Assembly: GCF_030056735.1 (NCBI RefSeq)
Contig: NZ_JASHKN010000013.1
Coordinates: 62,001 to 126,000, forward strand
DNA: 64,000 nucleotides
Direction of reading: 5' to 3'
From: Rhodococcus sp. IEGM 1409
GTDB lineage: Bacteria > Actinomycetota > Actinomycetes > Mycobacteriales > Mycobacteriaceae
Shown: positions 1 to 64,000 of the stretch, piece by piece
Layout: each line of letters begins with the position of its first letter
Position numbering within the stretch: position 1 is the stretch's first letter
Notes under the pieces: generated by a model
What the model saw: the letters and a program-made list of their open reading frames with translations, nothing else
Databases searched by the model: none
Told to the model about the DNA's origin: nothing
Translations under genes and position numbers: made by a program

Positions 1-79
1 TTACCAGAGGGCACAGGAATATTCGCGGAAGTTTCTGTCACAAGCCGATCGGTTCTTCTCGGAAATGGTGGGGCAAAAA

Positions 80-1030
80 TTACTGGGCAGAGAGGGCGTT
101 TGCGAGCGACTCCGCGGTCTGCGTCTGCCACTGAATGTAGTCCAGGCCCTCGGGGAGAGTTTCCGTAACCTCGACGACGGGCACTCCGGCGGTTTCGGCT
201 GTGGTGCGCATGTCCTGGGTCACTTTGTCCTGCGTCTGGATGTTGTAGACCAGTGCGCGGGCCTGCTTGTCCGAGAGGAGCTGGCGGGTTGCGGCGATTG
301 CGGCCGGTGACGGATCGTTGCCGTCTTCGATGGCGCTGGTGAACTCTTCGGGAGTTGCGTCCTTCAGCTCAGCCGCGACCAGGAGATAGTGCGCGATCGG
401 TTCGGTCTGAGCCACGGGTGTGCCCGCGTGGGCAGCGGCGATGGTGTCGGTGATGGCCGTGATGCCGGCGAGCTTCTGGCTGTATGCCTTCGCGTTGTCC
501 TCGTAGGTTGCCGCGTTGTCCGGATCGAGTGCGCTCAGTTGATCGGCAACCGAATGTGCGACGGCGTCGACTGTCGGAATATCGAACCAGACGTGTTCGT
601 TGACGGCTCCGTGGGTGTGACCGTCATGCGATTCGCCCGCGGTTTCGCCGGCATGGATGCCGCCGTCGAGCAGGTTGTAGGCGTTGACCGTCTTCTGCTC
701 ACCCTTGCCTGCGTCGAGGACGTCGGTGATGAACTGGTCGTAACCGCCGCCGTTGTAGACGACAAGCGATGCGTCGGTGATCTTGGCGGCATCGGCGGGA
801 GTTGCCTCGAAAGAGTGCGGGTCCGCGGACGGCTCGTTGATGATCGACGTCACGGTCAGCTTGTCGCCTGCCACGGCCTGGGCGACGTCGCCCCACACGT
901 TCGTCGATGCGACGACGGTGATGCCTTCGTCTTTCGAAGAGGTGGAGCTGCACGCGGTGAGCGTGAATGCTGCAGCGACCGAGACGGCCGCGAGGGCGGT
1001 GGCGGTGCGGAATTTCGACGACGAACGCAC
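80..1030 (-). CDS. znuA: ZnuA-like metal ABC transporter substrate-binding lipoprotein
   Basis: Extracellular solute-binding lipoprotein of the cluster A-I (zinc/manganese) ABC transporter family, 316 residues. The N-terminus is a signal peptide ending in a lipobox (LTAC, Cys about 27). Likely metal ligands are the His in ADPHSFEATP, the His in NEHVWFD and the His in EPIAHYL. A short His-rich loop (HDGHTHG, about residue 135) is the feature that separates zinc-binding members from Mn/Fe ones. The GTG start at 1030 has an AGGAG ribosome site 9 bases upstream. Permease and ATPase genes would be expected downstream, beyond the left edge. Zinc specificity is inferred from the His loop; manganese remains possible. 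Confidence 0.85.
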   Translation of the reverse strand: MRSSSKFRTATALAAVSVAAAFTLTACSSTSSKDEGITVVASTNVWGDVAQAVAGDKLTVTSIINEPSADPHSFEATPADAAKITDASLVVYNGGGYDQFITDVLDAGKGEQKTVNAYNLLDGGIHAGETAGESHDGHTHGAVNEHVWFDIPTVDAVAHSVADQLSALDPDNAATYEDNAKAYSQKLAGITAITDTIAAAHAGTPVAQTEPIAHYLLVAAELKDATPEEFTSAIEDGNDPSPAAIAATRQLLSDKQARALVYNIQTQDKVTQDMRTTAETAGVPVVEVTETLPEGLDYIQWQTQTAESLANALSAQ

Positions 1031-1069
1031 GTGCTTTTCTCCTGAACAAAGGCTGGGCTAAATGCTATT

Positions 1070-1082
1070 GGAAACCGTTACC
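1070..1082. promoter_or_regulatory. Candidate metal-responsive operator upstream of znuA
   Basis: A 13-base quasi-palindrome (GGAAACCGTTACC, one mismatch between arms) lies 40 bases upstream of the znuA-like start codon, where a Zur-type repressor would be expected to bind. It only partly resembles the actinobacterial Zur consensus, so the assignment rests mainly on position. Confidence 0.3.
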
Positions 1083-1169
1083 GTTACACATTAGCGCATA
1101 GTCGCTGGTAGTTCACCTTTGGCTCAGCCCCAACGCGCCGACTTTGAGGACTACGGCTAACGTCCGTTT

Positions 1170-2258
1170 ATGCCCCGGTCCCGTCAGCCACGCCGTCAAG
1201 CCACTTTGGCGTCGCTCGCCGCCGAGCTCAATGTGTCGAGAACTACAGTCTCGAACGCGTACAACCGACCCGATCAGCTCTCCGTCGAGCTACGGGATCG
1301 AGTGCTCCAGGCGGCCAAGCGACGCGGATATCCCGGACCCGATCCGGTTGCCCGCTCCTTGCGAACTCGCAAAGCCGGCGCCGTCGGTCTCCTGCTCACC
1401 GAAGCGCTCAGCTACTCGTTCCGCGATCCGGCCGCCATGAGCTTCCTGGCCGGGCTCTCGGAATCATGTGAGGACGCCGGTCAGGGCCTGCTGCTCATCC
1501 CTGCCGGTCCTGGACGCGACGAGGTCGATGCTGCAGCCGTGGTCCAACAAGCGGGTGTCGACGGTTTTGTCGTCTACTCGGTGGCCGACGACGACCCGTA
1601 TCTTGCCGCCGTGCTCGAGCGCCACATTCCGATCGTCGTGTGCGACCAGCCTCGCGAGATTCCCGGTGCGTCTCTGGTGGGCATCGACGACCGGGCTGCC
1701 ATGCGCAAGGTCGCCGACTACCTCATCGGTCTCGGCCACCGTGACATCGGCGTGCTCTGCATGAGGCTGGGGCGCGACCGGATGGACGGCGTTGTCAGTC
1801 AGGAACGACTCAAGTCCCCGCACTTCCACGTCCAGCGTGAGCGCATCGAGGGAGTGCGCGACGCAATGGTGGCGGCCGACATGGATCCACTCTCACTCAC
1901 GGTGATCGAGCGGTACGTCCACACATCGCAGTCCGGGCACTCGGCGGCGGCGGAAGCTCTCGCGACCAACCCTGAGATCACCGCACTCGTCTGCACCACC
2001 GACGTGCTGGCCCTCGGCGCTTTGGACTGGGCGCGCTGGCAGGGCATCGACGTACCTGGCCAACTGTCGATCACCGGATTCGACGGCGTCGACGAGGCGC
2101 TGCGCGAATCACTGACAACGGTGCGCCAGCCCCAGGAAGAGAAGGGCCGGCGCGCCGGTGCGCTCCTGATGTCGCCGTCCGGATCCGGCGTTCCGATAGT
2201 CGAGATGCTCGACACCGAACTACTGGCCGGGCGAACATCAGGTCGGGTCAAGGGCTAG
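1170..2258 (+). CDS. LacI family transcriptional regulator
   Basis: A 362-residue LacI/GalR-type regulator. Residues about 10-60 form the DNA-binding domain (ATLASLAAELNVSRTTVSNAYNRPDQLS, then the hinge-helix region with RGYPGPDPVARSLR). The rest is a periplasmic-binding-protein-like sensor domain ending in the usual ITGFDGVDEA and LTTVRQP motifs. It is convergent with the trehalose-phosphatase/GH15 gene, 14 bases away, so it may act on sugar or trehalose genes, but nothing in the sequence fixes the effector. No operator was identified with confidence. Confidence 0.9.
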   Translation: MPRSRQPRRQATLASLAAELNVSRTTVSNAYNRPDQLSVELRDRVLQAAKRRGYPGPDPVARSLRTRKAGAVGLLLTEALSYSFRDPAAMSFLAGLSESCEDAGQGLLLIPAGPGRDEVDAAAVVQQAGVDGFVVYSVADDDPYLAAVLERHIPIVVCDQPREIPGASLVGIDDRAAMRKVADYLIGLGHRDIGVLCMRLGRDRMDGVVSQERLKSPHFHVQRERIEGVRDAMVAADMDPLSLTVIERYVHTSQSGHSAAAEALATNPEITALVCTTDVLALGALDWARWQGIDVPGQLSITGFDGVDEALRESLTTVRQPQEEKGRRAGALLMSPSGSGVPIVEMLDTELLAGRTSGRVKG

Positions 2259-2272
2259 TCAGGGGTTTGGGC

Positions 2273-4813
2273 TTACGCCAGGAGTTGCGCGCACCGCAAC
2301 AACCCCAGGTGGCTGTATGCCTGGGGATGGTTGCCGAGCGAGCGTTCCGCGATGGGGTCGTACTCCTCCGCTAGTAGCCCGGTGGGACCCGCCGCCGCGA
2401 CCAACTGGTCGAACAGCGCCTCGGCTTGCAGACGTTGGCCGATCAAGAGGTAGGCCTCGACGAGCCAGGCGGCACAGAGATGGAATCCACCTTCGATGCC
2501 GGGTAGACCGTCGTCGTGATGGTACCGGTATACCGTTGAGCCGCTGCGTAGTTCAGCTTCGGTGGCTACGACGGTCGCGGCGAAGCGTGGATCCGTCGGA
2601 TCGATCAGTCCCGACAGTCCGATGTGCAGAGTAGCGGCGTCGAGATCGGTACCGTCGTAGGCTGCGGTGTACGACTGGACGTCGTCCTTCCATCCCTTGT
2701 GGCGTACTTCGTCGGCGATCTGGTCACGCAGTTCCGCCCACTCGGGCAGAGCCTCACGACCGAATCGGGCAGCAAGATCGACAGCCCGGTCGACGGTGAC
2801 CCAACCCATCACCTTGGAATAGACGTGATGGCGCGGGTTGTCGCGAATCTCCCAGATTCCGTGATCGGGTTCGAACCAGCGTCGCTGCACTGCTTCGACC
2901 ATGGCGCACACCAGTTCCCAGTCGCGGTCACTCAAAGGATCTGGCGCACCGGCCTTTTCGCGTGCATTTGCTAGTTCGACGATCAGCTCGACGATGGGGC
3001 CGAACACGTCCAGTTGAACCTGCTGATTCGCGGCGTTTCCGACGCGGACCGGCCGGGAGCCGGCGTACCCGGGCAGTGAATCGATGACGGCCTCGGGCGG
3101 TAGCGAAGTCCCGTAGAGCGTGTAGAGGGGATGCAGGCGCTCGGGTCCCGGCAGCGTTTCGAGCACGCGGTGGACCCAGTCGAGGTAGTTCTCGGCTTCG
3201 TTGGTGGATCCGACGCTCACGAGAGCTGTTGCGGTGAGGGCGGCGTCGCGCAACCAGCAATAACGGTAGTCCCAGTTGCGAACTCCGCCGATCTCTTCCG
3301 GCAGGGATGTCGTCGCGGCGGCCATGATGGAACCGGAATCGGCGTGAACCAGCCCGCGCAAGGTCAGCGCAGAGCGTTTCATCAAGTCCGGCTTCAGCTT
3401 CGGCAGTTCGAGCGTCTTGGCCCAATCGGACCAGTATGCCTCCGAAGTCGCTCGACGTTCGAGCTCCGGAACTTCGGAGGGTCCGATTTCTTCTGTTCCG
3501 CAGCGCAATTCGAGGACGACGTCACCCTTGGACGGCTCGACGATGGCGTGGGCGGTCTGCTGGTTTCCGTCGGTGGCGATGTTCCACTGCACGCCGGGGG
3601 AGCGGAGCACGTAAGGCTCGTTGGTGCCGAGGACACGAATGCCCTCGTCGACGACCTCGAGGGTGACCTGGCCTTGACCGAACTCGGGACGGGGTGCAAA
3701 CGAGACGATCGCGTCGGCCTGGCCGGAAATGATGCGGGTCAGGTCGGTCCGTCCCTGTGGGACGTCGTGGGGGAGGTAGTCGGTGACGGACAGGCTCGCC
3801 CAGCGGGTCTGAACGGTCATGGTGCTGTCGAGGTATTTCTGGCTCAGCGGCAAGGCTGTTCGGCGAGGCCCGACCGAGAAGTGGCCGGCCCCGGTCCCAC
3901 CGAGAAGGTGAGCGAAGACCGCTGCTGAATCCGGTTCCGGGTGACACAACCAGGTCAGCGTCGCATCCGGGGTCACCAAAGCGACGGTGCGCGGACTGGC
4001 GAGCATCGAGAGCCGCTCGATGGGAGGAGCGTCGGCACCGGAAAGCCACGTACGACGCTCGTCGAGCAGGAATGCCAGAGCGGCAGCGACGTCCTCGGTG
4101 CTGTCGACGCGATAGTCGGCGACGGTGTCCCCGCTGCCGACTTTGATTCCGATGTCCGGCCCCTGAAGCCTGCTGAACGCCTTTTCGTCGGTCACGTCGT
4201 CCCCGATGAAGACGGCAGCGGTAGCGCCGTCCTGATGGCGGATCAAGTCGAGTGCGTGGCCCTTGTCGGTGGCGATGACGGCCAACTCGACCACCGATTT
4301 GCCCTCGGTGACCTGAACACCCGGCCAGAGGGCTGATTCGGTGCGAACGGCGATGAGTGCCTTCTCGGCGTCGTCGGCACTGGTGTTGCGTACGTGCAGT
4401 GCGACGCTGGCGGGCTTCTTCTCCACAGTTGCGCCGGGAGTATCGGCGGCGATTCGGCCCAACTCGGTGACGATCTCGTCGAGCAGTTTCCTGGCGTCGG
4501 CGTCGATCGCGTGAACGAATCCGATGTCGAACTCGGAGCCGTGGCTGCCGACCAACTGCACTTCGGCGGGAAGTCGGGACAGTGCAGCCAGATCCTTGAG
4601 GGCGCGACCCGAGATCACGGCAGCCGTCGTCGAAGCCAGGCTGGCGAGGGAGCGGAGCGCACGCACCGTTTCCGCGCGGGGATAGGCCTTGTCCGGGTTG
4701 GCGACGATGGGTGCCATCGTCCCGTCGTAGTCGGAGGCTACGAGCAGACGCGGGGTGCGTGCCACACCCGACAGCGCTCGGCGGAGTTCTATGGACAGAT
4801 CTTGTGCGCTCAC
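2273..4813 (-). CDS. otsB: Fused trehalose-6-phosphate phosphatase / GH15 glycosidase
   Basis: An 846-residue two-domain protein. Residues 1 to about 255 are a HAD-type trehalose-6-phosphate phosphatase: nucleophile motif ASDYDGTMAP near residue 27, metal motif GDDVTDEKAF near 205. Residues about 270-846 are a glycoside hydrolase family 15 catalytic domain: GGVRNWDYRYCWLRDA near 515 and GLLAEEYDP near the C-terminus, the latter carrying a probable catalytic Glu. The OtsB half dephosphorylates trehalose-6-phosphate; the GH15 half could be a trehalase or another alpha-glucosidase, so the fusion may couple trehalose synthesis and turnover. The GTG start is preceded by GAAGAGG. The substrate of the GH15 half cannot be read from sequence. 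Confidence 0.88.
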   Translation of the reverse strand: MSAQDLSIELRRALSGVARTPRLLVASDYDGTMAPIVANPDKAYPRAETVRALRSLASLASTTAAVISGRALKDLAALSRLPAEVQLVGSHGSEFDIGFVHAIDADARKLLDEIVTELGRIAADTPGATVEKKPASVALHVRNTSADDAEKALIAVRTESALWPGVQVTEGKSVVELAVIATDKGHALDLIRHQDGATAAVFIGDDVTDEKAFSRLQGPDIGIKVGSGDTVADYRVDSTEDVAAALAFLLDERRTWLSGADAPPIERLSMLASPRTVALVTPDATLTWLCHPEPDSAAVFAHLLGGTGAGHFSVGPRRTALPLSQKYLDSTMTVQTRWASLSVTDYLPHDVPQGRTDLTRIISGQADAIVSFAPRPEFGQGQVTLEVVDEGIRVLGTNEPYVLRSPGVQWNIATDGNQQTAHAIVEPSKGDVVLELRCGTEEIGPSEVPELERRATSEAYWSDWAKTLELPKLKPDLMKRSALTLRGLVHADSGSIMAAATTSLPEEIGGVRNWDYRYCWLRDAALTATALVSVGSTNEAENYLDWVHRVLETLPGPERLHPLYTLYGTSLPPEAVIDSLPGYAGSRPVRVGNAANQQVQLDVFGPIVELIVELANAREKAGAPDPLSDRDWELVCAMVEAVQRRWFEPDHGIWEIRDNPRHHVYSKVMGWVTVDRAVDLAARFGREALPEWAELRDQIADEVRHKGWKDDVQSYTAAYDGTDLDAATLHIGLSGLIDPTDPRFAATVVATEAELRSGSTVYRYHHDDGLPGIEGGFHLCAAWLVEAYLLIGQRLQAEALFDQLVAAAGPTGLLAEEYDPIAERSLGNHPQAYSHLGLLRCAQLLA

Positions 4814-4900
4814 CTCTTCAAATCTAGGTGATGCAGCGACTCCTGGCTCGATACGTATTCGTCGGATCAGCGCAAAAACGACAGATACGACAAAGGTTGC

Positions 4901-5539
4901 CTATTCGGGTTTGCGTGTTCCGTCACCGAGCAGCAGTTCAACCGTCAATTCCAGTCGATTGGCGACATCGGTCGCCGAAGAACGTCGCGTGAGCCATGCC
5001 ACCAAATTCGACAGCCACACATCGGAGATCACGCGTGCGATCGCCAACTGCTCTTCGGTTGGCTCCTCTTCGGTCATAGCTCGTGCGAAAAGGCGATCCA
5101 TCAGCTGGCCGACCTGATCGACCTCGGCCGCTGCGGAGGCGTCGGCGAACATGAACGCGCGAGTCATCGCTTCGGTGAGGAGTGGATCGCGCTGCATCGC
5201 GCGGGTGATGAGGCTGAGGATCAGCTGCATCCGCTCGAGGGGGCTGGTTCCGGGTGGGATCTTGCCCTTGGAATCGATCTTCTCGAATTCGCGTGCCAGA
5301 GCGGACACCAACAGGTGAACCTTGGACGGGAAATAGCGATAGAGCGTTCCGACTGCGACGTCGGCGCGCTCGGCCACGGCGCGCATCTGGACAGCCTCGT
5401 AGCCACCCTTGGACGCCAAGGCGAGGGTTGCGTCGAGAATCCGCTTGCGGCGTTCACGTTGCGCGTTGGAGCTGAGATCGTCGTCCCCAAGCGTTGCAGC
5501 AGCAACCGCGTTGGAGCGGGATCGGGATGTTGTGGTCAT
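4901..5539 (-). CDS. kstR: KstR, TetR-family repressor of sterol catabolism
   Basis: A 212-residue TetR-family regulator recognisable as KstR, the repressor of cholesterol catabolism in Mycobacterium and Rhodococcus, released by 3-oxo-cholestenoyl-CoA-type ligands. The HTH segment (RRKRILDATLALASKGGYEA through VAVGTLYRYFPSKVHL) and the effector-domain stretches MQRDPLLTEAMTRAF and RVISDVWLSNLVAWLTRR are close to those of mycobacterial KstR as I recall it. I chose the ATG at 5539 over the in-frame TTG at 5545 because AAGGAA lies 7 bases upstream of the ATG. It is divergent from fadE34, with a perfect KstR palindrome between them, so autoregulation is expected. Confidence 0.95.
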   Translation of the reverse strand: MTTTSRSRSNAVAAATLGDDDLSSNAQRERRKRILDATLALASKGGYEAVQMRAVAERADVAVGTLYRYFPSKVHLLVSALAREFEKIDSKGKIPPGTSPLERMQLILSLITRAMQRDPLLTEAMTRAFMFADASAAAEVDQVGQLMDRLFARAMTEEEPTEEQLAIARVISDVWLSNLVAWLTRRSSATDVANRLELTVELLLGDGTRKPE

Positions 5540-5582
5540 CGACAAATTCCTTCGCGCCTTGACTCTTGGCCAGGTGTCATAT

Positions 5583-5596
5583 TAGAACACGTTCTA
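5583..5596. promoter_or_regulatory. KstR operator between kstR and fadE34
   Basis: TAGAACACGTTCTA is a perfect 14-base palindrome matching the KstR consensus TnnAACnnGTTnnA. It lies in the divergent kstR/fadE34 promoter region, 43 bases from the kstR start and 37 bases from the fadE34 start. Confidence 0.9.
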
Positions 5597-5633
5597 AACA
5601 ATTGTGTCACTTATCGAGAGGCGGGAACCAGTT

Positions 5634-7796
5634 GTGACAATCGCCACGACCGATGAACAGCGAGCGGTCCAGGAATCGATCGAGGCCTGGGCGCGCTCGG
5701 CCACGCCGATGGACATGGTACGCCGCGGACCTGCAGTTTCGTGGCGGGAGAAATGGTCCGAGTTCGCATCTCTCGGGATATTTTCGGTCGCCGTTCCCGA
5801 AGCGGTCGGCGGAGCCGGAGCCGAAATCGTCGATCTCGCAGCAATGCTCGAGCAGGCGGCAATCGAACTCGTGCCGGGTCCTGTTCTCACGACCGCACTG
5901 GCAGCTTTGGTGGTGGGGCGAAGTTCGTCGCCCGCGTCCAAGCGTTGGTCCGAATCGCTCGCCGACGGTGCGCTGCCGTGTGCCGTCGTATTGGACGAAA
6001 GTCCAGTTTCGGCAACGGCGAATGCGTCCGGCGGAATCGAGCTTCATGGCGAAGCAGGTTACGCCTGGGGTGGAGATTCGGGTGTATCGGTACTGGTGTC
6101 GGCGCGCGTAGTAGGCGAGGGTGACGGTTCGCGTGTCGTCTGGGCGCTCGTCGACGGCGACAGCGATGGAGTGGCCTACGAGGCGGTCGACACGATCGAC
6201 AAGTCGCGTCCGCTGGCGCGAGTCTCGTTCGACCGAGTGGTGGTCGACGCCGACCGAATCCTCGATGACATTGCGCCCGGATCGGTTTCCGATCTCGCGG
6301 CGGTACTGGGGGCCGCCGAAGCAGCCGGAATTGCGGCTTGGAGTCTGCGTACTGCGGTGGAGTACGCGAAGATTCGCGAACAATTCGGAAAGCCCATCGG
6401 TTCGTTCCAGGCGATCAAACACATCTGTGCCGAAATGCTCTGCCGCGTAGAGAATGCCGGAGCGGTCGCCTGGGACGCCGCGGTCGCTGCCGAGTCGGGC
6501 GACGAACTTCCGATCGCCGCAGCAGTGGCGGCCGCGGTGGCGCTGGACGCCGCTGTCGACACGGCAAAAGACTGCATTCAAGTGCTCGGCGGCATCGGAT
6601 TCACCTGGGAGCACGAGGCGCACTTCTACCTTCGTCGAGCACTCTCGCTCCGGCAGATTCTGGGCGGATCGTCTTGCTGGCGCGCACGCGTCGCGGAATT
6701 GACGATCGGCGGCGCACGGCGTCACCTTCAGATCGACTTGAGTGAGCTGGACTCCGACCGGTCCGACATTCGCGAAGAGGTAGCGCAATTGGTGGCGCTG
6801 CCCGAATCCGAACAGCGCAACGCGTTGGCCGAATCGGGCTACCTTGCACCGCACTGGCCCAAGCCGTACGGCCGGGGCGCCAAGGCCGCGCAACAGATTT
6901 TGATCGAAGAAGAGTTGGCGGCCGTCGGAATCGGCCGACCCGATCTGGTGATCGGTTGGTGGGCAGTTCCCACTATCCTCGAGCACGGCAGTGCGGAGCA
7001 GATCGAAAGATTCGCGACTCCGACGCTCAAGGGTGAGATCACCTGGTGTCAGCTCTTCAGTGAACCTGGTGCAGGTTCGGATCTTGCCGCGCTGCGCACG
7101 ACTGCGGAGAAGGTCGACGGCGGTTGGAAGCTGAACGGGCAGAAAGTCTGGACTTCGCTTGCGCGTGAAGCTGACTGGGCCATCTGCCTCGCCAGGACTG
7201 ATCGCGAGGTTCCCAAGCACAAGGGCATCACGTACTTCCTTCTCGACATGAAGACGGCTGGGATTCGGATCTCGCCGCTGCGTGAGATCACCGGCGACGC
7301 TCTGTTCAACGAAGTCTTCCTCGACGACGTCTTCGTGCCGGACGAGTGCGTCGTCGGCCAGCTCGGCGGAGGCTGGAAACTGGCCCGAACGACCCTCGCC
7401 AACGAGCGAGTTGCGATGAGCGGGGGCTCTTCGCTCGGCGGTGCGATGGAGGAATTGCTCGAGCTGGCAGGCGATCCCGATCCTGTGGTCGCAGACAAGC
7501 TCGGTGGGCTGATCGGAACCGCCATGGTGGGCTCGTTGCTGGAATTGCGTACGACACTGCGGCAATTGGATGGTCAGGATCCGGGCCCGGCGTCGAGCGT
7601 CCGAAAGCTGGTGGGCGTGCGCCAGCGTCAGAATGTGGCGGAGTTCGCCATGGAATTGGGCGGTACTGCCGGGTGGGTGGAGGGCCCGCTCTCGCGTGAG
7701 TTCCTCAACACGCGATGCCTGTCGATTGCCGGCGGAACCACACAGATTCTGTTGACCGTCGCCGCGGAGAGAATTCTGGGCCTGCCCCGTGACTAG
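5634..7796 (+). CDS. fadE34: FadE34-type double-length acyl-CoA dehydrogenase (ChsE3)
   Basis: A 720-residue protein with two acyl-CoA dehydrogenase domains in tandem. The N-terminal half includes EYAKIREQFGKPIGSFQAIKH and a QVLGGIGFTWEHE stretch; the C-terminal half includes FSEPGAGSDLAAL, LNGQKVWTS and an ARTTLANERVAMSG helix. This matches mycobacterial FadE34 (ChsE3), a KstR-regulated gene adjacent to kstR that dehydrogenates steroid side-chain CoA esters. I chose GTG 5634 over the in-frame GTG 5604, which would start only 7 bases from the operator; GAGAGGCGG precedes 5634. The C-terminal domain looks catalytic and the N-terminal half more diverged. Confidence 0.92.
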   Translation: MTIATTDEQRAVQESIEAWARSATPMDMVRRGPAVSWREKWSEFASLGIFSVAVPEAVGGAGAEIVDLAAMLEQAAIELVPGPVLTTALAALVVGRSSSPASKRWSESLADGALPCAVVLDESPVSATANASGGIELHGEAGYAWGGDSGVSVLVSARVVGEGDGSRVVWALVDGDSDGVAYEAVDTIDKSRPLARVSFDRVVVDADRILDDIAPGSVSDLAAVLGAAEAAGIAAWSLRTAVEYAKIREQFGKPIGSFQAIKHICAEMLCRVENAGAVAWDAAVAAESGDELPIAAAVAAAVALDAAVDTAKDCIQVLGGIGFTWEHEAHFYLRRALSLRQILGGSSCWRARVAELTIGGARRHLQIDLSELDSDRSDIREEVAQLVALPESEQRNALAESGYLAPHWPKPYGRGAKAAQQILIEEELAAVGIGRPDLVIGWWAVPTILEHGSAEQIERFATPTLKGEITWCQLFSEPGAGSDLAALRTTAEKVDGGWKLNGQKVWTSLAREADWAICLARTDREVPKHKGITYFLLDMKTAGIRISPLREITGDALFNEVFLDDVFVPDECVVGQLGGGWKLARTTLANERVAMSGGSSLGGAMEELLELAGDPDPVVADKLGGLIGTAMVGSLLELRTTLRQLDGQDPGPASSVRKLVGVRQRQNVAEFAMELGGTAGWVEGPLSREFLNTRCLSIAGGTTQILLTVAAERILGLPRD

Positions 7797-7843
7797 TCGG
7801 TGTGAGTAGAGGCCTTTAGAAATGTCCACGTTGGTGATACAAC

Positions 7844-7857
7844 TAGAACACGTTCTA
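7844..7857. promoter_or_regulatory. KstR operator of the igr operon
   Basis: Perfect palindrome TAGAACACGTTCTA, identical to the kstR/fadE34 operator, 22 bases upstream of the fadE28 start. It implies that the igr operon has its own KstR-controlled promoter in addition to any read-through from fadE34. Confidence 0.9.
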
Positions 7858-7879
7858 CATCAGAGACAGGATTGCCAGC

Positions 7880-8920
7880 GTGGACTTCACCCCCGATGAA
7901 ACCCAGGAAGCGGTAGCCGAGGTGGCTACCGCGCTCCTTGCCCGCGAACTGGAGCCGGACGCGCTCTGGGCGGCATTCGCCGAAGCCGACCTGCTCACGT
8001 TGGCACTGCCCGAGCGTCTGGGCGGTGAGGGCCTCACCGTCTCCGACGTCGGTTCCCTTCTCGTCGAGGTTGGCCGGGCCGCCGCTCCTATTCCGGCTCT
8101 CGCGACCCTGGGCTTCGGCGTACTTCCCATCGTTGCTCTGGGGACCGACTCTCAACAGGACGAATTGCTCACCGGAGTCGGCACCGGACGGGTGTTCACC
8201 GCGGCACTCGGTGAGCCGGGGCAGCAGTTCCCGGCGCAGCCGTCGACAACCGCGCAGCAGTCAGGCGACTGGTATCGCGTCAGCGGGACGGTGCTTGCCG
8301 TGCCCTTCGCGGCGAGTGCACACAGAATTCTTGTGCCCACCGACGCCGGAGTCGTTCTTGTCGACCCGACCGCCGCCGGCGTCGCACTGACACCGACTCC
8401 CAGTTCGTCCGGCAGTCCTGAGTTCGCAGTCACGATGGACGAAGCAGTCGGTGAACTTCTCGGTGCCGGCGAGGAAGCCGTACAAACGCTGTACCGCATC
8501 GCCACGGCAAGTATCGGAGCCGTTGCCGACGGTTTGGTTTCCGGTGCCGTCGATCTCACTGCGACACACGTCGGCTCGCGCGAGCAATTCGGCAAGCCGC
8601 TCGCCACGTTCCAGGCAGTCTCACAACAGATCGCCGACGCCTACGTCACCTCTCGGACTCTTCACGTCGCGGCGTTGTCGGCGTCCTGGCGCGTGTCGGA
8701 GGGCCTGGATGCCCAGTCTGACCTCGACGTCATGGCTTACTGGATCGCCCAAGAAGTGCCCGCCACGATGCAGGTGCTTCACCACTTGCACGGCGGTCTG
8801 GGCGTCGACGTCACCTATCCGCTTCATCGTTACTACTCGACTGCAAAAGACTTGGCGCGCCTGCTCGGCGGCGCTTCGCAGCGACTCGACCTCGTGGGGG
8901 CCCGGTGTTCATCGATCTGA
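7880..8920 (+). CDS. fadE28: FadE28-type acyl-CoA dehydrogenase subunit (ChsE2)
   Basis: A 346-residue acyl-CoA dehydrogenase that is the short partner of an alpha2-beta2 pair. Together with the next gene it corresponds to FadE28-FadE29 (ChsE2-ChsE1), which introduces the double bond into the three-carbon steroid side chain of 3-oxo-4-pregnene-20-carboxyl-CoA. Visible family features are VGSREQFGKPLATFQAVSQQ (about 230-250) and HHLHGGLGVDVTYPLHRYY near the C-terminus. The N-terminal half is short and Ala/Gly-rich, as in the non-catalytic subunit. GTG start; the 3' end overlaps fadE29 by 16 bases, suggesting translational coupling. Confidence 0.92.
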   Translation: MDFTPDETQEAVAEVATALLARELEPDALWAAFAEADLLTLALPERLGGEGLTVSDVGSLLVEVGRAAAPIPALATLGFGVLPIVALGTDSQQDELLTGVGTGRVFTAALGEPGQQFPAQPSTTAQQSGDWYRVSGTVLAVPFAASAHRILVPTDAGVVLVDPTAAGVALTPTPSSSGSPEFAVTMDEAVGELLGAGEEAVQTLYRIATASIGAVADGLVSGAVDLTATHVGSREQFGKPLATFQAVSQQIADAYVTSRTLHVAALSASWRVSEGLDAQSDLDVMAYWIAQEVPATMQVLHHLHGGLGVDVTYPLHRYYSTAKDLARLLGGASQRLDLVGARCSSI

Positions 8921-10056
8921 CCGACAGTCAGCGCGCATTGCAAGCAGAACTTCGACGCTACTTCTCGACGCTGATCTCGCCCGAGGAAGCGAAGATCATG
9001 CGTGTGGAGCGGCACGGCCCTACCTATCGCGAGGTCATCCGTCGTATGGGCAAGGACGGCTGGCTCGGCGTCGGCTGGCCGGTGGAGTACGGCGGACGTG
9101 GGTTCGGTGAGGTCGAGCAGCAGATTTTTGTCAACGAGGCTGTGCGGGCGGATGTCCCACTACCTTCGGTCACTCTGCAGACCGTCGGCCCGACTCTGCA
9201 GAAATACGGCAGCGAGGAGCAGAAGCAGAAGTTCCTGCCCGCGATCCTGGCCGGTGAAGTGCACTTCGCGATCGGCTACACCGAACCGGAGGCCGGCACC
9301 GACCTTGCAGCACTCCGCACCTCGGCAGCGCGCAATGGTGACGAGTACGTCGTCAACGGCCAGAAGATCTTCACCACCGGCGGGCACGACGCCGATTACG
9401 TGTGGCTCGCCGTGCGGACAGGTTCTGCCGATTCACGGCACCGCGGCATCTCCATCCTGATCATGGACACCAAAGATCCCGGCTACACCTGGACCCCGAT
9501 CATCACCTGCGACGGTGCGCATCACGTCAACGCCACCTACTACGAAGACGTTCGCGTTCCGGCGAGCATGCTTGTGGGTGAAGAAAATCAGGGTTGGCGC
9601 CTGATCACGACGCAGCTCAATCACGAACGCGTCATGCTCGGCCCGGCAGGTCGGGTCGCAGGGATCTACGACCACGTGTTCGATTGGGCCAAGCGTGAAG
9701 ACCTGCTTGATCACGTCGATGTACGGCGCGCACTCGGCGAAATTCATGCGACGTATCGGCTCAACGAACTGCTCAACTGGCAAGTGGCGTCGAGTGATTC
9801 GGATTCGGTGGACATTGCCGACGCTTCGGCAACCAAAGTATTTGCGACCGAGCGCATCCAGCGGGTCGGTCGACTGGCGGAAGAGATCGTCGGACGGTAC
9901 GGAGATCCGATCGATCCCGAAACCGCTGATCTCATGGAGTGGCTGGACATGCAGATCAAGCGCAACCTGGTGATCACCTTCGGCGGTGGAGTCAACGAGG
10001 TGATGCGCGAATTGATCGCGACCGCCGGCCTGAAGCTTCCCCGCGTTCCGAGATAG
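8905..10056 (+). CDS. fadE29: FadE29-type acyl-CoA dehydrogenase subunit (ChsE1)
   Basis: A 383-residue acyl-CoA dehydrogenase, partner of FadE28 in the side-chain dehydrogenase heterotetramer. Motifs are AIGYTEPEAGTDLAAL (substrate/FAD binding, about 125-140), VVNGQKIFTTGGHDADY, and the C-terminal segment ITFGGGVNEVMRELIA that positions FAD. In mycobacteria this subunit is the more canonical one. It starts at a GTG inside fadE28 and ends 10 bases before chsH2. Confidence 0.93.
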   Translation: MFIDLTDSQRALQAELRRYFSTLISPEEAKIMRVERHGPTYREVIRRMGKDGWLGVGWPVEYGGRGFGEVEQQIFVNEAVRADVPLPSVTLQTVGPTLQKYGSEEQKQKFLPAILAGEVHFAIGYTEPEAGTDLAALRTSAARNGDEYVVNGQKIFTTGGHDADYVWLAVRTGSADSRHRGISILIMDTKDPGYTWTPIITCDGAHHVNATYYEDVRVPASMLVGEENQGWRLITTQLNHERVMLGPAGRVAGIYDHVFDWAKREDLLDHVDVRRALGEIHATYRLNELLNWQVASSDSDSVDIADASATKVFATERIQRVGRLAEEIVGRYGDPIDPETADLMEWLDMQIKRNLVITFGGGVNEVMRELIATAGLKLPRVPR

Positions 10057-10066
10057 GAAACGAACC

Positions 10067-11065
10067 GTGTCAGATCCCATTCTCACTGCTGCCGAACGGG
10101 TTCGAGAGGACGGGCCAAGCGCTCCTCGCGCCGGCCGAGACCCCGTGAACCTGCCGATGATCCGCAACTGGGTCGAGGCGATCGGAGACGAGAACCCGAT
10201 CTACGTCGACGAATCGGCTGCCCGCGCCGCCGGACACGACGGCATAGTCGCGCCGCCGGCGATGGCGCAGGTATGGACGATGCGTGGCCTGGGTGCTATT
10301 CGGGAAGCCGACGATCCGTTGGGCCGGATGACGGACATTCTCGACGAGGCCGGATTCACGTCCGTCGTCGCGACCAACTGCGATCAGATCTACCACCGCT
10401 ACCTGAAGCCGGGTGAAGAGGTCACCATCTCGTCGGTGTTGGAAGATGTTGTGGGGCCCAAGAAGACAGGTCTCGGTGAAGGGTGGTTCTTCACTACTCG
10501 CAGCTACTGGCGAGTCGGCGGAGAACTGGTCTCGGAGATGATGTTCCGGATCTTGAAGTTCGCGCCGCCAGTCAGTGAGACGCCCCCAACTGACGTGCCT
10601 GCGGACCTGGACGCATCTCGGATGCTGCGCCCGACGGCGTCTCTCGACACACAGTTCTTCTGGGATGGTGTCGCCGCACACGAGTTGCGTATCCAACTGC
10701 GTGCGGATGGTTCGGTGCAGCACCCGCCGGTGCCCGCGATCTGGAAGGACAAGTCGCAGCAGACCGACTACGTGGTCGCGTCCGGGCGGGGAACGGTCTT
10801 CAGTTTTGTCGTTCACCACGCACCCAAGGTTCCTGGTCGGTCGTTGCCGTTTGTCGTGGCCCTGGTCGAACTGCCGGAGGGTGTGCGGATGCTCGGCGAA
10901 TTGCGAGGTGTCGATCCCTCGAACGTGTCGATCGGAATGGAGGTGGAGGCGATCTACCTCGACTTTCCCGGTGACGACGAGACAGGCGGCACCCCCTGGA
11001 CTCTCTACGCCTGGCAGCCGGTTGCGGTGTCTGCGGTGTCTGCGGTTTCTGCGGTGAAGGAGTGA
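10067..11065 (+). CDS. chsH2: ChsH2, MaoC-like hydratase fused to DUF35 domain
   Basis: A 332-residue protein: N-terminal MaoC-like hotdog domain (about 1-170; NWVEAIGDENPIYVD and AAGHDGIVAPPAM) and C-terminal DUF35/OB-fold domain (about 195-320). It corresponds to Rv3542c. With ChsH1 it hydrates the side-chain enoyl-CoA, and the DUF35 domain is known to bind the aldolase Ltp2. GTG start. The extreme C-terminus consists of repeated V-S-A units encoded by a 9-base tandem repeat, listed separately, which looks like a lineage-specific extension. Confidence 0.92.
   Translation: MSDPILTAAERVREDGPSAPRAGRDPVNLPMIRNWVEAIGDENPIYVDESAARAAGHDGIVAPPAMAQVWTMRGLGAIREADDPLGRMTDILDEAGFTSVVATNCDQIYHRYLKPGEEVTISSVLEDVVGPKKTGLGEGWFFTTRSYWRVGGELVSEMMFRILKFAPPVSETPPTDVPADLDASRMLRPTASLDTQFFWDGVAAHELRIQLRADGSVQHPPVPAIWKDKSQQTDYVVASGRGTVFSFVVHHAPKVPGRSLPFVVALVELPEGVRMLGELRGVDPSNVSIGMEVEAIYLDFPGDDETGGTPWTLYAWQPVAVSAVSAVSAVKE
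11024..11055 (+). repeat. 9-base tandem repeat at the 3' end of chsH2
   Basis: Roughly 3.5 copies of GCGGTGTCT (11024-11032, 11033-11041, 11042-11050 with one change, then a partial copy). The unit is a multiple of three, so copy-number change would lengthen or shorten the V-S-A tail without a frameshift. Confidence 0.85.
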
Positions 11066-11493
11066 TGGTGACTTCGATGACGGATATCACTGTGGGAGAG
11101 GTTCTTCCGCAGCTCTCGATTTACGGCGACCCGACATTTGTCGTCTCGGCAGCGCTCGCTACCCGCGACTTTCAAGATGTTCACCACGACCGCGATCTCG
11201 CACAGAAACGCGGCTCGAAGGACATTTTCGTCAACATCCTCACCGACACCGGCCTGGTGCAGCGATTCGTGACCGACTGGGCAGGACCGCGGGCCGTACT
11301 CACGTCGATCAAACTCCGCCTCGGAGTGCCCTGGTACGCCTACGACACGTTGACGCTCTCCGGCACGGTGACCGCCTACGACGAGGATCTAGTTTCGCTC
11401 GCGGTGGTCGGCAAGAACAGTCTGGGAGATCACATCACTGCGCAGGTAACACTGGCATTTCCGGCGTCGGGCTCGAACGGAGACATTGAATGA
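11062..11493 (+). CDS. chsH1: ChsH1, MaoC-like hydratase subunit
   Basis: A 143-residue MaoC/hotdog protein, partner of ChsH2 (counterpart of Rv3541c, about 129 residues). The hydratase motif is visible as ATRDFQDVHHDRDLA, with the Asp and His expected in the active site, followed by SKDIFVNILTDTGLVQRFVTDW. The GTG start overlaps the chsH2 stop (GTGA); an internal ATG at 11077 would give a length closer to the mycobacterial protein. The ChsH1/ChsH2 complex hydrates 3-oxo-4,17-pregnadiene-20-carboxyl-CoA. Confidence 0.92.
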   Translation: MMVTSMTDITVGEVLPQLSIYGDPTFVVSAALATRDFQDVHHDRDLAQKRGSKDIFVNILTDTGLVQRFVTDWAGPRAVLTSIKLRLGVPWYAYDTLTLSGTVTAYDEDLVSLAVVGKNSLGDHITAQVTLAFPASGSNGDIE

Positions 11494-12659
11494 GCGCATT
11501 GTCCGGTAAGGCGGCGATCGTCGGAATCGGCGCCACGGATTTCTCGAAGGACTCCGGTCGCAGTGAACTGCGACTGGCCACCGAGGCTGTTCAAGCCGCG
11601 TTGGACGATGCCGGTCTGACACCCGCCGACGTCGACGGTCTTACCTCGTTCACCATGGACACCAATACTGAAGTGGCAGTGGCTCGTTCGGTGGGCATCC
11701 CGAACCTCAAGTTCTTCAGCCGTATCCACTACGGCGGCGGTGCCGCTGCGGCGACGATTCAGCAGGCAGCAATGGCTGTCGCCACTGGCGTCGCGGACGT
11801 CGTCGTTGCCTACCGCGCGTTCAACGAGCGATCGGGTGCGCGTTTCGGTCAGGTGAACTCCGGCCTTGTAGCGCAGGTCAATTCGTCGGGCACAGACAAT
11901 GCTTTTTCCTATCCTCACGGATTGGGCACGCCCGCATCGTTTGTCGCGATGGTCGCGCAGCGGTACATGCACGTATACGGAGCGTCCAGCGAGGACTTCG
12001 GCCGAATCGCCGTCGCGGACCGTAAGCATGCAGCCACCAATCCGAAGGCATTCTTCTACGGAAAACCGATCACCCTCGAGGACCATCAGAATTCGCGATT
12101 CATCGCCGAACCTTTGCATCTCCTCGATTGTTGCCAGGAGTCCGACGGCGGCATCGCCATCGTTGTCACCTCGGCAGAACGAGCCAAGGATCTGAAGAAC
12201 ACCCCTGCCGTTATCGCAGCCGCCGCACAGGGCAGCGGGGCAGATCAATACATCATGACCAGTTACTACCGCGACGGTTTGACCGGCCTACCTGAGATGG
12301 GCCTTGTCGGCGATCAACTCTGGTCACAAAGTGGGCTGCGCCCGTCGGACATGCAGACGGCGGTCTTCTACGACCACTTCACGCCCTACGTATTGATGCA
12401 GCTCGAGGAACTCGGTTTCTGTGGCAGGGGAGAGGCCAAGGACTTCATCGCCGGTGGCGCAATCGAACTCGGTGGAAAGCTTCCGATCAACACCCATGGT
12501 GGACAGCTCGGTGAGGCATACATTCACGGGATGAACGGTATCGCTGAGGGAGTTCGGCAGATCCGCGGTACTTCGGTCAACCAGGTCGACTCCGTCGAAA
12601 ATGTACTGGTGACTGCGGGAACGGGCGTTCCGACATCGGGGCTTGTGCTGACTCGCTGA
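11490..12659 (+). CDS. ltp2: Ltp2, thiolase-fold steroid side-chain retro-aldolase
   Basis: A 389-residue lipid-transfer-protein/thiolase-superfamily enzyme, last gene of the igr operon and overlapping chsH1 by ATGA. It corresponds to Rv3540c. Ltp2 cleaves 17-hydroxy-3-oxo-4-pregnene-20-carboxyl-CoA to androstenedione and propionyl-CoA while bound to the DUF35 domain of ChsH2. Visible features are the start GKAAIVGIGATDFSKDSGRS, the central YGGGAAAATIQQAAMAV and the C-terminal INTHGGQLGEAYIHGMNG thiolase-like loop. It carries the non-thiolytic features of the Ltp branch rather than a biosynthetic thiolase pattern. Confidence 0.93.
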   Translation: MSALSGKAAIVGIGATDFSKDSGRSELRLATEAVQAALDDAGLTPADVDGLTSFTMDTNTEVAVARSVGIPNLKFFSRIHYGGGAAAATIQQAAMAVATGVADVVVAYRAFNERSGARFGQVNSGLVAQVNSSGTDNAFSYPHGLGTPASFVAMVAQRYMHVYGASSEDFGRIAVADRKHAATNPKAFFYGKPITLEDHQNSRFIAEPLHLLDCCQESDGGIAIVVTSAERAKDLKNTPAVIAAAAQGSGADQYIMTSYYRDGLTGLPEMGLVGDQLWSQSGLRPSDMQTAVFYDHFTPYVLMQLEELGFCGRGEAKDFIAGGAIELGGKLPINTHGGQLGEAYIHGMNGIAEGVRQIRGTSVNQVDSVENVLVTAGTGVPTSGLVLTR

Positions 12660-12699
12660 TTGATCGTGGGCGCGGCTTCATCGAGCGTCACCGCCTGTG

Positions 12700-12735
12700 G
12701 GCTCCGTATCGGGTGCTGATGTCCGATGCGGAGCC
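12700..12735. terminator. Hairpin terminator after ltp2
   Basis: A 13-bp stem (12700-12712 with 12723-12735, one G-U pair) with a 10-base loop in the 109-base gap between the convergent ltp2 and HNH genes. There is no strong T-run on either side, which is common for actinobacterial terminators; it could serve both directions. Confidence 0.6.
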
Positions 12736-12768
12736 TGGCCGTGTTCTGTTGTCCCCGAGAAGCGGTTC

Positions 12769-14067
12769 TCAGGTTTTGAATGTGGTGTTCGCCGGCCTGG
12801 GGTGCTGCTGCGGGTCGATCGAGGGCGGCGGGATGAACCACGGTTTGTTGTCGACGCCGATGCGGATCGCCCATTTTCCGGCGAACCCGGATGTGCGGTG
12901 CATCAGCCGGTGATGTGAACGGCACAGCAGGACCAGGTTGTTCATCACCGTCGGGCCACCGTTGGCCCAGTGCCGGATATGGTGCGCATCCGTCCACGCC
13001 GGTACGCATGTGCACCCCGGGAAGGCGCAGCCCTTGTCGCGGGCGATCAGGGCGACGCGTTGTTCGGCGGTGACCAATCGTTTTCCGGGTTTCGCATCCA
13101 ATGGTGCGCCGTGATCGTCGAGTAGGACGGTCGAGAGGAAACAATCACACCCCAACAACCTCGTCTGCGAGACCGACAGCGGCCCCAACCACGGCATATG
13201 CCCGACATCGAGATCCGACAGAGGCGCTCCACCATCAGACGGTGTTGCGGCGCAGTCGCGATGCTCGGCGAGGCCCCGGGCGTTGATGTGCACGTTCACG
13301 TGCGGACGTTGGCCTCCGTCGGTACCGGTCTTCGCGCAGTCGAGGTAGCGGCGGATCAGTTCGGTGAACCCGTCCGCCGTCCGCTTCGCCGCCGACCGTG
13401 CGTCGGGGGTTCCATCGGGCGCCGGGGTCGGCATCGTCAGATTCGACAACGCGGAGAGCAGCATTTCGCCGGTGAGGGCATCGAAATCGCCTCGCACCAC
13501 CACCCGGCCATTGAGCGTCGAGGCGATCCGGAGCTCGTTGCGATCCACGTCTTCGGCGGGCGGAATCTCATCGGATTCGAACACGCGCTCCAAGGTCGCG
13601 ATCACGTGCCGCACCTTCGTCGTCGTCGCCTCCACCCCCGACGCAGCCGCAAGCGACAGGTCGATACAGCGAGGTAACGCCTCCTTCGGCATCCCCTTCG
13701 GCGGGGACTCACAGAACGCGACGATCAGCACGGCGTGATCGAACGAGCAATCCCCGACATCGAATCTCGCTGCCACCGCCGGAAACGGCCGCAACGCCTC
13801 GCCGAGGGCGGCGATCTTCTTCCCGTCCCGAACCTGCAGCATCGTGTTCGCCGCCAACCAGGAACCCACTCCGCGGCTGGCGATCACCTGATCATCCGGG
13901 CGCATCGACAGTTCGTCCACCACCGCCACCCGAACCGCTTCGAGACGCAGAATCTCCGCACTCGCCGACACCGCAGCCTCGCGTAACTCCGCAGCAGACA
14001 ACTGCCACAGGCGTCCACGTAACCCCACCGCAGAACCCGACACCACGTCCGACAACAAGACAGTCAT
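12769..14067 (-). CDS. DUF222 / HNH endonuclease domain protein (13E12 family)
   Basis: A 432-residue protein of the 13E12-repeat family: N-terminal DUF222 (about 1-300) and a C-terminal HNH nuclease domain with CAFPGCTCVPAWTDAHHIRHW and LVLLCRSHHRLMH (zinc-binding Cys and catalytic His-Asn-His residues intact). I chose ATG 14067 because GGGGGAT precedes it; an upstream in-frame ATG at 14106 would overlap the LexA box. Members are multicopy in actinobacterial genomes and often carry SOS boxes. The function is unproven; a role in DNA repair or mobile-element-like behaviour is commonly suggested. Confidence 0.9.
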   Translation of the reverse strand: MTVLLSDVVSGSAVGLRGRLWQLSAAELREAAVSASAEILRLEAVRVAVVDELSMRPDDQVIASRGVGSWLAANTMLQVRDGKKIAALGEALRPFPAVAARFDVGDCSFDHAVLIVAFCESPPKGMPKEALPRCIDLSLAAASGVEATTTKVRHVIATLERVFESDEIPPAEDVDRNELRIASTLNGRVVVRGDFDALTGEMLLSALSNLTMPTPAPDGTPDARSAAKRTADGFTELIRRYLDCAKTGTDGGQRPHVNVHINARGLAEHRDCAATPSDGGAPLSDLDVGHMPWLGPLSVSQTRLLGCDCFLSTVLLDDHGAPLDAKPGKRLVTAEQRVALIARDKGCAFPGCTCVPAWTDAHHIRHWANGGPTVMNNLVLLCRSHHRLMHRTSGFAGKWAIRIGVDNKPWFIPPPSIDPQQHPRPANTTFKT

Positions 14068-14098
14068 TGAATCCCCCGATCCCCTACACACAGAATAC

Positions 14099-14114
14099 TC
14101 GAACACACGTTCGA
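14099..14114. promoter_or_regulatory. LexA (SOS) box
   Basis: TCGAACACACGTTCGA matches the actinobacterial SOS box TCGAAC-N4-GTTCGA exactly, and the flanking bases extend the palindrome to 8 bp per arm (14097-14116). It is 31 bases upstream of the HNH gene start and 37 bases upstream of the divergent GNAT gene, so LexA could control either or both. Confidence 0.9.
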
Positions 14115-14151
14115 GTCAAGCAATATTTCGAACCCAATCTAGGATCGCTGG

Positions 14152-14703
14152 ATGTTCACGTTGACTACGGAACGCCTTGTTCTGCGAGATTTCACGCCCG
14201 AGGACGAAGAGGCCGTCCATGAATACGCGTCCGACCCTGCTGTCTGTAGATATGTTGATTGGGGCCCGAACGCTCCCGCGGTGACCAGGGCGTTCCTTGC
14301 TGATGCGGCACTCGAAGCTGGGTTCGTCGAACGTCGCTCGTTCACCCTGGCGATCACGTCGAGGGCTGACGGAGCAGTGATCGGCTCGGTAGCTGCTTGG
14401 GAAGTATCCGCTGCGCACCGTCGGGCCGAACTCGGTTTTGTCGTCAACCCGAAGTTTCAGGGGCAGGGTTATGCGTCCGAGGCAGGGCGCGCGGTTCTGG
14501 AACTCGCCTGTTCCCGCCTTGGAGCGCAGCGAGTACAGGCAACGTGTCGTCCGGAGAACTCGGCGTCGGCGTCGGTGCTCGCCAAAATCGGCATGGTGGA
14601 GGAGGGGCTGATGCGGGCGCACATGGTGATCCGGGGGACCGCGGTCGATTCGCTGCTTTTTGCCGCCGTACGAGCAGAGATCACGTCACCTGACTTTGCG
14701 TGA
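14152..14703 (+). CDS. GNAT-family N-acetyltransferase (RimJ/RimL-like)
   Basis: A 183-residue acetyltransferase of the RimJ/RimL type. The N-terminal strand LTTERLVLRDFTPEDEEAV, the central ELGFVVNPKFQGQGYASEAGRAV (acetyl-CoA pyrophosphate loop Q-G-x-G-Y/A) and ATCRPENSASASVLAKIGM (late GNAT motif) are all present. The acceptor is unknown; relatives acetylate ribosomal-protein N-termini or small amines. It begins 38 bases from a LexA box shared with the HNH gene, so DNA-damage induction is possible. Confidence 0.88.
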   Translation: MFTLTTERLVLRDFTPEDEEAVHEYASDPAVCRYVDWGPNAPAVTRAFLADAALEAGFVERRSFTLAITSRADGAVIGSVAAWEVSAAHRRAELGFVVNPKFQGQGYASEAGRAVLELACSRLGAQRVQATCRPENSASASVLAKIGMVEEGLMRAHMVIRGTAVDSLLFAAVRAEITSPDFA

Positions 14704-14734
14704 CCTTCCCCGGCCCTGGTGCGATACTCGAACC

Positions 14735-15739
14735 ATGTTCGAGGACGCCTTGCTCATCGACGCGGCCGGTCGGCCCACCATGCAGCATCATCAGGCCTTC
14801 TCTCAGGACTGGGACCGCATCAAGGAGTGGTCCGACAACATCTACATGCCGTATACGGTGACGCCGATCGGAAGTCGATTGAAGCCGGCTTCGGACATGT
14901 ACTCGGCGGCGGTCGGCAAGATCGACGTCACCAGATTCTGTTACGGGATTCCAGTCTCCGTCGGTGAATGTTCGCCTGAAGCCGGAAACATTCTGGTTCT
15001 GACGACGATCAGAGGTAACGGTCGGCATGCTCTTGGCCGGGGCGTTGCGGCGAATACCGGAGTGGGGGAGACCTTTGTCGCAGACTGCAGCCGGACCGAC
15101 TACTTCGTCGAATTCGACGAGGATCATCTGCAGCTGAATCTCACTGTGCCGCATCAGCTTGTCGCCGATCATGCCCAGCAGTGGTACGGGTCGGTTCCCG
15201 ACGACCGCCTGTGGCGGCACAAGTGCACTATCGGTGGGCGGGGTTCGAGTTGGCTGGCATTGATGGACTACGTCGTTCGCGCAATTGCAGAGTCGCCCGA
15301 CGCGATGTCGGGTGAAAGGCTGGGCGCCAGGGTTCAAGAACTCGTCACGGCTCAGCTTCTGGAGGAGTGGGCGACGCAGGCCGGGTTGCAACTCGGCGTC
15401 GTCGTCGTCGCCTCCGCCGAACCGGCCTACGTGCGATCGGCAGAGGAGTACATCGATACCTTCGCGCGCTCGGTGCCGACGGCGTCGGAGATCGCGGCTG
15501 CGGTGGGCGTCAGCGTCCGAGCGCTCGCTGCGGGATTTCGACGGTACCGAGACACCACGCCGGGTCAACGACTGCGCGCGCGTCGGCTGGAGGGAGTACG
15601 CAGCGAACTGTTGCGTTCCGACGGGAGAACCGTCTCCGAAATCGCCAACGCCTGGGGCTACGTCAATCTGGGTATGTTTGCGGCGGCCTACCGGAAACGG
15701 TTCGAGGAGCTACCTTCCGAGACTCGGAACCGACTCTGA
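14735..15739 (+). CDS. AraC-family transcriptional regulator
   Basis: A 334-residue regulator with an AraC-binding-like N-terminal domain (about 1-220) and a C-terminal AraC HTH (about 240-334: VPTASEIAAAVGVSVRALAAGFRRY and VSEIANAWGYVNLGMFAAAYRKRF). I chose the ATG at 14735, 31 bases after the GNAT stop. Its target is not evident. The N-terminal half resembles regulators of aromatic or alkane degradation (AraC_binding_2 type), but no operator was identified. Confidence 0.87.
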   Translation: MFEDALLIDAAGRPTMQHHQAFSQDWDRIKEWSDNIYMPYTVTPIGSRLKPASDMYSAAVGKIDVTRFCYGIPVSVGECSPEAGNILVLTTIRGNGRHALGRGVAANTGVGETFVADCSRTDYFVEFDEDHLQLNLTVPHQLVADHAQQWYGSVPDDRLWRHKCTIGGRGSSWLALMDYVVRAIAESPDAMSGERLGARVQELVTAQLLEEWATQAGLQLGVVVVASAEPAYVRSAEEYIDTFARSVPTASEIAAAVGVSVRALAAGFRRYRDTTPGQRLRARRLEGVRSELLRSDGRTVSEIANAWGYVNLGMFAAAYRKRFEELPSETRNRL

Positions 15740-15873
15740 GGAAAGCTGTTTGAACGGTCATGACGATCGGTTTACACAGTGGATGAACTGCTCTGATCCG
15801 TTGTTTCGTGTCGGAGCGTTCTGCAAGGATTGAATTCGAACGTGACAGCAATCCCACGAGCTAGGAGTACGTC

Positions 15874-16284
15874 ATGGCAACTCGACTCAATCCGTACATC
15901 AGCTTCAACGGCAATGCCCGTGAGGCGTTGGAGTTCTACAAAGAAATCTTCGGTGGCACACTGGCGCTGAGCACGTTCGGTGAATTCGGCAATCCCGGTG
16001 AAGGCGGCGACAAGATCATGCACGGAATGCTCGAAACCGATCAGGGATACACCCTGATGGGTGCCGACACTCCGCCCGGCATGCCGTACAACCCCGGCGA
16101 CAACATCACGGTCAGCCTCAGCGGCGACGACGGCGATGTGCTGCGCGGGTACTGGGAGCAGTTGTCGGGAACGGGAACGGTGAGCGTTCCACTCGAGAAG
16201 CAGATGTGGGGCGACGAATTCGGCGCCTGTACAGACAAATTCGGCATTTCCTGGCTGGTGAATATCGGGGCGCCCCAGAGCTGA
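15874..16284 (+). CDS. VOC-superfamily protein (PhnB-like)
   Basis: A 136-residue VOC-fold protein (glyoxalase/PhnB-like, single module pair): PYISFNGNAREALEFYKEIFGG at the N-terminus and DKFGISWLVNIG at the C-terminus. Preceded by a TAGGAG ribosome site. Such proteins dimerise into metal-dependent enzymes or resistance proteins; no substrate can be assigned. It stands alone, with a long inverted repeat just downstream. Confidence 0.85.
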   Translation: MATRLNPYISFNGNAREALEFYKEIFGGTLALSTFGEFGNPGEGGDKIMHGMLETDQGYTLMGADTPPGMPYNPGDNITVSLSGDDGDVLRGYWEQLSGTGTVSVPLEKQMWGDEFGACTDKFGISWLVNIGAPQS

Positions 16285-16296
16285 CTCCAAGCTCTG

Positions 16297-16349
16297 CCCG
16301 GTTCTGCCGAAACGAGACAGATTTCCTGCCGTTTCGAGGCAGAACCGGG
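16297..16349. terminator. Long inverted repeat after the VOC gene
   Basis: Arms 16297-16314 and 16330-16349 pair over 18 bp apart from a 2-base bulge, around a 15-base loop, starting 13 bases after the VOC stop codon. It most likely terminates the VOC transcript. No T-run follows, and the stem is unusually long for a simple terminator. Confidence 0.6.
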
Positions 16350-16410
16350 TATGTGATCGCCGTTACATTCTGTTCGGCAAGACAAGTGGCGAGTCGGATG
16401 GAGAAATGCA

Positions 16411-17604
16411 GTGACGATCGAAGATATTGCGCGGAAACCCCTTTCGAAGCAGCACCTCGACGACGTGCTGGCGCGAGCAACTCAGGGGGCTGACCGTGTC
16501 CCGGGTGTCGTCGCGATGATCACGGATCGAGAAGGCAACATCTATGAGGGCGCAGCCGGTGAGCGGACTCTCGGCCACGGCGAACCGATGACCCTTGATA
16601 CAACTTTTGCGCTCTTCTCCACGACCAAGGCGATCACCGGTACCGCTGTCCTGCAATGTGCGGAGGAGGGGTTGCTCGATCTCGATGCGCCTGCTGCGAC
16701 CTATATTCCCGAAATCGGTGAGCTGAAGGTCCTGGATGGTTTCGATGCCGGTGGAAACCCCGTTCTTCGGGAACCCAAGCGAGACATCACCACTCGAATG
16801 CTTCTCCTTCATACCGCAGGGTTCGGGTACGACTTCTTCAACGAGTCCTACAATCGGCTTTCGCAGGAGCACGGGCAGCCCAGTGTCATCACGTGTAGCA
16901 AAGCCGCGCTCACGACACCGCTGCTCTTCGATCCGGGTGAGAAGTGGGAGTACGGCACCAACATCGACTGGGCCGGACAGGTAGTCGAGTCGATTCGAGG
17001 TCAGCGACTCGGCGATGTCATGCGCGAGCGCATCTTAGAACCTCTCGAGATGACGGATACGGCATTCACGATGAGCACGTCGATGAAGGATCGACTTGCA
17101 CCGATCCATCAGCGCGAGAGCGACGGAAGCCTGACTCCGCTCATCGGATTCGAGCTTCCGGCCGAACCTGAGGTACACATGGGTGGTCACGGTTTGCACG
17201 GCACTGTCGGCGACTACATGAAGTTCATCCGTATGTGGCTGAACGACGGCGCGGGTACTGCGGGCCGCGTGTTGTCGCCGGAGACGGTCGCTGCGGCCGT
17301 AAAGAACGGACTCGAAGGCCAGCACGTCGGGTTGTTGCCCGGAGTTCTTCCGACACTGTCCAACGATGCGGAATTCTTCCCCGGCGTACCAAAGGGATGG
17401 GCATACTCCTTCATGACAAATGAAGAGGTGGCACCCACCGGCCGGCCGGCCGGGTCGCTGGCTTGGGCGGGTCTTGCCAACCTCTATTACTGGATCGACC
17501 GGCAGACCGGTGTCGGTGGCTTCTGGGCAACGCAGATTCTGCCGTTCGCGGACGCAGGATCCATCAACGGGTACCTGAAATTCGAGACCGCCGTCTACCG
17601 GTGA
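16411..17604 (+). CDS. Beta-lactamase-like serine hydrolase (class C / EstB type)
   Basis: A 397-residue serine hydrolase of the beta-lactamase class C/esterase family. The nucleophile motif S-x-x-K is FSTTK (Ser70, Lys73), the Y-x-N motif is in [11 protein letters not shown], and a C-terminal HGLHG loop is present. No signal peptide is seen, so it is probably cytoplasmic, like the EstB-type esterases that hydrolyse short-chain esters. GTG start at 16411. No operon partner is obvious; the next gene (SDR) is 103 bases downstream. Confidence 0.88.
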
Positions 17605-17707
17605 TCGGCTAGGTTCCCGCTGTCCGGGATCGACCATTTCTTTCGGGCGGGTTCGGAGTACGCATGCAGTACAGCGCACGCTGGCATACGACGAACTAGG
17701 AGACGGC

Positions 17708-18556
17708 ATGAACAGCCTCGAAGGCAGCTTCGAAGGAAAAGTTGCACTGATCACCGGCGCCGCACGCGGTCAGGGACGCGCCCACGCTATCGCATTCGCG
17801 GAGCGTGGCGCGGACATCGTGATCTGCGATCGGTGCGAGAACAGTGATGTCGTCGCCTACCCCCTCGCAACCGAGGAGGACCTGAAGGAAACCGTTCGTT
17901 TGGTGGAAGCCACGGGCCGCCGGTGTATTGCAGTCAAGGCGGACACTGCTGATCGCGAAGCAATGGACGCGCTCGTTGCTCGCGCGGAATCCGAGTTCGG
18001 TAGCGTCGACATCGCAGTCGCGAACGCCGGTGTGTCCGTGCCCGCTCCGATTACGTCGATGACGTCGGCTCAGTGGAACGAGGTCATCTCGTCGAACCTG
18101 ACCGGTGTGTTCAACACCGTTGTGGCCGTGTCAGGGGGAATGGCAGAACGTGGTTACGGTCGCATCATCACGATTTCCTCGATGATGGGTCGATCCGGCG
18201 GCACCCAAATGGCGGCGTACGGCGCCTCCAAGTGGGGTGTCATCGGCTTGACGAAGAGTGTCTCACTCGAACTGGCCAACTCGGGTGTGACCGTGAATGC
18301 TATTGCACCGGGCAATATCTCGACGCCGATGATTCACAACGACATGATGTACGCAATGATGCGGCCTGATCTCGAATCGCCTACGGCAGACGACGTCGAA
18401 CCTGTGTACGCGACCTTGCACGCGCAGCCGATCGGATGGCTGGATCCCTTCGAGGTCACGCGAGTCGTCCTGTTCCTCGCCGCCGATGCGAGTGCCCACA
18501 TGAGTGGCATCGTGGTTCCTGTCGACGCCGGAGTAGCCGCTCGCTCGAACGCTTGA
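17708..18556 (+). CDS. Mycofactocin-type SDR family oxidoreductase
   Basis: A 282-residue short-chain dehydrogenase. The glycine motif TGAARGQGRAHAIAFAERGADI and the following insert (DRCENSDVVAYPLATEEDL) mark the mycofactocin-coupled/carveol-dehydrogenase subgroup, in which NAD is held tightly and re-oxidised through mycofactocin. Catalytic residues are Ser157/158, Tyr171 and Lys175 (YGASKWG). The substrate is unknown; relatives oxidise secondary alcohols, including terpenoid alcohols. The stop codon overlaps the start of the MFS gene (TTGA), so the two form an operon. Confidence 0.9.
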   Translation: MNSLEGSFEGKVALITGAARGQGRAHAIAFAERGADIVICDRCENSDVVAYPLATEEDLKETVRLVEATGRRCIAVKADTADREAMDALVARAESEFGSVDIAVANAGVSVPAPITSMTSAQWNEVISSNLTGVFNTVVAVSGGMAERGYGRIITISSMMGRSGGTQMAAYGASKWGVIGLTKSVSLELANSGVTVNAIAPGNISTPMIHNDMMYAMMRPDLESPTADDVEPVYATLHAQPIGWLDPFEVTRVVLFLAADASAHMSGIVVPVDAGVAARSNA

Positions 18557-20013
18557 CAGGCGAGGCTGCTCGCGCGAAAGCGCGGACCGGGTGGGTCGCC
18601 GGCGTCTTGAGTCTGAGCGGCGTGGTGGTCGCGCTGCAACAGACCTTGGTGGTGCCGGTGCTGCCCGAGTTCGCGACGGCATCGGGAGTATCGTCGGCCA
18701 CCGCTTCGTGGCTGGTGACCTCGACACTGCTGACCGGTGCCGTCGCGACCCCTCTCATCGGCCGACTTGCCGACATGTTCGGCAAGCGCGCGATGATGCT
18801 CGTCTGCCTTGTCGTGATGATCGTCGGATGCATGGTTGCTGCGCTCAGTCAGAGTTTCTGGCTATTGATCCTCGGTCGCTCGTTGCAGGGCTTCGCGACG
18901 GCGCTTCTGCCCGTCGGAATCAGCATCATGCGCGATGTCCTTCCCCCGGAAAAGCTCAGTGGTGCAGTTGCTCTCATGAGCGCAACGCTGGGTATCGGCG
19001 GCATGTTCGGTATGCCGATGGCGGGGGTGATCTCGGCGCACTGGGGATTACCCGCACTTTTCTGGGTCACCGGCGGGTTCGGGGTTGTACTGGTAGTCGT
19101 CTTGCCGCTGGTGGTGCCGGAATCGGCTGTGAAAAGTCGAGGACGCTTCGACTTTCTGGGAGCCGCAGTCCTCACACTCGCCATGACTGCACTGCTGCTG
19201 GCCGTTTCGAAGGGAACTGAATGGGGCTGGGGAAGCCCCCAGGTTCTCGTTCTGGTCGCGTCCGGGGTGGTCTTGCTCTGTGGATGGATTCCGTGGGAAC
19301 TGCACACGCCAGCACCGTTGGTGGACCTGCGGACTTCCCTTCGCGCCCCGATTCTCGTCTCGAACGTCTGCGCGGTGTTACTCGGATTTGCCATGTTCAT
19401 CAGCGCGTTGGCGGCGACGCAGGAACTTCAGTTGCCCCTCGCGTCGGCGGACGGTCTCGGACTCTCAGCCGCCGAAGCCGGATTGGCGATGATGCCGGGC
19501 GGAGTTCTGATGATCGGATTGGCGCCGGTGTCGTCGAAGGTGACGAGGCGATGGGGAGCGAAGGTTACGTTGGCGTCAGGTGCGATCGTCATTGCAATCG
19601 GATACGTCTTGCGTGTGCTGTTGACGCCGACGTTGGTCAATATCGTGATCGGCGCTGCCGTGGTTTCAGCTGGTGTTGCATTTTCCCTGGCAGCCATGCC
19701 GACGCTGATCACCGAATCTGCACCGATCCATCAGACTGCCTCGGCCAACGGATTCAACAGCTTGCTCCGCTCGGTCGGTACCTCCACCGGAAGCGCTGTT
19801 GCGGCTGCGGTATTGGCCGGTTCGACGGTGGTGATCGGTGCGAGCACTGTGCCGACCCTGCATTCGTTCGCGGTTTTGTACTGGATCGGAGCAGGCGTAT
19901 CGGCATTAGCCGCTGCTGTGACGTTGGCAGTGAGGGTGGATCGGACGGGTGCGGTATCACTGCTCGAGTCAGCAACTGCAGCTGAAATCGACGGCGCAAC
20001 GAAGATCGGGTGA
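18553..20013 (+). CDS. MFS transporter, DHA2/EmrB-like drug:proton antiporter
   Basis: A 486-residue major facilitator, probably with 14 membrane segments, starting with a helix around GVLSLSGVVVALQQTLVVPVLP and carrying the motif-A loop GRLADMFGKRAMM between TM2 and TM3. I chose the TTG start at 18553, which overlaps the SDR stop codon as TTGA; the open frame continues upstream but inside the SDR gene. Organisation with an SDR suggests export of a compound related to the SDR substrate, but this is inference. It terminates in a strong hairpin. Confidence 0.88.
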   Translation: MTGEAARAKARTGWVAGVLSLSGVVVALQQTLVVPVLPEFATASGVSSATASWLVTSTLLTGAVATPLIGRLADMFGKRAMMLVCLVVMIVGCMVAALSQSFWLLILGRSLQGFATALLPVGISIMRDVLPPEKLSGAVALMSATLGIGGMFGMPMAGVISAHWGLPALFWVTGGFGVVLVVVLPLVVPESAVKSRGRFDFLGAAVLTLAMTALLLAVSKGTEWGWGSPQVLVLVASGVVLLCGWIPWELHTPAPLVDLRTSLRAPILVSNVCAVLLGFAMFISALAATQELQLPLASADGLGLSAAEAGLAMMPGGVLMIGLAPVSSKVTRRWGAKVTLASGAIVIAIGYVLRVLLTPTLVNIVIGAAVVSAGVAFSLAAMPTLITESAPIHQTASANGFNSLLRSVGTSTGSAVAAAVLAGSTVVIGASTVPTLHSFAVLYWIGAGVSALAAAVTLAVRVDRTGAVSLLESATAAEIDGATKIG

Positions 20014-20037
20014 GTCGACGGACTCACTCGATCTTCG
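20000..20037 (+). terminator. Intrinsic terminator of the SDR-MFS operon
   Basis: A 17-bp stem with one G-U pair (20000-20016 with 20021-20037) and a GACG tetraloop. The MFS stop codon (20011-20013) lies inside the left arm. A short TT follows. This is one of the strongest hairpins in the window. Confidence 0.85.
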
Positions 20038-20121
20038 TTACCGTCATCGCTTGGAATGTGTCGGCCTCCTGGGTCACACTGGGGAACGGACTACCGACGG
20101 ATTACCGATGCGGGAGGGCTC

Positions 20122-21078
20122 ATGACCGAAGCGATTGTGGCCGAGGGGCTGGTCAAGAAGTACGGCGGCGTCACGGCATTGGACGGCATCGACCTGGAAG
20201 TGCGCGAGGGTTCGGTGATGGCTCTATTGGGTCCCAACGGTGCCGGAAAAACCACTGCGGTAAGGATATTCACGACGCTGCTCATTCCGGACGGTGGTCG
20301 CGCCGAGGTTGCCGGGCTGGACGTGGTCAAGGATGCGCGGGCGTTGCGGTCCAAGATCGGCGCTTCGGGTCAGTATGCCGCGGTCGACGAGTACCTGACG
20401 GGCTACGAGAATCTGGACATGGTCGGGAGGCTTTATCACCTCGGCGCCCGAAGCAGTAAGGCCAGAGCACGAGAATTGCTCGAGCAGTTCGATCTGGTGG
20501 AGGCCGGGGATCGCCCGGTCAAGGGCTACTCCGGTGGCATGCGCCGCCGTCTCGATCTCGCAGGCGCATTGGTTGCTCGCCCGCAGGTGCTGTTTCTCGA
20601 CGAGCCGACCACCGGCCTCGATCCTCGTGCGCGACTCGGCCTCTGGGATGTCATCGAAGGATTGGTGGCGCAGGGTACGACACTGTTGCTTACGACGCAG
20701 TACATGGAAGAAGCCGAGAGGTTGGCCGACCAGATCGCGGTCATCGACCGCGGTTCGGTTATCGCGCGCGGTACCGCAGACCAGTTGAAGGCGCGGGTCG
20801 GGGGTGAGCGCATCGAATTGAGTGTGCACGAAGTCGAACACCTCGATATCGTCCGCGAGGAATTGCGCTCGCTTGCCGTGGGGGACATTCAGGTTCAAGA
20901 GAATGTCCGTCGTGTCACCGTTCCTGTCGACGACGGCACCGACGCGTTGGTCGCAGCGCTGAATCTTCTGTCGGCACGAGGCATCCGCGTTTTCGACGTC
21001 GGCCTTCGCAGACCTACTCTCGACGATGTCTTCCTCACACTGACCGGGCACGAGGCTGAACTGGAGGATCAGAAATGA
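20122..21078 (+). CDS. DrrA-like ABC exporter ATP-binding protein
   Basis: A 318-residue ATPase of the DrrA (daunorubicin-resistance) group: Walker A LLGPNGAGKTTAV (about 38-50), signature YSGGMRRRLDLA, Walker B VLFLDEPTTGLDPRAR and H-loop-region TTQYMEEAERLAD, followed by the C-terminal DUF4162-like extension of this group. The ATG at 20122 follows GGGAGGG. It forms a two-gene exporter with the overlapping permease. The cargo is unknown; relatives export antibiotics or lipids. Confidence 0.92.
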   Translation: MTEAIVAEGLVKKYGGVTALDGIDLEVREGSVMALLGPNGAGKTTAVRIFTTLLIPDGGRAEVAGLDVVKDARALRSKIGASGQYAAVDEYLTGYENLDMVGRLYHLGARSSKARARELLEQFDLVEAGDRPVKGYSGGMRRRLDLAGALVARPQVLFLDEPTTGLDPRARLGLWDVIEGLVAQGTTLLLTTQYMEEAERLADQIAVIDRGSVIARGTADQLKARVGGERIELSVHEVEHLDIVREELRSLAVGDIQVQENVRRVTVPVDDGTDALVAALNLLSARGIRVFDVGLRRPTLDDVFLTLTGHEAELEDQK

Positions 21079-21875
21079 CCGTGCAGATGGCGCTCGAAGA
21101 CGGTTTGACCATTGCCAGGCGAAACTTGATAAAGATCAAGCGCGTTCCGGATCTTCTGGTGTTCACCACTCTGTCGCCGATCATGTTCGTGCTCTTGTTC
21201 GCATACGTCTTCGGCAGCGCGATCTCCGTCCCGGGCACGTCGTATCGAGAATTCCTGATTGCCGGAATTTTCACTCAGACTGTCATATTCGGTGCTACCT
21301 GGACTGGCTTGGGGATGGTCGAAGACATCCAGAAAGGAATCATCGACAGATTTCGATCGCTCCCTATGGCTCCGTCCGCCGTGCTGACCGGCCGAACATC
21401 GAGTGACGTGTTGATCAACGTCATCAGTTTGGTGGTCATGTCGTTGACCGGATTACTGGTCGGGTGGCGGATTCACTCCAGCTTCCTCGAAGCGGTGGCG
21501 GGCTATGCGCTGCTGCTGTTCTTCGCGTACGCGTTGTCATGGGTCATGGCTGTTGTCGGGCTTTGGATCCGGACGCCGGAGGTATTCAACAACGCGAGCT
21601 TCATCGTCATCTTTCCGCTGTCGTTCATCGCGAATACTTTTGTCGAGACCACCAATCTTCCCGGGCCACTCAAAGTGATCGCCGAATGGAACCCAGTGTC
21701 GGCGGTGACTCAGGCGGTGCGTGAATTGTTCGGCAACACCAATCCCGCGATGACGGTTCCGGATGCGTGGCCACTGCAGAATCCGGTCATCGCGTCGTTG
21801 TTGTGGACTTTCGGTTTGCTGATCGTCTTCGTACCGTTCGCTATTCGTCGGTATCAGAAGGCAGTCAGCCGCTGA
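21075..21875 (+). CDS. DrrB-like ABC-2 type permease
   Basis: A 266-residue ABC-2 membrane protein with six predicted helices, starting with a cytosolic TIARRNLIKIKRVPD segment and with the family motif FRSLPMAPSAVLTGRTSSDV after TM2. It overlaps the ATPase gene by ATGA, the usual arrangement for a DrrAB-type exporter. Confidence 0.92.
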   Translation: MTVQMALEDGLTIARRNLIKIKRVPDLLVFTTLSPIMFVLLFAYVFGSAISVPGTSYREFLIAGIFTQTVIFGATWTGLGMVEDIQKGIIDRFRSLPMAPSAVLTGRTSSDVLINVISLVVMSLTGLLVGWRIHSSFLEAVAGYALLLFFAYALSWVMAVVGLWIRTPEVFNNASFIVIFPLSFIANTFVETTNLPGPLKVIAEWNPVSAVTQAVRELFGNTNPAMTVPDAWPLQNPVIASLLWTFGLLIVFVPFAIRRYQKAVSR

Positions 21876-22010
21876 CCTGGTGGTTCCGGCCGGTAGGTGG
21901 GTATGTGCCGGAGCCCGAACGCATCGACAAAATCAGCCTGAGATACGCCGGGCGACGTGTGGATTGCCGCCCACACTCGGAAATGGTCCGTGCCTTCATG
22001 ATTCGATCGT

Positions 22011-22805
22011 TCAGCACTGACCGATCACCACTGTTGATGCGGTCTCACTGTAGGTCGCCACACGAGTGAGAAACCCTCCCCGAGTGAATGTTTCGACGGT
22101 CGTCTCGACCTGCTCCGTGCTCGTCTCGACGAGTAGATGGCCGCCCGGTCGTAGCCACGGTGCAGCATCGGCGATAATGCGACGCTGTAGGTCCAGGCCG
22201 TCGGCACCGCCGTCCAACGAGACCCGCGGTTCGTGAAGCCGCGCTTCGGGCGGCATGAGTCGGATTGAATCGGTGGGGACGTAGGGCGCATTGGCGACAA
22301 CGACGTCAACACAACCTCGTAACTTCGTCGGCAGTGGGCCGTACAGATCGCCTTCGAGTACACGCTCGGGCGGTGCGATGTTCTGGCGAGCGCACCGAAC
22401 CGCTGTAGGTTCGATGTCCACCGCGTAGAGATCGACAGTATCGATCATCGCCTGCACCACTGCCCCGACAGCTCCTGAGCCACAACACATGTCGATGACG
22501 ACGCTTCCCGAGTCGGCGAGTGCGCAGGCCTGTCGAGCGAGGAGTTCGGTGCGTCGGCGGGGGACGAATACTCCAGGGTCGATGCGGATGCGCAATCCAC
22601 AAAATTCTGCCCACCCGATGACAGGCTCGAGTGGCTCGCCGGCAACTCGTCGACCGATCATCGCGTCGAGTTCGTCGCGCGAGCGTGCGGCATGAAGGAG
22701 TAAGCGAGCCTCGTCTTCGGCGAATACACAACCGGCTGCTCGGAGAATCACGGCCACCGAATTCTGCTGCGAAGGGGGAGAGGTCGGGAGATCAGGCGCT
22801 GACAT
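22011..22805 (-). CDS. PrmC/HemK-like N5-glutamine methyltransferase
   Basis: A 264-residue SAM-dependent methyltransferase of the HemK/PrmC type: N-terminal helical domain (about 15-75), AdoMet motif VIDMCCGSGAVGAVV (about 115) and the catalytic-loop position reading VVANAPYVP. Genuine PrmC proteins have NPPY here, whereas this has NAPY. It resembles the 'putative protein N(5)-glutamine methyltransferase' paralogue group rather than the housekeeping prmC next to prfA. The ATG at 22805 was preferred over an upstream ATG at 22847 because homologues start near this point. Substrate unknown. Confidence 0.82.
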   Translation of the reverse strand: MSAPDLPTSPPSQQNSVAVILRAAGCVFAEDEARLLLHAARSRDELDAMIGRRVAGEPLEPVIGWAEFCGLRIRIDPGVFVPRRRTELLARQACALADSGSVVIDMCCGSGAVGAVVQAMIDTVDLYAVDIEPTAVRCARQNIAPPERVLEGDLYGPLPTKLRGCVDVVVANAPYVPTDSIRLMPPEARLHEPRVSLDGGADGLDLQRRIIADAAPWLRPGGHLLVETSTEQVETTVETFTRGGFLTRVATYSETASTVVIGQC

Positions 22806-22964
22806 GAGAGAGCCCTTCGGCCTCCTGATCTCGCGGGGGACCTGCATGTACAGAACACCGCCACCTTACCGGAGCAGGCGCGCGACAACGGGGAATGTGG
22901 AGTGGGAATCTAGGTTGACCAATCGGTAAGGCTGTTCTAGGGTCTGAAATCGATTGGCTGGCTG

Positions 22965-23165
22965 ATGTGGGTCTCGGACATCGATGTTCCGGCACCACTG
23001 ACTTTGAAGTTTGCTGCTGACCTCGCCGGCAACGGCGTGGACTTTGCATTCCGTACCTATCCCACAAATCACCTGGGACCCGTTCAGGCTTCGGTTCCAG
23101 GCAGCACCCCGTTTGTTGCGGCACCGTTCGCTGGACAACGACCCTGCACCGGAAGCCTCTGCTGA
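22965..23165 (+). pseudogene. C-terminal remnant of a secreted lipase-like gene
   Basis: A 66-codon open frame whose translation resembles the C-terminus of secretory (LIP-type) lipases: a DIDVPAPLTLKF strand, an FRTYPTNHLGP segment placing a His where the catalytic His would be, and a terminal FVAAPFAGQ...C tail. Upstream the frame closes within 9 codons (TAG at 22938), so the catalytic Ser and Asp regions are missing. It occupies the 370-base gap between the methyltransferase and TetR genes. Recognition is by eye on a short stretch. Confidence 0.4.
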
Positions 23166-23175
23166 CCAGAGTCTT

Positions 23176-23742
23176 TCAGGTGGCGCCAACTCCGCGCAGG
23201 TAGATGTCGATCGGGATTCGAAGTTGCCGAACGGTTTCGGAGGAGCGAAGATCTCGGCTACGCGCTCCGAGGCAATGATCGAAGATCAAGCCCTCCAGAA
23301 GGCTCAGGAAATTTGTCGCAGCGACGTCAGGATCGTCAACGCCAATGGTTTCGAAGATAGGTCTTGCCTTCTCCAGTGAAAACAGGCTGCCTTCGAGGAG
23401 TTGGTGCAATGCCGAATCGCGGGGAGTTTCCATGAGTAGTGCATATCGCGCGATCAATTCGTTTCTGCGCCGAGAGAGAAGATCATCGAGATACTCGGCC
23501 GTCACAGCGGCAGGATTTCCTGGCCTTTCGCGGAGTTCGCCGAAAGTCGAACGTGATCGGTGCACGATGTGTAATGCAGTTGCCTCGAGAAGTGCCTCGC
23601 GAGTGCGGAAATAGTACGACGTCGAACCGGAAGGTAGATCCAGCGACTGATCGACGGCCCGATGGGTGAGTGCACGTGGACCCTGCTCGGCGATGACCGT
23701 GACGGCCGATGCCGCGATGAGGGCTCTGCGGTCGGACTTCAT
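23176..23742 (-). CDS. TetR-family transcriptional regulator
   Basis: A 188-residue TetR-type repressor. The HTH covers about residues 5-50 (RALIAASAVTVIAEQGPRALTHRAVDQSLDLPSGSTSYYFRTREALL). I chose the ATG at 23742 because the HTH begins immediately after; the frame stays open to 23796. It is divergent from the ZapE-like ATPase, separated by 111 bases. The target is unknown; the adjacent lipase remnant may once have been a neighbour under its control. Confidence 0.88.
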   Translation of the reverse strand: MKSDRRALIAASAVTVIAEQGPRALTHRAVDQSLDLPSGSTSYYFRTREALLEATALHIVHRSRSTFGELRERPGNPAAVTAEYLDDLLSRRRNELIARYALLMETPRDSALHQLLEGSLFSLEKARPIFETIGVDDPDVAATNFLSLLEGLIFDHCLGARSRDLRSSETVRQLRIPIDIYLRGVGAT

Positions 23743-23853
23743 GTCGTTCCTTGCTGTCGATGCTGCGTGCTGCTGATAGTGCGTCGTGAGGGTCACATTG
23801 ACTCGATTTACGTTCGGTCGCTAGCCTCGACTCTACAGATGTAGAGGAGTCTT

Positions 23854-24807
23854 ATGCTACTGGACGAAGAGCAGTTGGCGGCACGTGAAGCCCTCGTCGC
23901 ACTGCGGGCCCGGATCTCCCGCGGTGAGGTCGGGGGTGGGATCTATCTCTGGGGAAGCGTCGGTCGCGGGAAGACGATGCTCATGGACGAGTTCTACGAC
24001 AGGCTCCTGGTCGGCAAGCGGCGCATTCACTTTCATCGGTTCTTTGCAAACCTGCACGCCCGGGCGCACGAACTCGGGTCGATGGGTTCAGCGCTGGACC
24101 ACGTGGTGGACGGAATCCGCGTGCTCTGTTTCGACGAGTTCCACATCGACGACGTCGCTGACGCGATGTTCATGGCAAGGGTTCTCGATACAATCGTCGC
24201 GAAGGGTGTGACTGTTGTTGTCACGTCCAATGTCCCGCCGACCGACCTTCTTCCGAATCCGCTCTTTCACGAACAGTTCGTGCCGTCGATCGAGTTGATC
24301 GAGCAGACTCTCGAGGTGATCGAATTGGGCGGCTCCGTCGACTACCGGACAGCAGGACAGCCAAGCGCCGGGGACTACCGGTTTGCGACAGGGGAATTCC
24401 TCGTCGACTCGGAAATCGTGAGGCCTTCGGGTGAGGGTGTCGAATTGACGATCGGCACACGCGCATTGGCGTGCTCGGCGATTCGAGACGGTGTCGTCTG
24501 GTTCGACTTCGAGGTGCTGTGTGCTGGTTCGACCTCGGCGGCCGACTATCTCGAGCTCGCCTCCCGCTTCGACGGCTGGGTGATCTTCGGGGTGCCGGCG
24601 CTCGCTGAAGCTTCGGAATTTGCCGTCCGCCGCTTCGGCAATGTCGTCGATGTTCTGTACGACGCCGATGCACGGCTGACCGTGTATGCCGCTGCCGGTG
24701 TGGAGGAAGTGGCGGGCAGTCTTCGGGACGTTCCCGGATTGGCTCGCCTCTACAGCCGACTGTCGCTACTGGCGAGGTCACAAATGGATAGGGTTAATTC
24801 CAGGTGA
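23854..24807 (+). CDS. zapE: ZapE/AFG1-like ATPase
   Basis: A 317-residue AFG1-family P-loop ATPase: Walker A LWGSVGRGKTMLMDEFY (about 35-50), Walker B LCFDEFHIDDVADAM, sensor motif VVTSNVPPTDL and the conserved FHEQFVPSIELIE. In E. coli ZapE associates with the division ring; actinobacterial roles are less clear. Compared with typical members (about 340-380 residues) the N-terminus is short, beginning just before the P-loop. It overlaps the convergent AraC gene tail-to-tail by 14 bases. Confidence 0.88.
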   Translation: MLLDEEQLAAREALVALRARISRGEVGGGIYLWGSVGRGKTMLMDEFYDRLLVGKRRIHFHRFFANLHARAHELGSMGSALDHVVDGIRVLCFDEFHIDDVADAMFMARVLDTIVAKGVTVVVTSNVPPTDLLPNPLFHEQFVPSIELIEQTLEVIELGGSVDYRTAGQPSAGDYRFATGEFLVDSEIVRPSGEGVELTIGTRALACSAIRDGVVWFDFEVLCAGSTSAADYLELASRFDGWVIFGVPALAEASEFAVRRFGNVVDVLYDADARLTVYAAAGVEEVAGSLRDVPGLARLYSRLSLLARSQMDRVNSR

Positions 24808-25672
24808 GATCGCCGGTCGCAGCGCTGGGCGTGAGCCCGAACATACTGTGGCAGACCCGGTTGAGATGGGCGCTGTCGGTGAAGCCGGCCTCGTGTGCAC
24901 TGGTAGTCAGGCTTGCGCCGCTGCTCATCACTTCCATGGCGCGTAGTAGCCGTAGCCAACGAATGTAGGTCGAAAAGCTCATCTGCAGTTGATCGTTGAA
25001 GATTCTTCCCAACCGCCCGGGCGAGATGGAGACCAGCGCGGCGGTGTCCGTCAGCGTTATCGGGCCCGAAATTCGCTCGGGCAGTAGCGTCAGAGCATGC
25101 TCGAGAGCAGGGTGAAGTGTGTCAACATTCGACGGCTGCCTGCTCTCGGAGAGTGAATCGATCAGTTTCGCTGCGTAATTCAGGTCCGAATAAACGCCGC
25201 GGTCCGTCTTCGCTACGGCAGTCCCTCCACGAGTTGACCATTCGGCCACGCCGCCGTGGTCGGATTCAGGCGGCCTGATGCGCCGGCCCATTCCGGTGGT
25301 GGAATCTACATAGATCGCCCGTCCCCGCGCGCCCTCTGAGGCGGACAACGAGTGCACCGCTCCGGAGGGAACGATCACGGCTCCCACGATTTCACTGTCA
25401 CCGTTTCCGTCGGTGACCGTGACGGACCCGGCGTCGACGATCATGATCTGAACAGCTGCGTGCGCATGCGTGTGCGCCGATCCGACGGCGCCGGTGAACA
25501 TGAGTATTCCGGGCTGCATGTGGACGTCGCCGGACCAGGTCATGTCAGCGATGATAGTGACGACCCTGACAGACCTCGGGGTCCGGTCATCCTCCGGTAG
25601 GACCGAGGTGAGTTCGAAGATCGTGCGCTGGGCCGATGTGTAGGTGAGGGGTTCGCGAGAGGCTGTACTCAT
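24794..25672 (-). CDS. AraC-family transcriptional regulator
   Basis: A regulator of up to 292 residues with a cupin-like N-terminal sensor (HTHAHAAVQIMIV, then GAVIVPSGAVHSL) and a C-terminal AraC HTH (LTDTAALVSISPGRLGRIFNDQLQ and LTTSAHEAGFTDSAHLNRVCHSMFG). The start is uncertain. ATG 25672 shares bases with the divergent ABC gene's ATG at 25671; ATG 25543 (249 residues) would leave a more conventional promoter region but has no clear ribosome site. It may regulate the divergent ABC pair. Confidence 0.85.
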   Translation of the reverse strand: MSTASREPLTYTSAQRTIFELTSVLPEDDRTPRSVRVVTIIADMTWSGDVHMQPGILMFTGAVGSAHTHAHAAVQIMIVDAGSVTVTDGNGDSEIVGAVIVPSGAVHSLSASEGARGRAIYVDSTTGMGRRIRPPESDHGGVAEWSTRGGTAVAKTDRGVYSDLNYAAKLIDSLSESRQPSNVDTLHPALEHALTLLPERISGPITLTDTAALVSISPGRLGRIFNDQLQMSFSTYIRWLRLLRAMEVMSSGASLTTSAHEAGFTDSAHLNRVCHSMFGLTPSAATGDLTWN

Positions 25673-26363
25673 GAACAACGCACAATCACCCGCAGTCCTG
25701 TCGGTCCACTCGCTGGGCAAGTCGTACGGCGACGTGCCAGTGCTCCGCGGTGTATCGCTGGAAGTCCGTGCGGGCACTGCCACGGCGATCATGGGCCCGT
25801 CAGGATCGGGGAAGTCGACTCTACTGCACTGCATGTCGGGAATCGTGAAGCCTGATTCGGGCGCGATCCTGTTGAGCGGTAGGCATATCGAGAACCTCGG
25901 TGAGAACGATCGGAGTCGACTTCGGCGTGAATCCTACGGTTTCGTCTTTCAATCGGGTCAGCTGTTGCCGGAGCTTCCGGCGATCGAGAATGTCGCTTTG
26001 CCCTTGGTGCTCAACGGGTTGTCCATCGCGGAAGCCAAGCGGACGGCGCACGGATTCTTCGCACCCTTGGGACTGGACGGGCTGCAGGACCGTCGCCCGG
26101 GTCAGATGTCGGGCGGGCAATCCCAACGTGTCGCGATAGCCCGAGCGTTGGTGACCAAACCCGCAGTCTTGTTTGCAGACGAGCCGACCGGTGCGCTCGA
26201 TGCACAGACAAGCTGGGAAGTGATGAGGGTGCTGCGTGATTCCGCGCAACAGATCGGTTCGGCGTTGGTCGTCGTCACTCACGACGCCGAAGTTGCTCGA
26301 TGGTGTGATCGCACGATGATGATGCAGGCCGGTTCGCTCGTCGGGACACAGGTGGCGGCATGA
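25671..26363 (+). CDS. MacB/LolD-like ABC transporter ATP-binding protein
   Basis: A 230-residue ATPase of the FtsE/LolD/MacB group: Walker A IMGPSGSGKSTLL (about 38-50), signature MSGGQSQRVAIARAL, Walker B VLFADEPTGALD and H-loop VVVTHDAEVA. It pairs with the overlapping FtsX-like permease. GAGAGG lies 9 bases upstream of the ATG. Such pairs often export or sense peptides or antibiotics, or remodel envelope lipids. The cargo is unknown. Confidence 0.92.
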   Translation: MNNAQSPAVLSVHSLGKSYGDVPVLRGVSLEVRAGTATAIMGPSGSGKSTLLHCMSGIVKPDSGAILLSGRHIENLGENDRSRLRRESYGFVFQSGQLLPELPAIENVALPLVLNGLSIAEAKRTAHGFFAPLGLDGLQDRRPGQMSGGQSQRVAIARALVTKPAVLFADEPTGALDAQTSWEVMRVLRDSAQQIGSALVVVTHDAEVARWCDRTMMMQAGSLVGTQVAA

Positions 26364-27667
26364 AAGCCACAGCGCGCGTCGCTCTGATGACGGTGCGAGG
26401 CGAAGGCCGAAAGGCGTTGATTACCTTCGCACTACCCGTATCGGCCTTCGCCGCGTCAACCACCCTGTTGCTCACGGTTCTCGGTGGCTATGGTGCATTT
26501 GCGGGCAGATCGAGCGAATCCGGGGCAGCGGCATATCTCGCGCTCGCCGGGGTTGCCTCCGTGTTGATGATCGTCCCGGCAGTCACTCTCGGTCTGGCGG
26601 CGGCCCGCCTGGGTGCCCGTCGTCGAGACGAACGTCTGGCCGCGCTGCGACTCATCGGATCCACCCCCCGTCAGATTGTTGCGCTGTGCGCTGCGGAATC
26701 GGGTATCCAGGGTTTGGGCGGTGCGTTGATCGGCGTGTTGGGGTATTTCCTCGCGTTGCCACTCGTAGCCCTCTTGCGATTTCAAGGCCGGACCTTCGAG
26801 TGGGGTGAGCTCTGGGTAGGCGCACTTCCTTTGGTGGGCATCGTATTCGGTATGACCGTCCTGGCTTCTTTGACGTCGATGCTCGGGATGCGCCAGGTGT
26901 TCGTGAGCCCGTTGGGCGTCACGGCGGGCAATCCCAGTGCCGCACCGAAGATGATCTTTGCTGTTGCGGGTGTCGGGGTTCTGTTGGGATGGAGTGCATT
27001 CGGAGGTTCCGCGGCAAGTATCGCGGCCATTCTAGTGGGACTGGGTGTCTGCTTCGGCGTGGTTGCGCTGGTCGGTCCGTTTGTCATCTTGGTGCTCGGA
27101 AAAATCATGCTCAAATGCGCCAAAGACGGTGCGTCGTTGATTGCGGCTCGTCGGGTCCTGGATAATCCGAAGGCAGTGTGGCGCACGGTCAGCGGTGTGA
27201 CGATGGCAAGTTTTGTTGCCGCCGGAACCTCTTTGCTCGCCGCGATCGGCAACGGGGAAGGGCGAGATCTGGAACCAGGACAGGAGTTCCTGTTCGCGGA
27301 CATGCGAACCGGTGTGTTGTTCACTCTGGGAGCAACATTCACGTTGGCTGCCATCTCGTCCGCGCTCACCCAGGTATCCGGGATCCTCGACAACCGCGAG
27401 TTGTATCGAAGCCTGACACTGGCCGGTACACCCATCGAGGTGATGGACAGCGCACGCATGCGGCACGTTCGCACTCCCGTCGTCGTGATGGCACTGGCCG
27501 GTGCCGGCGCGGCACTGCTGTTCCTCTTCCCGCTGGCAGGGGCCGCCGTGCTGACTACTCCGATGGCGCTCGTTCAGTTGGGCGTCACCCTGGCAGCGGG
27601 GATCGCGTTGGTGTTGGCCAGTGCATTCGCGGCCAGGCCCGTCATGCGACGGGTACTCGCGGGCTGA
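26360..27667 (+). CDS. FtsX-like ABC transporter permease
   Basis: A 435-residue membrane protein with FtsX-type helices. An N-terminal helix after KALITFALPVSAFAASTTLLL is followed by a four-helix block to about residue 250 and a second block at about 315-435. A cytoplasmic ARLGARRRDERLAALRLIGSTPRQI loop follows the second helix, as in bacitracin-type/FtsX permeases. It overlaps the ATPase gene by ATGA. The large extracellular domain of MacB is lacking, so it belongs to the short two-module group. Confidence 0.9.
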   Translation: MKATARVALMTVRGEGRKALITFALPVSAFAASTTLLLTVLGGYGAFAGRSSESGAAAYLALAGVASVLMIVPAVTLGLAAARLGARRRDERLAALRLIGSTPRQIVALCAAESGIQGLGGALIGVLGYFLALPLVALLRFQGRTFEWGELWVGALPLVGIVFGMTVLASLTSMLGMRQVFVSPLGVTAGNPSAAPKMIFAVAGVGVLLGWSAFGGSAASIAAILVGLGVCFGVVALVGPFVILVLGKIMLKCAKDGASLIAARRVLDNPKAVWRTVSGVTMASFVAAGTSLLAAIGNGEGRDLEPGQEFLFADMRTGVLFTLGATFTLAAISSALTQVSGILDNRELYRSLTLAGTPIEVMDSARMRHVRTPVVVMALAGAGAALLFLFPLAGAAVLTTPMALVQLGVTLAAGIALVLASAFAARPVMRRVLAG

Positions 27668-27685
27668 ATCTCAACCCGTCGTCCG

Positions 27686-28534
27686 TCAGTTCTGTCTCCG
27701 GAACGGTTCCGCCAACTGGCTGAGATAGTCGTCCGGGTAGTCGGGCTTGGCCGCCATACCGAGATCGTCACTGCTGAATCGCTTTTCCGGATCGAAAGAA
27801 TAGGTACGGAACAGGTGGTCCCAGATCAGAGTGAACAATCCGAAGTTGACGTCACCGATTCCAGCCCACTTCAGATGATGGAATCGGTGACCGGCGTTGA
27901 GCGCGAGTATCGGACGCAGAGGACCGATTCGGTAGTCGGCATTCGAATGCTGAAGCAAGAGTTGGACAGCGACACAAACCGCGAGTGCCGAGGCAACCGG
28001 GACGGGCATCCCGAGAAGGATCAGCGGCAGGACGCCGCCTGCGGTTTCGAAAGTCTGATGCACGGGATGTTTCATGAGTCCGTTCATGCCGTAGAACCGC
28101 TCGAGGCTGTGATGGACTGCGTGAAAGCGCCACAACCATCCAATCTTGTGACTGATCAGATGCACGACGGTGATACCGAAATCCGCAACCAGTACTGCGA
28201 ACACAACCTGAACGACAAACGGAAGGCTGCTCGGCCACAACCCGTCGAATGGAATCACCGCTGCCATCAACGGAATGACGGCGACACTCACCAGGATGAG
28301 TGATTCGTTGACAAACGCGTGGATTGCGTCGCGAAACCTGTCAGCTCCCGGGGCATTCCACGAAGATTCGTAGGGAAGTGCCCGTTCGGCCGCGAAAGAG
28401 CAGACCACTGCGAAGAGAATCAATGCCACCAGCGACCATTTCGGCGCACCGGATGCCGCGAGCGCAATTGCCGCTCCGTTGATTCCCAAGAGCATGAACG
28501 GGACGTACCCGTATCTGACGATGAACGTGAGCAT
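27686..28534 (-). CDS. Sterol desaturase / fatty acid hydroxylase family protein
   Basis: A 282-residue membrane protein with the eight-histidine di-iron signature: HLISHKIGW (H-x3-H-type), FHAVHHSLE (H-x2-HH), HPVHQ and HRFHHLKW. Four or so membrane helices surround these motifs. It could hydroxylate or desaturate a lipid, sterol or carotenoid. Its presence near a sterol regulon is suggestive, but no KstR site lies upstream. The start at 28534 was chosen at the first Met before the membrane segment. The 3' end is 18 bases from the convergent permease gene. Confidence 0.85.
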   Translation of the reverse strand: MLTFIVRYGYVPFMLLGINGAAIALAASGAPKWSLVALILFAVVCSFAAERALPYESSWNAPGADRFRDAIHAFVNESLILVSVAVIPLMAAVIPFDGLWPSSLPFVVQVVFAVLVADFGITVVHLISHKIGWLWRFHAVHHSLERFYGMNGLMKHPVHQTFETAGGVLPLILLGMPVPVASALAVCVAVQLLLQHSNADYRIGPLRPILALNAGHRFHHLKWAGIGDVNFGLFTLIWDHLFRTYSFDPEKRFSSDDLGMAAKPDYPDDYLSQLAEPFRRQN

Positions 28535-28593
28535 GTATTCGATGGTGTACGGCGCGGGTGGTCCTCGACTTGTACGAATCGGTCGACTTTCAG

Positions 28594-28941
28594 TCAGTCG
28601 AAAACTGCCATACGTACTTCTGGGTGGTCCGAGAGGTCCTCTGTCAAGGCCGTCGCAACCGGTGAGTCGGTCTCGACCGCGCGGAAGGTTGTTGTCGCGA
28701 TGTCGATGACAAACATGCGTTGATCGTTTTCGTCGAGTCGGAGAGTCGCTGCTGTGCAAGGCGAGTGGGGATTCTTCGAGGGGTGCTCCTGGTGCACCGC
28801 TGCCCGCACGCCGGGAGCTGGGTCAGCGAGTCACTCGACGCTGATCGGTCCGACCTGTTCACTGGAGCAGGCAGTGGCCGTCGAGACAAGCAGGGCGGCT
28901 ACCGTCCACAGCAGTACACGAATCACACGAGAAGCGGCCAC
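28594..28941 (-). pseudogene. Small lipoprotein gene interrupted by an in-frame TGA
   Basis: Reading from GTG 28941, the first 36 codons give a convincing lipoprotein signal (AALLVSTATAC, lipobox Cys) and then meet a TGA at 28831-28833. In the same frame the sequence continues for about 78 codons to 28594 with protein-like content (CTAATLRLDEND, MFVIDIATTTF). Either this is one gene broken by a single nonsense mutation, or the downstream part starts separately at GTG 28809. It is 60 bases upstream of, and co-directional with, the sterol-desaturase-like gene. No function is recognised. Confidence 0.5.
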
Positions 28942-28973
28942 CCGTCGATCATGCCCGAGTCGCCCGTGCAGAC

Positions 28974-29798
28974 CTACTTCGTCAGTACGGTGGCGAGTGC
29001 AGCGCTCAGATACGGAGTGATGTTCTCGACGACACGTGTCACGATCGCGGTGGCAACGTCAGCGGGTTGCAGTGGCACCGAGGGTGTCTGCGGCAACGCC
29101 GGGGGAGCAGGCGGCGCGGGCTGCGACATCATCGGTTGATAAGTGTTGTGCTTCGTGAAGTATCCGAATACCGAGTCGACGAACACCTCGGGAGCATCAC
29201 GGGGCTTGGGCATGTTGCAGATGCCGTCACCCTCGATGCAGACTTCCTGCACTGCGATGTCACCGAATCCGCTGCGTGCTCCGGACATCGTTGCTCCTGG
29301 AACGACATTGGGCACTACAGTTTCGATACCTCCGGCCGAATTCCGGGGGTCGGCGTAGAGCACACCTTCGACTTGCGACTGCGGAATGGATCCGTCGCGC
29401 GCGATGTCGCCGAGCACGTCGCCGGCGATCCGCGCACCCTGTGAGTACCCGGTCACGACGATCTCGCTGCCTGGGCACTGAGCGTGAAAAGCGTTGACTT
29501 CGCTGCGCAGCGTCTGGGCGCCGACGGCAACACTCTGGTCGTACGTCTGATCGCCGAGCGGCCAGAAGCTAGCCGGGTAGGTTACCGGTTTGGAGGCGTA
29601 ACCCTGGGCTACGTAGCGGTCGGTGACGGGTTGCGTCGTTTGTCCCGTCGGATCCCAAGTTCCGCCAACTGCGAATACCGCACCGGACGGGCACGACCCA
29701 CCGTCATTCGGGGCCGCTCCGGCAGGAACCGACGTCACTAGAGTCACCCCCGCTGTGACTGCAACCGTGCAGGCCACTGACATCGCGTATTTCCTCAT
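28974..29798 (-). CDS. Secreted cutinase/PE-PPE-type alpha/beta hydrolase
   Basis: A 274-residue secreted hydrolase with a Sec signal (MRKYAMSVACTVAVTAGV to about AGAA). The nucleophile elbow is VTGYSQGARIAG, an Asp follows in CIEGDGICNMP and a His in TKHNTYQ, giving the cutinase-like triad of the PE-PPE domain family. The C-terminus has a Pro/Ala-rich linker and a short hydrophobic tail. Substrates of relatives are lipid esters. An upstream in-frame ATG at 29813 is possible; neither start has a strong ribosome site. Confidence 0.85.
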   Translation of the reverse strand: MRKYAMSVACTVAVTAGVTLVTSVPAGAAPNDGGSCPSGAVFAVGGTWDPTGQTTQPVTDRYVAQGYASKPVTYPASFWPLGDQTYDQSVAVGAQTLRSEVNAFHAQCPGSEIVVTGYSQGARIAGDVLGDIARDGSIPQSQVEGVLYADPRNSAGGIETVVPNVVPGATMSGARSGFGDIAVQEVCIEGDGICNMPKPRDAPEVFVDSVFGYFTKHNTYQPMMSQPAPPAPPALPQTPSVPLQPADVATAIVTRVVENITPYLSAALATVLTK

Positions 29799-29971
29799 CG
29801 GGTCTGTCCCCATCTATCTACGTTCTCGTTCATTGGCGAGACAACCCGCGGTCCGACGCGTTTCGTTCGGTACTGAAGAGAATGGTGATGGGGCGATAAG
29901 TCCTGGAGGTAATCCGTGCGTAAACAGGAAGTTGCAGGCCGACGCTGTTTCCTACCGGCGTGTGTGGCGGG

Positions 29972-31159
29972 TCACGGCGTCGGTACCTGCGGTGGGTGAT
30001 CCGGCTCGAGGAGTGTGCCGATCGCCTTGCCCATCGTCACGGCGTTGTTGAGATCCGCGTTGGTTGTCGGCCCGAGTGTCGCGTAGACAACGATCGTCGT
30101 CTTCGAGTCGGGGTAGTAGAGCGCAAGGCCGTTGTAACCGCCGTACGACGGGTTCATCACCAGCCAACCGTCGAGGTGTCCGGTCCCGAAGGAAAAGAAC
30201 TTGTCGGCCGTCATACTTCCCAAGCCCGCAGTCGTCGGCGCCATCTGTTGCTCGAAAGCCTTGTCGGAGAGTAACTCTCCGGTGCCCAGTGCGCGCACCC
30301 ACTTCCCGACGTCGGCGACCGTCGCGTTCATGTTTCCGCTGTGTAGGAATGCCGTCGGATTCCAGAAAGTGGAGTCTTCGAACACTCCGCGTTCATTGGT
30401 GTAGCCGTGCAGGATCGGCTCGTCCATCTGCGACGTGAGCACAACGCTGCTGTGATCCATCCCGAGCGGATCGAAGACGCGCTGCTGAAGTAGTTCGCCC
30501 AGCGGCTTTCCGGTCGCCTTCTCCATGACGTCGCCGAGCAGCGTCAGGTCGCTGTGCGCATACGCCCAACTGGTGCCGGGTTCGAACAGCGGTGGGCGGG
30601 AGTTGGCTAGATCGAGGATCTCCTGAGCAGTCCAGCCCTTCATCGGGTTGTCCGTGAAGAGTTTCAGGAACTGCGGATCGGTCACGTAGTCGGAGATGCC
30701 CGACGTGCTGTTGGCCAGCATTCGCGGAGTGATCGTATCTGCGCGTGGAAAGTTCGGTTCCCACTTCGCGATCGGTTGATCGAGTGGCAGCGTGCCATCT
30801 TCGTCGAGTTGCAGCAGGACGGTCGAGAGCATCGGCTCCATCGGCTGGCCGACGCGCAACTGCATGTCGGTAGTCGCCGGAACTCCGATAGGGGACTCTC
30901 CGACGGCGCCGAGAGCAACTTCGTCGTCGCCCCGCCACACCCCGAACACAGCGGCACTGAGGCCCAAGTCGGCCACCTGACGGCGGACGATATCCGTGAT
31001 CTCGGTGGATTCCTGACTGCTCGAGGTGTTGGGAGATGCGCTGCTCGTGTTTGTTGCGGAGTCCTCGTCGGAACTGCACGCAGCGGTGGCGACGGCAGCG
31101 GTCAAGGCGATCGACAGAGCGGCTAGCCGCACCCGAGTGCGGTGGTGGGAGGAATTCAT
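29972..31159 (-). CDS. Beta-lactamase-fold lipoprotein lacking the SxxK motif
   Basis: A 395-residue lipoprotein (lipobox TAAC, Cys28; then a Ser/Thr-rich linker to about residue 55) with a class C beta-lactamase/DD-peptidase fold. Flanking motifs align well (LANSTSGISDYV, FEPGTSWAYAHSDLTLLG, GNMNATVADVGKWVRAL). At the position of the catalytic Ser-x-x-Lys, however, it reads RVG-Q-P-M-E (Gln105, Glu108). The second motif is Y-A-H rather than Y-x-N. It is therefore probably a pseudoenzyme, a surface-attached binding protein rather than a hydrolase. Start chosen at ATG 31159, just before the signal peptide. Confidence 0.85.
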   Translation of the reverse strand: MNSSHHRTRVRLAALSIALTAAVATAACSSDEDSATNTSSASPNTSSSQESTEITDIVRRQVADLGLSAAVFGVWRGDDEVALGAVGESPIGVPATTDMQLRVGQPMEPMLSTVLLQLDEDGTLPLDQPIAKWEPNFPRADTITPRMLANSTSGISDYVTDPQFLKLFTDNPMKGWTAQEILDLANSRPPLFEPGTSWAYAHSDLTLLGDVMEKATGKPLGELLQQRVFDPLGMDHSSVVLTSQMDEPILHGYTNERGVFEDSTFWNPTAFLHSGNMNATVADVGKWVRALGTGELLSDKAFEQQMAPTTAGLGSMTADKFFSFGTGHLDGWLVMNPSYGGYNGLALYYPDSKTTIVVYATLGPTTNADLNNAVTMGKAIGTLLEPDHPPQVPTP

Positions 31160-31292
31160 GCCTGCGATCCCTTCGATGTGGAAATCGAGCAACCGACGCC
31201 TAGCAATGTCCCAATTGGCCGAATTTACCGCAGTTGAAAGGAGGAGGGATCAGATCGACCGTAAGGGGCAACTGCTGTTTTCAGTGCAGCCC

Positions 31293-31580
31293 TCATTCGG
31301 GTGCCGCGTCCGGTTCCTCTCGCAGGTCCCGCGCTTGCCGATGCTCGGCGTTGATGCGACGGGCTTCGGTGAGTTGGTCTTCGAGGATGATGATGCGGCA
31401 AGCCGCGTCGAGCGCCGTGCCGTTGGCTACAAGTTCGTGCGCGCGGGCTGCGATGCGAAGCTGGTAGCGGGAGTATCGGCGGTGCCCGCCCTCGGAGCGT
31501 TGCGGGGTGAGCAGTTTCGCGGCGTCGAGGCTGCGAAGGAAAGCTTGTCTGACGCCGAGGATCTCGGCGGCATGTCCCAT
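31293..31580 (-). CDS. MerR-family HTH regulator (short)
   Basis: A 95-residue MerR-type protein: HTH MGHAAEILGVRQAFLRSLDAAKLL, wing QRSEGGHRRYSRYQLRIAARA, then a short helix ending in a variable tail. Related actinobacterial proteins usually have about ten more residues before the HTH, and here the frame upstream of 31580 indeed encodes DDENYPAYS in the expected place but has no ATG, GTG or TTG before the TGA at about 31662. The start is therefore uncertain and the gene may have lost its original start codon. Confidence 0.75.
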   Translation of the reverse strand: MGHAAEILGVRQAFLRSLDAAKLLTPQRSEGGHRRYSRYQLRIAARAHELVANGTALDAACRIIILEDQLTEARRINAEHRQARDLREEPDAAPE

Positions 31581-31676
31581 GCTGTATGCCGGGTAGTTCT
31601 CGTCGTCGAATCTGCCGGACGGGTCACCCGGGGGTATATCTGCCGAAATGGCTCGCTTCTTTCACTGAACGGACGG

Positions 31677-31705
31677 GGCCCCCGGCGCGAGGTGCGCCGG
31701 GGGCC
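31677..31705. terminator. GC-rich hairpin, 12-bp stem
   Basis: Perfect 12-bp stem (31677-31688 with 31694-31705) and a 5-base loop, with no T-run. No gene is seen ending here on the plus strand; on the minus strand it lies upstream of the MerR gene, so it may end an unannotated RNA transcribed from the right. Confidence 0.5.
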
Positions 31706-31790
31706 GGATGGGGTTGAACTTACTTACATAACTGCATTCTTTCGAACTTCCGGACTCGCACAAGACATCCGATAGCCGCTTTGAAGGGGG

Positions 31791-31836
31791 GTGCCGGGTC
31801 CGACTACACACTCACACACGAATTCGGCCCCGGCAC
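31791..31836. other. Extended stem-loop of unknown role
   Basis: An 8-bp outer stem (31791-31798 with 31829-31836) continues after one mismatch into 4 more pairs (31800-31803 with 31824-31827) around a 20-base loop, preceded by a run of six G. It could be part of a small RNA or a transcript end. Confidence 0.4.
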
Positions 31837-32064
31837 GTCCCTGCCCTGCGGTACTGCTTGCGGGTAGTTCATTTCTCCCGCATCTCTTGACTCGTTCCTT
31901 GCTACGAGAGAAAAGATACAACACCCTTGCGAGAATGTCTACCCCAACTGCTGTAGATATTTTGATGCGAACTTTCTAGGTACTGCTGATCGGGAACGAC
32001 CTGGTCACCGGGGGTGCGAGCGCGCGGTGCGAGACGTACGAGGTGGATCTGGGACAATGTTCCG

Positions 32065-32301
32065 ATGCGAAATACCCCGAAGTCCGAGTCGTTGTTGCGT
32101 GCCCGCGCGGAGAGGGAAGAGCAAACCAGCCCCTCCGAGCATCCCGCAGGTGGTACCTCGAACCACGAAGAGGACTCGGCGTCGTCCGAGCCGGGGGCAC
32201 GCAGCAGTAGTGCCTCGATTCGGTCTGCTCGGTCAGAGCTCTCGACCCACGCCCGGGCGGTGGAAAGCATGCACGAGGCGATGCATCCTGATCGCGATTG
32301 A
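32065..32301 (+). CDS. Possible small hypothetical protein
   Basis: A 78-codon frame from ATG 32065, rich in Ser, Glu and Arg, with third-position GC content compatible with coding. No domain, signal peptide or membrane segment is recognised and the ribosome site is weak. It could equally be chance. Confidence 0.25.
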   Translation: MRNTPKSESLLRARAEREEQTSPSEHPAGGTSNHEEDSASSEPGARSSSASIRSARSELSTHARAVESMHEAMHPDRD

Positions 32302-32428
32302 ATCCGTTGCCCAGTCGGGCGTGTGCGTGTCCACTCCGACAGTTCACGATCACCTTCACCGGTTCTCGGATGCGAGAAGACCGGGTCGAGATGCCAGGTA
32401 ACTTTTTCATGTTGCTCGCCGCAACGCA

Positions 32429-32474
32429 CGACGGTCGCCGCACTCCCGAAACAGAGGAGTGGCGACGACCGTCG
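32429..32474 (-). terminator. Hairpin downstream of choD
   Basis: Outer 9-bp stem (32429-32437 with 32466-32474), an internal irregularity, then about 6 more pairs around a 9-base loop, located 32 bases after the choD stop on its strand. Probable end of the kstD-hsd4B-choD transcript; no T-run. Confidence 0.6.
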
Positions 32475-32506
32475 AGTTGTCAGGGCGTGTGCCTGGTACT
32501 TGAAAC

Positions 32507-34270
32507 TCAGGGCAGCAACTGGTCCAGGAAGGTGTTGCTGAAGACCTTGTGCGGATCCAACGCGTTGTAGGCGGCGTTGGCGGTGTCCCAGTTGTCGCTC
32601 GAAGGAACACCCTCGCGGTAGGTCTGGGGGAGGCCCTGGGTGATGATCGGGGTGTCGGTGTACGGCTTGTCGGGGCCGAACGCCCAGCCCTTGGACCACT
32701 CGGGGCGGAAGGTGGCGTCGTTGTTGTTGTAGTGATTGCGCATCCACTGTTCCATTTCGCGGTAGAACGCGAACATGCCGGGAGTTCCCGGGACACCGAG
32801 GACGTTGAGCCAGATGGCGGTGTCCCATTCCGGATGGTCGGGGCGGGGGCGCATGGCCGAGATGGTGGGGGCGCCTGCCGAGTCGACCTCGACCTCGGAC
32901 GGTTGATCGAGGCCGCAGCAGCGGATTTCGACGGGGCCGTTGAGGGGGAACTGTCCGATGGAGCGGTAGTACTCCATGCGGCCGTTGAACCACTGGGTGA
33001 AATCGTGGATGACCTGGCCGATGTTGGCACGAGAGGTGATGACGGCTCCGCCGCCTTCGGTCAGGCGCAGGGTGGTGGCCCGGATGTAGAACTGGACGTC
33101 CTTGGACCATCCCCACAGGTCGTTGGCGAAGGTCGCGGCGAGCCCGGCAACGGTGGTGGCGTACATGATCTGCCCGAATGCCGGTGCGATGCCCGGGTTT
33201 CCGGCGTTGATCTGGCCGATCATGTCGGTGACAGGTTCGGGAAGGTTGTCGGAGAAGATGTAGTTGTACGGCCCGGTCACCTCACGCGAGAACGGCGGTT
33301 TGGTGGGGGCAAGTGACCACACCTTCATCCAAGGACGTTCGGTGAAGGGGTACCAAATTGCTTCTGCGCGACCGTTTTCGCGGACGAACTTCTCGAAGGT
33401 GCGTCCGGAAGCGCCGCGGGCACCGAAGAGTTCCTGCCAACCGATGTCGGTGTGGCTGACGCAGCGCATGCGGTAGTTGGGAGCGGCTTGCAAGGTGACG
33501 GAGGTGAGGAAGGTTCGTCCGAGGTGAGTCAGCAGCGGCTTGATCGCCGCGTCGCTACGCGCGTACGTCTCGAGCGCGTATTCACTGCCGTTCCAGACCA
33601 CTGCGGTCAGGGACGTGACCAGGTTGGAGAGTGAGCCGAAAGTCTGTCCGGGAACATGCGCTTCGCCTTCGGCGGGAAGAGCCGCGCCGTGGGCATCGAC
33701 GGCGAGGCAACCGGCGATGGTCAACACACCAGGCGCCGGTAGGTTCGCGAACCCGAGGCCCTGTGCCTGCAGTGCGGTGGTGATGGCGTCGAGGGTCGCG
33801 CCGGGTCCCGCAGTGACGGTAGCCGGGCTACCACCCGCGTTGACGGAGACGCCGGTGAGATGGACTGTGGTGTCGGCGAGGATGACCTTGTCGACCGGCG
33901 CACCGTTGACGATGGTCAGCGGCGTCCAACCGTGCATGGCACCGCGAGGGCGGATGGTGTAGCCGTTGGCATGGCCCCAGTTGGCGAGGCGGACTACGTC
34001 TTCGGGCGTCTTGGGCGAACAGGTCCAGATCGCGTCGAGCATGATCTCTTTGGACCAGTTCTGATATGCCTGCTGGTAGAGGGCGATGCCTTCGGGGAAG
34101 GCAGGCGGAGGGGTGAGGGTGGAGACGGGACCACCCGCGGAGCCGGAAGAGCCGGCGGGGACGGCGTAGGCCGGCGTCCAGCCGGCGAATGCGGTCGCTG
34201 CCACGGCGCCGGCTCCAGCGGCCATGAAACCTCGTCGGGACAGTCGGAACTTTTCGTCTTGTGCCGTCAT
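32507..34270 (-). CDS. choD: Cholesterol oxidase, covalent-flavin (VAO/type II) family, Tat-exported
   Basis: A 587-residue secreted oxidase of the vanillyl-alcohol-oxidase fold, resembling Brevibacterium sterolicum type II cholesterol oxidase: it oxidises the 3-hydroxyl and isomerises to cholest-4-en-3-one. A Tat signal (LSRRGFMAAGAG... to about AYA, residue 36) is followed by the FAD domain with RPRGAMHGWTPL, whose His113 is the expected covalent flavin attachment site. The C-terminal part contains YREMEQWMRNHYNNND. It follows hsd4B by 54 bases on the same strand, and a 6-bp inverted repeat lies in the gap. The flavin-linked group differs from the GMC-type ChoD of mycobacteria. Confidence 0.9.
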   Translation of the reverse strand: MTAQDEKFRLSRRGFMAAGAGAVAATAFAGWTPAYAVPAGSSGSAGGPVSTLTPPPAFPEGIALYQQAYQNWSKEIMLDAIWTCSPKTPEDVVRLANWGHANGYTIRPRGAMHGWTPLTIVNGAPVDKVILADTTVHLTGVSVNAGGSPATVTAGPGATLDAITTALQAQGLGFANLPAPGVLTIAGCLAVDAHGAALPAEGEAHVPGQTFGSLSNLVTSLTAVVWNGSEYALETYARSDAAIKPLLTHLGRTFLTSVTLQAAPNYRMRCVSHTDIGWQELFGARGASGRTFEKFVRENGRAEAIWYPFTERPWMKVWSLAPTKPPFSREVTGPYNYIFSDNLPEPVTDMIGQINAGNPGIAPAFGQIMYATTVAGLAATFANDLWGWSKDVQFYIRATTLRLTEGGGAVITSRANIGQVIHDFTQWFNGRMEYYRSIGQFPLNGPVEIRCCGLDQPSEVEVDSAGAPTISAMRPRPDHPEWDTAIWLNVLGVPGTPGMFAFYREMEQWMRNHYNNNDATFRPEWSKGWAFGPDKPYTDTPIITQGLPQTYREGVPSSDNWDTANAAYNALDPHKVFSNTFLDQLLP

Positions 34271-34294
34271 CTTCGGGCTACTCCATCGGGTTCG

Positions 34295-34312
34295 AGAACT
34301 ACGGTGAGTTCT
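34295..34312. promoter_or_regulatory. Inverted repeat upstream of choD
   Basis: AGAACT-N6-AGTTCT, a perfect inverted repeat 25 bases upstream of the choD start, in the 54-base gap after hsd4B. Half-sites resemble KstR half-sites (GAAC/GTTC), but the spacing is wrong for KstR, so it may bind another TetR-type protein or be fortuitous. Confidence 0.4.
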
Positions 34313-34324
34313 AACAGGTGGGTA

Positions 34325-35182
34325 TCAGACAAGAGTGAGTACTACGTCAGCTAGAGCAGGAGCTTCACGCTCCAGTACAGAAGCTGAGATCAGGAGTCGC
34401 CCATTGTCTTTCCAGATCTGGATACTCAAGTTCTCGCCGGGAAACACGACCCCGGCAAAGCGGGCCCGAAATCCGGCTGCCCGACTGCTGTCGCCGTCGA
34501 GCATGGTATCCACTGCGGTCTTGCAGACCATTCCGTAAGTACACAGTCCATGCAGGATAGGCGCTGGAAAGCCTGCAGCGGAGGCGAATTGCGGATCCGA
34601 GTGCAACGGATTCCGATCACCGCACATCCGGTACAGCAAAGCCTGCTGTGGAAGCACAGGTGTCACCATTGTCGCATCTGGTTCCCGATCCGGAAGCGAA
34701 ATCGACTCCGACGGACCACGTTCACCCCCGAAACCACCCTCTCCGCGGGCGAAAATCGACGAGCGGGCAGTCCAGAGGGGGTTGCCGTCGGTATCGACCG
34801 TGACCGATTCCTGCACGATCACCGCGGCCTTGCCCTTGTCCCAGATCTCGGCGATCCGCGTAGTGGTGCGTCCACTACCGCTCGCCGGGATGGGCTGATG
34901 GACAGTAACTTCCTGGCTTCCGTGCACCACCTTCGCCAGATCGATTTCGACACCGGGGAACGACACCTTCGGTGCTTCGGTGGCGTGGAAGTTGGCGGCG
35001 ACGGTTGCGAAGGTGGGTAGAACCTGAGGCTTTTCGTCGTCGAGGTATCGCAGCTCGTTCGGATCGAGCGGACGCGATCCTGCACCTAGCGCCAAGTGGT
35101 AGTGCTGCACGTCCGACGGTGTCCACGAGAACTCTTGTGGGGCAAGCTCGGCGCCGAGTGCGATTTGCGGATCAATTGGCAT
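34325..35182 (-). CDS. hsd4B: Hsd4B-like MaoC-family 2-enoyl-CoA hydratase
   Basis: A 285-residue double-hotdog MaoC-type hydratase corresponding to mycobacterial Rv3538 (286 residues), which likewise follows kstD. The C-terminal hydratase motif is YRMCGDRNPLHSDPQFASAAGFPAPILHGLCTYG, with the catalytic Asp and His of the hydratase-2 signature. The N-terminal half (PQEFSWTPSDVQHYHLALGAG) is the substrate-accommodating hotdog. It hydrates a long steroid side-chain enoyl-CoA during beta-oxidation. It overlaps the kstD 3' end by 11 bases, so it is translationally coupled. Confidence 0.92.
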   Translation of the reverse strand: MPIDPQIALGAELAPQEFSWTPSDVQHYHLALGAGSRPLDPNELRYLDDEKPQVLPTFATVAANFHATEAPKVSFPGVEIDLAKVVHGSQEVTVHQPIPASGSGRTTTRIAEIWDKGKAAVIVQESVTVDTDGNPLWTARSSIFARGEGGFGGERGPSESISLPDREPDATMVTPVLPQQALLYRMCGDRNPLHSDPQFASAAGFPAPILHGLCTYGMVCKTAVDTMLDGDSSRAAGFRARFAGVVFPGENLSIQIWKDNGRLLISASVLEREAPALADVVLTLV

Positions 35183-36896
35183 GGTCGACCGCCGTCTTTT
35201 CAGCCGTAGTTGCCTTGGTGGTCTCGGCCTTCTTCGCACGCTCGACGATGTCGAGCACGGCCAGGTAGCCGAAAGTCATTGCGGGACCGATGGTCGCGCC
35301 TGGACCAGCGTAGGTGTGGCCCATGACCGGAGCGCTCGCGTTGCCCGCGGCGTAGAGACCGTCGATGACGCTTCCGTCTTCGCGTAGTGCTCGGCCGTTG
35401 ACGTCGGTGCAGATACCGCCCTTGGTGCCGAGGTCGCCCGGAACCATCTTGATGGCGTAGAACGGAGCCTTGCTGATTTCGGCGAGGCTGGGGTTCTTCA
35501 GTCGGGGATCGCCGTAATACGCGTCGTATCCACTGTCGCCGCGGCCGAAGTCCTCGTCCTTGCCGTTGCGCGCGAAGCCGTTGAACCGCTCCACGGTTTC
35601 GGTCAGCGATGCGACGGGAAGCCCTGTCTTCTCGGCCAATTCGGCAACGGTTCCCGCCTTGACCACGATGCCGGCCTTGAGCCAGCGACCGGGGAAGGGG
35701 GAGCGCGGAGTGATACCGGCGAACGTGTAGCGGTTGCGGTAACGCTGATCGAGGATCATCCAGGTCGGGATGTTCTCGCCGGGGCCTTCGCCCTGGCCGT
35801 ACTCGCCGCCGTACATCGCATGGGTTGCCTCGACGTACGGAGCCGCCTCGTTGCCGAAACGCTTGCCCGACATGTTGACCATCATGCAGCCGGGGAGCGT
35901 GCGCTCGGAGAGAGCGAACCACGGTCCGCCGGTCAGCGGAATGGACGGGCCCCACCAGGCGTCGTCCATGAAATCGACTGCAGCGCCGACCTCTTGGCCC
36001 GCGCGGATGCCGTCGCCGGTGTTCGCCTTGGCGCCGACGGTCCATTCGGTGCCGATGGGCCCGCGCTGGTACTTCTCACGCATTTCCTTGTTGTGCTCGA
36101 ATCCGCCCGATCCCAACACAACTCCGTGGCGAGCGCGGATGACCTGCTCCTCGCCGTCGATGAGGACGTTGACGCCGCGAACCGCGCCGTCTTCGGTGTA
36201 CAGGGAGGTCAGCGGGGTGTTCAGCAGGATGGGCACTCCGGCGGACTGAAGTCCGAGTCGAATGCCGGCGACCAGTGCCTGGCCGCGAACCAACAGATCC
36301 TTCTTGGTGGCCTTCGCGGCGAGGAATCGCATGCCGACTTTCATGGCGCGCAGCGGTCCGCGCGGATTGCGCATCAGCAGGTTGAGCCACTTGTAATCGG
36401 CCTGGGTGATGACGAAGTTCTTGGGGGCCTTGACGTAGTCAGGCTCGAGGTTCTTGCGATCGGCGCCCAACTTGTTGCCGTCGAACGGGGTGGGCTCGAC
36501 ACTGCGGCCACCGAGGCGTCCGCCGGGAGCCTCCGGGTAGTAATCGGAGTAGCCGGGGACCCACTGCAGTTCGAGCGGGCTGTTCTTCAGCACGAACGAG
36601 AGCATCTCGGGACCGCGCTCGAGGTAGGTGTCGATGCGTTCGGGAGCGACGACGTCGCCGATGATGCTGTGTAGGTAGGAACGTGCAGCCTCTGGTGTAT
36701 CGGTGACACCGTCCGCCTGAAGTGCCTCGTTGTTGGGGATCCACACCCCACCACCGGAACGGGCGGTCGATCCGCCGTAGTGGGCGGCTTTCTCCACGAT
36801 GACCACACTCAAGCCCTGGTGGGCTGCGGTCAAGGCCGCTGTCATACCTGCGGCACCACTGCCGACGACGACGATGTCGTATTCCTGCTTGCTCAT
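35172..36896 (-). CDS. kstD: 3-ketosteroid delta1-dehydrogenase (KstD)
   Basis: A 574-residue FAD enzyme that introduces the C1-C2 double bond into androstenedione and related 3-ketosteroids; with KshA it triggers opening of ring B. N-terminal FAD motif EYDIVVVGSGAAGMTAAL, then EKAAHYGGSTARSGGGVW; C-terminal GLYAAGNASAPVMGHTYAGPG and TIGPAMTFGYLAVLDI hold the flavin and substrate ketone. The frame stays open upstream to 37145, but the protein starts at ATG 36896, directly abutting a KstR operator, which implies a leaderless or nearly leaderless mRNA. First gene of kstD-hsd4B-choD. Confidence 0.94.
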   Translation of the reverse strand: MSKQEYDIVVVGSGAAGMTAALTAAHQGLSVVIVEKAAHYGGSTARSGGGVWIPNNEALQADGVTDTPEAARSYLHSIIGDVVAPERIDTYLERGPEMLSFVLKNSPLELQWVPGYSDYYPEAPGGRLGGRSVEPTPFDGNKLGADRKNLEPDYVKAPKNFVITQADYKWLNLLMRNPRGPLRAMKVGMRFLAAKATKKDLLVRGQALVAGIRLGLQSAGVPILLNTPLTSLYTEDGAVRGVNVLIDGEEQVIRARHGVVLGSGGFEHNKEMREKYQRGPIGTEWTVGAKANTGDGIRAGQEVGAAVDFMDDAWWGPSIPLTGGPWFALSERTLPGCMMVNMSGKRFGNEAAPYVEATHAMYGGEYGQGEGPGENIPTWMILDQRYRNRYTFAGITPRSPFPGRWLKAGIVVKAGTVAELAEKTGLPVASLTETVERFNGFARNGKDEDFGRGDSGYDAYYGDPRLKNPSLAEISKAPFYAIKMVPGDLGTKGGICTDVNGRALREDGSVIDGLYAAGNASAPVMGHTYAGPGATIGPAMTFGYLAVLDIVERAKKAETTKATTAEKTAVDHAN

Positions 36897-36897
36897 G

Positions 36898-36911
36898 TAG
36901 AACACGTTATA
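36898..36911. promoter_or_regulatory. KstR operator abutting kstD start codon
   Basis: TAGAACACGTTATA on the plus strand fits TnnAACnnGTTnnA. Only one base separates it from the kstD ATG on the minus strand, so the operator must overlap the promoter or transcription start. Confidence 0.88.
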
Positions 36912-36975
36912 GAATGATGGGGGTGTCAGTCCATGCTTTCTGCCAGGAAGTATTTCCGGACGTTGTCGTTGATAA

Positions 36976-36989
36976 CGAAACACGTTGCA
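36976..36989. promoter_or_regulatory. Second, degenerate KstR site before the hsaEGF operon
   Basis: CGAAACACGTTGCA keeps the AAC-N2-GTT core and the final A but has C instead of T at position 1. It is 22 bases upstream of the GTG start of the flavoprotein gene, suggesting separate control of the plus-strand operon. Confidence 0.6.
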
Positions 36990-37011
36990 GTGAGATTGAG
37001 GATGGTGCGGT

Positions 37012-38610
37012 GTGACCTGGGATACTTCGGTTGACGTCGTTGTGGTCGGGTTCGGTGTGGCGGGCGCCAGTGCGGCGCTCGAAGCGGTAGCGGCCGGTTC
37101 GTCGGTTTTGGCAATCGACCGAGCGCTCGGTGGTGGTGCCAGCACAATTTCCGGAGGAATCTACTACGCCGGCGGCGGCACCGTGATTCAAAAGGAAGCC
37201 GGTGTCGAGGACAGCCCCGAAGCCATGCTCGCCTACCTGAACCGCGAGGTCGGTGACGCGGTGACACCGCAGACCCTGCGCCGGTTCGTCGACGAGAGTC
37301 CGGCGTCGATCGACTGGCTGCGCAGTCACGGAGTGCCGTTCGAGGCTTCACTGTGTCCGTACAAGACGTCGTACCCGAGCAACAAGCACTACCTCTACTT
37401 CTCGGGTAGCGAATCGGCCGGTGGTTTCCGTGACATCGCGAAGCCTGCTCCTCGCGGTCATCGCGCCAAGGGGCGCGGCACGTCGGGGAAGATGCTCTAC
37501 GGCCCGCTCGCCAAGTCTGCGGAGGCAAAGGGTGTCAAGTTGCTGGGCCAGACGCGAGCGGACCGGCTGATCATCGAGGACGGCCGGGTGATCGGCGTCG
37601 AAGTACTGACGCTTCGTGACGCACCTGCCGGAGTTCGTCGTCGTCACGCGACGCTCGGATCGTTGTCCTCCAAGCCCGGCGTCTACGCGCCGCAGTTGCG
37701 CACGATTCTCGACGCACTCATCGCGAAGATCGAGAAGCAACATGCCAAACGGATTCGCATCCAAGCACGGGGCGGCGTGATCCTCAGCGCCGGCGGCTTC
37801 GTGTCCAATCGCGAGATGATGCGCACCCACGCTCCCGCATACAAGGGCGGTATCCCGCTCGGCACCTCCGGTGACGACGGCAAAGGCATCAACCTCGGTA
37901 TCGAGGCCGGGGGAGCCACCGACAAACTCGGCAATGTTTCCGCCTGGCGGTTCATCGTTCCGCCCAGCGCTTTTCTCGGTTCGGTTCTGGTGGGTGAATC
38001 CGGAGAGCGGATGGTCGACGAGTCCCGTTACGGTGCGGCGCTCGGTCAGGCGATGGCAGAGAAGAGCCGCGGAATCGGTTGGCTGCTGGCAGATTCCGAG
38101 CTTGTTCGCGAGGCGAAGTCCCAGATCAGCGACCAGTCGATGTGGTTCCAGCGGGTACAGACTACCGGCATGATGCGTACCGCAGTGCGTGGCAACACGA
38201 TTGCCGAGGTCGCCCGCAAAGCGGGGATAGACGTGGCCGGCCTTCAAGCCACCGTCGACGCGCACAACTCGGCTGCCGCTGCCGGGCAACCTGATCCGAT
38301 GGGCAAGCCGTCGGACTTCGTCAGGCCGATACTGAGCGCGCCGTTCACGATGTACGACGTCTCGATCAAACCCAACATGATGAATCCGTGCCCCATGCTC
38401 ACGCTCGGTGGATTGGTGGTCGACGAATCGACCGGCTTGGTGAACAACGAGGCGGGGGAGGGTATCCCTGGCCTGTATGCCGCAGGCCGTACCGCTGTCG
38501 GTATCTGTTCCAACTCGTATGTGAGCGGCTTGTCGCTCGCAGACTGCGTGTTCTCCGGCCGCCGCGCCGGCCAGCATGCAGCCGCATTCTCCACAGTCGG
38601 AAAGGCCTGA
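37012..38610 (+). CDS. KstD-like flavoprotein, possible 3-ketosteroid delta4-(5alpha)-dehydrogenase
   Basis: A 532-residue FAD protein of the KstD/fumarate-reductase family. FAD motif [19 protein letters not shown]; then [17 protein letters not shown] where KstD has YGGSTARSGGGVW; C-terminal [34 protein letters not shown]. The divergence at the substrate loop excludes a simple second KstD and fits the delta4-(5alpha)-dehydrogenase subgroup, which desaturates C4-C5 of 5alpha-3-ketosteroids. It heads the hsaEGF operon (3-base gap to hsaE) and has a KstR-like site upstream. The precise reaction is inference. Confidence 0.75.
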
Positions 38611-38613
38611 ACG

Positions 38614-39399
38614 ATGCTCTCGACGCAGATCCGCGGCGAACTTGCCGACCATCTCGACTCGGCGGAACGGGACCGCGCTCCGATCAGCCCGCTGATCGGA
38701 GCGTATCCGGAAATAGACGTCGTCGATGCCTACGAGATCCAGCTCATCAACATCCGGCGTCGTGTTGCCGGTGGCGCAAAGGTGGTCGGACACAAGGTCG
38801 GACTCTCGTCACTGGCGATGCAGCAGATGATGGGCGTCGACGAGCCCGATTACGGTCACCTGCTCGCCGAGATGGAAGAGTTCGAGAACCGTCCGGTCGA
38901 CACGTCGCGCTTCTGCTTCCCACGCGTCGAGGTGGAGGTCGCCTTCATTCTGGGAGCAGATCTGCCGGGCGCCGGGTGCACCGAACAGGACGTCATCGAT
39001 GCCACTGTCGCCTACGCGCCGTCCATCGAGTTGATCGACAGCCGGATCAAGGATTGGAAGATCGGGCTCTCGGACACCATCGCGGACAACGCGTCCTCCG
39101 CCGGATTCATCCTCGGCAAGGAACGAGTTCGCCCGTCGGACATCGACATCAAGGCGATCGACGCGGTCCTGACCTGCAACGGCGAGCGGATTGCGGAGGG
39201 GCGCAGCGATGCGGTTCTCGGGAACCCGGTCACCGCGGTTGCGTGGTTGGCGCAGAAGGTCGACACCTTCGGAGTTCGGCTCAAGGCCGGCGACATCGTG
39301 CTGCCGGGTTCGTGCACGCGAGCGATCGACGCTCATCCAGGCGACAACTTCCGAGCCGAGTTCAGCGGCCTCGGCTCCGTCTCTCTTCAGTTCACGTAG
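38614..39399 (+). CDS. hsaE: HsaE, 2-hydroxyhexa-2,4-dienoate hydratase
   Basis: A 261-residue hydratase of the MhpD/HpcG family, matching mycobacterial HsaE in length and motifs: [25 protein letters not shown] (about 50-75), the metal-ligand region [17 protein letters not shown] and [15 protein letters not shown] near the C-terminus. It hydrates 2-hydroxyhexa-2,4-dienoate, released by HsaD from steroid ring A, to 4-hydroxy-2-oxohexanoate. It starts 3 bases after the flavoprotein stop. Confidence 0.95.
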
Positions 39400-39407
39400 G
39401 AGTAGTC

Positions 39408-40310
39408 ATGACCAAGGCAAGTGTGGCGATCGTCGGATCGGGCAACATCAGTACCGATCTGTTGTACAAATTGCAGCGTTCCGAGTGGCTGGAGCCGCGA
39501 TGGATGATCGGAATCGATCCCGAGAGTGAAGGATTGGCTCGCGCTCGCAAGATGGGACTCGAGACCTCCGCCGAGGGCGTCGACTGGTTGCTGAACCAGG
39601 CGGAGAAACCGGATCTGGTCTTCGAGGCGACGTCGGCATACGTGCATCGCGAGGCAGCACCACGCTACGAGGCCGCTGGTATCCGTGCCGTCGACCTGAC
39701 TCCGGCCGCGGTCGGCCCGGCTGTGGTTCCGCCCGCGAACCTGCGTGAGCACCTCGACGCACCCAACGTCAACATGATCACTTGCGGTGGGCAGGCAACC
39801 ATTCCGATCGTCTACGCGGTGTCGCGTGTCGTCGACGTGGCGTACGCCGAGATCGTCGCCTCCGTTGCATCGTTGTCCGCCGGTCCGGGAACCCGCGCGA
39901 ACATCGACGAGTTCACCAAGACCACCAGTCGCGGTATCGAGACGATCGGCGGCGCCCAGCGCGGCAAGGCGATCATCATCCTCAACCCCGCAGACCCGCC
40001 GATGATCATGCGCGACACAATCTTCTGTGCCATACCTGAAGACGCCGATCAGGCCGCGATCACCGACTCCATCCACCGCGTCGTCAAGGACATCCAGCAG
40101 TACGTGCCGGGCTACCGGTTGCTCAACGAACCGCAGTTCGACGAGCCGAGCGTCGTGTCCGGTGGATATGCCACGGTCACGACGTTCGTCGAGGTCGAAG
40201 GCGCAGGCGATTTTCTGCCGCCGTACGCGGGCAACCTCGACATCATGACGGCAGCAGCCACCAAGGTGGGCGAGGAAATCGCCCAGAAGCTTCTGAGTGT
40301 GAAGGCATGA
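39408..40310 (+). CDS. hsaG: HsaG, acylating propanal/acetaldehyde dehydrogenase
   Basis: A 300-residue CoA-acylating aldehyde dehydrogenase. NAD motif [17 protein letters not shown] at the N-terminus; catalytic Cys126 in [25 protein letters not shown] downstream. It converts the aldehyde released by HsaF (propanal in steroid degradation) to propionyl-CoA and forms a channelling complex with it. The reading frame is open far upstream inside hsaE; ATG 39408 is set by TAGGAG just before it. Confidence 0.95.
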
Positions 40311-41350
40311 GCGACATGATTCATTTCGATTCGAGCTGGGACATCCGCGTCACCGACACATCGCTGCGCGACGGCTCCCACCACAAGCGTCATCAGTTCA
40401 CCGTCGAAGAAGTACGAGCCATCGTCGGTGCTCTCGACGGAGCCGGAGTGCCGGTCATCGAGGTCACTCACGGCGACGGGCTCGGCGGATCCTCCTTCAA
40501 CTACGGTTTCTCGAAGACTCCCGAGCAGGAACTGATCAAAGCTGCTGTCGAGACCGCGACAAACGCGAAGATCGCCTTCCTGATGCTGCCCGGACTGGGC
40601 GTCAAGGATGACATCGTCATCGCGCAGGACAACGGTGCGTCCATCTGCCGCATCGCAACTCACTGCACCGAGGCCGACGTATCCATTCAGCACTTCGGCC
40701 TCGCCCGTGAGCGCGGGCTCGAAACAGTGGGATTCCTCATGATGGCTCACTCCATCCCGCCGGAGAAGCTGGCCAAGCAGGCTCGCATCATGGCCGACGC
40801 GGGTTGCCAGTGTGTGTACGTGGTCGACTCGGCCGGCGCACTTGTGCTCGAGCAGGTATCCGATCGCGTCGAGGCACTGGTTCAGGAACTCGGCAGCGAC
40901 GCTCAGGTCGGCTTCCACGGACACGAGAACCTGGGCCTCGGCGTCGCCAATTCCATTGCGGCAGTGCGTGCGGGCGCCAAGCAGATCGACGGCAGCACCC
41001 GCCGTTTCGGTGCCGGTGCCGGCAACGCACCGGTCGAGGCGTTTGTCGGCGTCTGCGACAAGATCGGCGTCAAGACCGGAATCGACTTCTTCGCGATCGC
41101 CGATGCTGCCGAAGATGTTGTGCGCCCAGCGATGCCGCAGGAGTGCCTGCTCGATCGTCAGGCCCTGATGATGGGCTACGCCGGCGTGTACTCGAGCTTC
41201 CTCAAGCATGCGGAGCGTCAGGCCGAGCGGTACGGAGTGTCGTCTGCGGAACTGTTGGTGCGCGCAGGTAAGCGCAAGTTGGTCGGCGGACAGGAAGATC
41301 AGTTGATCGACATCGCGCTGGAACTGCAGCGCGAAGCAGCGGCGTCCTAG
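40307..41350 (+). CDS. hsaF: HsaF, 4-hydroxy-2-oxohexanoate/valerate aldolase
   Basis: A 347-residue class II aldolase of the DmpG type. Metal and substrate motif [18 protein letters not shown] (Arg21, Asp22 region) and the second metal site [15 protein letters not shown] are present, with the C-terminal communication domain for binding the dehydrogenase. It cleaves 4-hydroxy-2-oxohexanoate to pyruvate and propanal. It overlaps hsaG by ATGA, fitting the obligate HsaF-HsaG complex. Confidence 0.95.
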
Positions 41351-41353
41351 GCC

Positions 41354-42106
41354 ATGGCAGACGTTCTGGCCGGAAAAGTGGCCTTGGTGACCGGCGCGTC
41401 CTCAGGTTTGGGGCGCGCCGTGACCGAGATCCTCCATCGCAGGGGCGCACAAGTTTTCGGTATCGCCCGTGACGAGGAAAAGCTGCAGCAGTCGATGGTC
41501 GAGGTGGTCGGCACGGACGGTGAGCGTCGCTTCGCTGCGACGGACGTCTCGGATTCTGCTCAGTGTGATGCGGCCGTCCAGGCGTGCGTCGACGCACTCG
41601 GCGGTATCGACATCCTCGTCAACGTGGCGGGATCGCACTCGCTGCGCCATACGGCAGACATTGCGGATTCCGAATGGGCACATGATCTGGCGGTCAATCT
41701 GAACGGACCGTTCTTCCTTTCCCGAGCAGCGCTGCCGCACTTGCTGGAACGAGGAGGCAACATCGTCAACGTCTCCTCGATTGCGGGACTGGAAGGGCAG
41801 GCGTACTCGGCTGGATACTGCGCTGCCAAGCACGGACTCATCGGACTGACCCGGGCGATGGCAATGGAGTTCACCGGAAAGTCTCTGCGTGTCAACGCAA
41901 TCTGCCCCGGCGGCATGATGACTCCTCAAGTCACCGGATTCACGTTCCCCGACGGAGTCGACTTCGATCTCGTCATGAAGGTTGCGTCGCCCCGTGGCTT
42001 GATGGAAGCCGAGGACGTTGCAAAGATGGTGGCTTTCGTAGCCTCCGACGACGCCTCCGCGATACACGGAGCCGTCTACTCGGTCGACAACGGAAAAATG
42101 GCATGA
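41354..42106 (+). CDS. SDR family oxidoreductase, hsaEGF operon
   Basis: A 250-residue classical SDR: TGASSGLGRAV (NAD(P) motif, about 15-25), NVAGSH, catalytic Ser in NVSSIAG, Tyr-x-x-x-Lys as YCAAKHG, and the post-Tyr segment NAICPGGMMTPQ. It starts 3 bases after hsaF and overlaps the VOC gene by ATGA, so it belongs to the KstR-controlled operon and probably acts on a steroid hydroxyl or ketone. A similar oxidoreductase (Rv3530c) lies near hsaF in M. tuberculosis; orthology is unproven. Confidence 0.87.
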   Translation: MADVLAGKVALVTGASSGLGRAVTEILHRRGAQVFGIARDEEKLQQSMVEVVGTDGERRFAATDVSDSAQCDAAVQACVDALGGIDILVNVAGSHSLRHTADIADSEWAHDLAVNLNGPFFLSRAALPHLLERGGNIVNVSSIAGLEGQAYSAGYCAAKHGLIGLTRAMAMEFTGKSLRVNAICPGGMMTPQVTGFTFPDGVDFDLVMKVASPRGLMEAEDVAKMVAFVASDDASAIHGAVYSVDNGKMA

Positions 42107-42591
42107 CCCCGTTGGTCTCGGGACCGATCTTCCAGATCTGCTGGGTGGTCGAGGACATCGAGGCTGCCGAACAGGAGTTCACTCGGCAGTGGGGAGTAAG
42201 CCGGTGGCTGCGTATGCCAGACATCGCCTTTGGTCCCGAGACCACAACGTATCGAGGTGAGCCCGCCGACTACGTCGTTCACGTCTCGATCGGATATGCC
42301 GGCGGCCAACAACTCGAGCTGATCCAACCCGTGTCCGGACGTAACCTGTACACGGAATTCCTGGAGACCCACGGCGTCGGAGTTCATCACCTGGCCTGGG
42401 TTCCGGACAATTACGAGGCGACGCTGGTCGAGGCCGAGCGTCGCGGAATGCCGGTGGTGCAACAGGGTCGGGTAGTGGGTGCCGGCATGGAATTTTCTTA
42501 TCTCGACGCCGGGCCGTTGGGTGGATATGTCGAGTTGATGAAGCTTTCACCCGAGATCCGCTTGATGTTCAACTCGCTCATTCCCGATTGA
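42103..42591 (+). CDS. VOC-superfamily protein, last gene of the hsaEGF operon
   Basis: A 162-residue vicinal-oxygen-chelate protein with two paired modules: FQICWVVEDIEAAEQEFTRQWG, then GVGVHHLAWVPDNYEATLVEAERRG and GPLGGYVELMKLS. His residues in GVHHLAW and the Glu in YVELM are in metal-ligand positions. Family members include epimerases and dioxygenases; ring-cleaving dioxygenase is unlikely at this size. The ATGA overlap with the SDR places it in the steroid operon, but no function can be named. Its 3' end overlaps the convergent monooxygenase gene by 14 bases. Confidence 0.82.
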   Translation: MTPLVSGPIFQICWVVEDIEAAEQEFTRQWGVSRWLRMPDIAFGPETTTYRGEPADYVVHVSIGYAGGQQLELIQPVSGRNLYTEFLETHGVGVHHLAWVPDNYEATLVEAERRGMPVVQQGRVVGAGMEFSYLDAGPLGGYVELMKLSPEIRLMFNSLIPD

Positions 42592-44185
42592 CGGCAAACA
42601 CTTTCGAGAAGTAGTCGGAAACGTTCTCCGGGTGCCCGCGGAATCCGAGGTAGCCGTCGGGGCGGATGGCCAGCGCCGCCGTACCTTCGACTCCATACGC
42701 AGCGCACAGTTGCGAGTCGTTGTCCTCGATGATCGGCACCAGCGAATCGACGGGCACAGTCCCCGGTGGCACTATCGCGTAGACGTCCAACAAGCCGTGC
42801 GCTGATCGAATTGCCGCGTCGGCGACCTTCTCCAGGCTGTTGATGCTCTCCGCGGATCCGTCTGAAGTCAGCACCAACGTGTGGTCGACTCCGGACAGTA
42901 AGTCGAACAACCGAATTGGATACTGAACGCCGTCTCGGCGCAGGCCACGCGCATCAGGTGCACGCTCGCCCGGTTGGACGTGCGGACTCGAAGAATCACG
43001 CCCGCTGTTCAGCGGACTCTCCGAGTAGTCGATCAACAATTGAGCCTGGCGCCGCATTGCCGTGTCGATCGAGGACTCTCCCGAACCGATTCCTTCTCGA
43101 GCATTTCGGACGGTCATCCCGACGACCTCTTCACCAACCGGCCGTCTTTCGGCGTCGTAGCTCTCGAGAAGATCTGCGCTCGCAACACCTTTGACTGCGA
43201 GCGCTATCTTCCACGCGAGGTTGTGGGCGTCCTGGATCCCGGTGTTCATACCCTGAGCACCAGTCGGGGGATGGATATGCGCGGCGTCGCCGGCGACAAA
43301 AACCCGTCCGCGGCTGTAAGCGTCGACGATGCGGTGGCTGATGCGAAATACCGAGGACCATCGCAGCATCGAGGCGGTTGTCGGTTCTGGGGAGAGTCTG
43401 TCGAGTACAGCTTGGACGTGATGGAGTTCAGGTGTCTTTCCGGTTGAAAAGCCATGTTGTACAGCGGCTTTATTCGAAGATTCGTCCGGCATCAGCTCAT
43501 CCGGAACGAGCATCGACATGCGGTACCGCTTGTGTCCGGGAAGCGGGATGCACACGAGTAGGTCGTCGGTGGTTCCGTCGTCGCTGGTGTGGTTGACGCG
43601 CACGGCGTAGCCGCTGGGGATCGACCAGTCGACTTCGACGTCACCGAGCATGTAGCTTTCGGCAAATGCGCCGCCCTCGAAGCTCAGGCCGAGCCCTTTG
43701 CGGACCACGCTGTGAGCGCCGTCGGAGCCCACCAGGTATCGGGCAGAGGCGGTGCTGCCGTCGCTGAGTGTGCAGGTGACGGCGTTGTCGGATTGTTCGA
43801 ATGCGGTGAGGCCGACTCCGCGTTCGACGGTTGTTCCCAACTCGGCGAGGCGCTCGGTGAGGATGCGCTCGGTCGAGTACTGGGGCAGGCAGAGGAACCA
43901 GTAAGGAACGTCCTCGGGGAGGGTGAGGTCGACGCGGCCGACCTCGACGCCGTTCGTGTACATGATCTGACCGCGCATCAATGTCGAAGCGTCGAGTGCC
44001 TGGCGGAGCACCCCCATGTTCTCGAAGAGTTCGAGAGTGCGTGGCTGAATCCCGACGGCCTTCGCGTATTGCCGCGGTTCGTCGAGGGGGTCGATTATTC
44101 GACATGAGATACCGCGTCTGCGCAGCTCGATCGCGGTGGTCAATCCGATCGGGCCGGCGCCCGCTACCAATACGTCGGTATCCAT
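42578..44185 (-). CDS. FAD-dependent aromatic monooxygenase (PheA/TfdB type)
   Basis: A 535-residue class A flavin hydroxylase. FAD motif TDVLVAGAGPIGLTTAIEL at the N-terminus, the DG-type region YLVGSDGAHSVVRKGLG and the GD motif VFVAGDAAHIHPPTGAQGMNTG are all intact, with a thioredoxin-like C-terminal domain. It should hydroxylate a phenolic or polyketide-like ring with NAD(P)H. The start is uncertain: ATG 44185 sits right before the FAD motif, ATG 44218 is 11 codons longer, and the frame is open to 44428. It lies between the steroid and alkane units without evident link to either. Confidence 0.85.
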   Translation of the reverse strand: MDTDVLVAGAGPIGLTTAIELRRRGISCRIIDPLDEPRQYAKAVGIQPRTLELFENMGVLRQALDASTLMRGQIMYTNGVEVGRVDLTLPEDVPYWFLCLPQYSTERILTERLAELGTTVERGVGLTAFEQSDNAVTCTLSDGSTASARYLVGSDGAHSVVRKGLGLSFEGGAFAESYMLGDVEVDWSIPSGYAVRVNHTSDDGTTDDLLVCIPLPGHKRYRMSMLVPDELMPDESSNKAAVQHGFSTGKTPELHHVQAVLDRLSPEPTTASMLRWSSVFRISHRIVDAYSRGRVFVAGDAAHIHPPTGAQGMNTGIQDAHNLAWKIALAVKGVASADLLESYDAERRPVGEEVVGMTVRNAREGIGSGESSIDTAMRRQAQLLIDYSESPLNSGRDSSSPHVQPGERAPDARGLRRDGVQYPIRLFDLLSGVDHTLVLTSDGSAESINSLEKVADAAIRSAHGLLDVYAIVPPGTVPVDSLVPIIEDNDSQLCAAYGVEGTAALAIRPDGYLGFRGHPENVSDYFSKVFAVNRE

Positions 44186-44325
44186 GAGGACCCACTCACG
44201 TCGGGGACAGTCGGTCATTTCAGTATGGGTAAGCGAACTTTCGTTTTGGGGAAATTCGAGCAAATCGAACATCGAGAGATTGCGCCATGCGCTGGACCGT
44301 CCGTACGCGCACCGGCTGTTTTGCG

Positions 44326-44778
44326 CTATTGCTCGGCTTCGAAGCCGAGCGCGATTCTCCTGCACAGAAGCGTGAGCTCGGCCTCGTCGACGCGTGGCGT
44401 CTCGTCCCACGAATCGACGTCGTTCCAACTCAGTGAGCTCGGAGCGCCGAAGGGCCTGACGAAAACGTGCTGATGAAAGTGGGGAACGCTTCGCCCGGCT
44501 ATCGCGGAGAACACGAATTCTGGAGTCAATTCAGAGTCGAGGGCACGTGAGACGCACCAGACCGCGTGCGCGATGGCGAGTGCTTCAGGTTCGGGTAGGG
44601 AGGGCAACCCGGACACGTGTCGACGGGTCTCGACGAACACATATCCAGGAACCGAACGGCCGTGTGGTGGAGGAGGTCGATGGGAGACAACAACGAAGTC
44701 GTCCTCGAATATTCGGGGGCTGACGAGCGGGCCTGTTCCTCGGTGCTTGGCGCATATCGCGCACGTTGACGTCCCCAC
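44326..44778 (-). CDS. HIT-family nucleotide hydrolase/transferase
   Basis: About 150 residues. The histidine triad appears as VPHFHQHVFV and the N-terminal Cys pair as STCAICAKH, typical of HIT/Hint-like proteins that hydrolyse nucleoside phosphoramidates or dinucleotides. I placed the start at GTG 44778. The frame is open to ATG 44919, but that extension would run through the alkB promoter repeats and shows no conserved sequence. No clear ribosome site supports either. Confidence 0.75.
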   Translation of the reverse strand: MGTSTCAICAKHRGTGPLVSPRIFEDDFVVVSHRPPPPHGRSVPGYVFVETRRHVSGLPSLPEPEALAIAHAVWCVSRALDSELTPEFVFSAIAGRSVPHFHQHVFVRPFGAPSSLSWNDVDSWDETPRVDEAELTLLCRRIALGFEAEQ

Positions 44779-44852
44779 TCCACTTGTGTACTGAGTGTGG
44801 CGCCGTGGTGGAAGATTTGCGATCAGCCCCGACTGGATAGTTCCTTCAAATG

Positions 44853-44916
44853 TACAAATTAGCGTGTTTGTAAAACTTTTACCCTCAAAATCGTTGACAA
44901 AACACCATAATTTGTC
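44853..44916 (+). promoter_or_regulatory. Paired inverted repeats in the alkB promoter region
   Basis: Two similar inverted repeats lie in an AT-rich stretch 85-150 bases upstream of alkB: TACAAA-N8-TTTGTA (44853-44872) and GACAAA-N9-TTTGTC (44896-44916), the second overlapping a TTGACA box (44894-44899). They are 43 bases apart, about four helical turns, and fit binding by a TetR-type dimer such as the operon's own regulator. The assignment to AlkU is inference. Confidence 0.55.
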
Positions 44917-45000
44917 CACTCTCTATACATGAATGTTGTTCGTGTCGCGGATTACCGCGCAGGACGCACTCACTGATCCGAACGAGAACTGGAGAATTCG

Positions 45001-46176
45001 ATGGCGGCGTTGGTGTACACCGAGCCAGATGGTCGGCTCGCAACTTGGAGAGATCGGAAGCGTTACTTGTGGCTCTTGGCGCTGATTCCGTCGTCGGCAA
45101 CTTTCATCGCGGTGGGGCTTGTTGCCGTCACCGGATGGAATATTTTCTGGTGGACCGGCCCACTGATTGCTTTTGCCCTCATTCCCGTCATCGACATTCT
45201 GGCGGGTGAGGACGGGAAGAATCCGCCCGACGAGGTGATCGACGAACTCGAGAACGACCGCTTCTACCGGTGGTGCACCTACGCCTACTTGCCGTTGCAA
45301 TACACGGCCTTCTTCCTGGCCTGCTACATCTGGGCACGTTGGGATTTGAGCGTCCTCTCCAATATCGGGCTGGCCGTGACGATCGGCGTGACGGCCGGAA
45401 TCGGCATCAACACCGCCCACGAACTCGGGCACAAGAAGGAGAGCGTCGAGCGCTGGTTGTCCAAAATCGTTCTCGCGCAGAGCGCTTACGGCCACTTCTA
45501 CCTCGAGCACAACCGTGGCCACCACGTGCGAGTCTCTACTCCGGAAGATCCGGCGACCTCGCGCTTCGGTGAGACCCTCTACGGTTTCTGGCCGCGCAGC
45601 GTCGGCGGGGGATTGAAGTCGGCGTGGCATCTCGAGAAGGCCCGCTTCGAGCGTTTGGGCACCACGCACTGGAGCATCAAGAACGACGTTCTCAACGCCT
45701 GGCTCATGTCGGTTGTTCTGTTCGGTGTCGCGCTTGCAGTGTTCGGGATCGGCATCGCGCCGTACCTCGTGATCCAGGCGTTCATCGGGTTCTCGCTGCT
45801 CGAAGCGATCAACTATCTCGAGCACTACGGACTCCTGCGGCAGAAGACTGCAAGCGGCCGGTACGAGCGGTGCACACCGGCGCACAGCTGGAACAGTGAT
45901 CGCATCTGCACCAACGTCTTCCTCTATCACTTGCAGCGGCACAGCGATCATCATGCGAATCCGACACGTCGCTACCAGGCGCTTCGCAGTATGGAAGAGG
46001 CCCCTCAGCTCCCGAGCGGCTACGCCAGCATGATCATGCTCGCCACAGTTCCGCCCCTGTGGCGCAAGGTGATGGACCACCGCGTTCTCGAGCACTACCG
46101 AGGTGACATCACCCAGGTCAACATCGCGCCGAAGAAACGGGCCAAGATCCTCGCGGCTTACGGGGTGAACCCATGA
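45001..46176 (+). CDS. alkB: AlkB alkane 1-monooxygenase
   Basis: A 391-residue integral-membrane di-iron hydroxylase, the same length as Rhodococcus AlkB1. The His boxes are intact: HELGHKKE (His140, His144), GHFYLEHNRGHH (His165-His175) and LQRHSDHHANP. The alkane-specific NYLEHYGLLRQ motif is present. About six membrane helices surround the boxes. It hydroxylates medium-chain n-alkanes at C1 with electrons from rubredoxin. First gene of alkB-rubA1-rubA2-rubB-alkU, overlapping rubA1 by ATGA. Confidence 0.96.
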   Translation: MAALVYTEPDGRLATWRDRKRYLWLLALIPSSATFIAVGLVAVTGWNIFWWTGPLIAFALIPVIDILAGEDGKNPPDEVIDELENDRFYRWCTYAYLPLQYTAFFLACYIWARWDLSVLSNIGLAVTIGVTAGIGINTAHELGHKKESVERWLSKIVLAQSAYGHFYLEHNRGHHVRVSTPEDPATSRFGETLYGFWPRSVGGGLKSAWHLEKARFERLGTTHWSIKNDVLNAWLMSVVLFGVALAVFGIGIAPYLVIQAFIGFSLLEAINYLEHYGLLRQKTASGRYERCTPAHSWNSDRICTNVFLYHLQRHSDHHANPTRRYQALRSMEEAPQLPSGYASMIMLATVPPLWRKVMDHRVLEHYRGDITQVNIAPKKRAKILAAYGVNP

Positions 46177-46343
46177 ATGCCTACATCTGCCCGATCTGCG
46201 ATTACACGTACACCGAATCGGCAGGTGCTGCGCGAGAGGGCTTTCCACCCGGCACGCCCTGGTCGAGTATCCCGGACGACTGGTGCTGCCCCGACTGTGG
46301 TGTTCGCGAGAAGGTCGACTTCGCCCTCGTTACGCAATCCTGA
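46173..46343 (+). CDS. rubA1: Rubredoxin RubA1 (AlkG1 type)
   Basis: A 56-residue rubredoxin starting inside the alkB stop codon (ATGA). Iron ligands are Cys6 and Cys9 (CPICD) and Cys39 and Cys42 (CPDC). The first knuckle reads C-x2-C-D instead of C-x2-C-G, the mark of AlkG1-type rubredoxins, which in earlier complementation work could not replace the electron-transferring AlkG2 type. Its role in alkane oxidation is therefore unclear, though its conserved position argues for a function. Confidence 0.93.
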   Translation: MNAYICPICDYTYTESAGAAREGFPPGTPWSSIPDDWCCPDCGVREKVDFALVTQS

Positions 46344-46373
46344 TCGAAATACCCACCGGCGAAAGGAAATCCG

Positions 46374-46565
46374 ATGTCCGAGACTGCCACTACTTACAAA
46401 TTGTTCCGTTGCCTCCAGTGCGGGTTCGAATACGACGAAGCGATCGGCTGGCCCGACGACGGTATCGAGCCCGGCACTCGCTGGGACGAAATCCCCGCGG
46501 ACTGGTCCTGCCCTGATTGTGGCGCTGCCAAAGTCGATTTCGAGATGGTCGAGGTGAACCGCTGA
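46374..46565 (+). CDS. rubA2: Rubredoxin RubA2 (AlkG2 type)
   Basis: A 63-residue rubredoxin with [19 protein letters not shown] and [12 protein letters not shown]: both Cys-x2-Cys-Gly knuckles are canonical, so this is the AlkG2-type protein expected to pass electrons from RubB to AlkB. A GAAAGGAAA ribosome site lies upstream. It overlaps rubB by TGATG. Confidence 0.94.
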
Positions 46566-47821
46566 TGCCGGCGGTCAGCGAGCCCGACACTCGGACCGTG
46601 GTGATCGTGGGCACGGGCATCGCCGGTTCCGGTGCGGCGCAGGCCCTACGCAAGGAAGGGTTCGGCGGCAGGATCATCCTGATCGGCAGCGAACCGGAGG
46701 AGCCGTACCGCCGCCCGGCACTGTCGAAGGAACTGCTGTCCGGGAAAGCGTCGATTGATCGGGTTCGGTTGCGGCCGTCGACGTTCTGGGCCGAGCAGGG
46801 TATCGAACTGCGGATCGGCGCGACTGTTGCCGCGATCGACACAGGTTCCCGCACAGTACATTCAGCCGACGGTGACAACGTCGACTTCGACGTTCTGATT
46901 CTTGCCACGGGTGGACGGTCACGACGGTTGGCCGCCGAAGACTCCGAGCGCGTTCACTATCTGCGCGATCTTGCGGATATGCGACGCTTGCAATCCCAAC
47001 TGGTCGAAGGAGCCTCGCTACTGGTGGTCGGTGGTGGCTTGATCGGATCCGAGGTGGCATCGACCGCACGCGACTTGGGTTGCAGTGTGCAGGTTCTCGA
47101 AGCGCAACCGCTGCCGCTGTCCCGGCTACTTCCACCGTCGATAGCGGAGAGGATCGCCGCGCTGCACAACTCGGCAGGCGTCGACTTGCAGACGGGAGTT
47201 GACCTCGAGACGCTCACGACGAGAGTCGACGGTGTCACCGCACGTGCGCGCGACGGACGCGAGTGGACAGCGGACTTGGCCGTCGTCGCAATCGGATCCT
47301 TGCCCGATGCCGATGTGGCTGCGGCGGCGGGTATTGCGGTGGACAACGGAATCTCGGTCGACCGATACCTCAAGACATCCGTCGACGACGTGTACGCGAT
47401 CGGTGATGTGGCCAACGTGCCCAACGGGTTTCTCGGCGGCATGCACCGCGGCGAGCACTGGAACACCGCGCAGGACCACGCCGTCGCAGTTGCCAAGACC
47501 ATTGTGGGGAAGGCGGAACCTTTCGAATCCGTCCCGTGGAGTTGGTCGAACCAATTCGGCCGCAACATCCAGGTAGCAGGTTGGCCAGGTGCCGACGACA
47601 CCGTGATTGTCCGCGGAGACTTGGACTCCTACGACTTTACTGCGGTCTGCACGCGCGAGGGGAGGATCGTCGGCGCGGTGAGTGTGGGACGGCCGAAAGA
47701 TGTTCGGGCCGTCCGAACCCTGATCGAGCGCTCCGCGGATCTCAGCACCGACGTACTCGCCGATACAAGCAGTGATCTGACCGAACTTGCGGCGGGCCTT
47801 CTCGCCGCACCTGTGCGCTGA
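46565..47821 (+). CDS. rubB: Rubredoxin reductase RubB
   Basis: A 418-residue NAD(H)-dependent FAD reductase. FAD motif VVIVGTGIAGSGAAQAL, NAD motif LLVVGGGLIGSEVASTARDLG (about 160-180) and the second FAD contact VYAIGDVANVPN are present. It reduces the rubredoxins of the operon. The frame is open upstream to 46517, but ATG 46565 overlaps the rubA2 stop codon and matches homologue starts. Confidence 0.94.
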   Translation: MPAVSEPDTRTVVIVGTGIAGSGAAQALRKEGFGGRIILIGSEPEEPYRRPALSKELLSGKASIDRVRLRPSTFWAEQGIELRIGATVAAIDTGSRTVHSADGDNVDFDVLILATGGRSRRLAAEDSERVHYLRDLADMRRLQSQLVEGASLLVVGGGLIGSEVASTARDLGCSVQVLEAQPLPLSRLLPPSIAERIAALHNSAGVDLQTGVDLETLTTRVDGVTARARDGREWTADLAVVAIGSLPDADVAAAAGIAVDNGISVDRYLKTSVDDVYAIGDVANVPNGFLGGMHRGEHWNTAQDHAVAVAKTIVGKAEPFESVPWSWSNQFGRNIQVAGWPGADDTVIVRGDLDSYDFTAVCTREGRIVGAVSVGRPKDVRAVRTLIERSADLSTDVLADTSSDLTELAAGLLAAPVR

Positions 47822-47895
47822 GTGGGCTCGTGACTTCTGTAGCTTGCGTGTCCTCCGTTTTGACACCGGGGATGGGCGATGGAAATCTTCCCGAT

Positions 47896-48513
47896 ATGTC
47901 CACCGTCCGTGCTCGTGTCCCTTACCACGAGGCAGCTCGTCAACTCCTCCGCGCATCAGCGCTCGATGCCACACGCGAACTTTTGACGGAGAAGTCGTGG
48001 AGCGACATCACTATGGCTCATATTGCGGAAGCGGCGGGTATGAGCCGGCAGACGTTGTACAAGGAGTTCACGTCCCGCCAGGGGTTGGCTTCCGGATACC
48101 TCATCCGGTTCGTCGACGAGTTCCTCGAGGAAGTGGAACGCGAAGTAACGCTGCATCATTCGGATCCCCGAGGCGCGGTCTCAGCGGCCTTCCGTGCATT
48201 CTTCGACGCCGGTGCCCGGGATCCGATGGTGGTCAGTATTGTCGGTCCTCGTCCGCAACATGACCTGCTGAGCCTGGTCACCACCGACGGAACTCCGCTG
48301 CTCGAACATGCGAGCGCAAGGTTGGCCGAGATCTTCATGACCAGTTGGGCGAACGTCGACCGCATCCATGCCGAGATGTTCGGCAGCACGATAGTGCGTC
48401 TGGCGATCAGCCACGTGACGTTGTCCTTCGGTACTCCCGATCAGATCGCCGAGAACCTGGGGGAGATGTTCGGGCCGTTCCTCGATCAGGTCATCGGCTC
48501 GGGTGCACCCTGA
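47896..48513 (+). CDS. alkU: AlkU, TetR-family regulator of the alkane operon
   Basis: A 205-residue TetR-type regulator, last gene of the rhodococcal alkB1 operon. HTH about residues 17-65 (ALDATRELLTEKSWSDITMAHIAEAAGMSRQTLYKEFTSRQGL), then an all-helical ligand domain. ATG 47896 was chosen because the HTH starts at the usual distance; the frame extends to 47830. A role as repressor of the operon via the repeats upstream of alkB is likely but not proven. A strong hairpin follows. Confidence 0.9.
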   Translation: MSTVRARVPYHEAARQLLRASALDATRELLTEKSWSDITMAHIAEAAGMSRQTLYKEFTSRQGLASGYLIRFVDEFLEEVEREVTLHHSDPRGAVSAAFRAFFDAGARDPMVVSIVGPRPQHDLLSLVTTDGTPLLEHASARLAEIFMTSWANVDRIHAEMFGSTIVRLAISHVTLSFGTPDQIAENLGEMFGPFLDQVIGSGAP

Positions 48514-48533
48514 AACGGATCCCGGAGGGAAAA

Positions 48534-48564
48534 CGAGGGCCGACCCGTGGTGGGGCGGCCCTCG
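48534..48564. terminator. Bidirectional terminator between alkU and the kshA operon
   Basis: Perfect 9-bp stem CGAGGGCCG (48534-48542) with CGGCCCTCG (48556-48564) and a 13-base loop, followed by CTTTC on the plus strand. It sits in the 58-base gap between convergent genes and can serve both. Confidence 0.85.
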
Positions 48565-48571
48565 CTTTCAG

Positions 48572-48943
48572 TCAGCTGACTTCGGGATCACGCACCGTGA
48601 TGGTGCCGTCCCTGACTGCGTCGGCGATGCTGTCGTGCAGCTTCGGGCATCCGTCCTTCAATGCCGTCGACTGACCGGAAGCAATTGCCTCTTTGAAGGT
48701 GTGGCAACGCAGCGCCGGGTCGGAAGTCCACTGCACGCTGGTGTGTTTGTACGTGTTCTTGCGAACCAGTACGCACGCACCGCACGCCTTGCAGTCGACT
48801 TCCTGCAGACCCGAGTCGAGGTATTCGTGCTTGTCCTCGATCGTCTGGGCCGCGATCGCCTCGAGCCGTTCCGTCTGCCCGGCAAAGTCCGGTGCCTTGG
48901 CCCAACGAGCCCACCGTGCGTCGGTTCCGATCGAGGCGCTCAC
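48572..48943 (-). CDS. Cysteine-rich small protein coupled to kshA
   Basis: A 123-residue protein starting at GTG 48943, two bases after the kshA stop codon. It has five Cys: C51-x2-C54-x2-C57 (CKACGACVLVR), C80 (LRCHTF) and C99 (DGCPKL), a pattern suited to an Fe-S cluster or zinc site. No signal peptide or membrane segment. Tight coupling to the Rieske oxygenase KshA suggests a role in 9alpha-hydroxylation, for example cluster supply or electron transfer, but I do not recognise the family. The long open frame further upstream lies in kshA and is not coding. Confidence 0.82.
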   Translation of the reverse strand: MSASIGTDARWARWAKAPDFAGQTERLEAIAAQTIEDKHEYLDSGLQEVDCKACGACVLVRKNTYKHTSVQWTSDPALRCHTFKEAIASGQSTALKDGCPKLHDSIADAVRDGTITVRDPEVS

Positions 48944-48945
48944 GA

Positions 48946-50106
48946 CTAGACCTCTGCTTCCTTCTTTGCCGCTTCTGCTGCAGCGTCCTTCTCGGCCTTC
49001 TGGCGTGCGAGGTTTTCTTCGACCTCGGCGTGCCAGGCTTCGTTTGCCTTGGTGGTGTCCACCTCGAACTCGAAGCGCTGCGTCATCTTCTCGGTGACGT
49101 CGGCCTTGTCCACGTAGAACTGCTCGTACCAGCGTCGCAGCTGGTAAACGGGGCCGTCTTCTTCGCAGAGGAGGGGATTCTCGATCTTTGTCTTGTTCTT
49201 CCAGATCGCGACGTCCTGCAGGAAGCCCTCGCTGATGCCCTCGGTGAACTTGCCGGCCAGCTTGTCGGCCATCTCGTCGGAGACACCCGTCGGTTTCTTC
49301 ACCGTCACGCCCCACTGCAGCACGAACGAATCCGGGCTGATCGGGTAGTGGCAATTGATGAGAACACTCTCGACCTCGTATCCGCTGTAGCTGTTCCACA
49401 GAGGATTGACCATGTACGACGGTCCGTAATACGCAGCTTCGGAGCGAAGCAGCGTGTCGCCGCCGTACTGGGAGGCCATTCCGATGTCGGGACGGCCCGT
49501 GGTGTTGAGGTACTGAGTGGCGACCTCACCTTCGAAGACGTTCTTGAAGTACGTCGGGAAGGCGTAGTGGATGTAGTAGAAGTGCGCCATGTCGACCACG
49601 TTGTCGATGATCTCGCGGCAGTTGGAACCCTCGATGACCATGGAGTTCCAAGTCCAGTCGGTCCATTCGTCGCTGTACGCGCCCTCGATACGAGGAATCA
49701 CGATCTCCTCGGGCGGTGGGTTGCCCTCGGGGTCGTTCCAGACGAAGAGCTGACCGTTCTGCTCGAGGGTCGTCCACGCACGGGTGCGTGCGAGCGGGGG
49801 CACACGGCGGGCATAAGGAATGCCGGTGCACTTGCCGTTGCCGCCCCAGCGCCAGTCGTGGAAGGGGCAGGCGATGGAATCGCCCTTGACCTCGCCTTGT
49901 GTGAGGTCACCGCCCATGTGACGGCAGTATCCGTCGAGAACTTTGATGTCGCCCTTGCTGTCGGCGAACACCACGAGCTTCGTACCGAAAGCCTCGATCG
50001 CGTGCGGTTTGCCGTCCTTGAAGGTCTTCAGTAGACCCAGGCAGTGCCAACCGCGGGCGAAACGAGTTTGCACCGTTCCGACGTCGATCTCGCGAATCTG
50101 CGCCAT
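48946..50106 (-). CDS. kshA: KshA, 3-ketosteroid 9alpha-hydroxylase oxygenase
   Basis: A 386-residue Rieske oxygenase that hydroxylates C9 of androstenedione or ADD; with KstD this opens ring B. Rieske ligands are Cys61 and His63 (CRHMGGDL) and Cys80 and His83 (CPFHDW). The mononuclear iron site is in DNVVDMAHFYYIHYAFP (Asp172, His175, His180). The C-terminus is Lys/Ala/Glu-rich. Its reductase KshB is not in this window. A KstR site lies 30 bases upstream. Confidence 0.96.
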   Translation of the reverse strand: MAQIREIDVGTVQTRFARGWHCLGLLKTFKDGKPHAIEAFGTKLVVFADSKGDIKVLDGYCRHMGGDLTQGEVKGDSIACPFHDWRWGGNGKCTGIPYARRVPPLARTRAWTTLEQNGQLFVWNDPEGNPPPEEIVIPRIEGAYSDEWTDWTWNSMVIEGSNCREIIDNVVDMAHFYYIHYAFPTYFKNVFEGEVATQYLNTTGRPDIGMASQYGGDTLLRSEAAYYGPSYMVNPLWNSYSGYEVESVLINCHYPISPDSFVLQWGVTVKKPTGVSDEMADKLAGKFTEGISEGFLQDVAIWKNKTKIENPLLCEEDGPVYQLRRWYEQFYVDKADVTEKMTQRFEFEVDTTKANEAWHAEVEENLARQKAEKDAAAEAAKKEAEV

Positions 50107-50135
50107 TGTGACCTCACATCCCTTCTAGCTGTTAG

Positions 50136-50149
50136 TAGAACACGTTATA
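50136..50149. promoter_or_regulatory. KstR operator of kshA
   Basis: TAGAACACGTTATA, identical in sequence to the kstD operator, 30 bases upstream of the kshA start codon on the minus strand. Confidence 0.88.
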
Positions 50150-50238
50150 GAACTTGATCGGGTTCCGCCAGATTTTGGGGGCACTTGTTACAGCATTGCG
50201 GCCACAAACGGGACCTTTGTCAGTGTCTCGACAGAAAA

Positions 50239-50252
50239 GAGAACGTGTTCTA
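50239..50252. promoter_or_regulatory. KstR operator of the hsaADCB operon
   Basis: GAGAACGTGTTCTA carries the AAC-N2-GTT core and the 3' consensus A, with G in place of T at position 1; it is 50 bases upstream of the hsaA start. kshA and hsaA thus have separate sites about 100 bases apart. Confidence 0.78.
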
Positions 50253-50301
50253 GTCTCAAGTGTAAGTGAACCAACCGATCGAGGAAGACGGGAGCGTCGA
50301 A

Positions 50302-53847
<3,546 letters not shown>

Positions 53848-53849
<2 letters not shown>

Positions 53850-53917
53850 GGGGCAAGCCCCCTGTGAGTGGTTAAGGAGCCCACGGACTCCTTAACCACT
53901 CACGGGGCCGGAGGCCC
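53848..53917. terminator. Triple hairpin terminator after hsaB
   Basis: Three stem-loops in 70 bases: 7 bp with a 2-base loop (53848-53854 with 53857-53863), a perfect 16-bp stem (53864-53879 with 53888-53903) and a 5-bp stem (53905-53909 with 53913-53917). The large stem is nearly symmetric and can stop transcription from both sides; the Abi-alpha-like gene ends at 53917 from the other direction. Confidence 0.88.
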
Positions 53918-54753
53918 TACAGCGAAAAACACGTATGACAGAAGTCGTCACCGAACGGCGTCAGCAGGATGCTACGACGCACAATCCTGTTGGATCGTCC
54001 TGCACGCTTGACCGCCTCGATCACCGACGGCTGCACCTCGACCACCTGGTACCGGTCGGCCTCGACGGGCTCGCGTGAGAACGCCACCAAACCGAGCCGA
54101 TGCAGGTTGTTCAGGTAGGCGCTGATGCGGTCCAGATGACGACATCCCGCTAGTTCTCCGATCATCGACAGACCCTCGTCGATCATTTCCGAGCCGACTC
54201 CGAACGGCCGCGCCGTGCGCACATCGACGCTCGGTTGCGCACCGGAGGTGGCCAACAGCCGAAGAATTCGAGCTTCGTCCGGTGCGATCTCGTCGAGGAT
54301 CCGGTCGTAGGCCGGGTGCAGATCGTCGCGATCGGTCACGTCCGCGGAACGGTCCAGCAACCTGTCGCCGCGTACCCGCAGCGCCGCGAGTGTGGCCTCG
54401 ACGCTCTGTTTGCGATTGGTACGAGTTGCCATTGCCGCCCGCAGATTCTCCGTCCGCGAGCCGTCTCCGTTGGAGTTCTCCGCCCGACGTTCGGATTGCA
54501 CGTTGGCGGATTCAGCAGCCTCTGCCGCGGCTTCCGCGGCGGCCTGAACGATCTGGCGAGTTGCTTCCTTCGCCGTTCCGAAAGCCCAACCCGTCAGCTT
54601 GATCGACGTGAGCGTCGTCGTGGCGGTCAGCCCGACAAGGCTACGGATCAGACGCTTTTCGACGGATTCGACCGGCGCGATGTCCGCAGCCCAGTCGTAC
54701 GATTCCGCTTCGACGATCAGGCGATGGTCGTGCTCACTCATACTCATACTCAT
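53917..54753 (-). CDS. Abi-alpha/DUF4393-like protein
   Basis: A 278-residue protein. The central LDEIAPDEARILRLLA motif followed by GVGSEMIDEGLSMIGELAGCRHLDRISAYLNNLHRLGLV resembles the Abi-alpha (DUF4393) family, first named from phage-abortive-infection work. Its helical N-terminus contains a long Ala/Glu/Gln-rich segment likely to be coiled coil. Start at ATG 54753, overlapping the upstream DUF445 stop (ATGA); MSMSMS gives alternative starts at 54747 and 54741. Abi function is suggestive only. Confidence 0.75.
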   Translation of the reverse strand: MSMSMSEHDHRLIVEAESYDWAADIAPVESVEKRLIRSLVGLTATTTLTSIKLTGWAFGTAKEATRQIVQAAAEAAAEAAESANVQSERRAENSNGDGSRTENLRAAMATRTNRKQSVEATLAALRVRGDRLLDRSADVTDRDDLHPAYDRILDEIAPDEARILRLLATSGAQPSVDVRTARPFGVGSEMIDEGLSMIGELAGCRHLDRISAYLNNLHRLGLVAFSREPVEADRYQVVEVQPSVIEAVKRAGRSNRIVRRSILLTPFGDDFCHTCFSL

Positions 54754-56024
54754 ACTCCGAATATTGCGAGGTGCAGGAAACCGGCAAACGAGCCCAGCAC
54801 GGCCCCGTGTACGAACAACAACCACTCGTCCTGTTTGACGGCTGAGCGTAGTAGTTCACTGAAATCTTCCGGTGAAAGGATGCTCATACGTTCGGTGACG
54901 AAGACGCGAATCTTCTCCGACTGGCTCTCGGCGAACTCCGCGTCCTCGAAGACCCGGGGGTACAGGTCGAGCACTTCGGTGGTGGCCAGGCCGGGCAGAC
55001 GCTTGTAACTCTGCGAACCGACGGTCATCTTGACCACCGACTTAGCCCAGCCTGCCGCCTCGTCGACGGATTCGCGCAGTACCTGATCGAGCATCCGCCG
55101 CGTCCGGTCCGAACGGGGACCTTCGAGGAGTTCAGTGCCGATGTTCTCGAGCGTCACGACGTGATCGGCCAGGGTTTTTGCGTACCCGGCGATGATCTCG
55201 GTGCGTCGTTTCAGGAAAAGTCCCTGCCTCCACGGCACCCAACGGCTGGGGGTGATCGGCTCGAAGATCATCGTGATGCCGAGGTAGTTGACGATGTACC
55301 CGATGATCACGCCACCGATGGGAAGCACCCACCACTGCGGAACCAGGTGGAGGATTCCGACGAGCACGAAGCCCATCGGGAAGCCGAAGTAGAAGCCGAA
55401 GTTCTGCATGAACCGGAGCTCTTTGTTGCCCATCGTGCGGAAGATGTCGTTGAGCAGTTTGGGATGCGAGGAGAGGTAGCGGATCACCATCAGCTTCGCG
55501 TCGATGAACTCGTCGATGTCCTCTTCGATGCGGTCGGTGATCATTCGCACGCTGGCCGGCAGATCGTCCTCCACCTTGCGGAAGACGGCTTCCTTCACCG
55601 AGGTCGGAAGGTTGTGCCAGAGCTGAGGATTCTCGGCCGTCATGATTCTGGTGACCACGCCGCGCACTTCACTGCGCGAGATGTTCACCAAGTGCTCGGC
55701 AATGCTGTCCGGGTCCAGGACGCGGTAGAAGTCGGCGATGCTGCCGACTTTCGCGAGGGATTTGTCGACGGCGATCGACGCCATCTTTTCCGCTCGAGAG
55801 GGGACGATGCCTTGCCAACCGAATCGGCCGTCGCTCGTGATCGCGGGGATCACCTGGACGCGTCGAGGGAGGAACGGGAAGAGCAGTTTGAGGCCGGGCA
55901 CTTTGATCCCGTGGAAGTTGATCGGAGCAAAAAGCATCAGGACGCCCGACCAATTGGTGATGTACCCGATGATTCCGGTGAACAAAGGAATGGTGATCAA
56001 CTGTTCGAGCAAGTGGTCCGGCAC
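54750..56024 (-). CDS. DUF445 family membrane protein
   Basis: A 424-residue DUF445 protein: an N-terminal membrane helix with TGIIGYITNWSGVLMLFAPI, the repeat-like match VIIGYIVNYLGITMIFEPI near 235-255 after a second hydrophobic pair, and a C-terminal helix (FVHGAVLGSFAGFLHLAIFGV). The paired Y-I-x-N-x-x-G motifs are the family hallmark. Biochemical function is unknown. It overlaps the Abi-alpha-like gene by ATGA. Confidence 0.85.
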   Translation of the reverse strand: MPDHLLEQLITIPLFTGIIGYITNWSGVLMLFAPINFHGIKVPGLKLLFPFLPRRVQVIPAITSDGRFGWQGIVPSRAEKMASIAVDKSLAKVGSIADFYRVLDPDSIAEHLVNISRSEVRGVVTRIMTAENPQLWHNLPTSVKEAVFRKVEDDLPASVRMITDRIEEDIDEFIDAKLMVIRYLSSHPKLLNDIFRTMGNKELRFMQNFGFYFGFPMGFVLVGILHLVPQWWVLPIGGVIIGYIVNYLGITMIFEPITPSRWVPWRQGLFLKRRTEIIAGYAKTLADHVVTLENIGTELLEGPRSDRTRRMLDQVLRESVDEAAGWAKSVVKMTVGSQSYKRLPGLATTEVLDLYPRVFEDAEFAESQSEKIRVFVTERMSILSPEDFSELLRSAVKQDEWLLFVHGAVLGSFAGFLHLAIFGV

Positions 56025-56194
56025 CGTCGCACATCCTCCTCATATCCGAGAACCTCACGTTCGGACATGATTGCCGAAACTTCGCTCTTCGTGGGTGTCT
56101 CGTTGGCTACTGCTGCGCCTTCCCAGTTGCGTCAGCATAGAGGCCCGACAATTCGGGCTGTAGGTGGGTAGGAAGTTGATGTAACCTCGCGTAC

Positions 56195-56251
56195 ATGGTC
56201 AGTATTGCGCACAGCACGACGACGCCGGTTCTCTTCCGGCGCATCGTTTAG
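56195..56251 (+). CDS. Threonine-rich leader peptide of thrS2
   Basis: An 18-codon ORF encoding MVSIAHSTTTPVLFRRIV, with three consecutive Thr codons (ACG ACG ACG, 56216-56224). No Shine-Dalgarno is well placed, but TAACCT at 56182-56187 is at -10 distance from the ATG, so it may be translated from a leaderless mRNA. A 6-bp hairpin (56223-56228 with 56236-56241) begins at the last Thr codon. It stands in front of a ThrRS gene with an intervening terminator: the layout of a ribosome-mediated transcription attenuator responding to charged tRNA-Thr. Confidence 0.75.
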   Translation: MVSIAHSTTTPVLFRRIV

Positions 56252-56275
56252 CAACTGCTGACCGAACCCTTTCAG

Positions 56276-56304
56276 CCCCGGGAGTTATCGCCCCGGGGTT
56301 TTCC
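56276..56304 (+). terminator. Attenuator terminator upstream of thrS2
   Basis: Stem CCCCGGG (56276-56282) with CCCGGGG (56292-56298), extendable by two pairs, followed by TTTTCC and a TGTTT tract; it begins 24 bases after the leader stop codon and ends about 50 bases before the thrS-like start. GGTTC (56227-56231) in the leader hairpin can alternatively pair with GAACC (56264-56268), a possible antiterminator switch. Confidence 0.82.
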
Positions 56305-56354
56305 TGTTTCTTCGCTCCGTGTGCGTCTCCCTTCGAACGATTTGGAGAGCTCTC

Positions 56355-57572
56355 ATGAGCGTTGACCACCGCGAACTCGGGCGCGAGCTGGAGTTTTTCG
56401 CCACCACCCCCATCGTCGGAGCCGGCCTCCCGCTCTGGTTACCGGACGGCGCGATCATCAGGAGCGAGCTCGAAAAGTTCGCCGCCGAGCAAGCCGCGCG
56501 ATCCGGTTGCCGGGGTGTCTATACCCCCGTTATGGCGAAGAAAGAGTTGTACGAGAGATCTGGGCATTGGTCCAAGTTCTCGGACGACATGTTCCCCGAA
56601 ATGAAGATAGGCGGAGAGTCATTTCTCCTTCGTCCGGCTAACTGTCCTCATCACGCCCAGGTATTCGCCGCTCGCGGTCGTAGTTATCGCGAGCTACCAT
56701 TCCGCGTTCGTGAACTCGGCTCGATGTTCCGTAGTGAACTCTCCGGAGTTCTCAGTGGCCTGAACCGCGTCAGACAGATCAATCTCGACGACGCACACGT
56801 CTTCTGCAGTCGCGAGCAGATTCGAGCGGAAGTGATCGTCGCGCTCGACGCGATCGAGGACTGCTACTCGACTCTGGGGATTGCCGAACGGGGGTACCGA
56901 CTCTCGATCAGAGGGACAGGGCAATACCTCGGCACCGACGAGCAGTGGGCCGACGCCGAGGATCAACTTCGCGGAGCATTGAACGCGCGCTCGATCGAAT
57001 ATGTGGAAGCGAAGGGGGAGGCGGCGTTCTACGGTCCCAAGATCGACGTCCAAGTGCGAGACGCGCACGGCCGCGAGGAAACACTCTCGACCGTCCAACT
57101 CGACTTCAATCAACCGGAACGGTTCGAACTCGAGTACACCGCAGAAGACGGATCCAAGGCTCGCCCCGTCATGATCCACCGAGGACTACTCGGGTCGATG
57201 GAACGCATGACCGCGCTCTTGATCGAAAGGTTCGAAGGGCGGATGCCGCCGTGGCTGGCACCCAATCAGGTGTCGATTCTGCCCGTCGGTGACCGGCATC
57301 GGGATGCGGCCGAGCGTTTGCGAGCCGATCTCGAGGCGCGCGAGGTTCGAGCGGCGATTGCGCCTTACGGTTCGTTGGGACGTCGCATCCGCGAGGCCCG
57401 CACCCACCGGGATCCGTATATCGCGGTGATCGGGGACAACGAGGTGCACGGCGGCAGCGTCGACGTTCTGGTCCCTGCGCGAGGTGGGCGATCGGTCCTC
57501 GACGCGGGTGTGTTTGTCGCTCAGGTGGTCTCGGGCATCAAAGAGCGTGCCCTGCTTCCGGCAGGCTTCTAG
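56355..57572 (+). CDS. Truncated threonyl-tRNA synthetase paralogue
   Basis: A 405-residue class II synthetase consisting only of the ThrRS catalytic core (about 10-300) and anticodon-binding domain (about 305-400). Standard ThrRS is about 640-690 residues; the N-terminal TGS and editing domains are absent. The zinc ligands that recognise threonine are retained: Cys97 (ANCPHH), His148 (LDDAHVF) and His275 (PVMIHRG). Motif 2 (FRSELSGVLSGLNRVR) and motif 3 (GLLGSMERM) are present. ATG 56355 follows GGAGAG. Preceded by a Thr-codon attenuator, it may be a starvation-induced or inhibitor-resistant second ThrRS. Confidence 0.9.
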   Translation: MSVDHRELGRELEFFATTPIVGAGLPLWLPDGAIIRSELEKFAAEQAARSGCRGVYTPVMAKKELYERSGHWSKFSDDMFPEMKIGGESFLLRPANCPHHAQVFAARGRSYRELPFRVRELGSMFRSELSGVLSGLNRVRQINLDDAHVFCSREQIRAEVIVALDAIEDCYSTLGIAERGYRLSIRGTGQYLGTDEQWADAEDQLRGALNARSIEYVEAKGEAAFYGPKIDVQVRDAHGREETLSTVQLDFNQPERFELEYTAEDGSKARPVMIHRGLLGSMERMTALLIERFEGRMPPWLAPNQVSILPVGDRHRDAAERLRADLEAREVRAAIAPYGSLGRRIREARTHRDPYIAVIGDNEVHGGSVDVLVPARGGRSVLDAGVFVAQVVSGIKERALLPAGF

Positions 57573-58015
57573 CCGACGGGCAGCTCGTGGAGGGCGCGCA
57601 CCAGCGGCGCGAGTTCGGGTGTCTTGCATGCCTCGTCGAGTGCGGCTTCGAGGGTGGCGTCGTGCGTCGGCCGGGCGCTTTCGAGAAGCTCGCGGCCGGC
57701 CGGCGTCAACTCCGTGTAGATGCCTCGACGGTCGTCGGCGCACAGGATGCGGGTCAGCAGTCCTCGATCTTCGAGTCGATTGACCAAGCGCGTCGTGGCA
57801 CTACTGCTCAGTGCGGCAGCGCGAGCCAACTGGGCCATGCGCATGTGCCAGCCGTCCTGGCGGCTCAGCGCATCGAGCACGGTGTATTCGACGACGGACA
57901 GTTTGTGCTCACGCTGAAGGGCGCGTTCCAGTTCGGTGTCGAGGGCGCCATGCAGTGCTGCGAGTGTGCGCCACCCTTGCGAACGGATTTCGACGGCGTC
58001 GTCGGCGATCCCCAT
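57569..58015 (-). CDS. MarR-family regulator
   Basis: A 148-residue MarR-type winged-helix protein: SVVEYTVLDALSRQDGWHMRMAQLARAAALSSSATTRLVNRLEDRGLL (helices and recognition helix) and the wing DDRRGIYTELTPAGRELL. It is divergent from an MFS exporter, a common drug-efflux arrangement. ATG 58015 was chosen over the open extension to 58165, which would run through the promoter repeats. Confidence 0.9.
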   Translation of the reverse strand: MGIADDAVEIRSQGWRTLAALHGALDTELERALQREHKLSVVEYTVLDALSRQDGWHMRMAQLARAAALSSSATTRLVNRLEDRGLLTRILCADDRRGIYTELTPAGRELLESARPTHDATLEAALDEACKTPELAPLVRALHELPVG

Positions 58016-58070
58016 GTGATTCTCCTTATCCGTCTCTTGCCGCTCCAGGTTACCAGCTTGCGCATGTAGC

Positions 58071-58106
58071 GCGCGCGTGCAACTATTTATGGCGCGCCTG
58101 CAACTA
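58071..58106. promoter_or_regulatory. Direct repeats in the marR/MFS divergent promoter
   Basis: GCGCGCGTGCAACTA (58071-58085) and GCGCGCCTGCAACTA (58092-58106) differ at one base and are spaced 21 bases start-to-start, two helical turns, between the divergent MarR and MFS genes. They are candidate MarR binding sites. Confidence 0.6.
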
Positions 58107-58158
58107 CTGCACACGCCCGCTAACGGCTTACGCGTAAATCTGTGAAAGGAACATCGAG

Positions 58159-59355
58159 ATGCCATTGGGTCTCATTGCCCTCGCTATGGGCGGGTTCGGG
58201 ATCGGCCTCACCGAATTTGTCATCATGGGCCTCCTGCCCGAGGTCTCGGCCGACTTCGAGGTCACCGAGTCCGTCGCGGGCTACCTGATCTCGGGCTACG
58301 CACTGTCGGTGGCGATCGGCGCGATCCTCCTGACCGCTGCCGTCACCCGCTTCGAGCGCAAGAAGGTCCTTCTCTCGCTGATGGTGCTGTTCATCATCGG
58401 CAACCTGATGTCCGCGCTCGCGCCCTCCTACGAGGTCATGATGGGCGGACGAATCGTCGCCGCGCTGTGCCACGGTGCGTTCTTCGGTATCGGTTCGGTG
58501 GTTGCCGCCGACATGGTCGCGCCCAACAAGCGCGCCGGCGCCATCGCGATGATGTTCGCAGGCCTGACCATCGCCAATGTTCTCGGCGTTCCGTTCGGCA
58601 CACTGCTGGGCCAGCAACTCGGATGGCGCTCGACGTTCTGGGCCATCACCGTCATCGGCGTCATCGCGCTGATCGGAATTGCAGCACTCGTCCCGACGAC
58701 GCCCGCAAGCACGACCGGCGGCGGATTGCGCGGAGAGTTGGGGGCGTTCCGCAACAAGCAGGTATGGCTCTCGATCGCCATCACCATCCTCGGCTACGGC
58801 GGAATGTTCGGAGCCTTCACCTACATCGCCTTCACCCTCACCGAGGTGACGGGATTCGCGACGTCCAGCGTTCCGTGGCTGCTCATCCTCTTCGGGTCGG
58901 GCCTGTTCGTCGGCAACTTCCTCGGCGCCAAGGCTGCCGACCGCTCGCTGACGAAGGCACTGGTCTGGATTCTCGCGATCCTGACTGTCGTTCTGATCGT
59001 GTTCGCCGCCACCGCCGAGAGCAAGGTCATGACCGTGATCTCGCTGTTCTTCATGGGCGCCTTCGGTTTTGCGACGGTTCCCGGTCTGCAGATGCGGATC
59101 ATGAACTACGCGTCGGCCGCACCGACAATGGCGTCGGGTGCAAACATCGCCGCCTTCAACGTCGGCAACGCGCTCGGTGCATGGCTGGGCGGAATCACTA
59201 TCGCCGCGGGGCTCGGCTTCACCTCCCCGATCTGGATGGGAGCGGCAGTCACCGTCGCCGGTCTGCTGGTCCTGATCGTCGCCGCGAAGATCGACCGCCC
59301 GACGGCGTCAGAGCAGTCGGCACCGACCACCTCGCTGCATCCGACCGCCGCCTGA
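58159..59355 (+). CDS. MFS transporter, DHA1/AraJ-like
   Basis: A 398-residue major facilitator with 12 predicted helices, beginning LIALAMGGFGIGLTEFVIMGLLPEV, the signature of the AraJ/YdhP (DHA1) group of sugar or drug efflux proteins. A GAAAGGAAC ribosome site precedes the ATG. Paired with a divergent MarR regulator, it is probably an inducible efflux pump. The stop codon lies in a hairpin shared with the convergent ceramidase gene. Confidence 0.9.
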   Translation: MPLGLIALAMGGFGIGLTEFVIMGLLPEVSADFEVTESVAGYLISGYALSVAIGAILLTAAVTRFERKKVLLSLMVLFIIGNLMSALAPSYEVMMGGRIVAALCHGAFFGIGSVVAADMVAPNKRAGAIAMMFAGLTIANVLGVPFGTLLGQQLGWRSTFWAITVIGVIALIGIAALVPTTPASTTGGGLRGELGAFRNKQVWLSIAITILGYGGMFGAFTYIAFTLTEVTGFATSSVPWLLILFGSGLFVGNFLGAKAADRSLTKALVWILAILTVVLIVFAATAESKVMTVISLFFMGAFGFATVPGLQMRIMNYASAAPTMASGANIAAFNVGNALGAWLGGITIAAGLGFTSPIWMGAAVTVAGLLVLIVAAKIDRPTASEQSAPTTSLHPTAA

Positions 59356-59378
59356 ACCTGGCCGCCGCGCGGTTCAGG
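59351..59378. terminator. Shared terminator of the MFS and ceramidase genes
   Basis: CCTGAACC (59351-59358) and GGTTCAGG (59371-59378) form an 8-bp stem with a 12-base loop. The MFS stop codon is in the left arm and the ceramidase stop codon in the right arm, so one hairpin ends both convergent genes. Confidence 0.75.
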
Positions 59379-61431
59379 TGAGGCGGAATTCGGACGTCAC
59401 CCCGGAGAACGGCGTGATCGTGCCGCTACCCCGAGCCTTCGAAGCGCCGAAGTGCTGGACTCGATACGTACCTGCCGGAGTATCGGCCGGAACATTCCAC
59501 GTGATGCGAACGACGGAACCGTTGCTCCCGACCCGGCGCCAGTGCAGTGTGGTGGACCAGTCGTTGTCGTCGGCGACCCGCGTCCAGGATCCACCGGTAT
59601 TGCGCTGGATCTCGTAGAAGGTCCCGTTTCGGTGAGTGTCGTTCTTGGGGTGGCCGGAGACGAACTCGACGGCAACCTGCCTGCCCGGTGAGGTGTCGCC
59701 GGGCTGGACAGTTGTATCGCCGAATCGTGTTCCAGGCAAGGGCTCGTCGAAGTCGACGCCAGGTCCGAAGCTGGGTTGGAACCCGGACAGGTCGGCGGGC
59801 GCGGGGCCGCGAGGAGGTTCGGTGCCGTCGCGCATCGCGGATGCAAGGGCGGCATACCCCTGCTGATAGGCGGGCAGCGTGTAACGGCCGAACATCGTCG
59901 AACCGCCCTCGTACTGCTGAGAATCGTATTCCTGGGGCGTGGTGCAGTAGCTCGAGTACGAGTTCGCGTATCCCTGGAAGATGACGTTCTCGAGGGGGAC
60001 CTCAAGCTCCTCGGCGACGGTTCGACGCACTCGTAATCCGGAGACGATAGTGAATTCCGCAGGGCCACCGACGATGTAGAACTGGCCGATCCGCAGGATC
60101 TGGATCTTGAGTACGTTCGGCACCCATCCGCCCGGTGGCAGCAGGCCCACCGGAACGACTACGAGCTTGGGGGCCTGTGCGTCCTGAAGCCATTGAGGCA
60201 CAGGAGCATCCATGCCTCCCAAGGCGTCGATCATGGGGTTTCGGGTGCCCTCGGGGAAGATCGGAATTGCCGGTCCGTCCTCGACGCTTCCGGCGCTCAT
60301 CGCCGCACCGATCGCGGCCGGAGCGGTGCGGTGCTCGCGCCCATCCGGGGTGAATCTTCCGCTCACCACCTGATCGGCCATGTCCAGGTACATGATCCGA
60401 CTGTCCACGCCACCGGCCACGGTTTCGGAGGCCGAGTCGAAGGCAGTTCGAGCCGCCGCTACCTGGCGGAGCCCGATGATGCGTGCATTCTCGAATTCGT
60501 CTTCGGTCGGTCCGCGGCCGGGCTCGAGGAAGAGGTTGGGTGACATGTCGCCGCTGTTGGTCTGCGGAAAAGCAGCAATGAAGCTGGTGTCGCCGTCGAG
60601 GTAGCGCACACCCTGGTCGTCGTGCTCCCAGAAGTACGCCGCGGCGCCCTTGTTGTCCCCGGAGATGAGATGGTTCTCGTTCGTGAGCGAGGCGCAGTGG
60701 GTGGCGAACCAGTTGATCGCGCCGATGTCCCTGCTGCCCCGGCTGATCCGCATGACACGCATGTGGTGATCGTTGCCGCCGGGGTAGTAGGCCTTGTCCT
60801 CTTCGGGATTGAGGTCGAACGCTACCCGCGAGCGGTTGACGCTGGCATCGGTGAGATCGGACCGGCCGAAGCGAACCGTACCCGGCGCCAGGTTCTCGTG
60901 GGCAGCGCTGATCGCCTCGACCATGCCGTTGACTTCGGCTTCGAACACCTGCAGTTCGAATCCGAGAACGGCGAGGTTGTACGCGTAGTTGTGCGAGGCC
61001 CCACCGCACGCCGCGTGTGAATGGATGGCCGTCAACATGACGTTGCGTTCGGTGTAGATGTCGCCGAATCTCCCGGCCAGTCGGCGCAGGACCTCGTCGT
61101 GAACGGACTGGAAGATCATGCAGTTGTCGACGCAAACGTAGACGACCCGCGACCCGCCGGACTCGAAGATGAAGGCGCGTGCGCGCATTCGCTGGTGCAG
61201 ACCTTCGGCGCGTTGGTCGAAGCTCGAGTAGCCCATCATGCCGACTTCGGCGACCGGCCCGGTCACATCGGAAATTCCGACACCCACCTGCAGTGGGGAC
61301 GGCGACTTGTCGGTGCGTGCGGGCGAAACGGTGCGTACCGGCGAAGCTGCGACGGCCTGGCTCGTCGACAGAGCGGCGAGCGCAGGTGCGGCGGCAGCGC
61401 CTGCCAGTACGGTGCGTCGGGTGATCTGCAC
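59374..61431 (-). CDS. Secreted neutral/alkaline ceramidase
   Basis: A 685-residue neutral ceramidase. The signal is Tat-like (ITRRTVLAGAAAAPALAAL, cleavage near AVAA). The catalytic Ser293 lies in QTNSGDMSPN, and zinc ligands are expected in AIHSHAACGG and WFATHCASL. The C-terminal immunoglobulin-like domain (VSGHPKNDTHRNGTF to the end) is typical of the family. It hydrolyses ceramide or related N-acyl sphingoids, releasing fatty acid; bacteria without sphingolipids use it on host or environmental lipid. It is 95 bases downstream of the acetoacetate-decarboxylase-like gene on the same strand. Confidence 0.9.
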   Translation of the reverse strand: MQITRRTVLAGAAAAPALAALSTSQAVAASPVRTVSPARTDKSPSPLQVGVGISDVTGPVAEVGMMGYSSFDQRAEGLHQRMRARAFIFESGGSRVVYVCVDNCMIFQSVHDEVLRRLAGRFGDIYTERNVMLTAIHSHAACGGASHNYAYNLAVLGFELQVFEAEVNGMVEAISAAHENLAPGTVRFGRSDLTDASVNRSRVAFDLNPEEDKAYYPGGNDHHMRVMRISRGSRDIGAINWFATHCASLTNENHLISGDNKGAAAYFWEHDDQGVRYLDGDTSFIAAFPQTNSGDMSPNLFLEPGRGPTEDEFENARIIGLRQVAAARTAFDSASETVAGGVDSRIMYLDMADQVVSGRFTPDGREHRTAPAAIGAAMSAGSVEDGPAIPIFPEGTRNPMIDALGGMDAPVPQWLQDAQAPKLVVVPVGLLPPGGWVPNVLKIQILRIGQFYIVGGPAEFTIVSGLRVRRTVAEELEVPLENVIFQGYANSYSSYCTTPQEYDSQQYEGGSTMFGRYTLPAYQQGYAALASAMRDGTEPPRGPAPADLSGFQPSFGPGVDFDEPLPGTRFGDTTVQPGDTSPGRQVAVEFVSGHPKNDTHRNGTFYEIQRNTGGSWTRVADDNDWSTTLHWRRVGSNGSVVRITWNVPADTPAGTYRVQHFGASKARGSGTITPFSGVTSEFRLT

Positions 61432-61526
61432 GAGTGTCCTTTCGGGCGGTCTGACGCGAATTGGTCAACCGTCCAGGAGTGTAGCCCGAGTCACACGTGA
61501 CCGAAAGGGGTGCCGTCGGCCGACAC

Positions 61527-62255
61527 TCAGATCGTTGTGGCCTCCCCGAACGTCATCGCCAGGTTTTTGATGGTCGTGGTCATCAGGGCGCGGCGGGGGA
61601 GTCCGAGTTTCCGAAGCTCTGCTGCCATCGGGTGACTGCCCAGTTGAACCTCGGCTCCACCAGGGCGCGATTTGACGCCGGTCGGTGCCATGTCCCACGA
61701 CGTGCACCTGGTGACGCCGTCGAGATGTGAGTACGCGGCCAACGACATATTGGCTCCGCCGCCCGGCACGCTGACGCCGGACTTCACACTTAACTGCGTG
61801 ATGAGTTTGCCGTCGCGCGAGACGGATCCGCGCTTGACCGAGCCGACGTGCTCGGTGTCGAACTCGGCGAGCACCTTCGGGAATCCCCAGATCTCCCGGC
61901 CGGCGGCCTTGGTGAACTCGCCGTCCACCGGCAACTCGTGAATGAGCGCCCCCGCAGTTCCCGAAGCGAGCGAACGTAGATCTCCTAGCACCGAGGTTTC
62001 AGGAGGTGCAGTGTGGCTTCGCACCATGTATGTCACGCCGAATTCGTTGTACGGACCCAGATCCCCGTCGATGTAGTCGACAAAAACCAGCCCGCACAGA
62101 GCCCGGCCGGGACGGTACTGGAGCACGGTCAGGCCGGTGTAATCGATGATCGACTGCGCGGTTGCGCTGGGTACGGAATACAACGCCATGAAGGCGGACG
62201 CGGTGCGAACTTCGACGGGCATCGCGACCTTTTTGCCCAGAATCGTGTAGCTCAT
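61527..62255 (-). CDS. Acetoacetate decarboxylase-like protein next to cyp142
   Basis: A 242-residue protein of the acetoacetate-decarboxylase fold: PVEVRTASAFMALYSVP, LVFVDYIDGDLGPYNEFGVTYMV and AAGREIWGFPKVLAEFD, the last containing the Lys that aligns with the ADC active-site lysine. It corresponds in position to mycobacterial Rv3519, beside cyp142. It overlaps the SDR gene by ATGA, so both share the KstR-linked promoter. The reaction is unknown; a role in sterol side-chain or ring metabolism is inferred from context. The frame is open upstream to 62759, inside the SDR. Confidence 0.85.
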   Translation of the reverse strand: MSYTILGKKVAMPVEVRTASAFMALYSVPSATAQSIIDYTGLTVLQYRPGRALCGLVFVDYIDGDLGPYNEFGVTYMVRSHTAPPETSVLGDLRSLASGTAGALIHELPVDGEFTKAAGREIWGFPKVLAEFDTEHVGSVKRGSVSRDGKLITQLSVKSGVSVPGGGANMSLAAYSHLDGVTRCTSWDMAPTGVKSRPGGAEVQLGSHPMAAELRKLGLPRRALMTTTIKNLAMTFGEATTI

Positions 62256-63112
62256 GGCGCGACCACCCCGCGGAGTCCGTCGGAGCCGTAGACGGGTTCG
62301 AGCATCGAGCGGAAATCCGGTCCGCGGCGCAGCATTTGGCCTCCGTCGACGTTGATGATCTGCCCGGTGATCCAGGTGGATTGCGGTCCAAGGAGAAAGG
62401 AGGCGAGTCCGGCCACGTCCTCGACCTCGCCGACGCGTTCGAGCGGAGTGTTGGCCAGGTAGTCGTCCAGGATGGGACCACCGTCGGTGATGAGCGCGAC
62501 GAGATCCGTTCGGGTCAGCCCCGGCCTGATTGCGTTGACACGAATGTTGCTGGCGCCCAGTTCGTCTGCTGCCAACTGCACCAGGTGGTCCACGCCGGAT
62601 TTCGAGACGCCGTAAGCGCCGAACCAGCGATGTGTGTTGCTGCTGGCGATCGACGAGATCGCGACGATGGATCCGCCGCCTCCTGCCACCAGTGCCCGTG
62701 CGCCGTGCTTGATCGTCAGCATGGTCCCCGTGACGTTGAGGTCGACGGTGCGGCGCCACGCGTCGACGTCGAGTTGCGTGACCGGTGCGATGGTTTCGTT
62801 CCCACCGGCGCAGGCCACGACTCCGTCGAGCTTTCCGGTGGCGGACACCGCCGCGGCGACAGCGGCGACGACGTCTGATTCGATCGTGACGTCGGCAGGG
62901 GAGACGCTGACCGTTCCTGCCGGATTCGACTGCCGGATCGATTCGGCGGCAGCATCCAGTTTCTCCTCGTTGCGTCCGCAGATCGTGACGTGAGCGCCGG
63001 ACGCAACAAGCGAACGAGCGATGCCCAGGCCGATGCCACTACCGCCGCCGGTCACCAGTATCGATGTGCCGGCGAAAGTGGGTATGCCCGCTGAGGCGGT
63101 GTCGTCGTCCAT
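62252..63112 (-). CDS. SDR family oxidoreductase divergent from cyp142
   Basis: A 286-residue classical SDR: TGGGSGIGLGIARSL, the NAG-equivalent ACAGG, catalytic Ser in AISSIASS and Tyr-x-x-x-Lys as YGVSKSG, C-terminal WITGQIINVDGGQ. It is divergent from cyp142 across a KstR-like operator and cotranscribed with the ADC-like gene. A hydroxysteroid or side-chain alcohol dehydrogenase is likely; the substrate is not determined. Confidence 0.87.
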   Translation of the reverse strand: MDDDTASAGIPTFAGTSILVTGGGSGIGLGIARSLVASGAHVTICGRNEEKLDAAAESIRQSNPAGTVSVSPADVTIESDVVAAVAAAVSATGKLDGVVACAGGNETIAPVTQLDVDAWRRTVDLNVTGTMLTIKHGARALVAGGGGSIVAISSIASSNTHRWFGAYGVSKSGVDHLVQLAADELGASNIRVNAIRPGLTRTDLVALITDGGPILDDYLANTPLERVGEVEDVAGLASFLLGPQSTWITGQIINVDGGQMLRRGPDFRSMLEPVYGSDGLRGVVAP

Positions 63113-63202
63113 GCGTGTCTCCTGGTCGTTGCTCCGGCGGGCTCGCGTGCTGATTCTGGAGGTTTTCCGGTTCGGCTTCGGTGAAAACGCCCCACGCTAT
63201 AT

Positions 63203-63216
63203 AGGAACAGGTTCTA
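63203..63216. promoter_or_regulatory. KstR operator between the SDR gene and cyp142
   Basis: AGGAACAGGTTCTA keeps the AAC-N2-GTT core and the 3' A but has A instead of T at position 1. It is 36 bases upstream of the cyp142 ATG and about 90 bases from the divergent SDR start. Confidence 0.75.
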
Positions 63217-63251
63217 CTTATTGAGGCAAGGGTTGTGCGAGAGGCGGAGTG

Positions 63252-64000
63252 ATGGCTACCAGACCGACCTTCGATTTGATCGACGGGCGCTTCTACAGCG
63301 GAGACCTCGGCAATGTGCGCGACGCGTACGCCTGGATGCGCGATAACGAGCCCGTGTACCGGGACGACGCCAACGGCATCACCGCGGCCGCGAGCTACGA
63401 CGCCGTCGTTGCAGCCGAGCGGGATCCAGAACTGTTCTCCAACTCCGGTGGCATCCGCCCCGAGACGGGTCCGTTGCCGCAGATGATCGACATGGACGAC
63501 CCGCAGCACCTCACGCGTCGACGCTTGGTCAACGCGGGTTTCACACGTAAGAAGGTCGAAGCCAAGGCCGACCGTATCCAGGAGATCTGCGATCAACTGA
63601 TCGACGCCGTCTGTGAGAAAGGAGAAGCCGACTTCGTCGCAGACCTGGCAGCACCGCTACCCATGGCCGTCATCGGCGACATGTTGGGTGTCCGTCCGGA
63701 GGAACGCGCGATGTTTCTGCGGTGGTCGGACGATCTGGTGAAGGCATTGGGAAGCAACGCTTCCCAGGAGCAACTGCAAGCCATGATGGCTGCGTATGTC
63801 GACTTCACCGCGTACATGATGCGAACCATCGCCGAGCGGAGGAGCGACCCAGCCGACGATTTGGTGAGCACGTTGATTCACAGTGAGGTCGACGGCGAGG
63901 CCCTCTCCGATCAGGAAATCGTCAACGAATCCCTGCTGATCCTGATCGGCGGTGACGAGACCACACGGCACGTGCTCAGCGGCGGTATGGAACAGCTGCT
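63252..64000 (+). CDS. cyp142: CYP142-type steroid C26-monooxygenase (5' part)
   Basis: The first 249 codons of a cytochrome P450; the gene continues beyond the window. The N-terminal and central parts follow CYP142 closely as I recall it: DAYAWMRDNEPVYRDD, DMDDPQHLTRRRLVNAGFTRKKVE, LAAPLPMAVIGDMLGVRPEER and the I-helix ILIGGDETTRHVLSGG. CYP142 oxidises C26 of cholesterol or cholestenone, overlapping CYP125. The heme Cys loop is not in view. Confidence 0.92.
   Translation, partial: MATRPTFDLIDGRFYSGDLGNVRDAYAWMRDNEPVYRDDANGITAAASYDAVVAAERDPELFSNSGGIRPETGPLPQMIDMDDPQHLTRRRLVNAGFTRKKVEAKADRIQEICDQLIDAVCEKGEADFVADLAAPLPMAVIGDMLGVRPEERAMFLRWSDDLVKALGSNASQEQLQAMMAAYVDFTAYMMRTIAERRSDPADDLVSTLIHSEVDGEALSDQEIVNESLLILIGGDETTRHVLSGGMEQL

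Follow-up and report, generated by a model that had tools for sequence, protein, structure and literature searches.

The thrL-thrS2 unit of Rhodococcus sp. IEGM 1409, in which a short leader ORF precedes a gene encoding a threonyl-tRNA synthetase (ThrRS), is very probably a leaderless, ribosome-mediated transcription attenuator that would couple thrS2 to the supply of charged tRNA-Thr, as judged from comparative sequence analysis and modelled folding. The DNA analysed, hereafter the window, is a stretch of 64,000 nt (assembly GCF_030056735.1, contig NZ_JASHKN010000013.1, positions 62,001-126,000, forward strand). The features of the locus are given in Table 1.

Table 1. Features of the thrL-thrS2 locus, in window coordinates.
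Feature	Position	Strand	Basis
-10 element TAACCT, 7 bases 5' of the thrL ATG	56182..56187	+	TANNNT recurrence in relatives
Leader ORF thrL, product MVSIAHSTTTPVLFRRIV	56195..56251	+	Direct reading; Thr run kept across loci
P0 outer stem, 5' side (partner 56251-56263)	56197..56208	+	Folding, swap test
Putative sensing codons ACG ACG ACG (thrL Thr codons 8-10), then CCG	56216..56224	+	Direct reading, codon counts
Region 1, CGCCGG, predicted to pair with region 2 absent a covering ribosome	56223..56228	+	Folding
Region 2, CUUCCGGCG (56236-56241 with region 1, 56233-56239 with region 3)	56233..56241	+	Swap test, ribosome-masked folding
P0 outer stem, 3' side	56251..56263	+	Folding, swap test
Region 3, CCCCGGGAG (56278-56284 with region 2, 56276-56282 with region 4)	56276..56284	+	Swap test, masked folding
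Region 4 and T run (terminator 3' arm, then TTTT)	56292..56302	+	Folding
thrS2, 405-aa ThrRS, ATG at 56355	56355..57572	+	Pfam: catalytic core and anticodon domain only

Read directly, thrL runs from its ATG at 56195 over 18 codons to a TAG at 56249-56251, and has the make-up of a putative leader ORF with a codon run for the regulated amino acid. Among 50 loci (the window and 49 relatives), this run comprises three Thr codons in 47/50 and two in 3/50. A second set was drawn from 126 fetched sequences that passed a filter, by keeping 50 representatives of less than 85% identity; L045 and its copy L143 failed the terminator filter of this set. Three Thr codons were counted in 46 of these representatives, two in three and five in one. 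The first of the last three run codons is ACG in 37, ACC in 8, ACT in 1, ACA in 1 and a non-Thr codon in 3; changes at the first Thr codon of the run are mostly synonymous, with Thr retained. The second is ACG in 46 and ACC in 4, and the third, which overlaps the hairpin, is ACG in 49 and ACC in 1. Over six genes of the window, Thr is most often encoded by ACC (76 vs 42 for ACG).

The loci of 80 relatives were fetched from named genomes, and 49 from Actinomycetota encode a short ThrRS. Each of these 49 loci, and the window as well (50/50), has an in-frame leader that encodes Thr-Thr-(Thr)-Pro within its 15-22 residues and is followed by a hairpin. The genera concerned include Rhodococcus, Amycolatopsis, Nakamurella, Microlunatus, Promicromonospora, Saccharopolyspora, Micromonospora, Kribbella and Nocardioides. 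No Thr leader was found before ThrRS in the other 31/80 loci. In 29 of them an open frame of at least 175 codons extends 5' of the core, as expected for a full-length enzyme; the remaining two (L063 and L064, from candidate-phylum assemblies) have neither a long upstream frame nor a leader.

A covariance model (R1) and an alignment (A1) were built from 38/50 leaders, with near duplicates and L045 omitted. R1 was run on 394 genomes of the class, and the ThrRS2 protein was searched in the same draw, the short type being defined by E ≤1.1e-105, where the scores show a gap. An R1 match at E ≤0.001 was obtained in 86/394 genomes. Of 61 short thrS2 genes, 59 have a match on their own strand within 400 bases 5' of the gene, although some R1 training loci may be of the same species as genomes searched; the two genes without a match are cut by contig ends (51 bases upstream in G562:C209, 109 bases in G422:C45). 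In the genus of the window, 11/28 genomes carry the leader at E ≤1e-4, and the leader unit is therefore accessory in this genus. Nine of the best matches from a draw of 296 genomes of the phylum were also read. Eight encode a short ThrRS and all eight have the leader, with Thr-Thr-Thr-Gly in one case (L087); a full-length ThrRS from this draw (L085) has none.

Matches to R1 that do not adjoin a short thrS2 number 34/93, of which five are strong and 29 weaker. Among the strong ones, that in G369 precedes a short ThrRS below the cut-off and that in G504 lies at a contig start, the gene being cut off; the other three (G624, G647 and G511) stand before full-length enzymes, described below. Fourteen of the 29 weaker matches were read: a Thr leader was seen in none (script filter) and an aromatic leader in three, and 11 were taken as chance. 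Aromatic-codon-rich leaders are present at L189 (G502:C1:2563368, MQRKFWRFYGYRPSGRTVALLALR), L197 (G450:C6:173552, MQQNFWRFYGYRPTGTVAPPVLR) and L199 (G316:C12:1324, MSCSAYYWFTDGASPVGSRRTR), with TANNNT just 5' of the ATG and a GC-rich hairpin, a design as in the Thr leader. The gene that follows them presumably encodes a DAHP synthase, which its start resembles.

The earlier note on this DNA had described the 18-codon ORF with its ACG run, a hairpin from the last Thr codon onwards, and a GC stem with TTTT before thrS2, and direct reading found each of these at its place. It had also asked for a comparison across Rhodococcus; taken beyond that genus, the comparison recovered the leader, the Thr run and the hairpins in the 49 further loci and class-wide. 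Its proposal of a Thr-codon leader, translated leaderless and attenuating a ThrRS gene, is backed by this wide conservation and by the covariation described below.

The -10 element implies that the thrL transcript would start at or beside the ATG, that is, leaderless. TANNNT was found 6-8 bases 5' of the chosen start codon in 50/50 loci, the start with such a box being preferred where several were in frame (30/50 loci had one start only). The 50 representatives were selected for a TANNNT box, so that a spacing table from that set is not independent evidence; the count over the 50 loci differs in this respect. A scan with the sigma-70 consensus gave no promoter at thrL. In the stretch 55-20 bases 5' of the -10 box, GAAA is present in 18/50 representatives, always at -35 to -32 relative to the first base of the -10 element, compared with a mean of 2.3 (sd 1.5) in letter-shuffled controls; GAAAWY is present in 9/50, all at -35 to -32. 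Loci with such a WblC-like GAAA upstream of the thrS2 leader include L088, L090 and L122. The WblC box (GAAAWY) has been placed 3 bases 5' of the -35 element (PMC7157823), and Table 1 of that paper includes S. coelicolor thrS2 as a gene activated by WblC (PMC7157823). The fixed place of GAAA fits the described box and the activation of S. coelicolor thrS2, and we read it as a putative WblC-type promoter that would form a second regulatory layer in some lineages. Neither GAAA nor GAAAWY is present in the thrL promoter of the window itself.

These promoters bear on the strongest of the other explanations, namely that the leader is mainly a general sensor of translation stress of the whiB7/wblC uORF type. 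Such a sensor would respond to ribosome-slowing antibiotics and not to Thr shortage as such, the Thr codons only setting the stall site. The WblC activation of S. coelicolor thrS2 and the GAAA found near the place of the WblC box in relatives speak for it. However, a Thr codon run is kept before ThrRS, with mostly synonymous changes at its first codon, and the window promoter lacks the box. Moreover, a WblC box acts on initiation and would thus add to an attenuator, not replace it. We consider this explanation improbable and keep to an attenuator governed by charged tRNA-Thr.

The predicted fold of the RNA from 56195 to 56307 consists of one long hairpin that spans the leader ORF (56197-56263) and of a distinct terminator, with an energy of -50.6 kcal/mol vs -33.7 (sd 3.3) for shuffled sequences (z -5.1, 0/200 as good). 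The recurrence of the leader, the Thr run and the hairpin, together with this z score, is far more than chance would give. Pairing was assessed by swapping arms among 49/50 representatives; L087, in which region 2 was misparsed, was omitted here and from the ribosome test below. For the outer stem P0, own arms gave -13.95 kcal/mol vs -11.70 for swapped arms (z -6.2, 0/5000 permutations as good), and the reversed-segment controls were flat (z -0.1 and -0.4). Within P0, the hairpin formed by CGCCGG (56223-56228) and CCGGCG (56236-56241) begins within the last Thr codon. P1 is almost invariant and was little informative (z -2.6, 54/5000 permutations).

By sequence and folding, an intrinsic terminator lies between leader and gene. 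It pairs CCCCGGG (56276-56282) with CCCGGGG (56292-56298), followed by TTTT at 56299-56302; the element (56274-56302) ends 52 bases 5' of thrS2, and its hairpin (56274-56300) has an energy of -18.1 kcal/mol. The swap test gave z -16.7 for the terminator in the 49 representatives, a circular value because the arms had been chosen for pairing. Many relatives have a short T run (e.g., TTCGTC), and the hairpin is weak in L045. A terminator scan restricted to loops of 3-8 missed this element, whose loop exceeds the limit, and returned a smaller stem at 56294-56306.

The predicted antiterminator helix joins CUUCCGG of region 2 (56233-56239) to CCGGGAG of region 3 (56278-56284), the latter inside the terminator, whose 5' arm is region 3. 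In the swap test, this 2:3 pairing gave z -5.9 and -6.0 in two runs, with 0/5000 permutations as good; the reversed-segment controls departed somewhat from flat (z -2.6 and -1.8). At the first position outside the CCGG core, 24 of the 49 representatives have a C-G pair, 18 U-A, 5 U-G and 2 no pair. L092 has A-U at the second pair, and in L087 the usual core is replaced, by eye, by ACCCG and CGGGU. The earlier note had proposed GGTTC:GAACC as the alternative pairing. Both words exist in the window (56227-56231 and 56264-56268), but the two occur together only there and in L004 and L005 (3/50); GAACC lies outside the terminator and the pair is not conserved, which rules it out as the switch.

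The effect of a ribosome was modelled with a 28-base mask on RNA ending before region 4. In the window, the mean pair probability of helix 2:3 is 0.99 with the ribosome on Thr 8 or 9 and 0.63 on Thr 10; it is 0.00 with no ribosome, with the ribosome at codon 15 or at the stop. Placed on the first Thr codon, the ribosome lets helix 2:3 form (at least 3 pairs) in 47 of the 49 representatives, and on the second in 44, as compared with 6 without ribosome and 4 with the ribosome at the stop. When region 3 was shuffled, 29-33/49 still reached at least 3 pairs with the ribosome on the first Thr codon. Since shuffled regions still pair and the reversed controls are not flat, part of the 2:3 signal reflects G+C richness. 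In silico, a ribosome that stalls on the Thr codons thus frees an antiterminator, but only if the RNA stops short of region 4; when the RNA of the window is folded in full, the terminator prevails at equilibrium in all six states tried, the stalled ribosome included. Antitermination would therefore have to be kinetic, occurring during transcription.

From these elements we infer a timing, a direction of response and a physiological signal, as follows. Transcription would begin at or beside the leader ATG. With ample Thr-tRNA, the ribosome would reach the stop codon and cover region 2, and with no ribosome the leader hairpin (P0 and region 1:2) would sequester region 2. In both cases region 3 would be free, the 3:4 terminator would form and transcription would stop about 50 bases 5' of thrS2. 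With scarce Thr-tRNA, the ribosome would stall at Thr codons 8-9 and cover region 1, and the free region 2 would capture region 3 before region 4 is made, so that the polymerase would enter thrS2.

It is very unlikely that the element simply terminates constitutively or serves as a processing site, with thrL a translated short ORF that has no regulatory role. The dominance of the terminator at equilibrium in every state tried would agree with this, but the leader ORF and the hairpins are jointly conserved before ThrRS, and both P0 and helix 2:3 covary. T-boxes of ThrRS genes occur in Bacillota. That a T-box-like tRNA-binding element or another riboswitch senses tRNA-Thr directly is scarcely credible for this locus, even though unusual T-boxes precede ileS in several actinobacteria (PMC1262725): the conserved letters are those of the ORF, and the Rfam covariance search of the window, which rules out a T-box or other Rfam element, gave no family at gathering score and, over 56222-56307, one match at chance level (anti-hemB, 13.8 bits vs a gathering score of 49.5, E 0.88).

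The gene downstream from the leader is of the short thrS2 type in the window and in the relatives. In the window, its product is a short additional ThrRS that lacks the TGS and editing domains. A full-length ThrRS is also encoded in the genome (core at G000:C44:84564-85706), and a third ThrRS match is weak (E 7.2e-9). We read thrS2 as encoding an accessory ThrRS, a spare for conditions that overtax the main ThrRS. The Zn ligands (Cys, His, His), at their usual positions in ThrRS, are present in 57/57 leader-bearing enzymes, and a zinc-sparing enzyme was ruled out. The residue that we take to match E. coli L489 is Gln in 54/57 leader-bearing enzymes and in 32/53 others; the resident ThrRS here has Leu. 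Position L489 of E. coli ThrRS is tied to borrelidin-type resistance (PMC4389257). Gln is no specific sign because 32/53 enzymes without a leader carry it too, and borrelidin-type resistance was dropped as a reading of the enzyme sequence. Directly behind thrS2, Pfam searches identified a MarR-type regulator (57569-58018, minus strand) and a divergent MFS transporter (58159-59355, plus strand), possibly a drug-export pair. An ORF at 53917-54825 on the minus strand has a Pfam Abi_alpha (abortive infection) domain (E 1.8e-40).

A ThrRS tree of 65 rows places 40 short enzymes on one side of a branch (100/99) and 25 full-length enzymes on the other. An exclusive link between leader and short ThrRS does not hold: in three genomes of one family (G624, G647 and G511; loci L181, L182 and L183), a Thr leader precedes a full-length ThrRS, which is the only ThrRS found in the genome. 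These three enzymes fall among housekeeping enzymes, in two places of the tree, so that the leader has also become attached to, or has arisen before, housekeeping thrS. The short ThrRS of Prescottella clusters with its Intrasporangium counterpart rather than with the Rhodococcus erythropolis enzyme, a placement suggestive of transfer of the short ThrRS. Tentatively, and with rather less than even confidence, we propose a transferable cassette, in which a leaderless attenuator would keep an editing-free ThrRS silent and, in some lineages, a WblC promoter would also control it. The spare enzyme would then be expressed solely in cells whose resident ThrRS is poisoned or outrun, ThrRS-inhibiting antibiotics being one conceivable cause.

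In the trp and thr operon attenuators of E. coli, whether the antiterminator or the terminator forms depends on ribosome stalling at a codon run; unlike thrL, they are not leaderless, and they control biosynthesis operons. Anabaena also has a duplicated ThrRS (thrS1/thrS2) of which one copy is made under stress, but through the Zur repressor and zinc instead of attenuation (PMC4787780). The uORF of wblC/whiB7 likewise mediates transcription attenuation in actinobacteria, but it controls a regulator gene and answers translation-targeting antibiotics (PMC7157823). A leader peptide and a terminator are also found in the actinobacterial trp, trpS, leuS and ilvB attenuators, which precede biosynthetic or synthetase genes, with antiterminators for trp and leuS, whereas the available part of the same survey reports no conserved RNA structure for actinobacterial threonine operons (PMC1262725). 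The text available of PMC4833913 does not mention thrS.

The closest system is thrL-thrS of Streptomyces lividans TK24 (SLIV_19412/SLIV_19410), known here from its published description as a leaderless short leader (MKRVRPFLETTPGFVPAR) before a ThrRS gene, with a leaderless start in RNA-seq (PMC8079986). Relatives' leaders are very like it, e.g., MKRAQPFLTTTPDSVPAR in L139. The window shares with this thrL family a Thr-Thr-Pro leader directly before thrS, its leaderless start being predicted from the -10 box. S. lividans thrL differs in that it has two Thr codons, and its authors saw a single hairpin, found no U run and call termination unclear; the available part of their description gives no antiterminator, wider family or link to short ThrRS (PMC8079986). 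The metN leader metL of S. lividans, MSTTSDRTPATEATTTPGARCMCRRMCAF, also contains TTTPG (Table 4 of PMC8079986). The listing of S. lividans thrL in 2021 overturns the earlier note's view that a Thr attenuator was as yet undescribed for any actinobacterial ThrRS. That note names the kind of element correctly, errs on the switch pairing and on complete novelty, and is partly supported overall. In a literature search largely without subscription papers, we found no publication on the leader family, its antiterminator or the short-ThrRS link.

The family offers actinobacteria a candidate Thr-tRNA sensor with exactly defined base pairs, in which the ribosome would start at the RNA 5' end. With it, one can ask by experiment why a second ThrRS that lacks editing is retained by many actinobacteria under apparent control by starvation, and whether attenuation works together with antibiotic-responsive promoters at thrS2. 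Since S. lividans thrL was already reported in 2021, the attenuator of the window is of a known kind, here tied to an accessory synthetase clade; compared with that single description, the present analysis widens it to a family whose antiterminator is specified and whose target is almost always of one kind, the short ThrRS clade.
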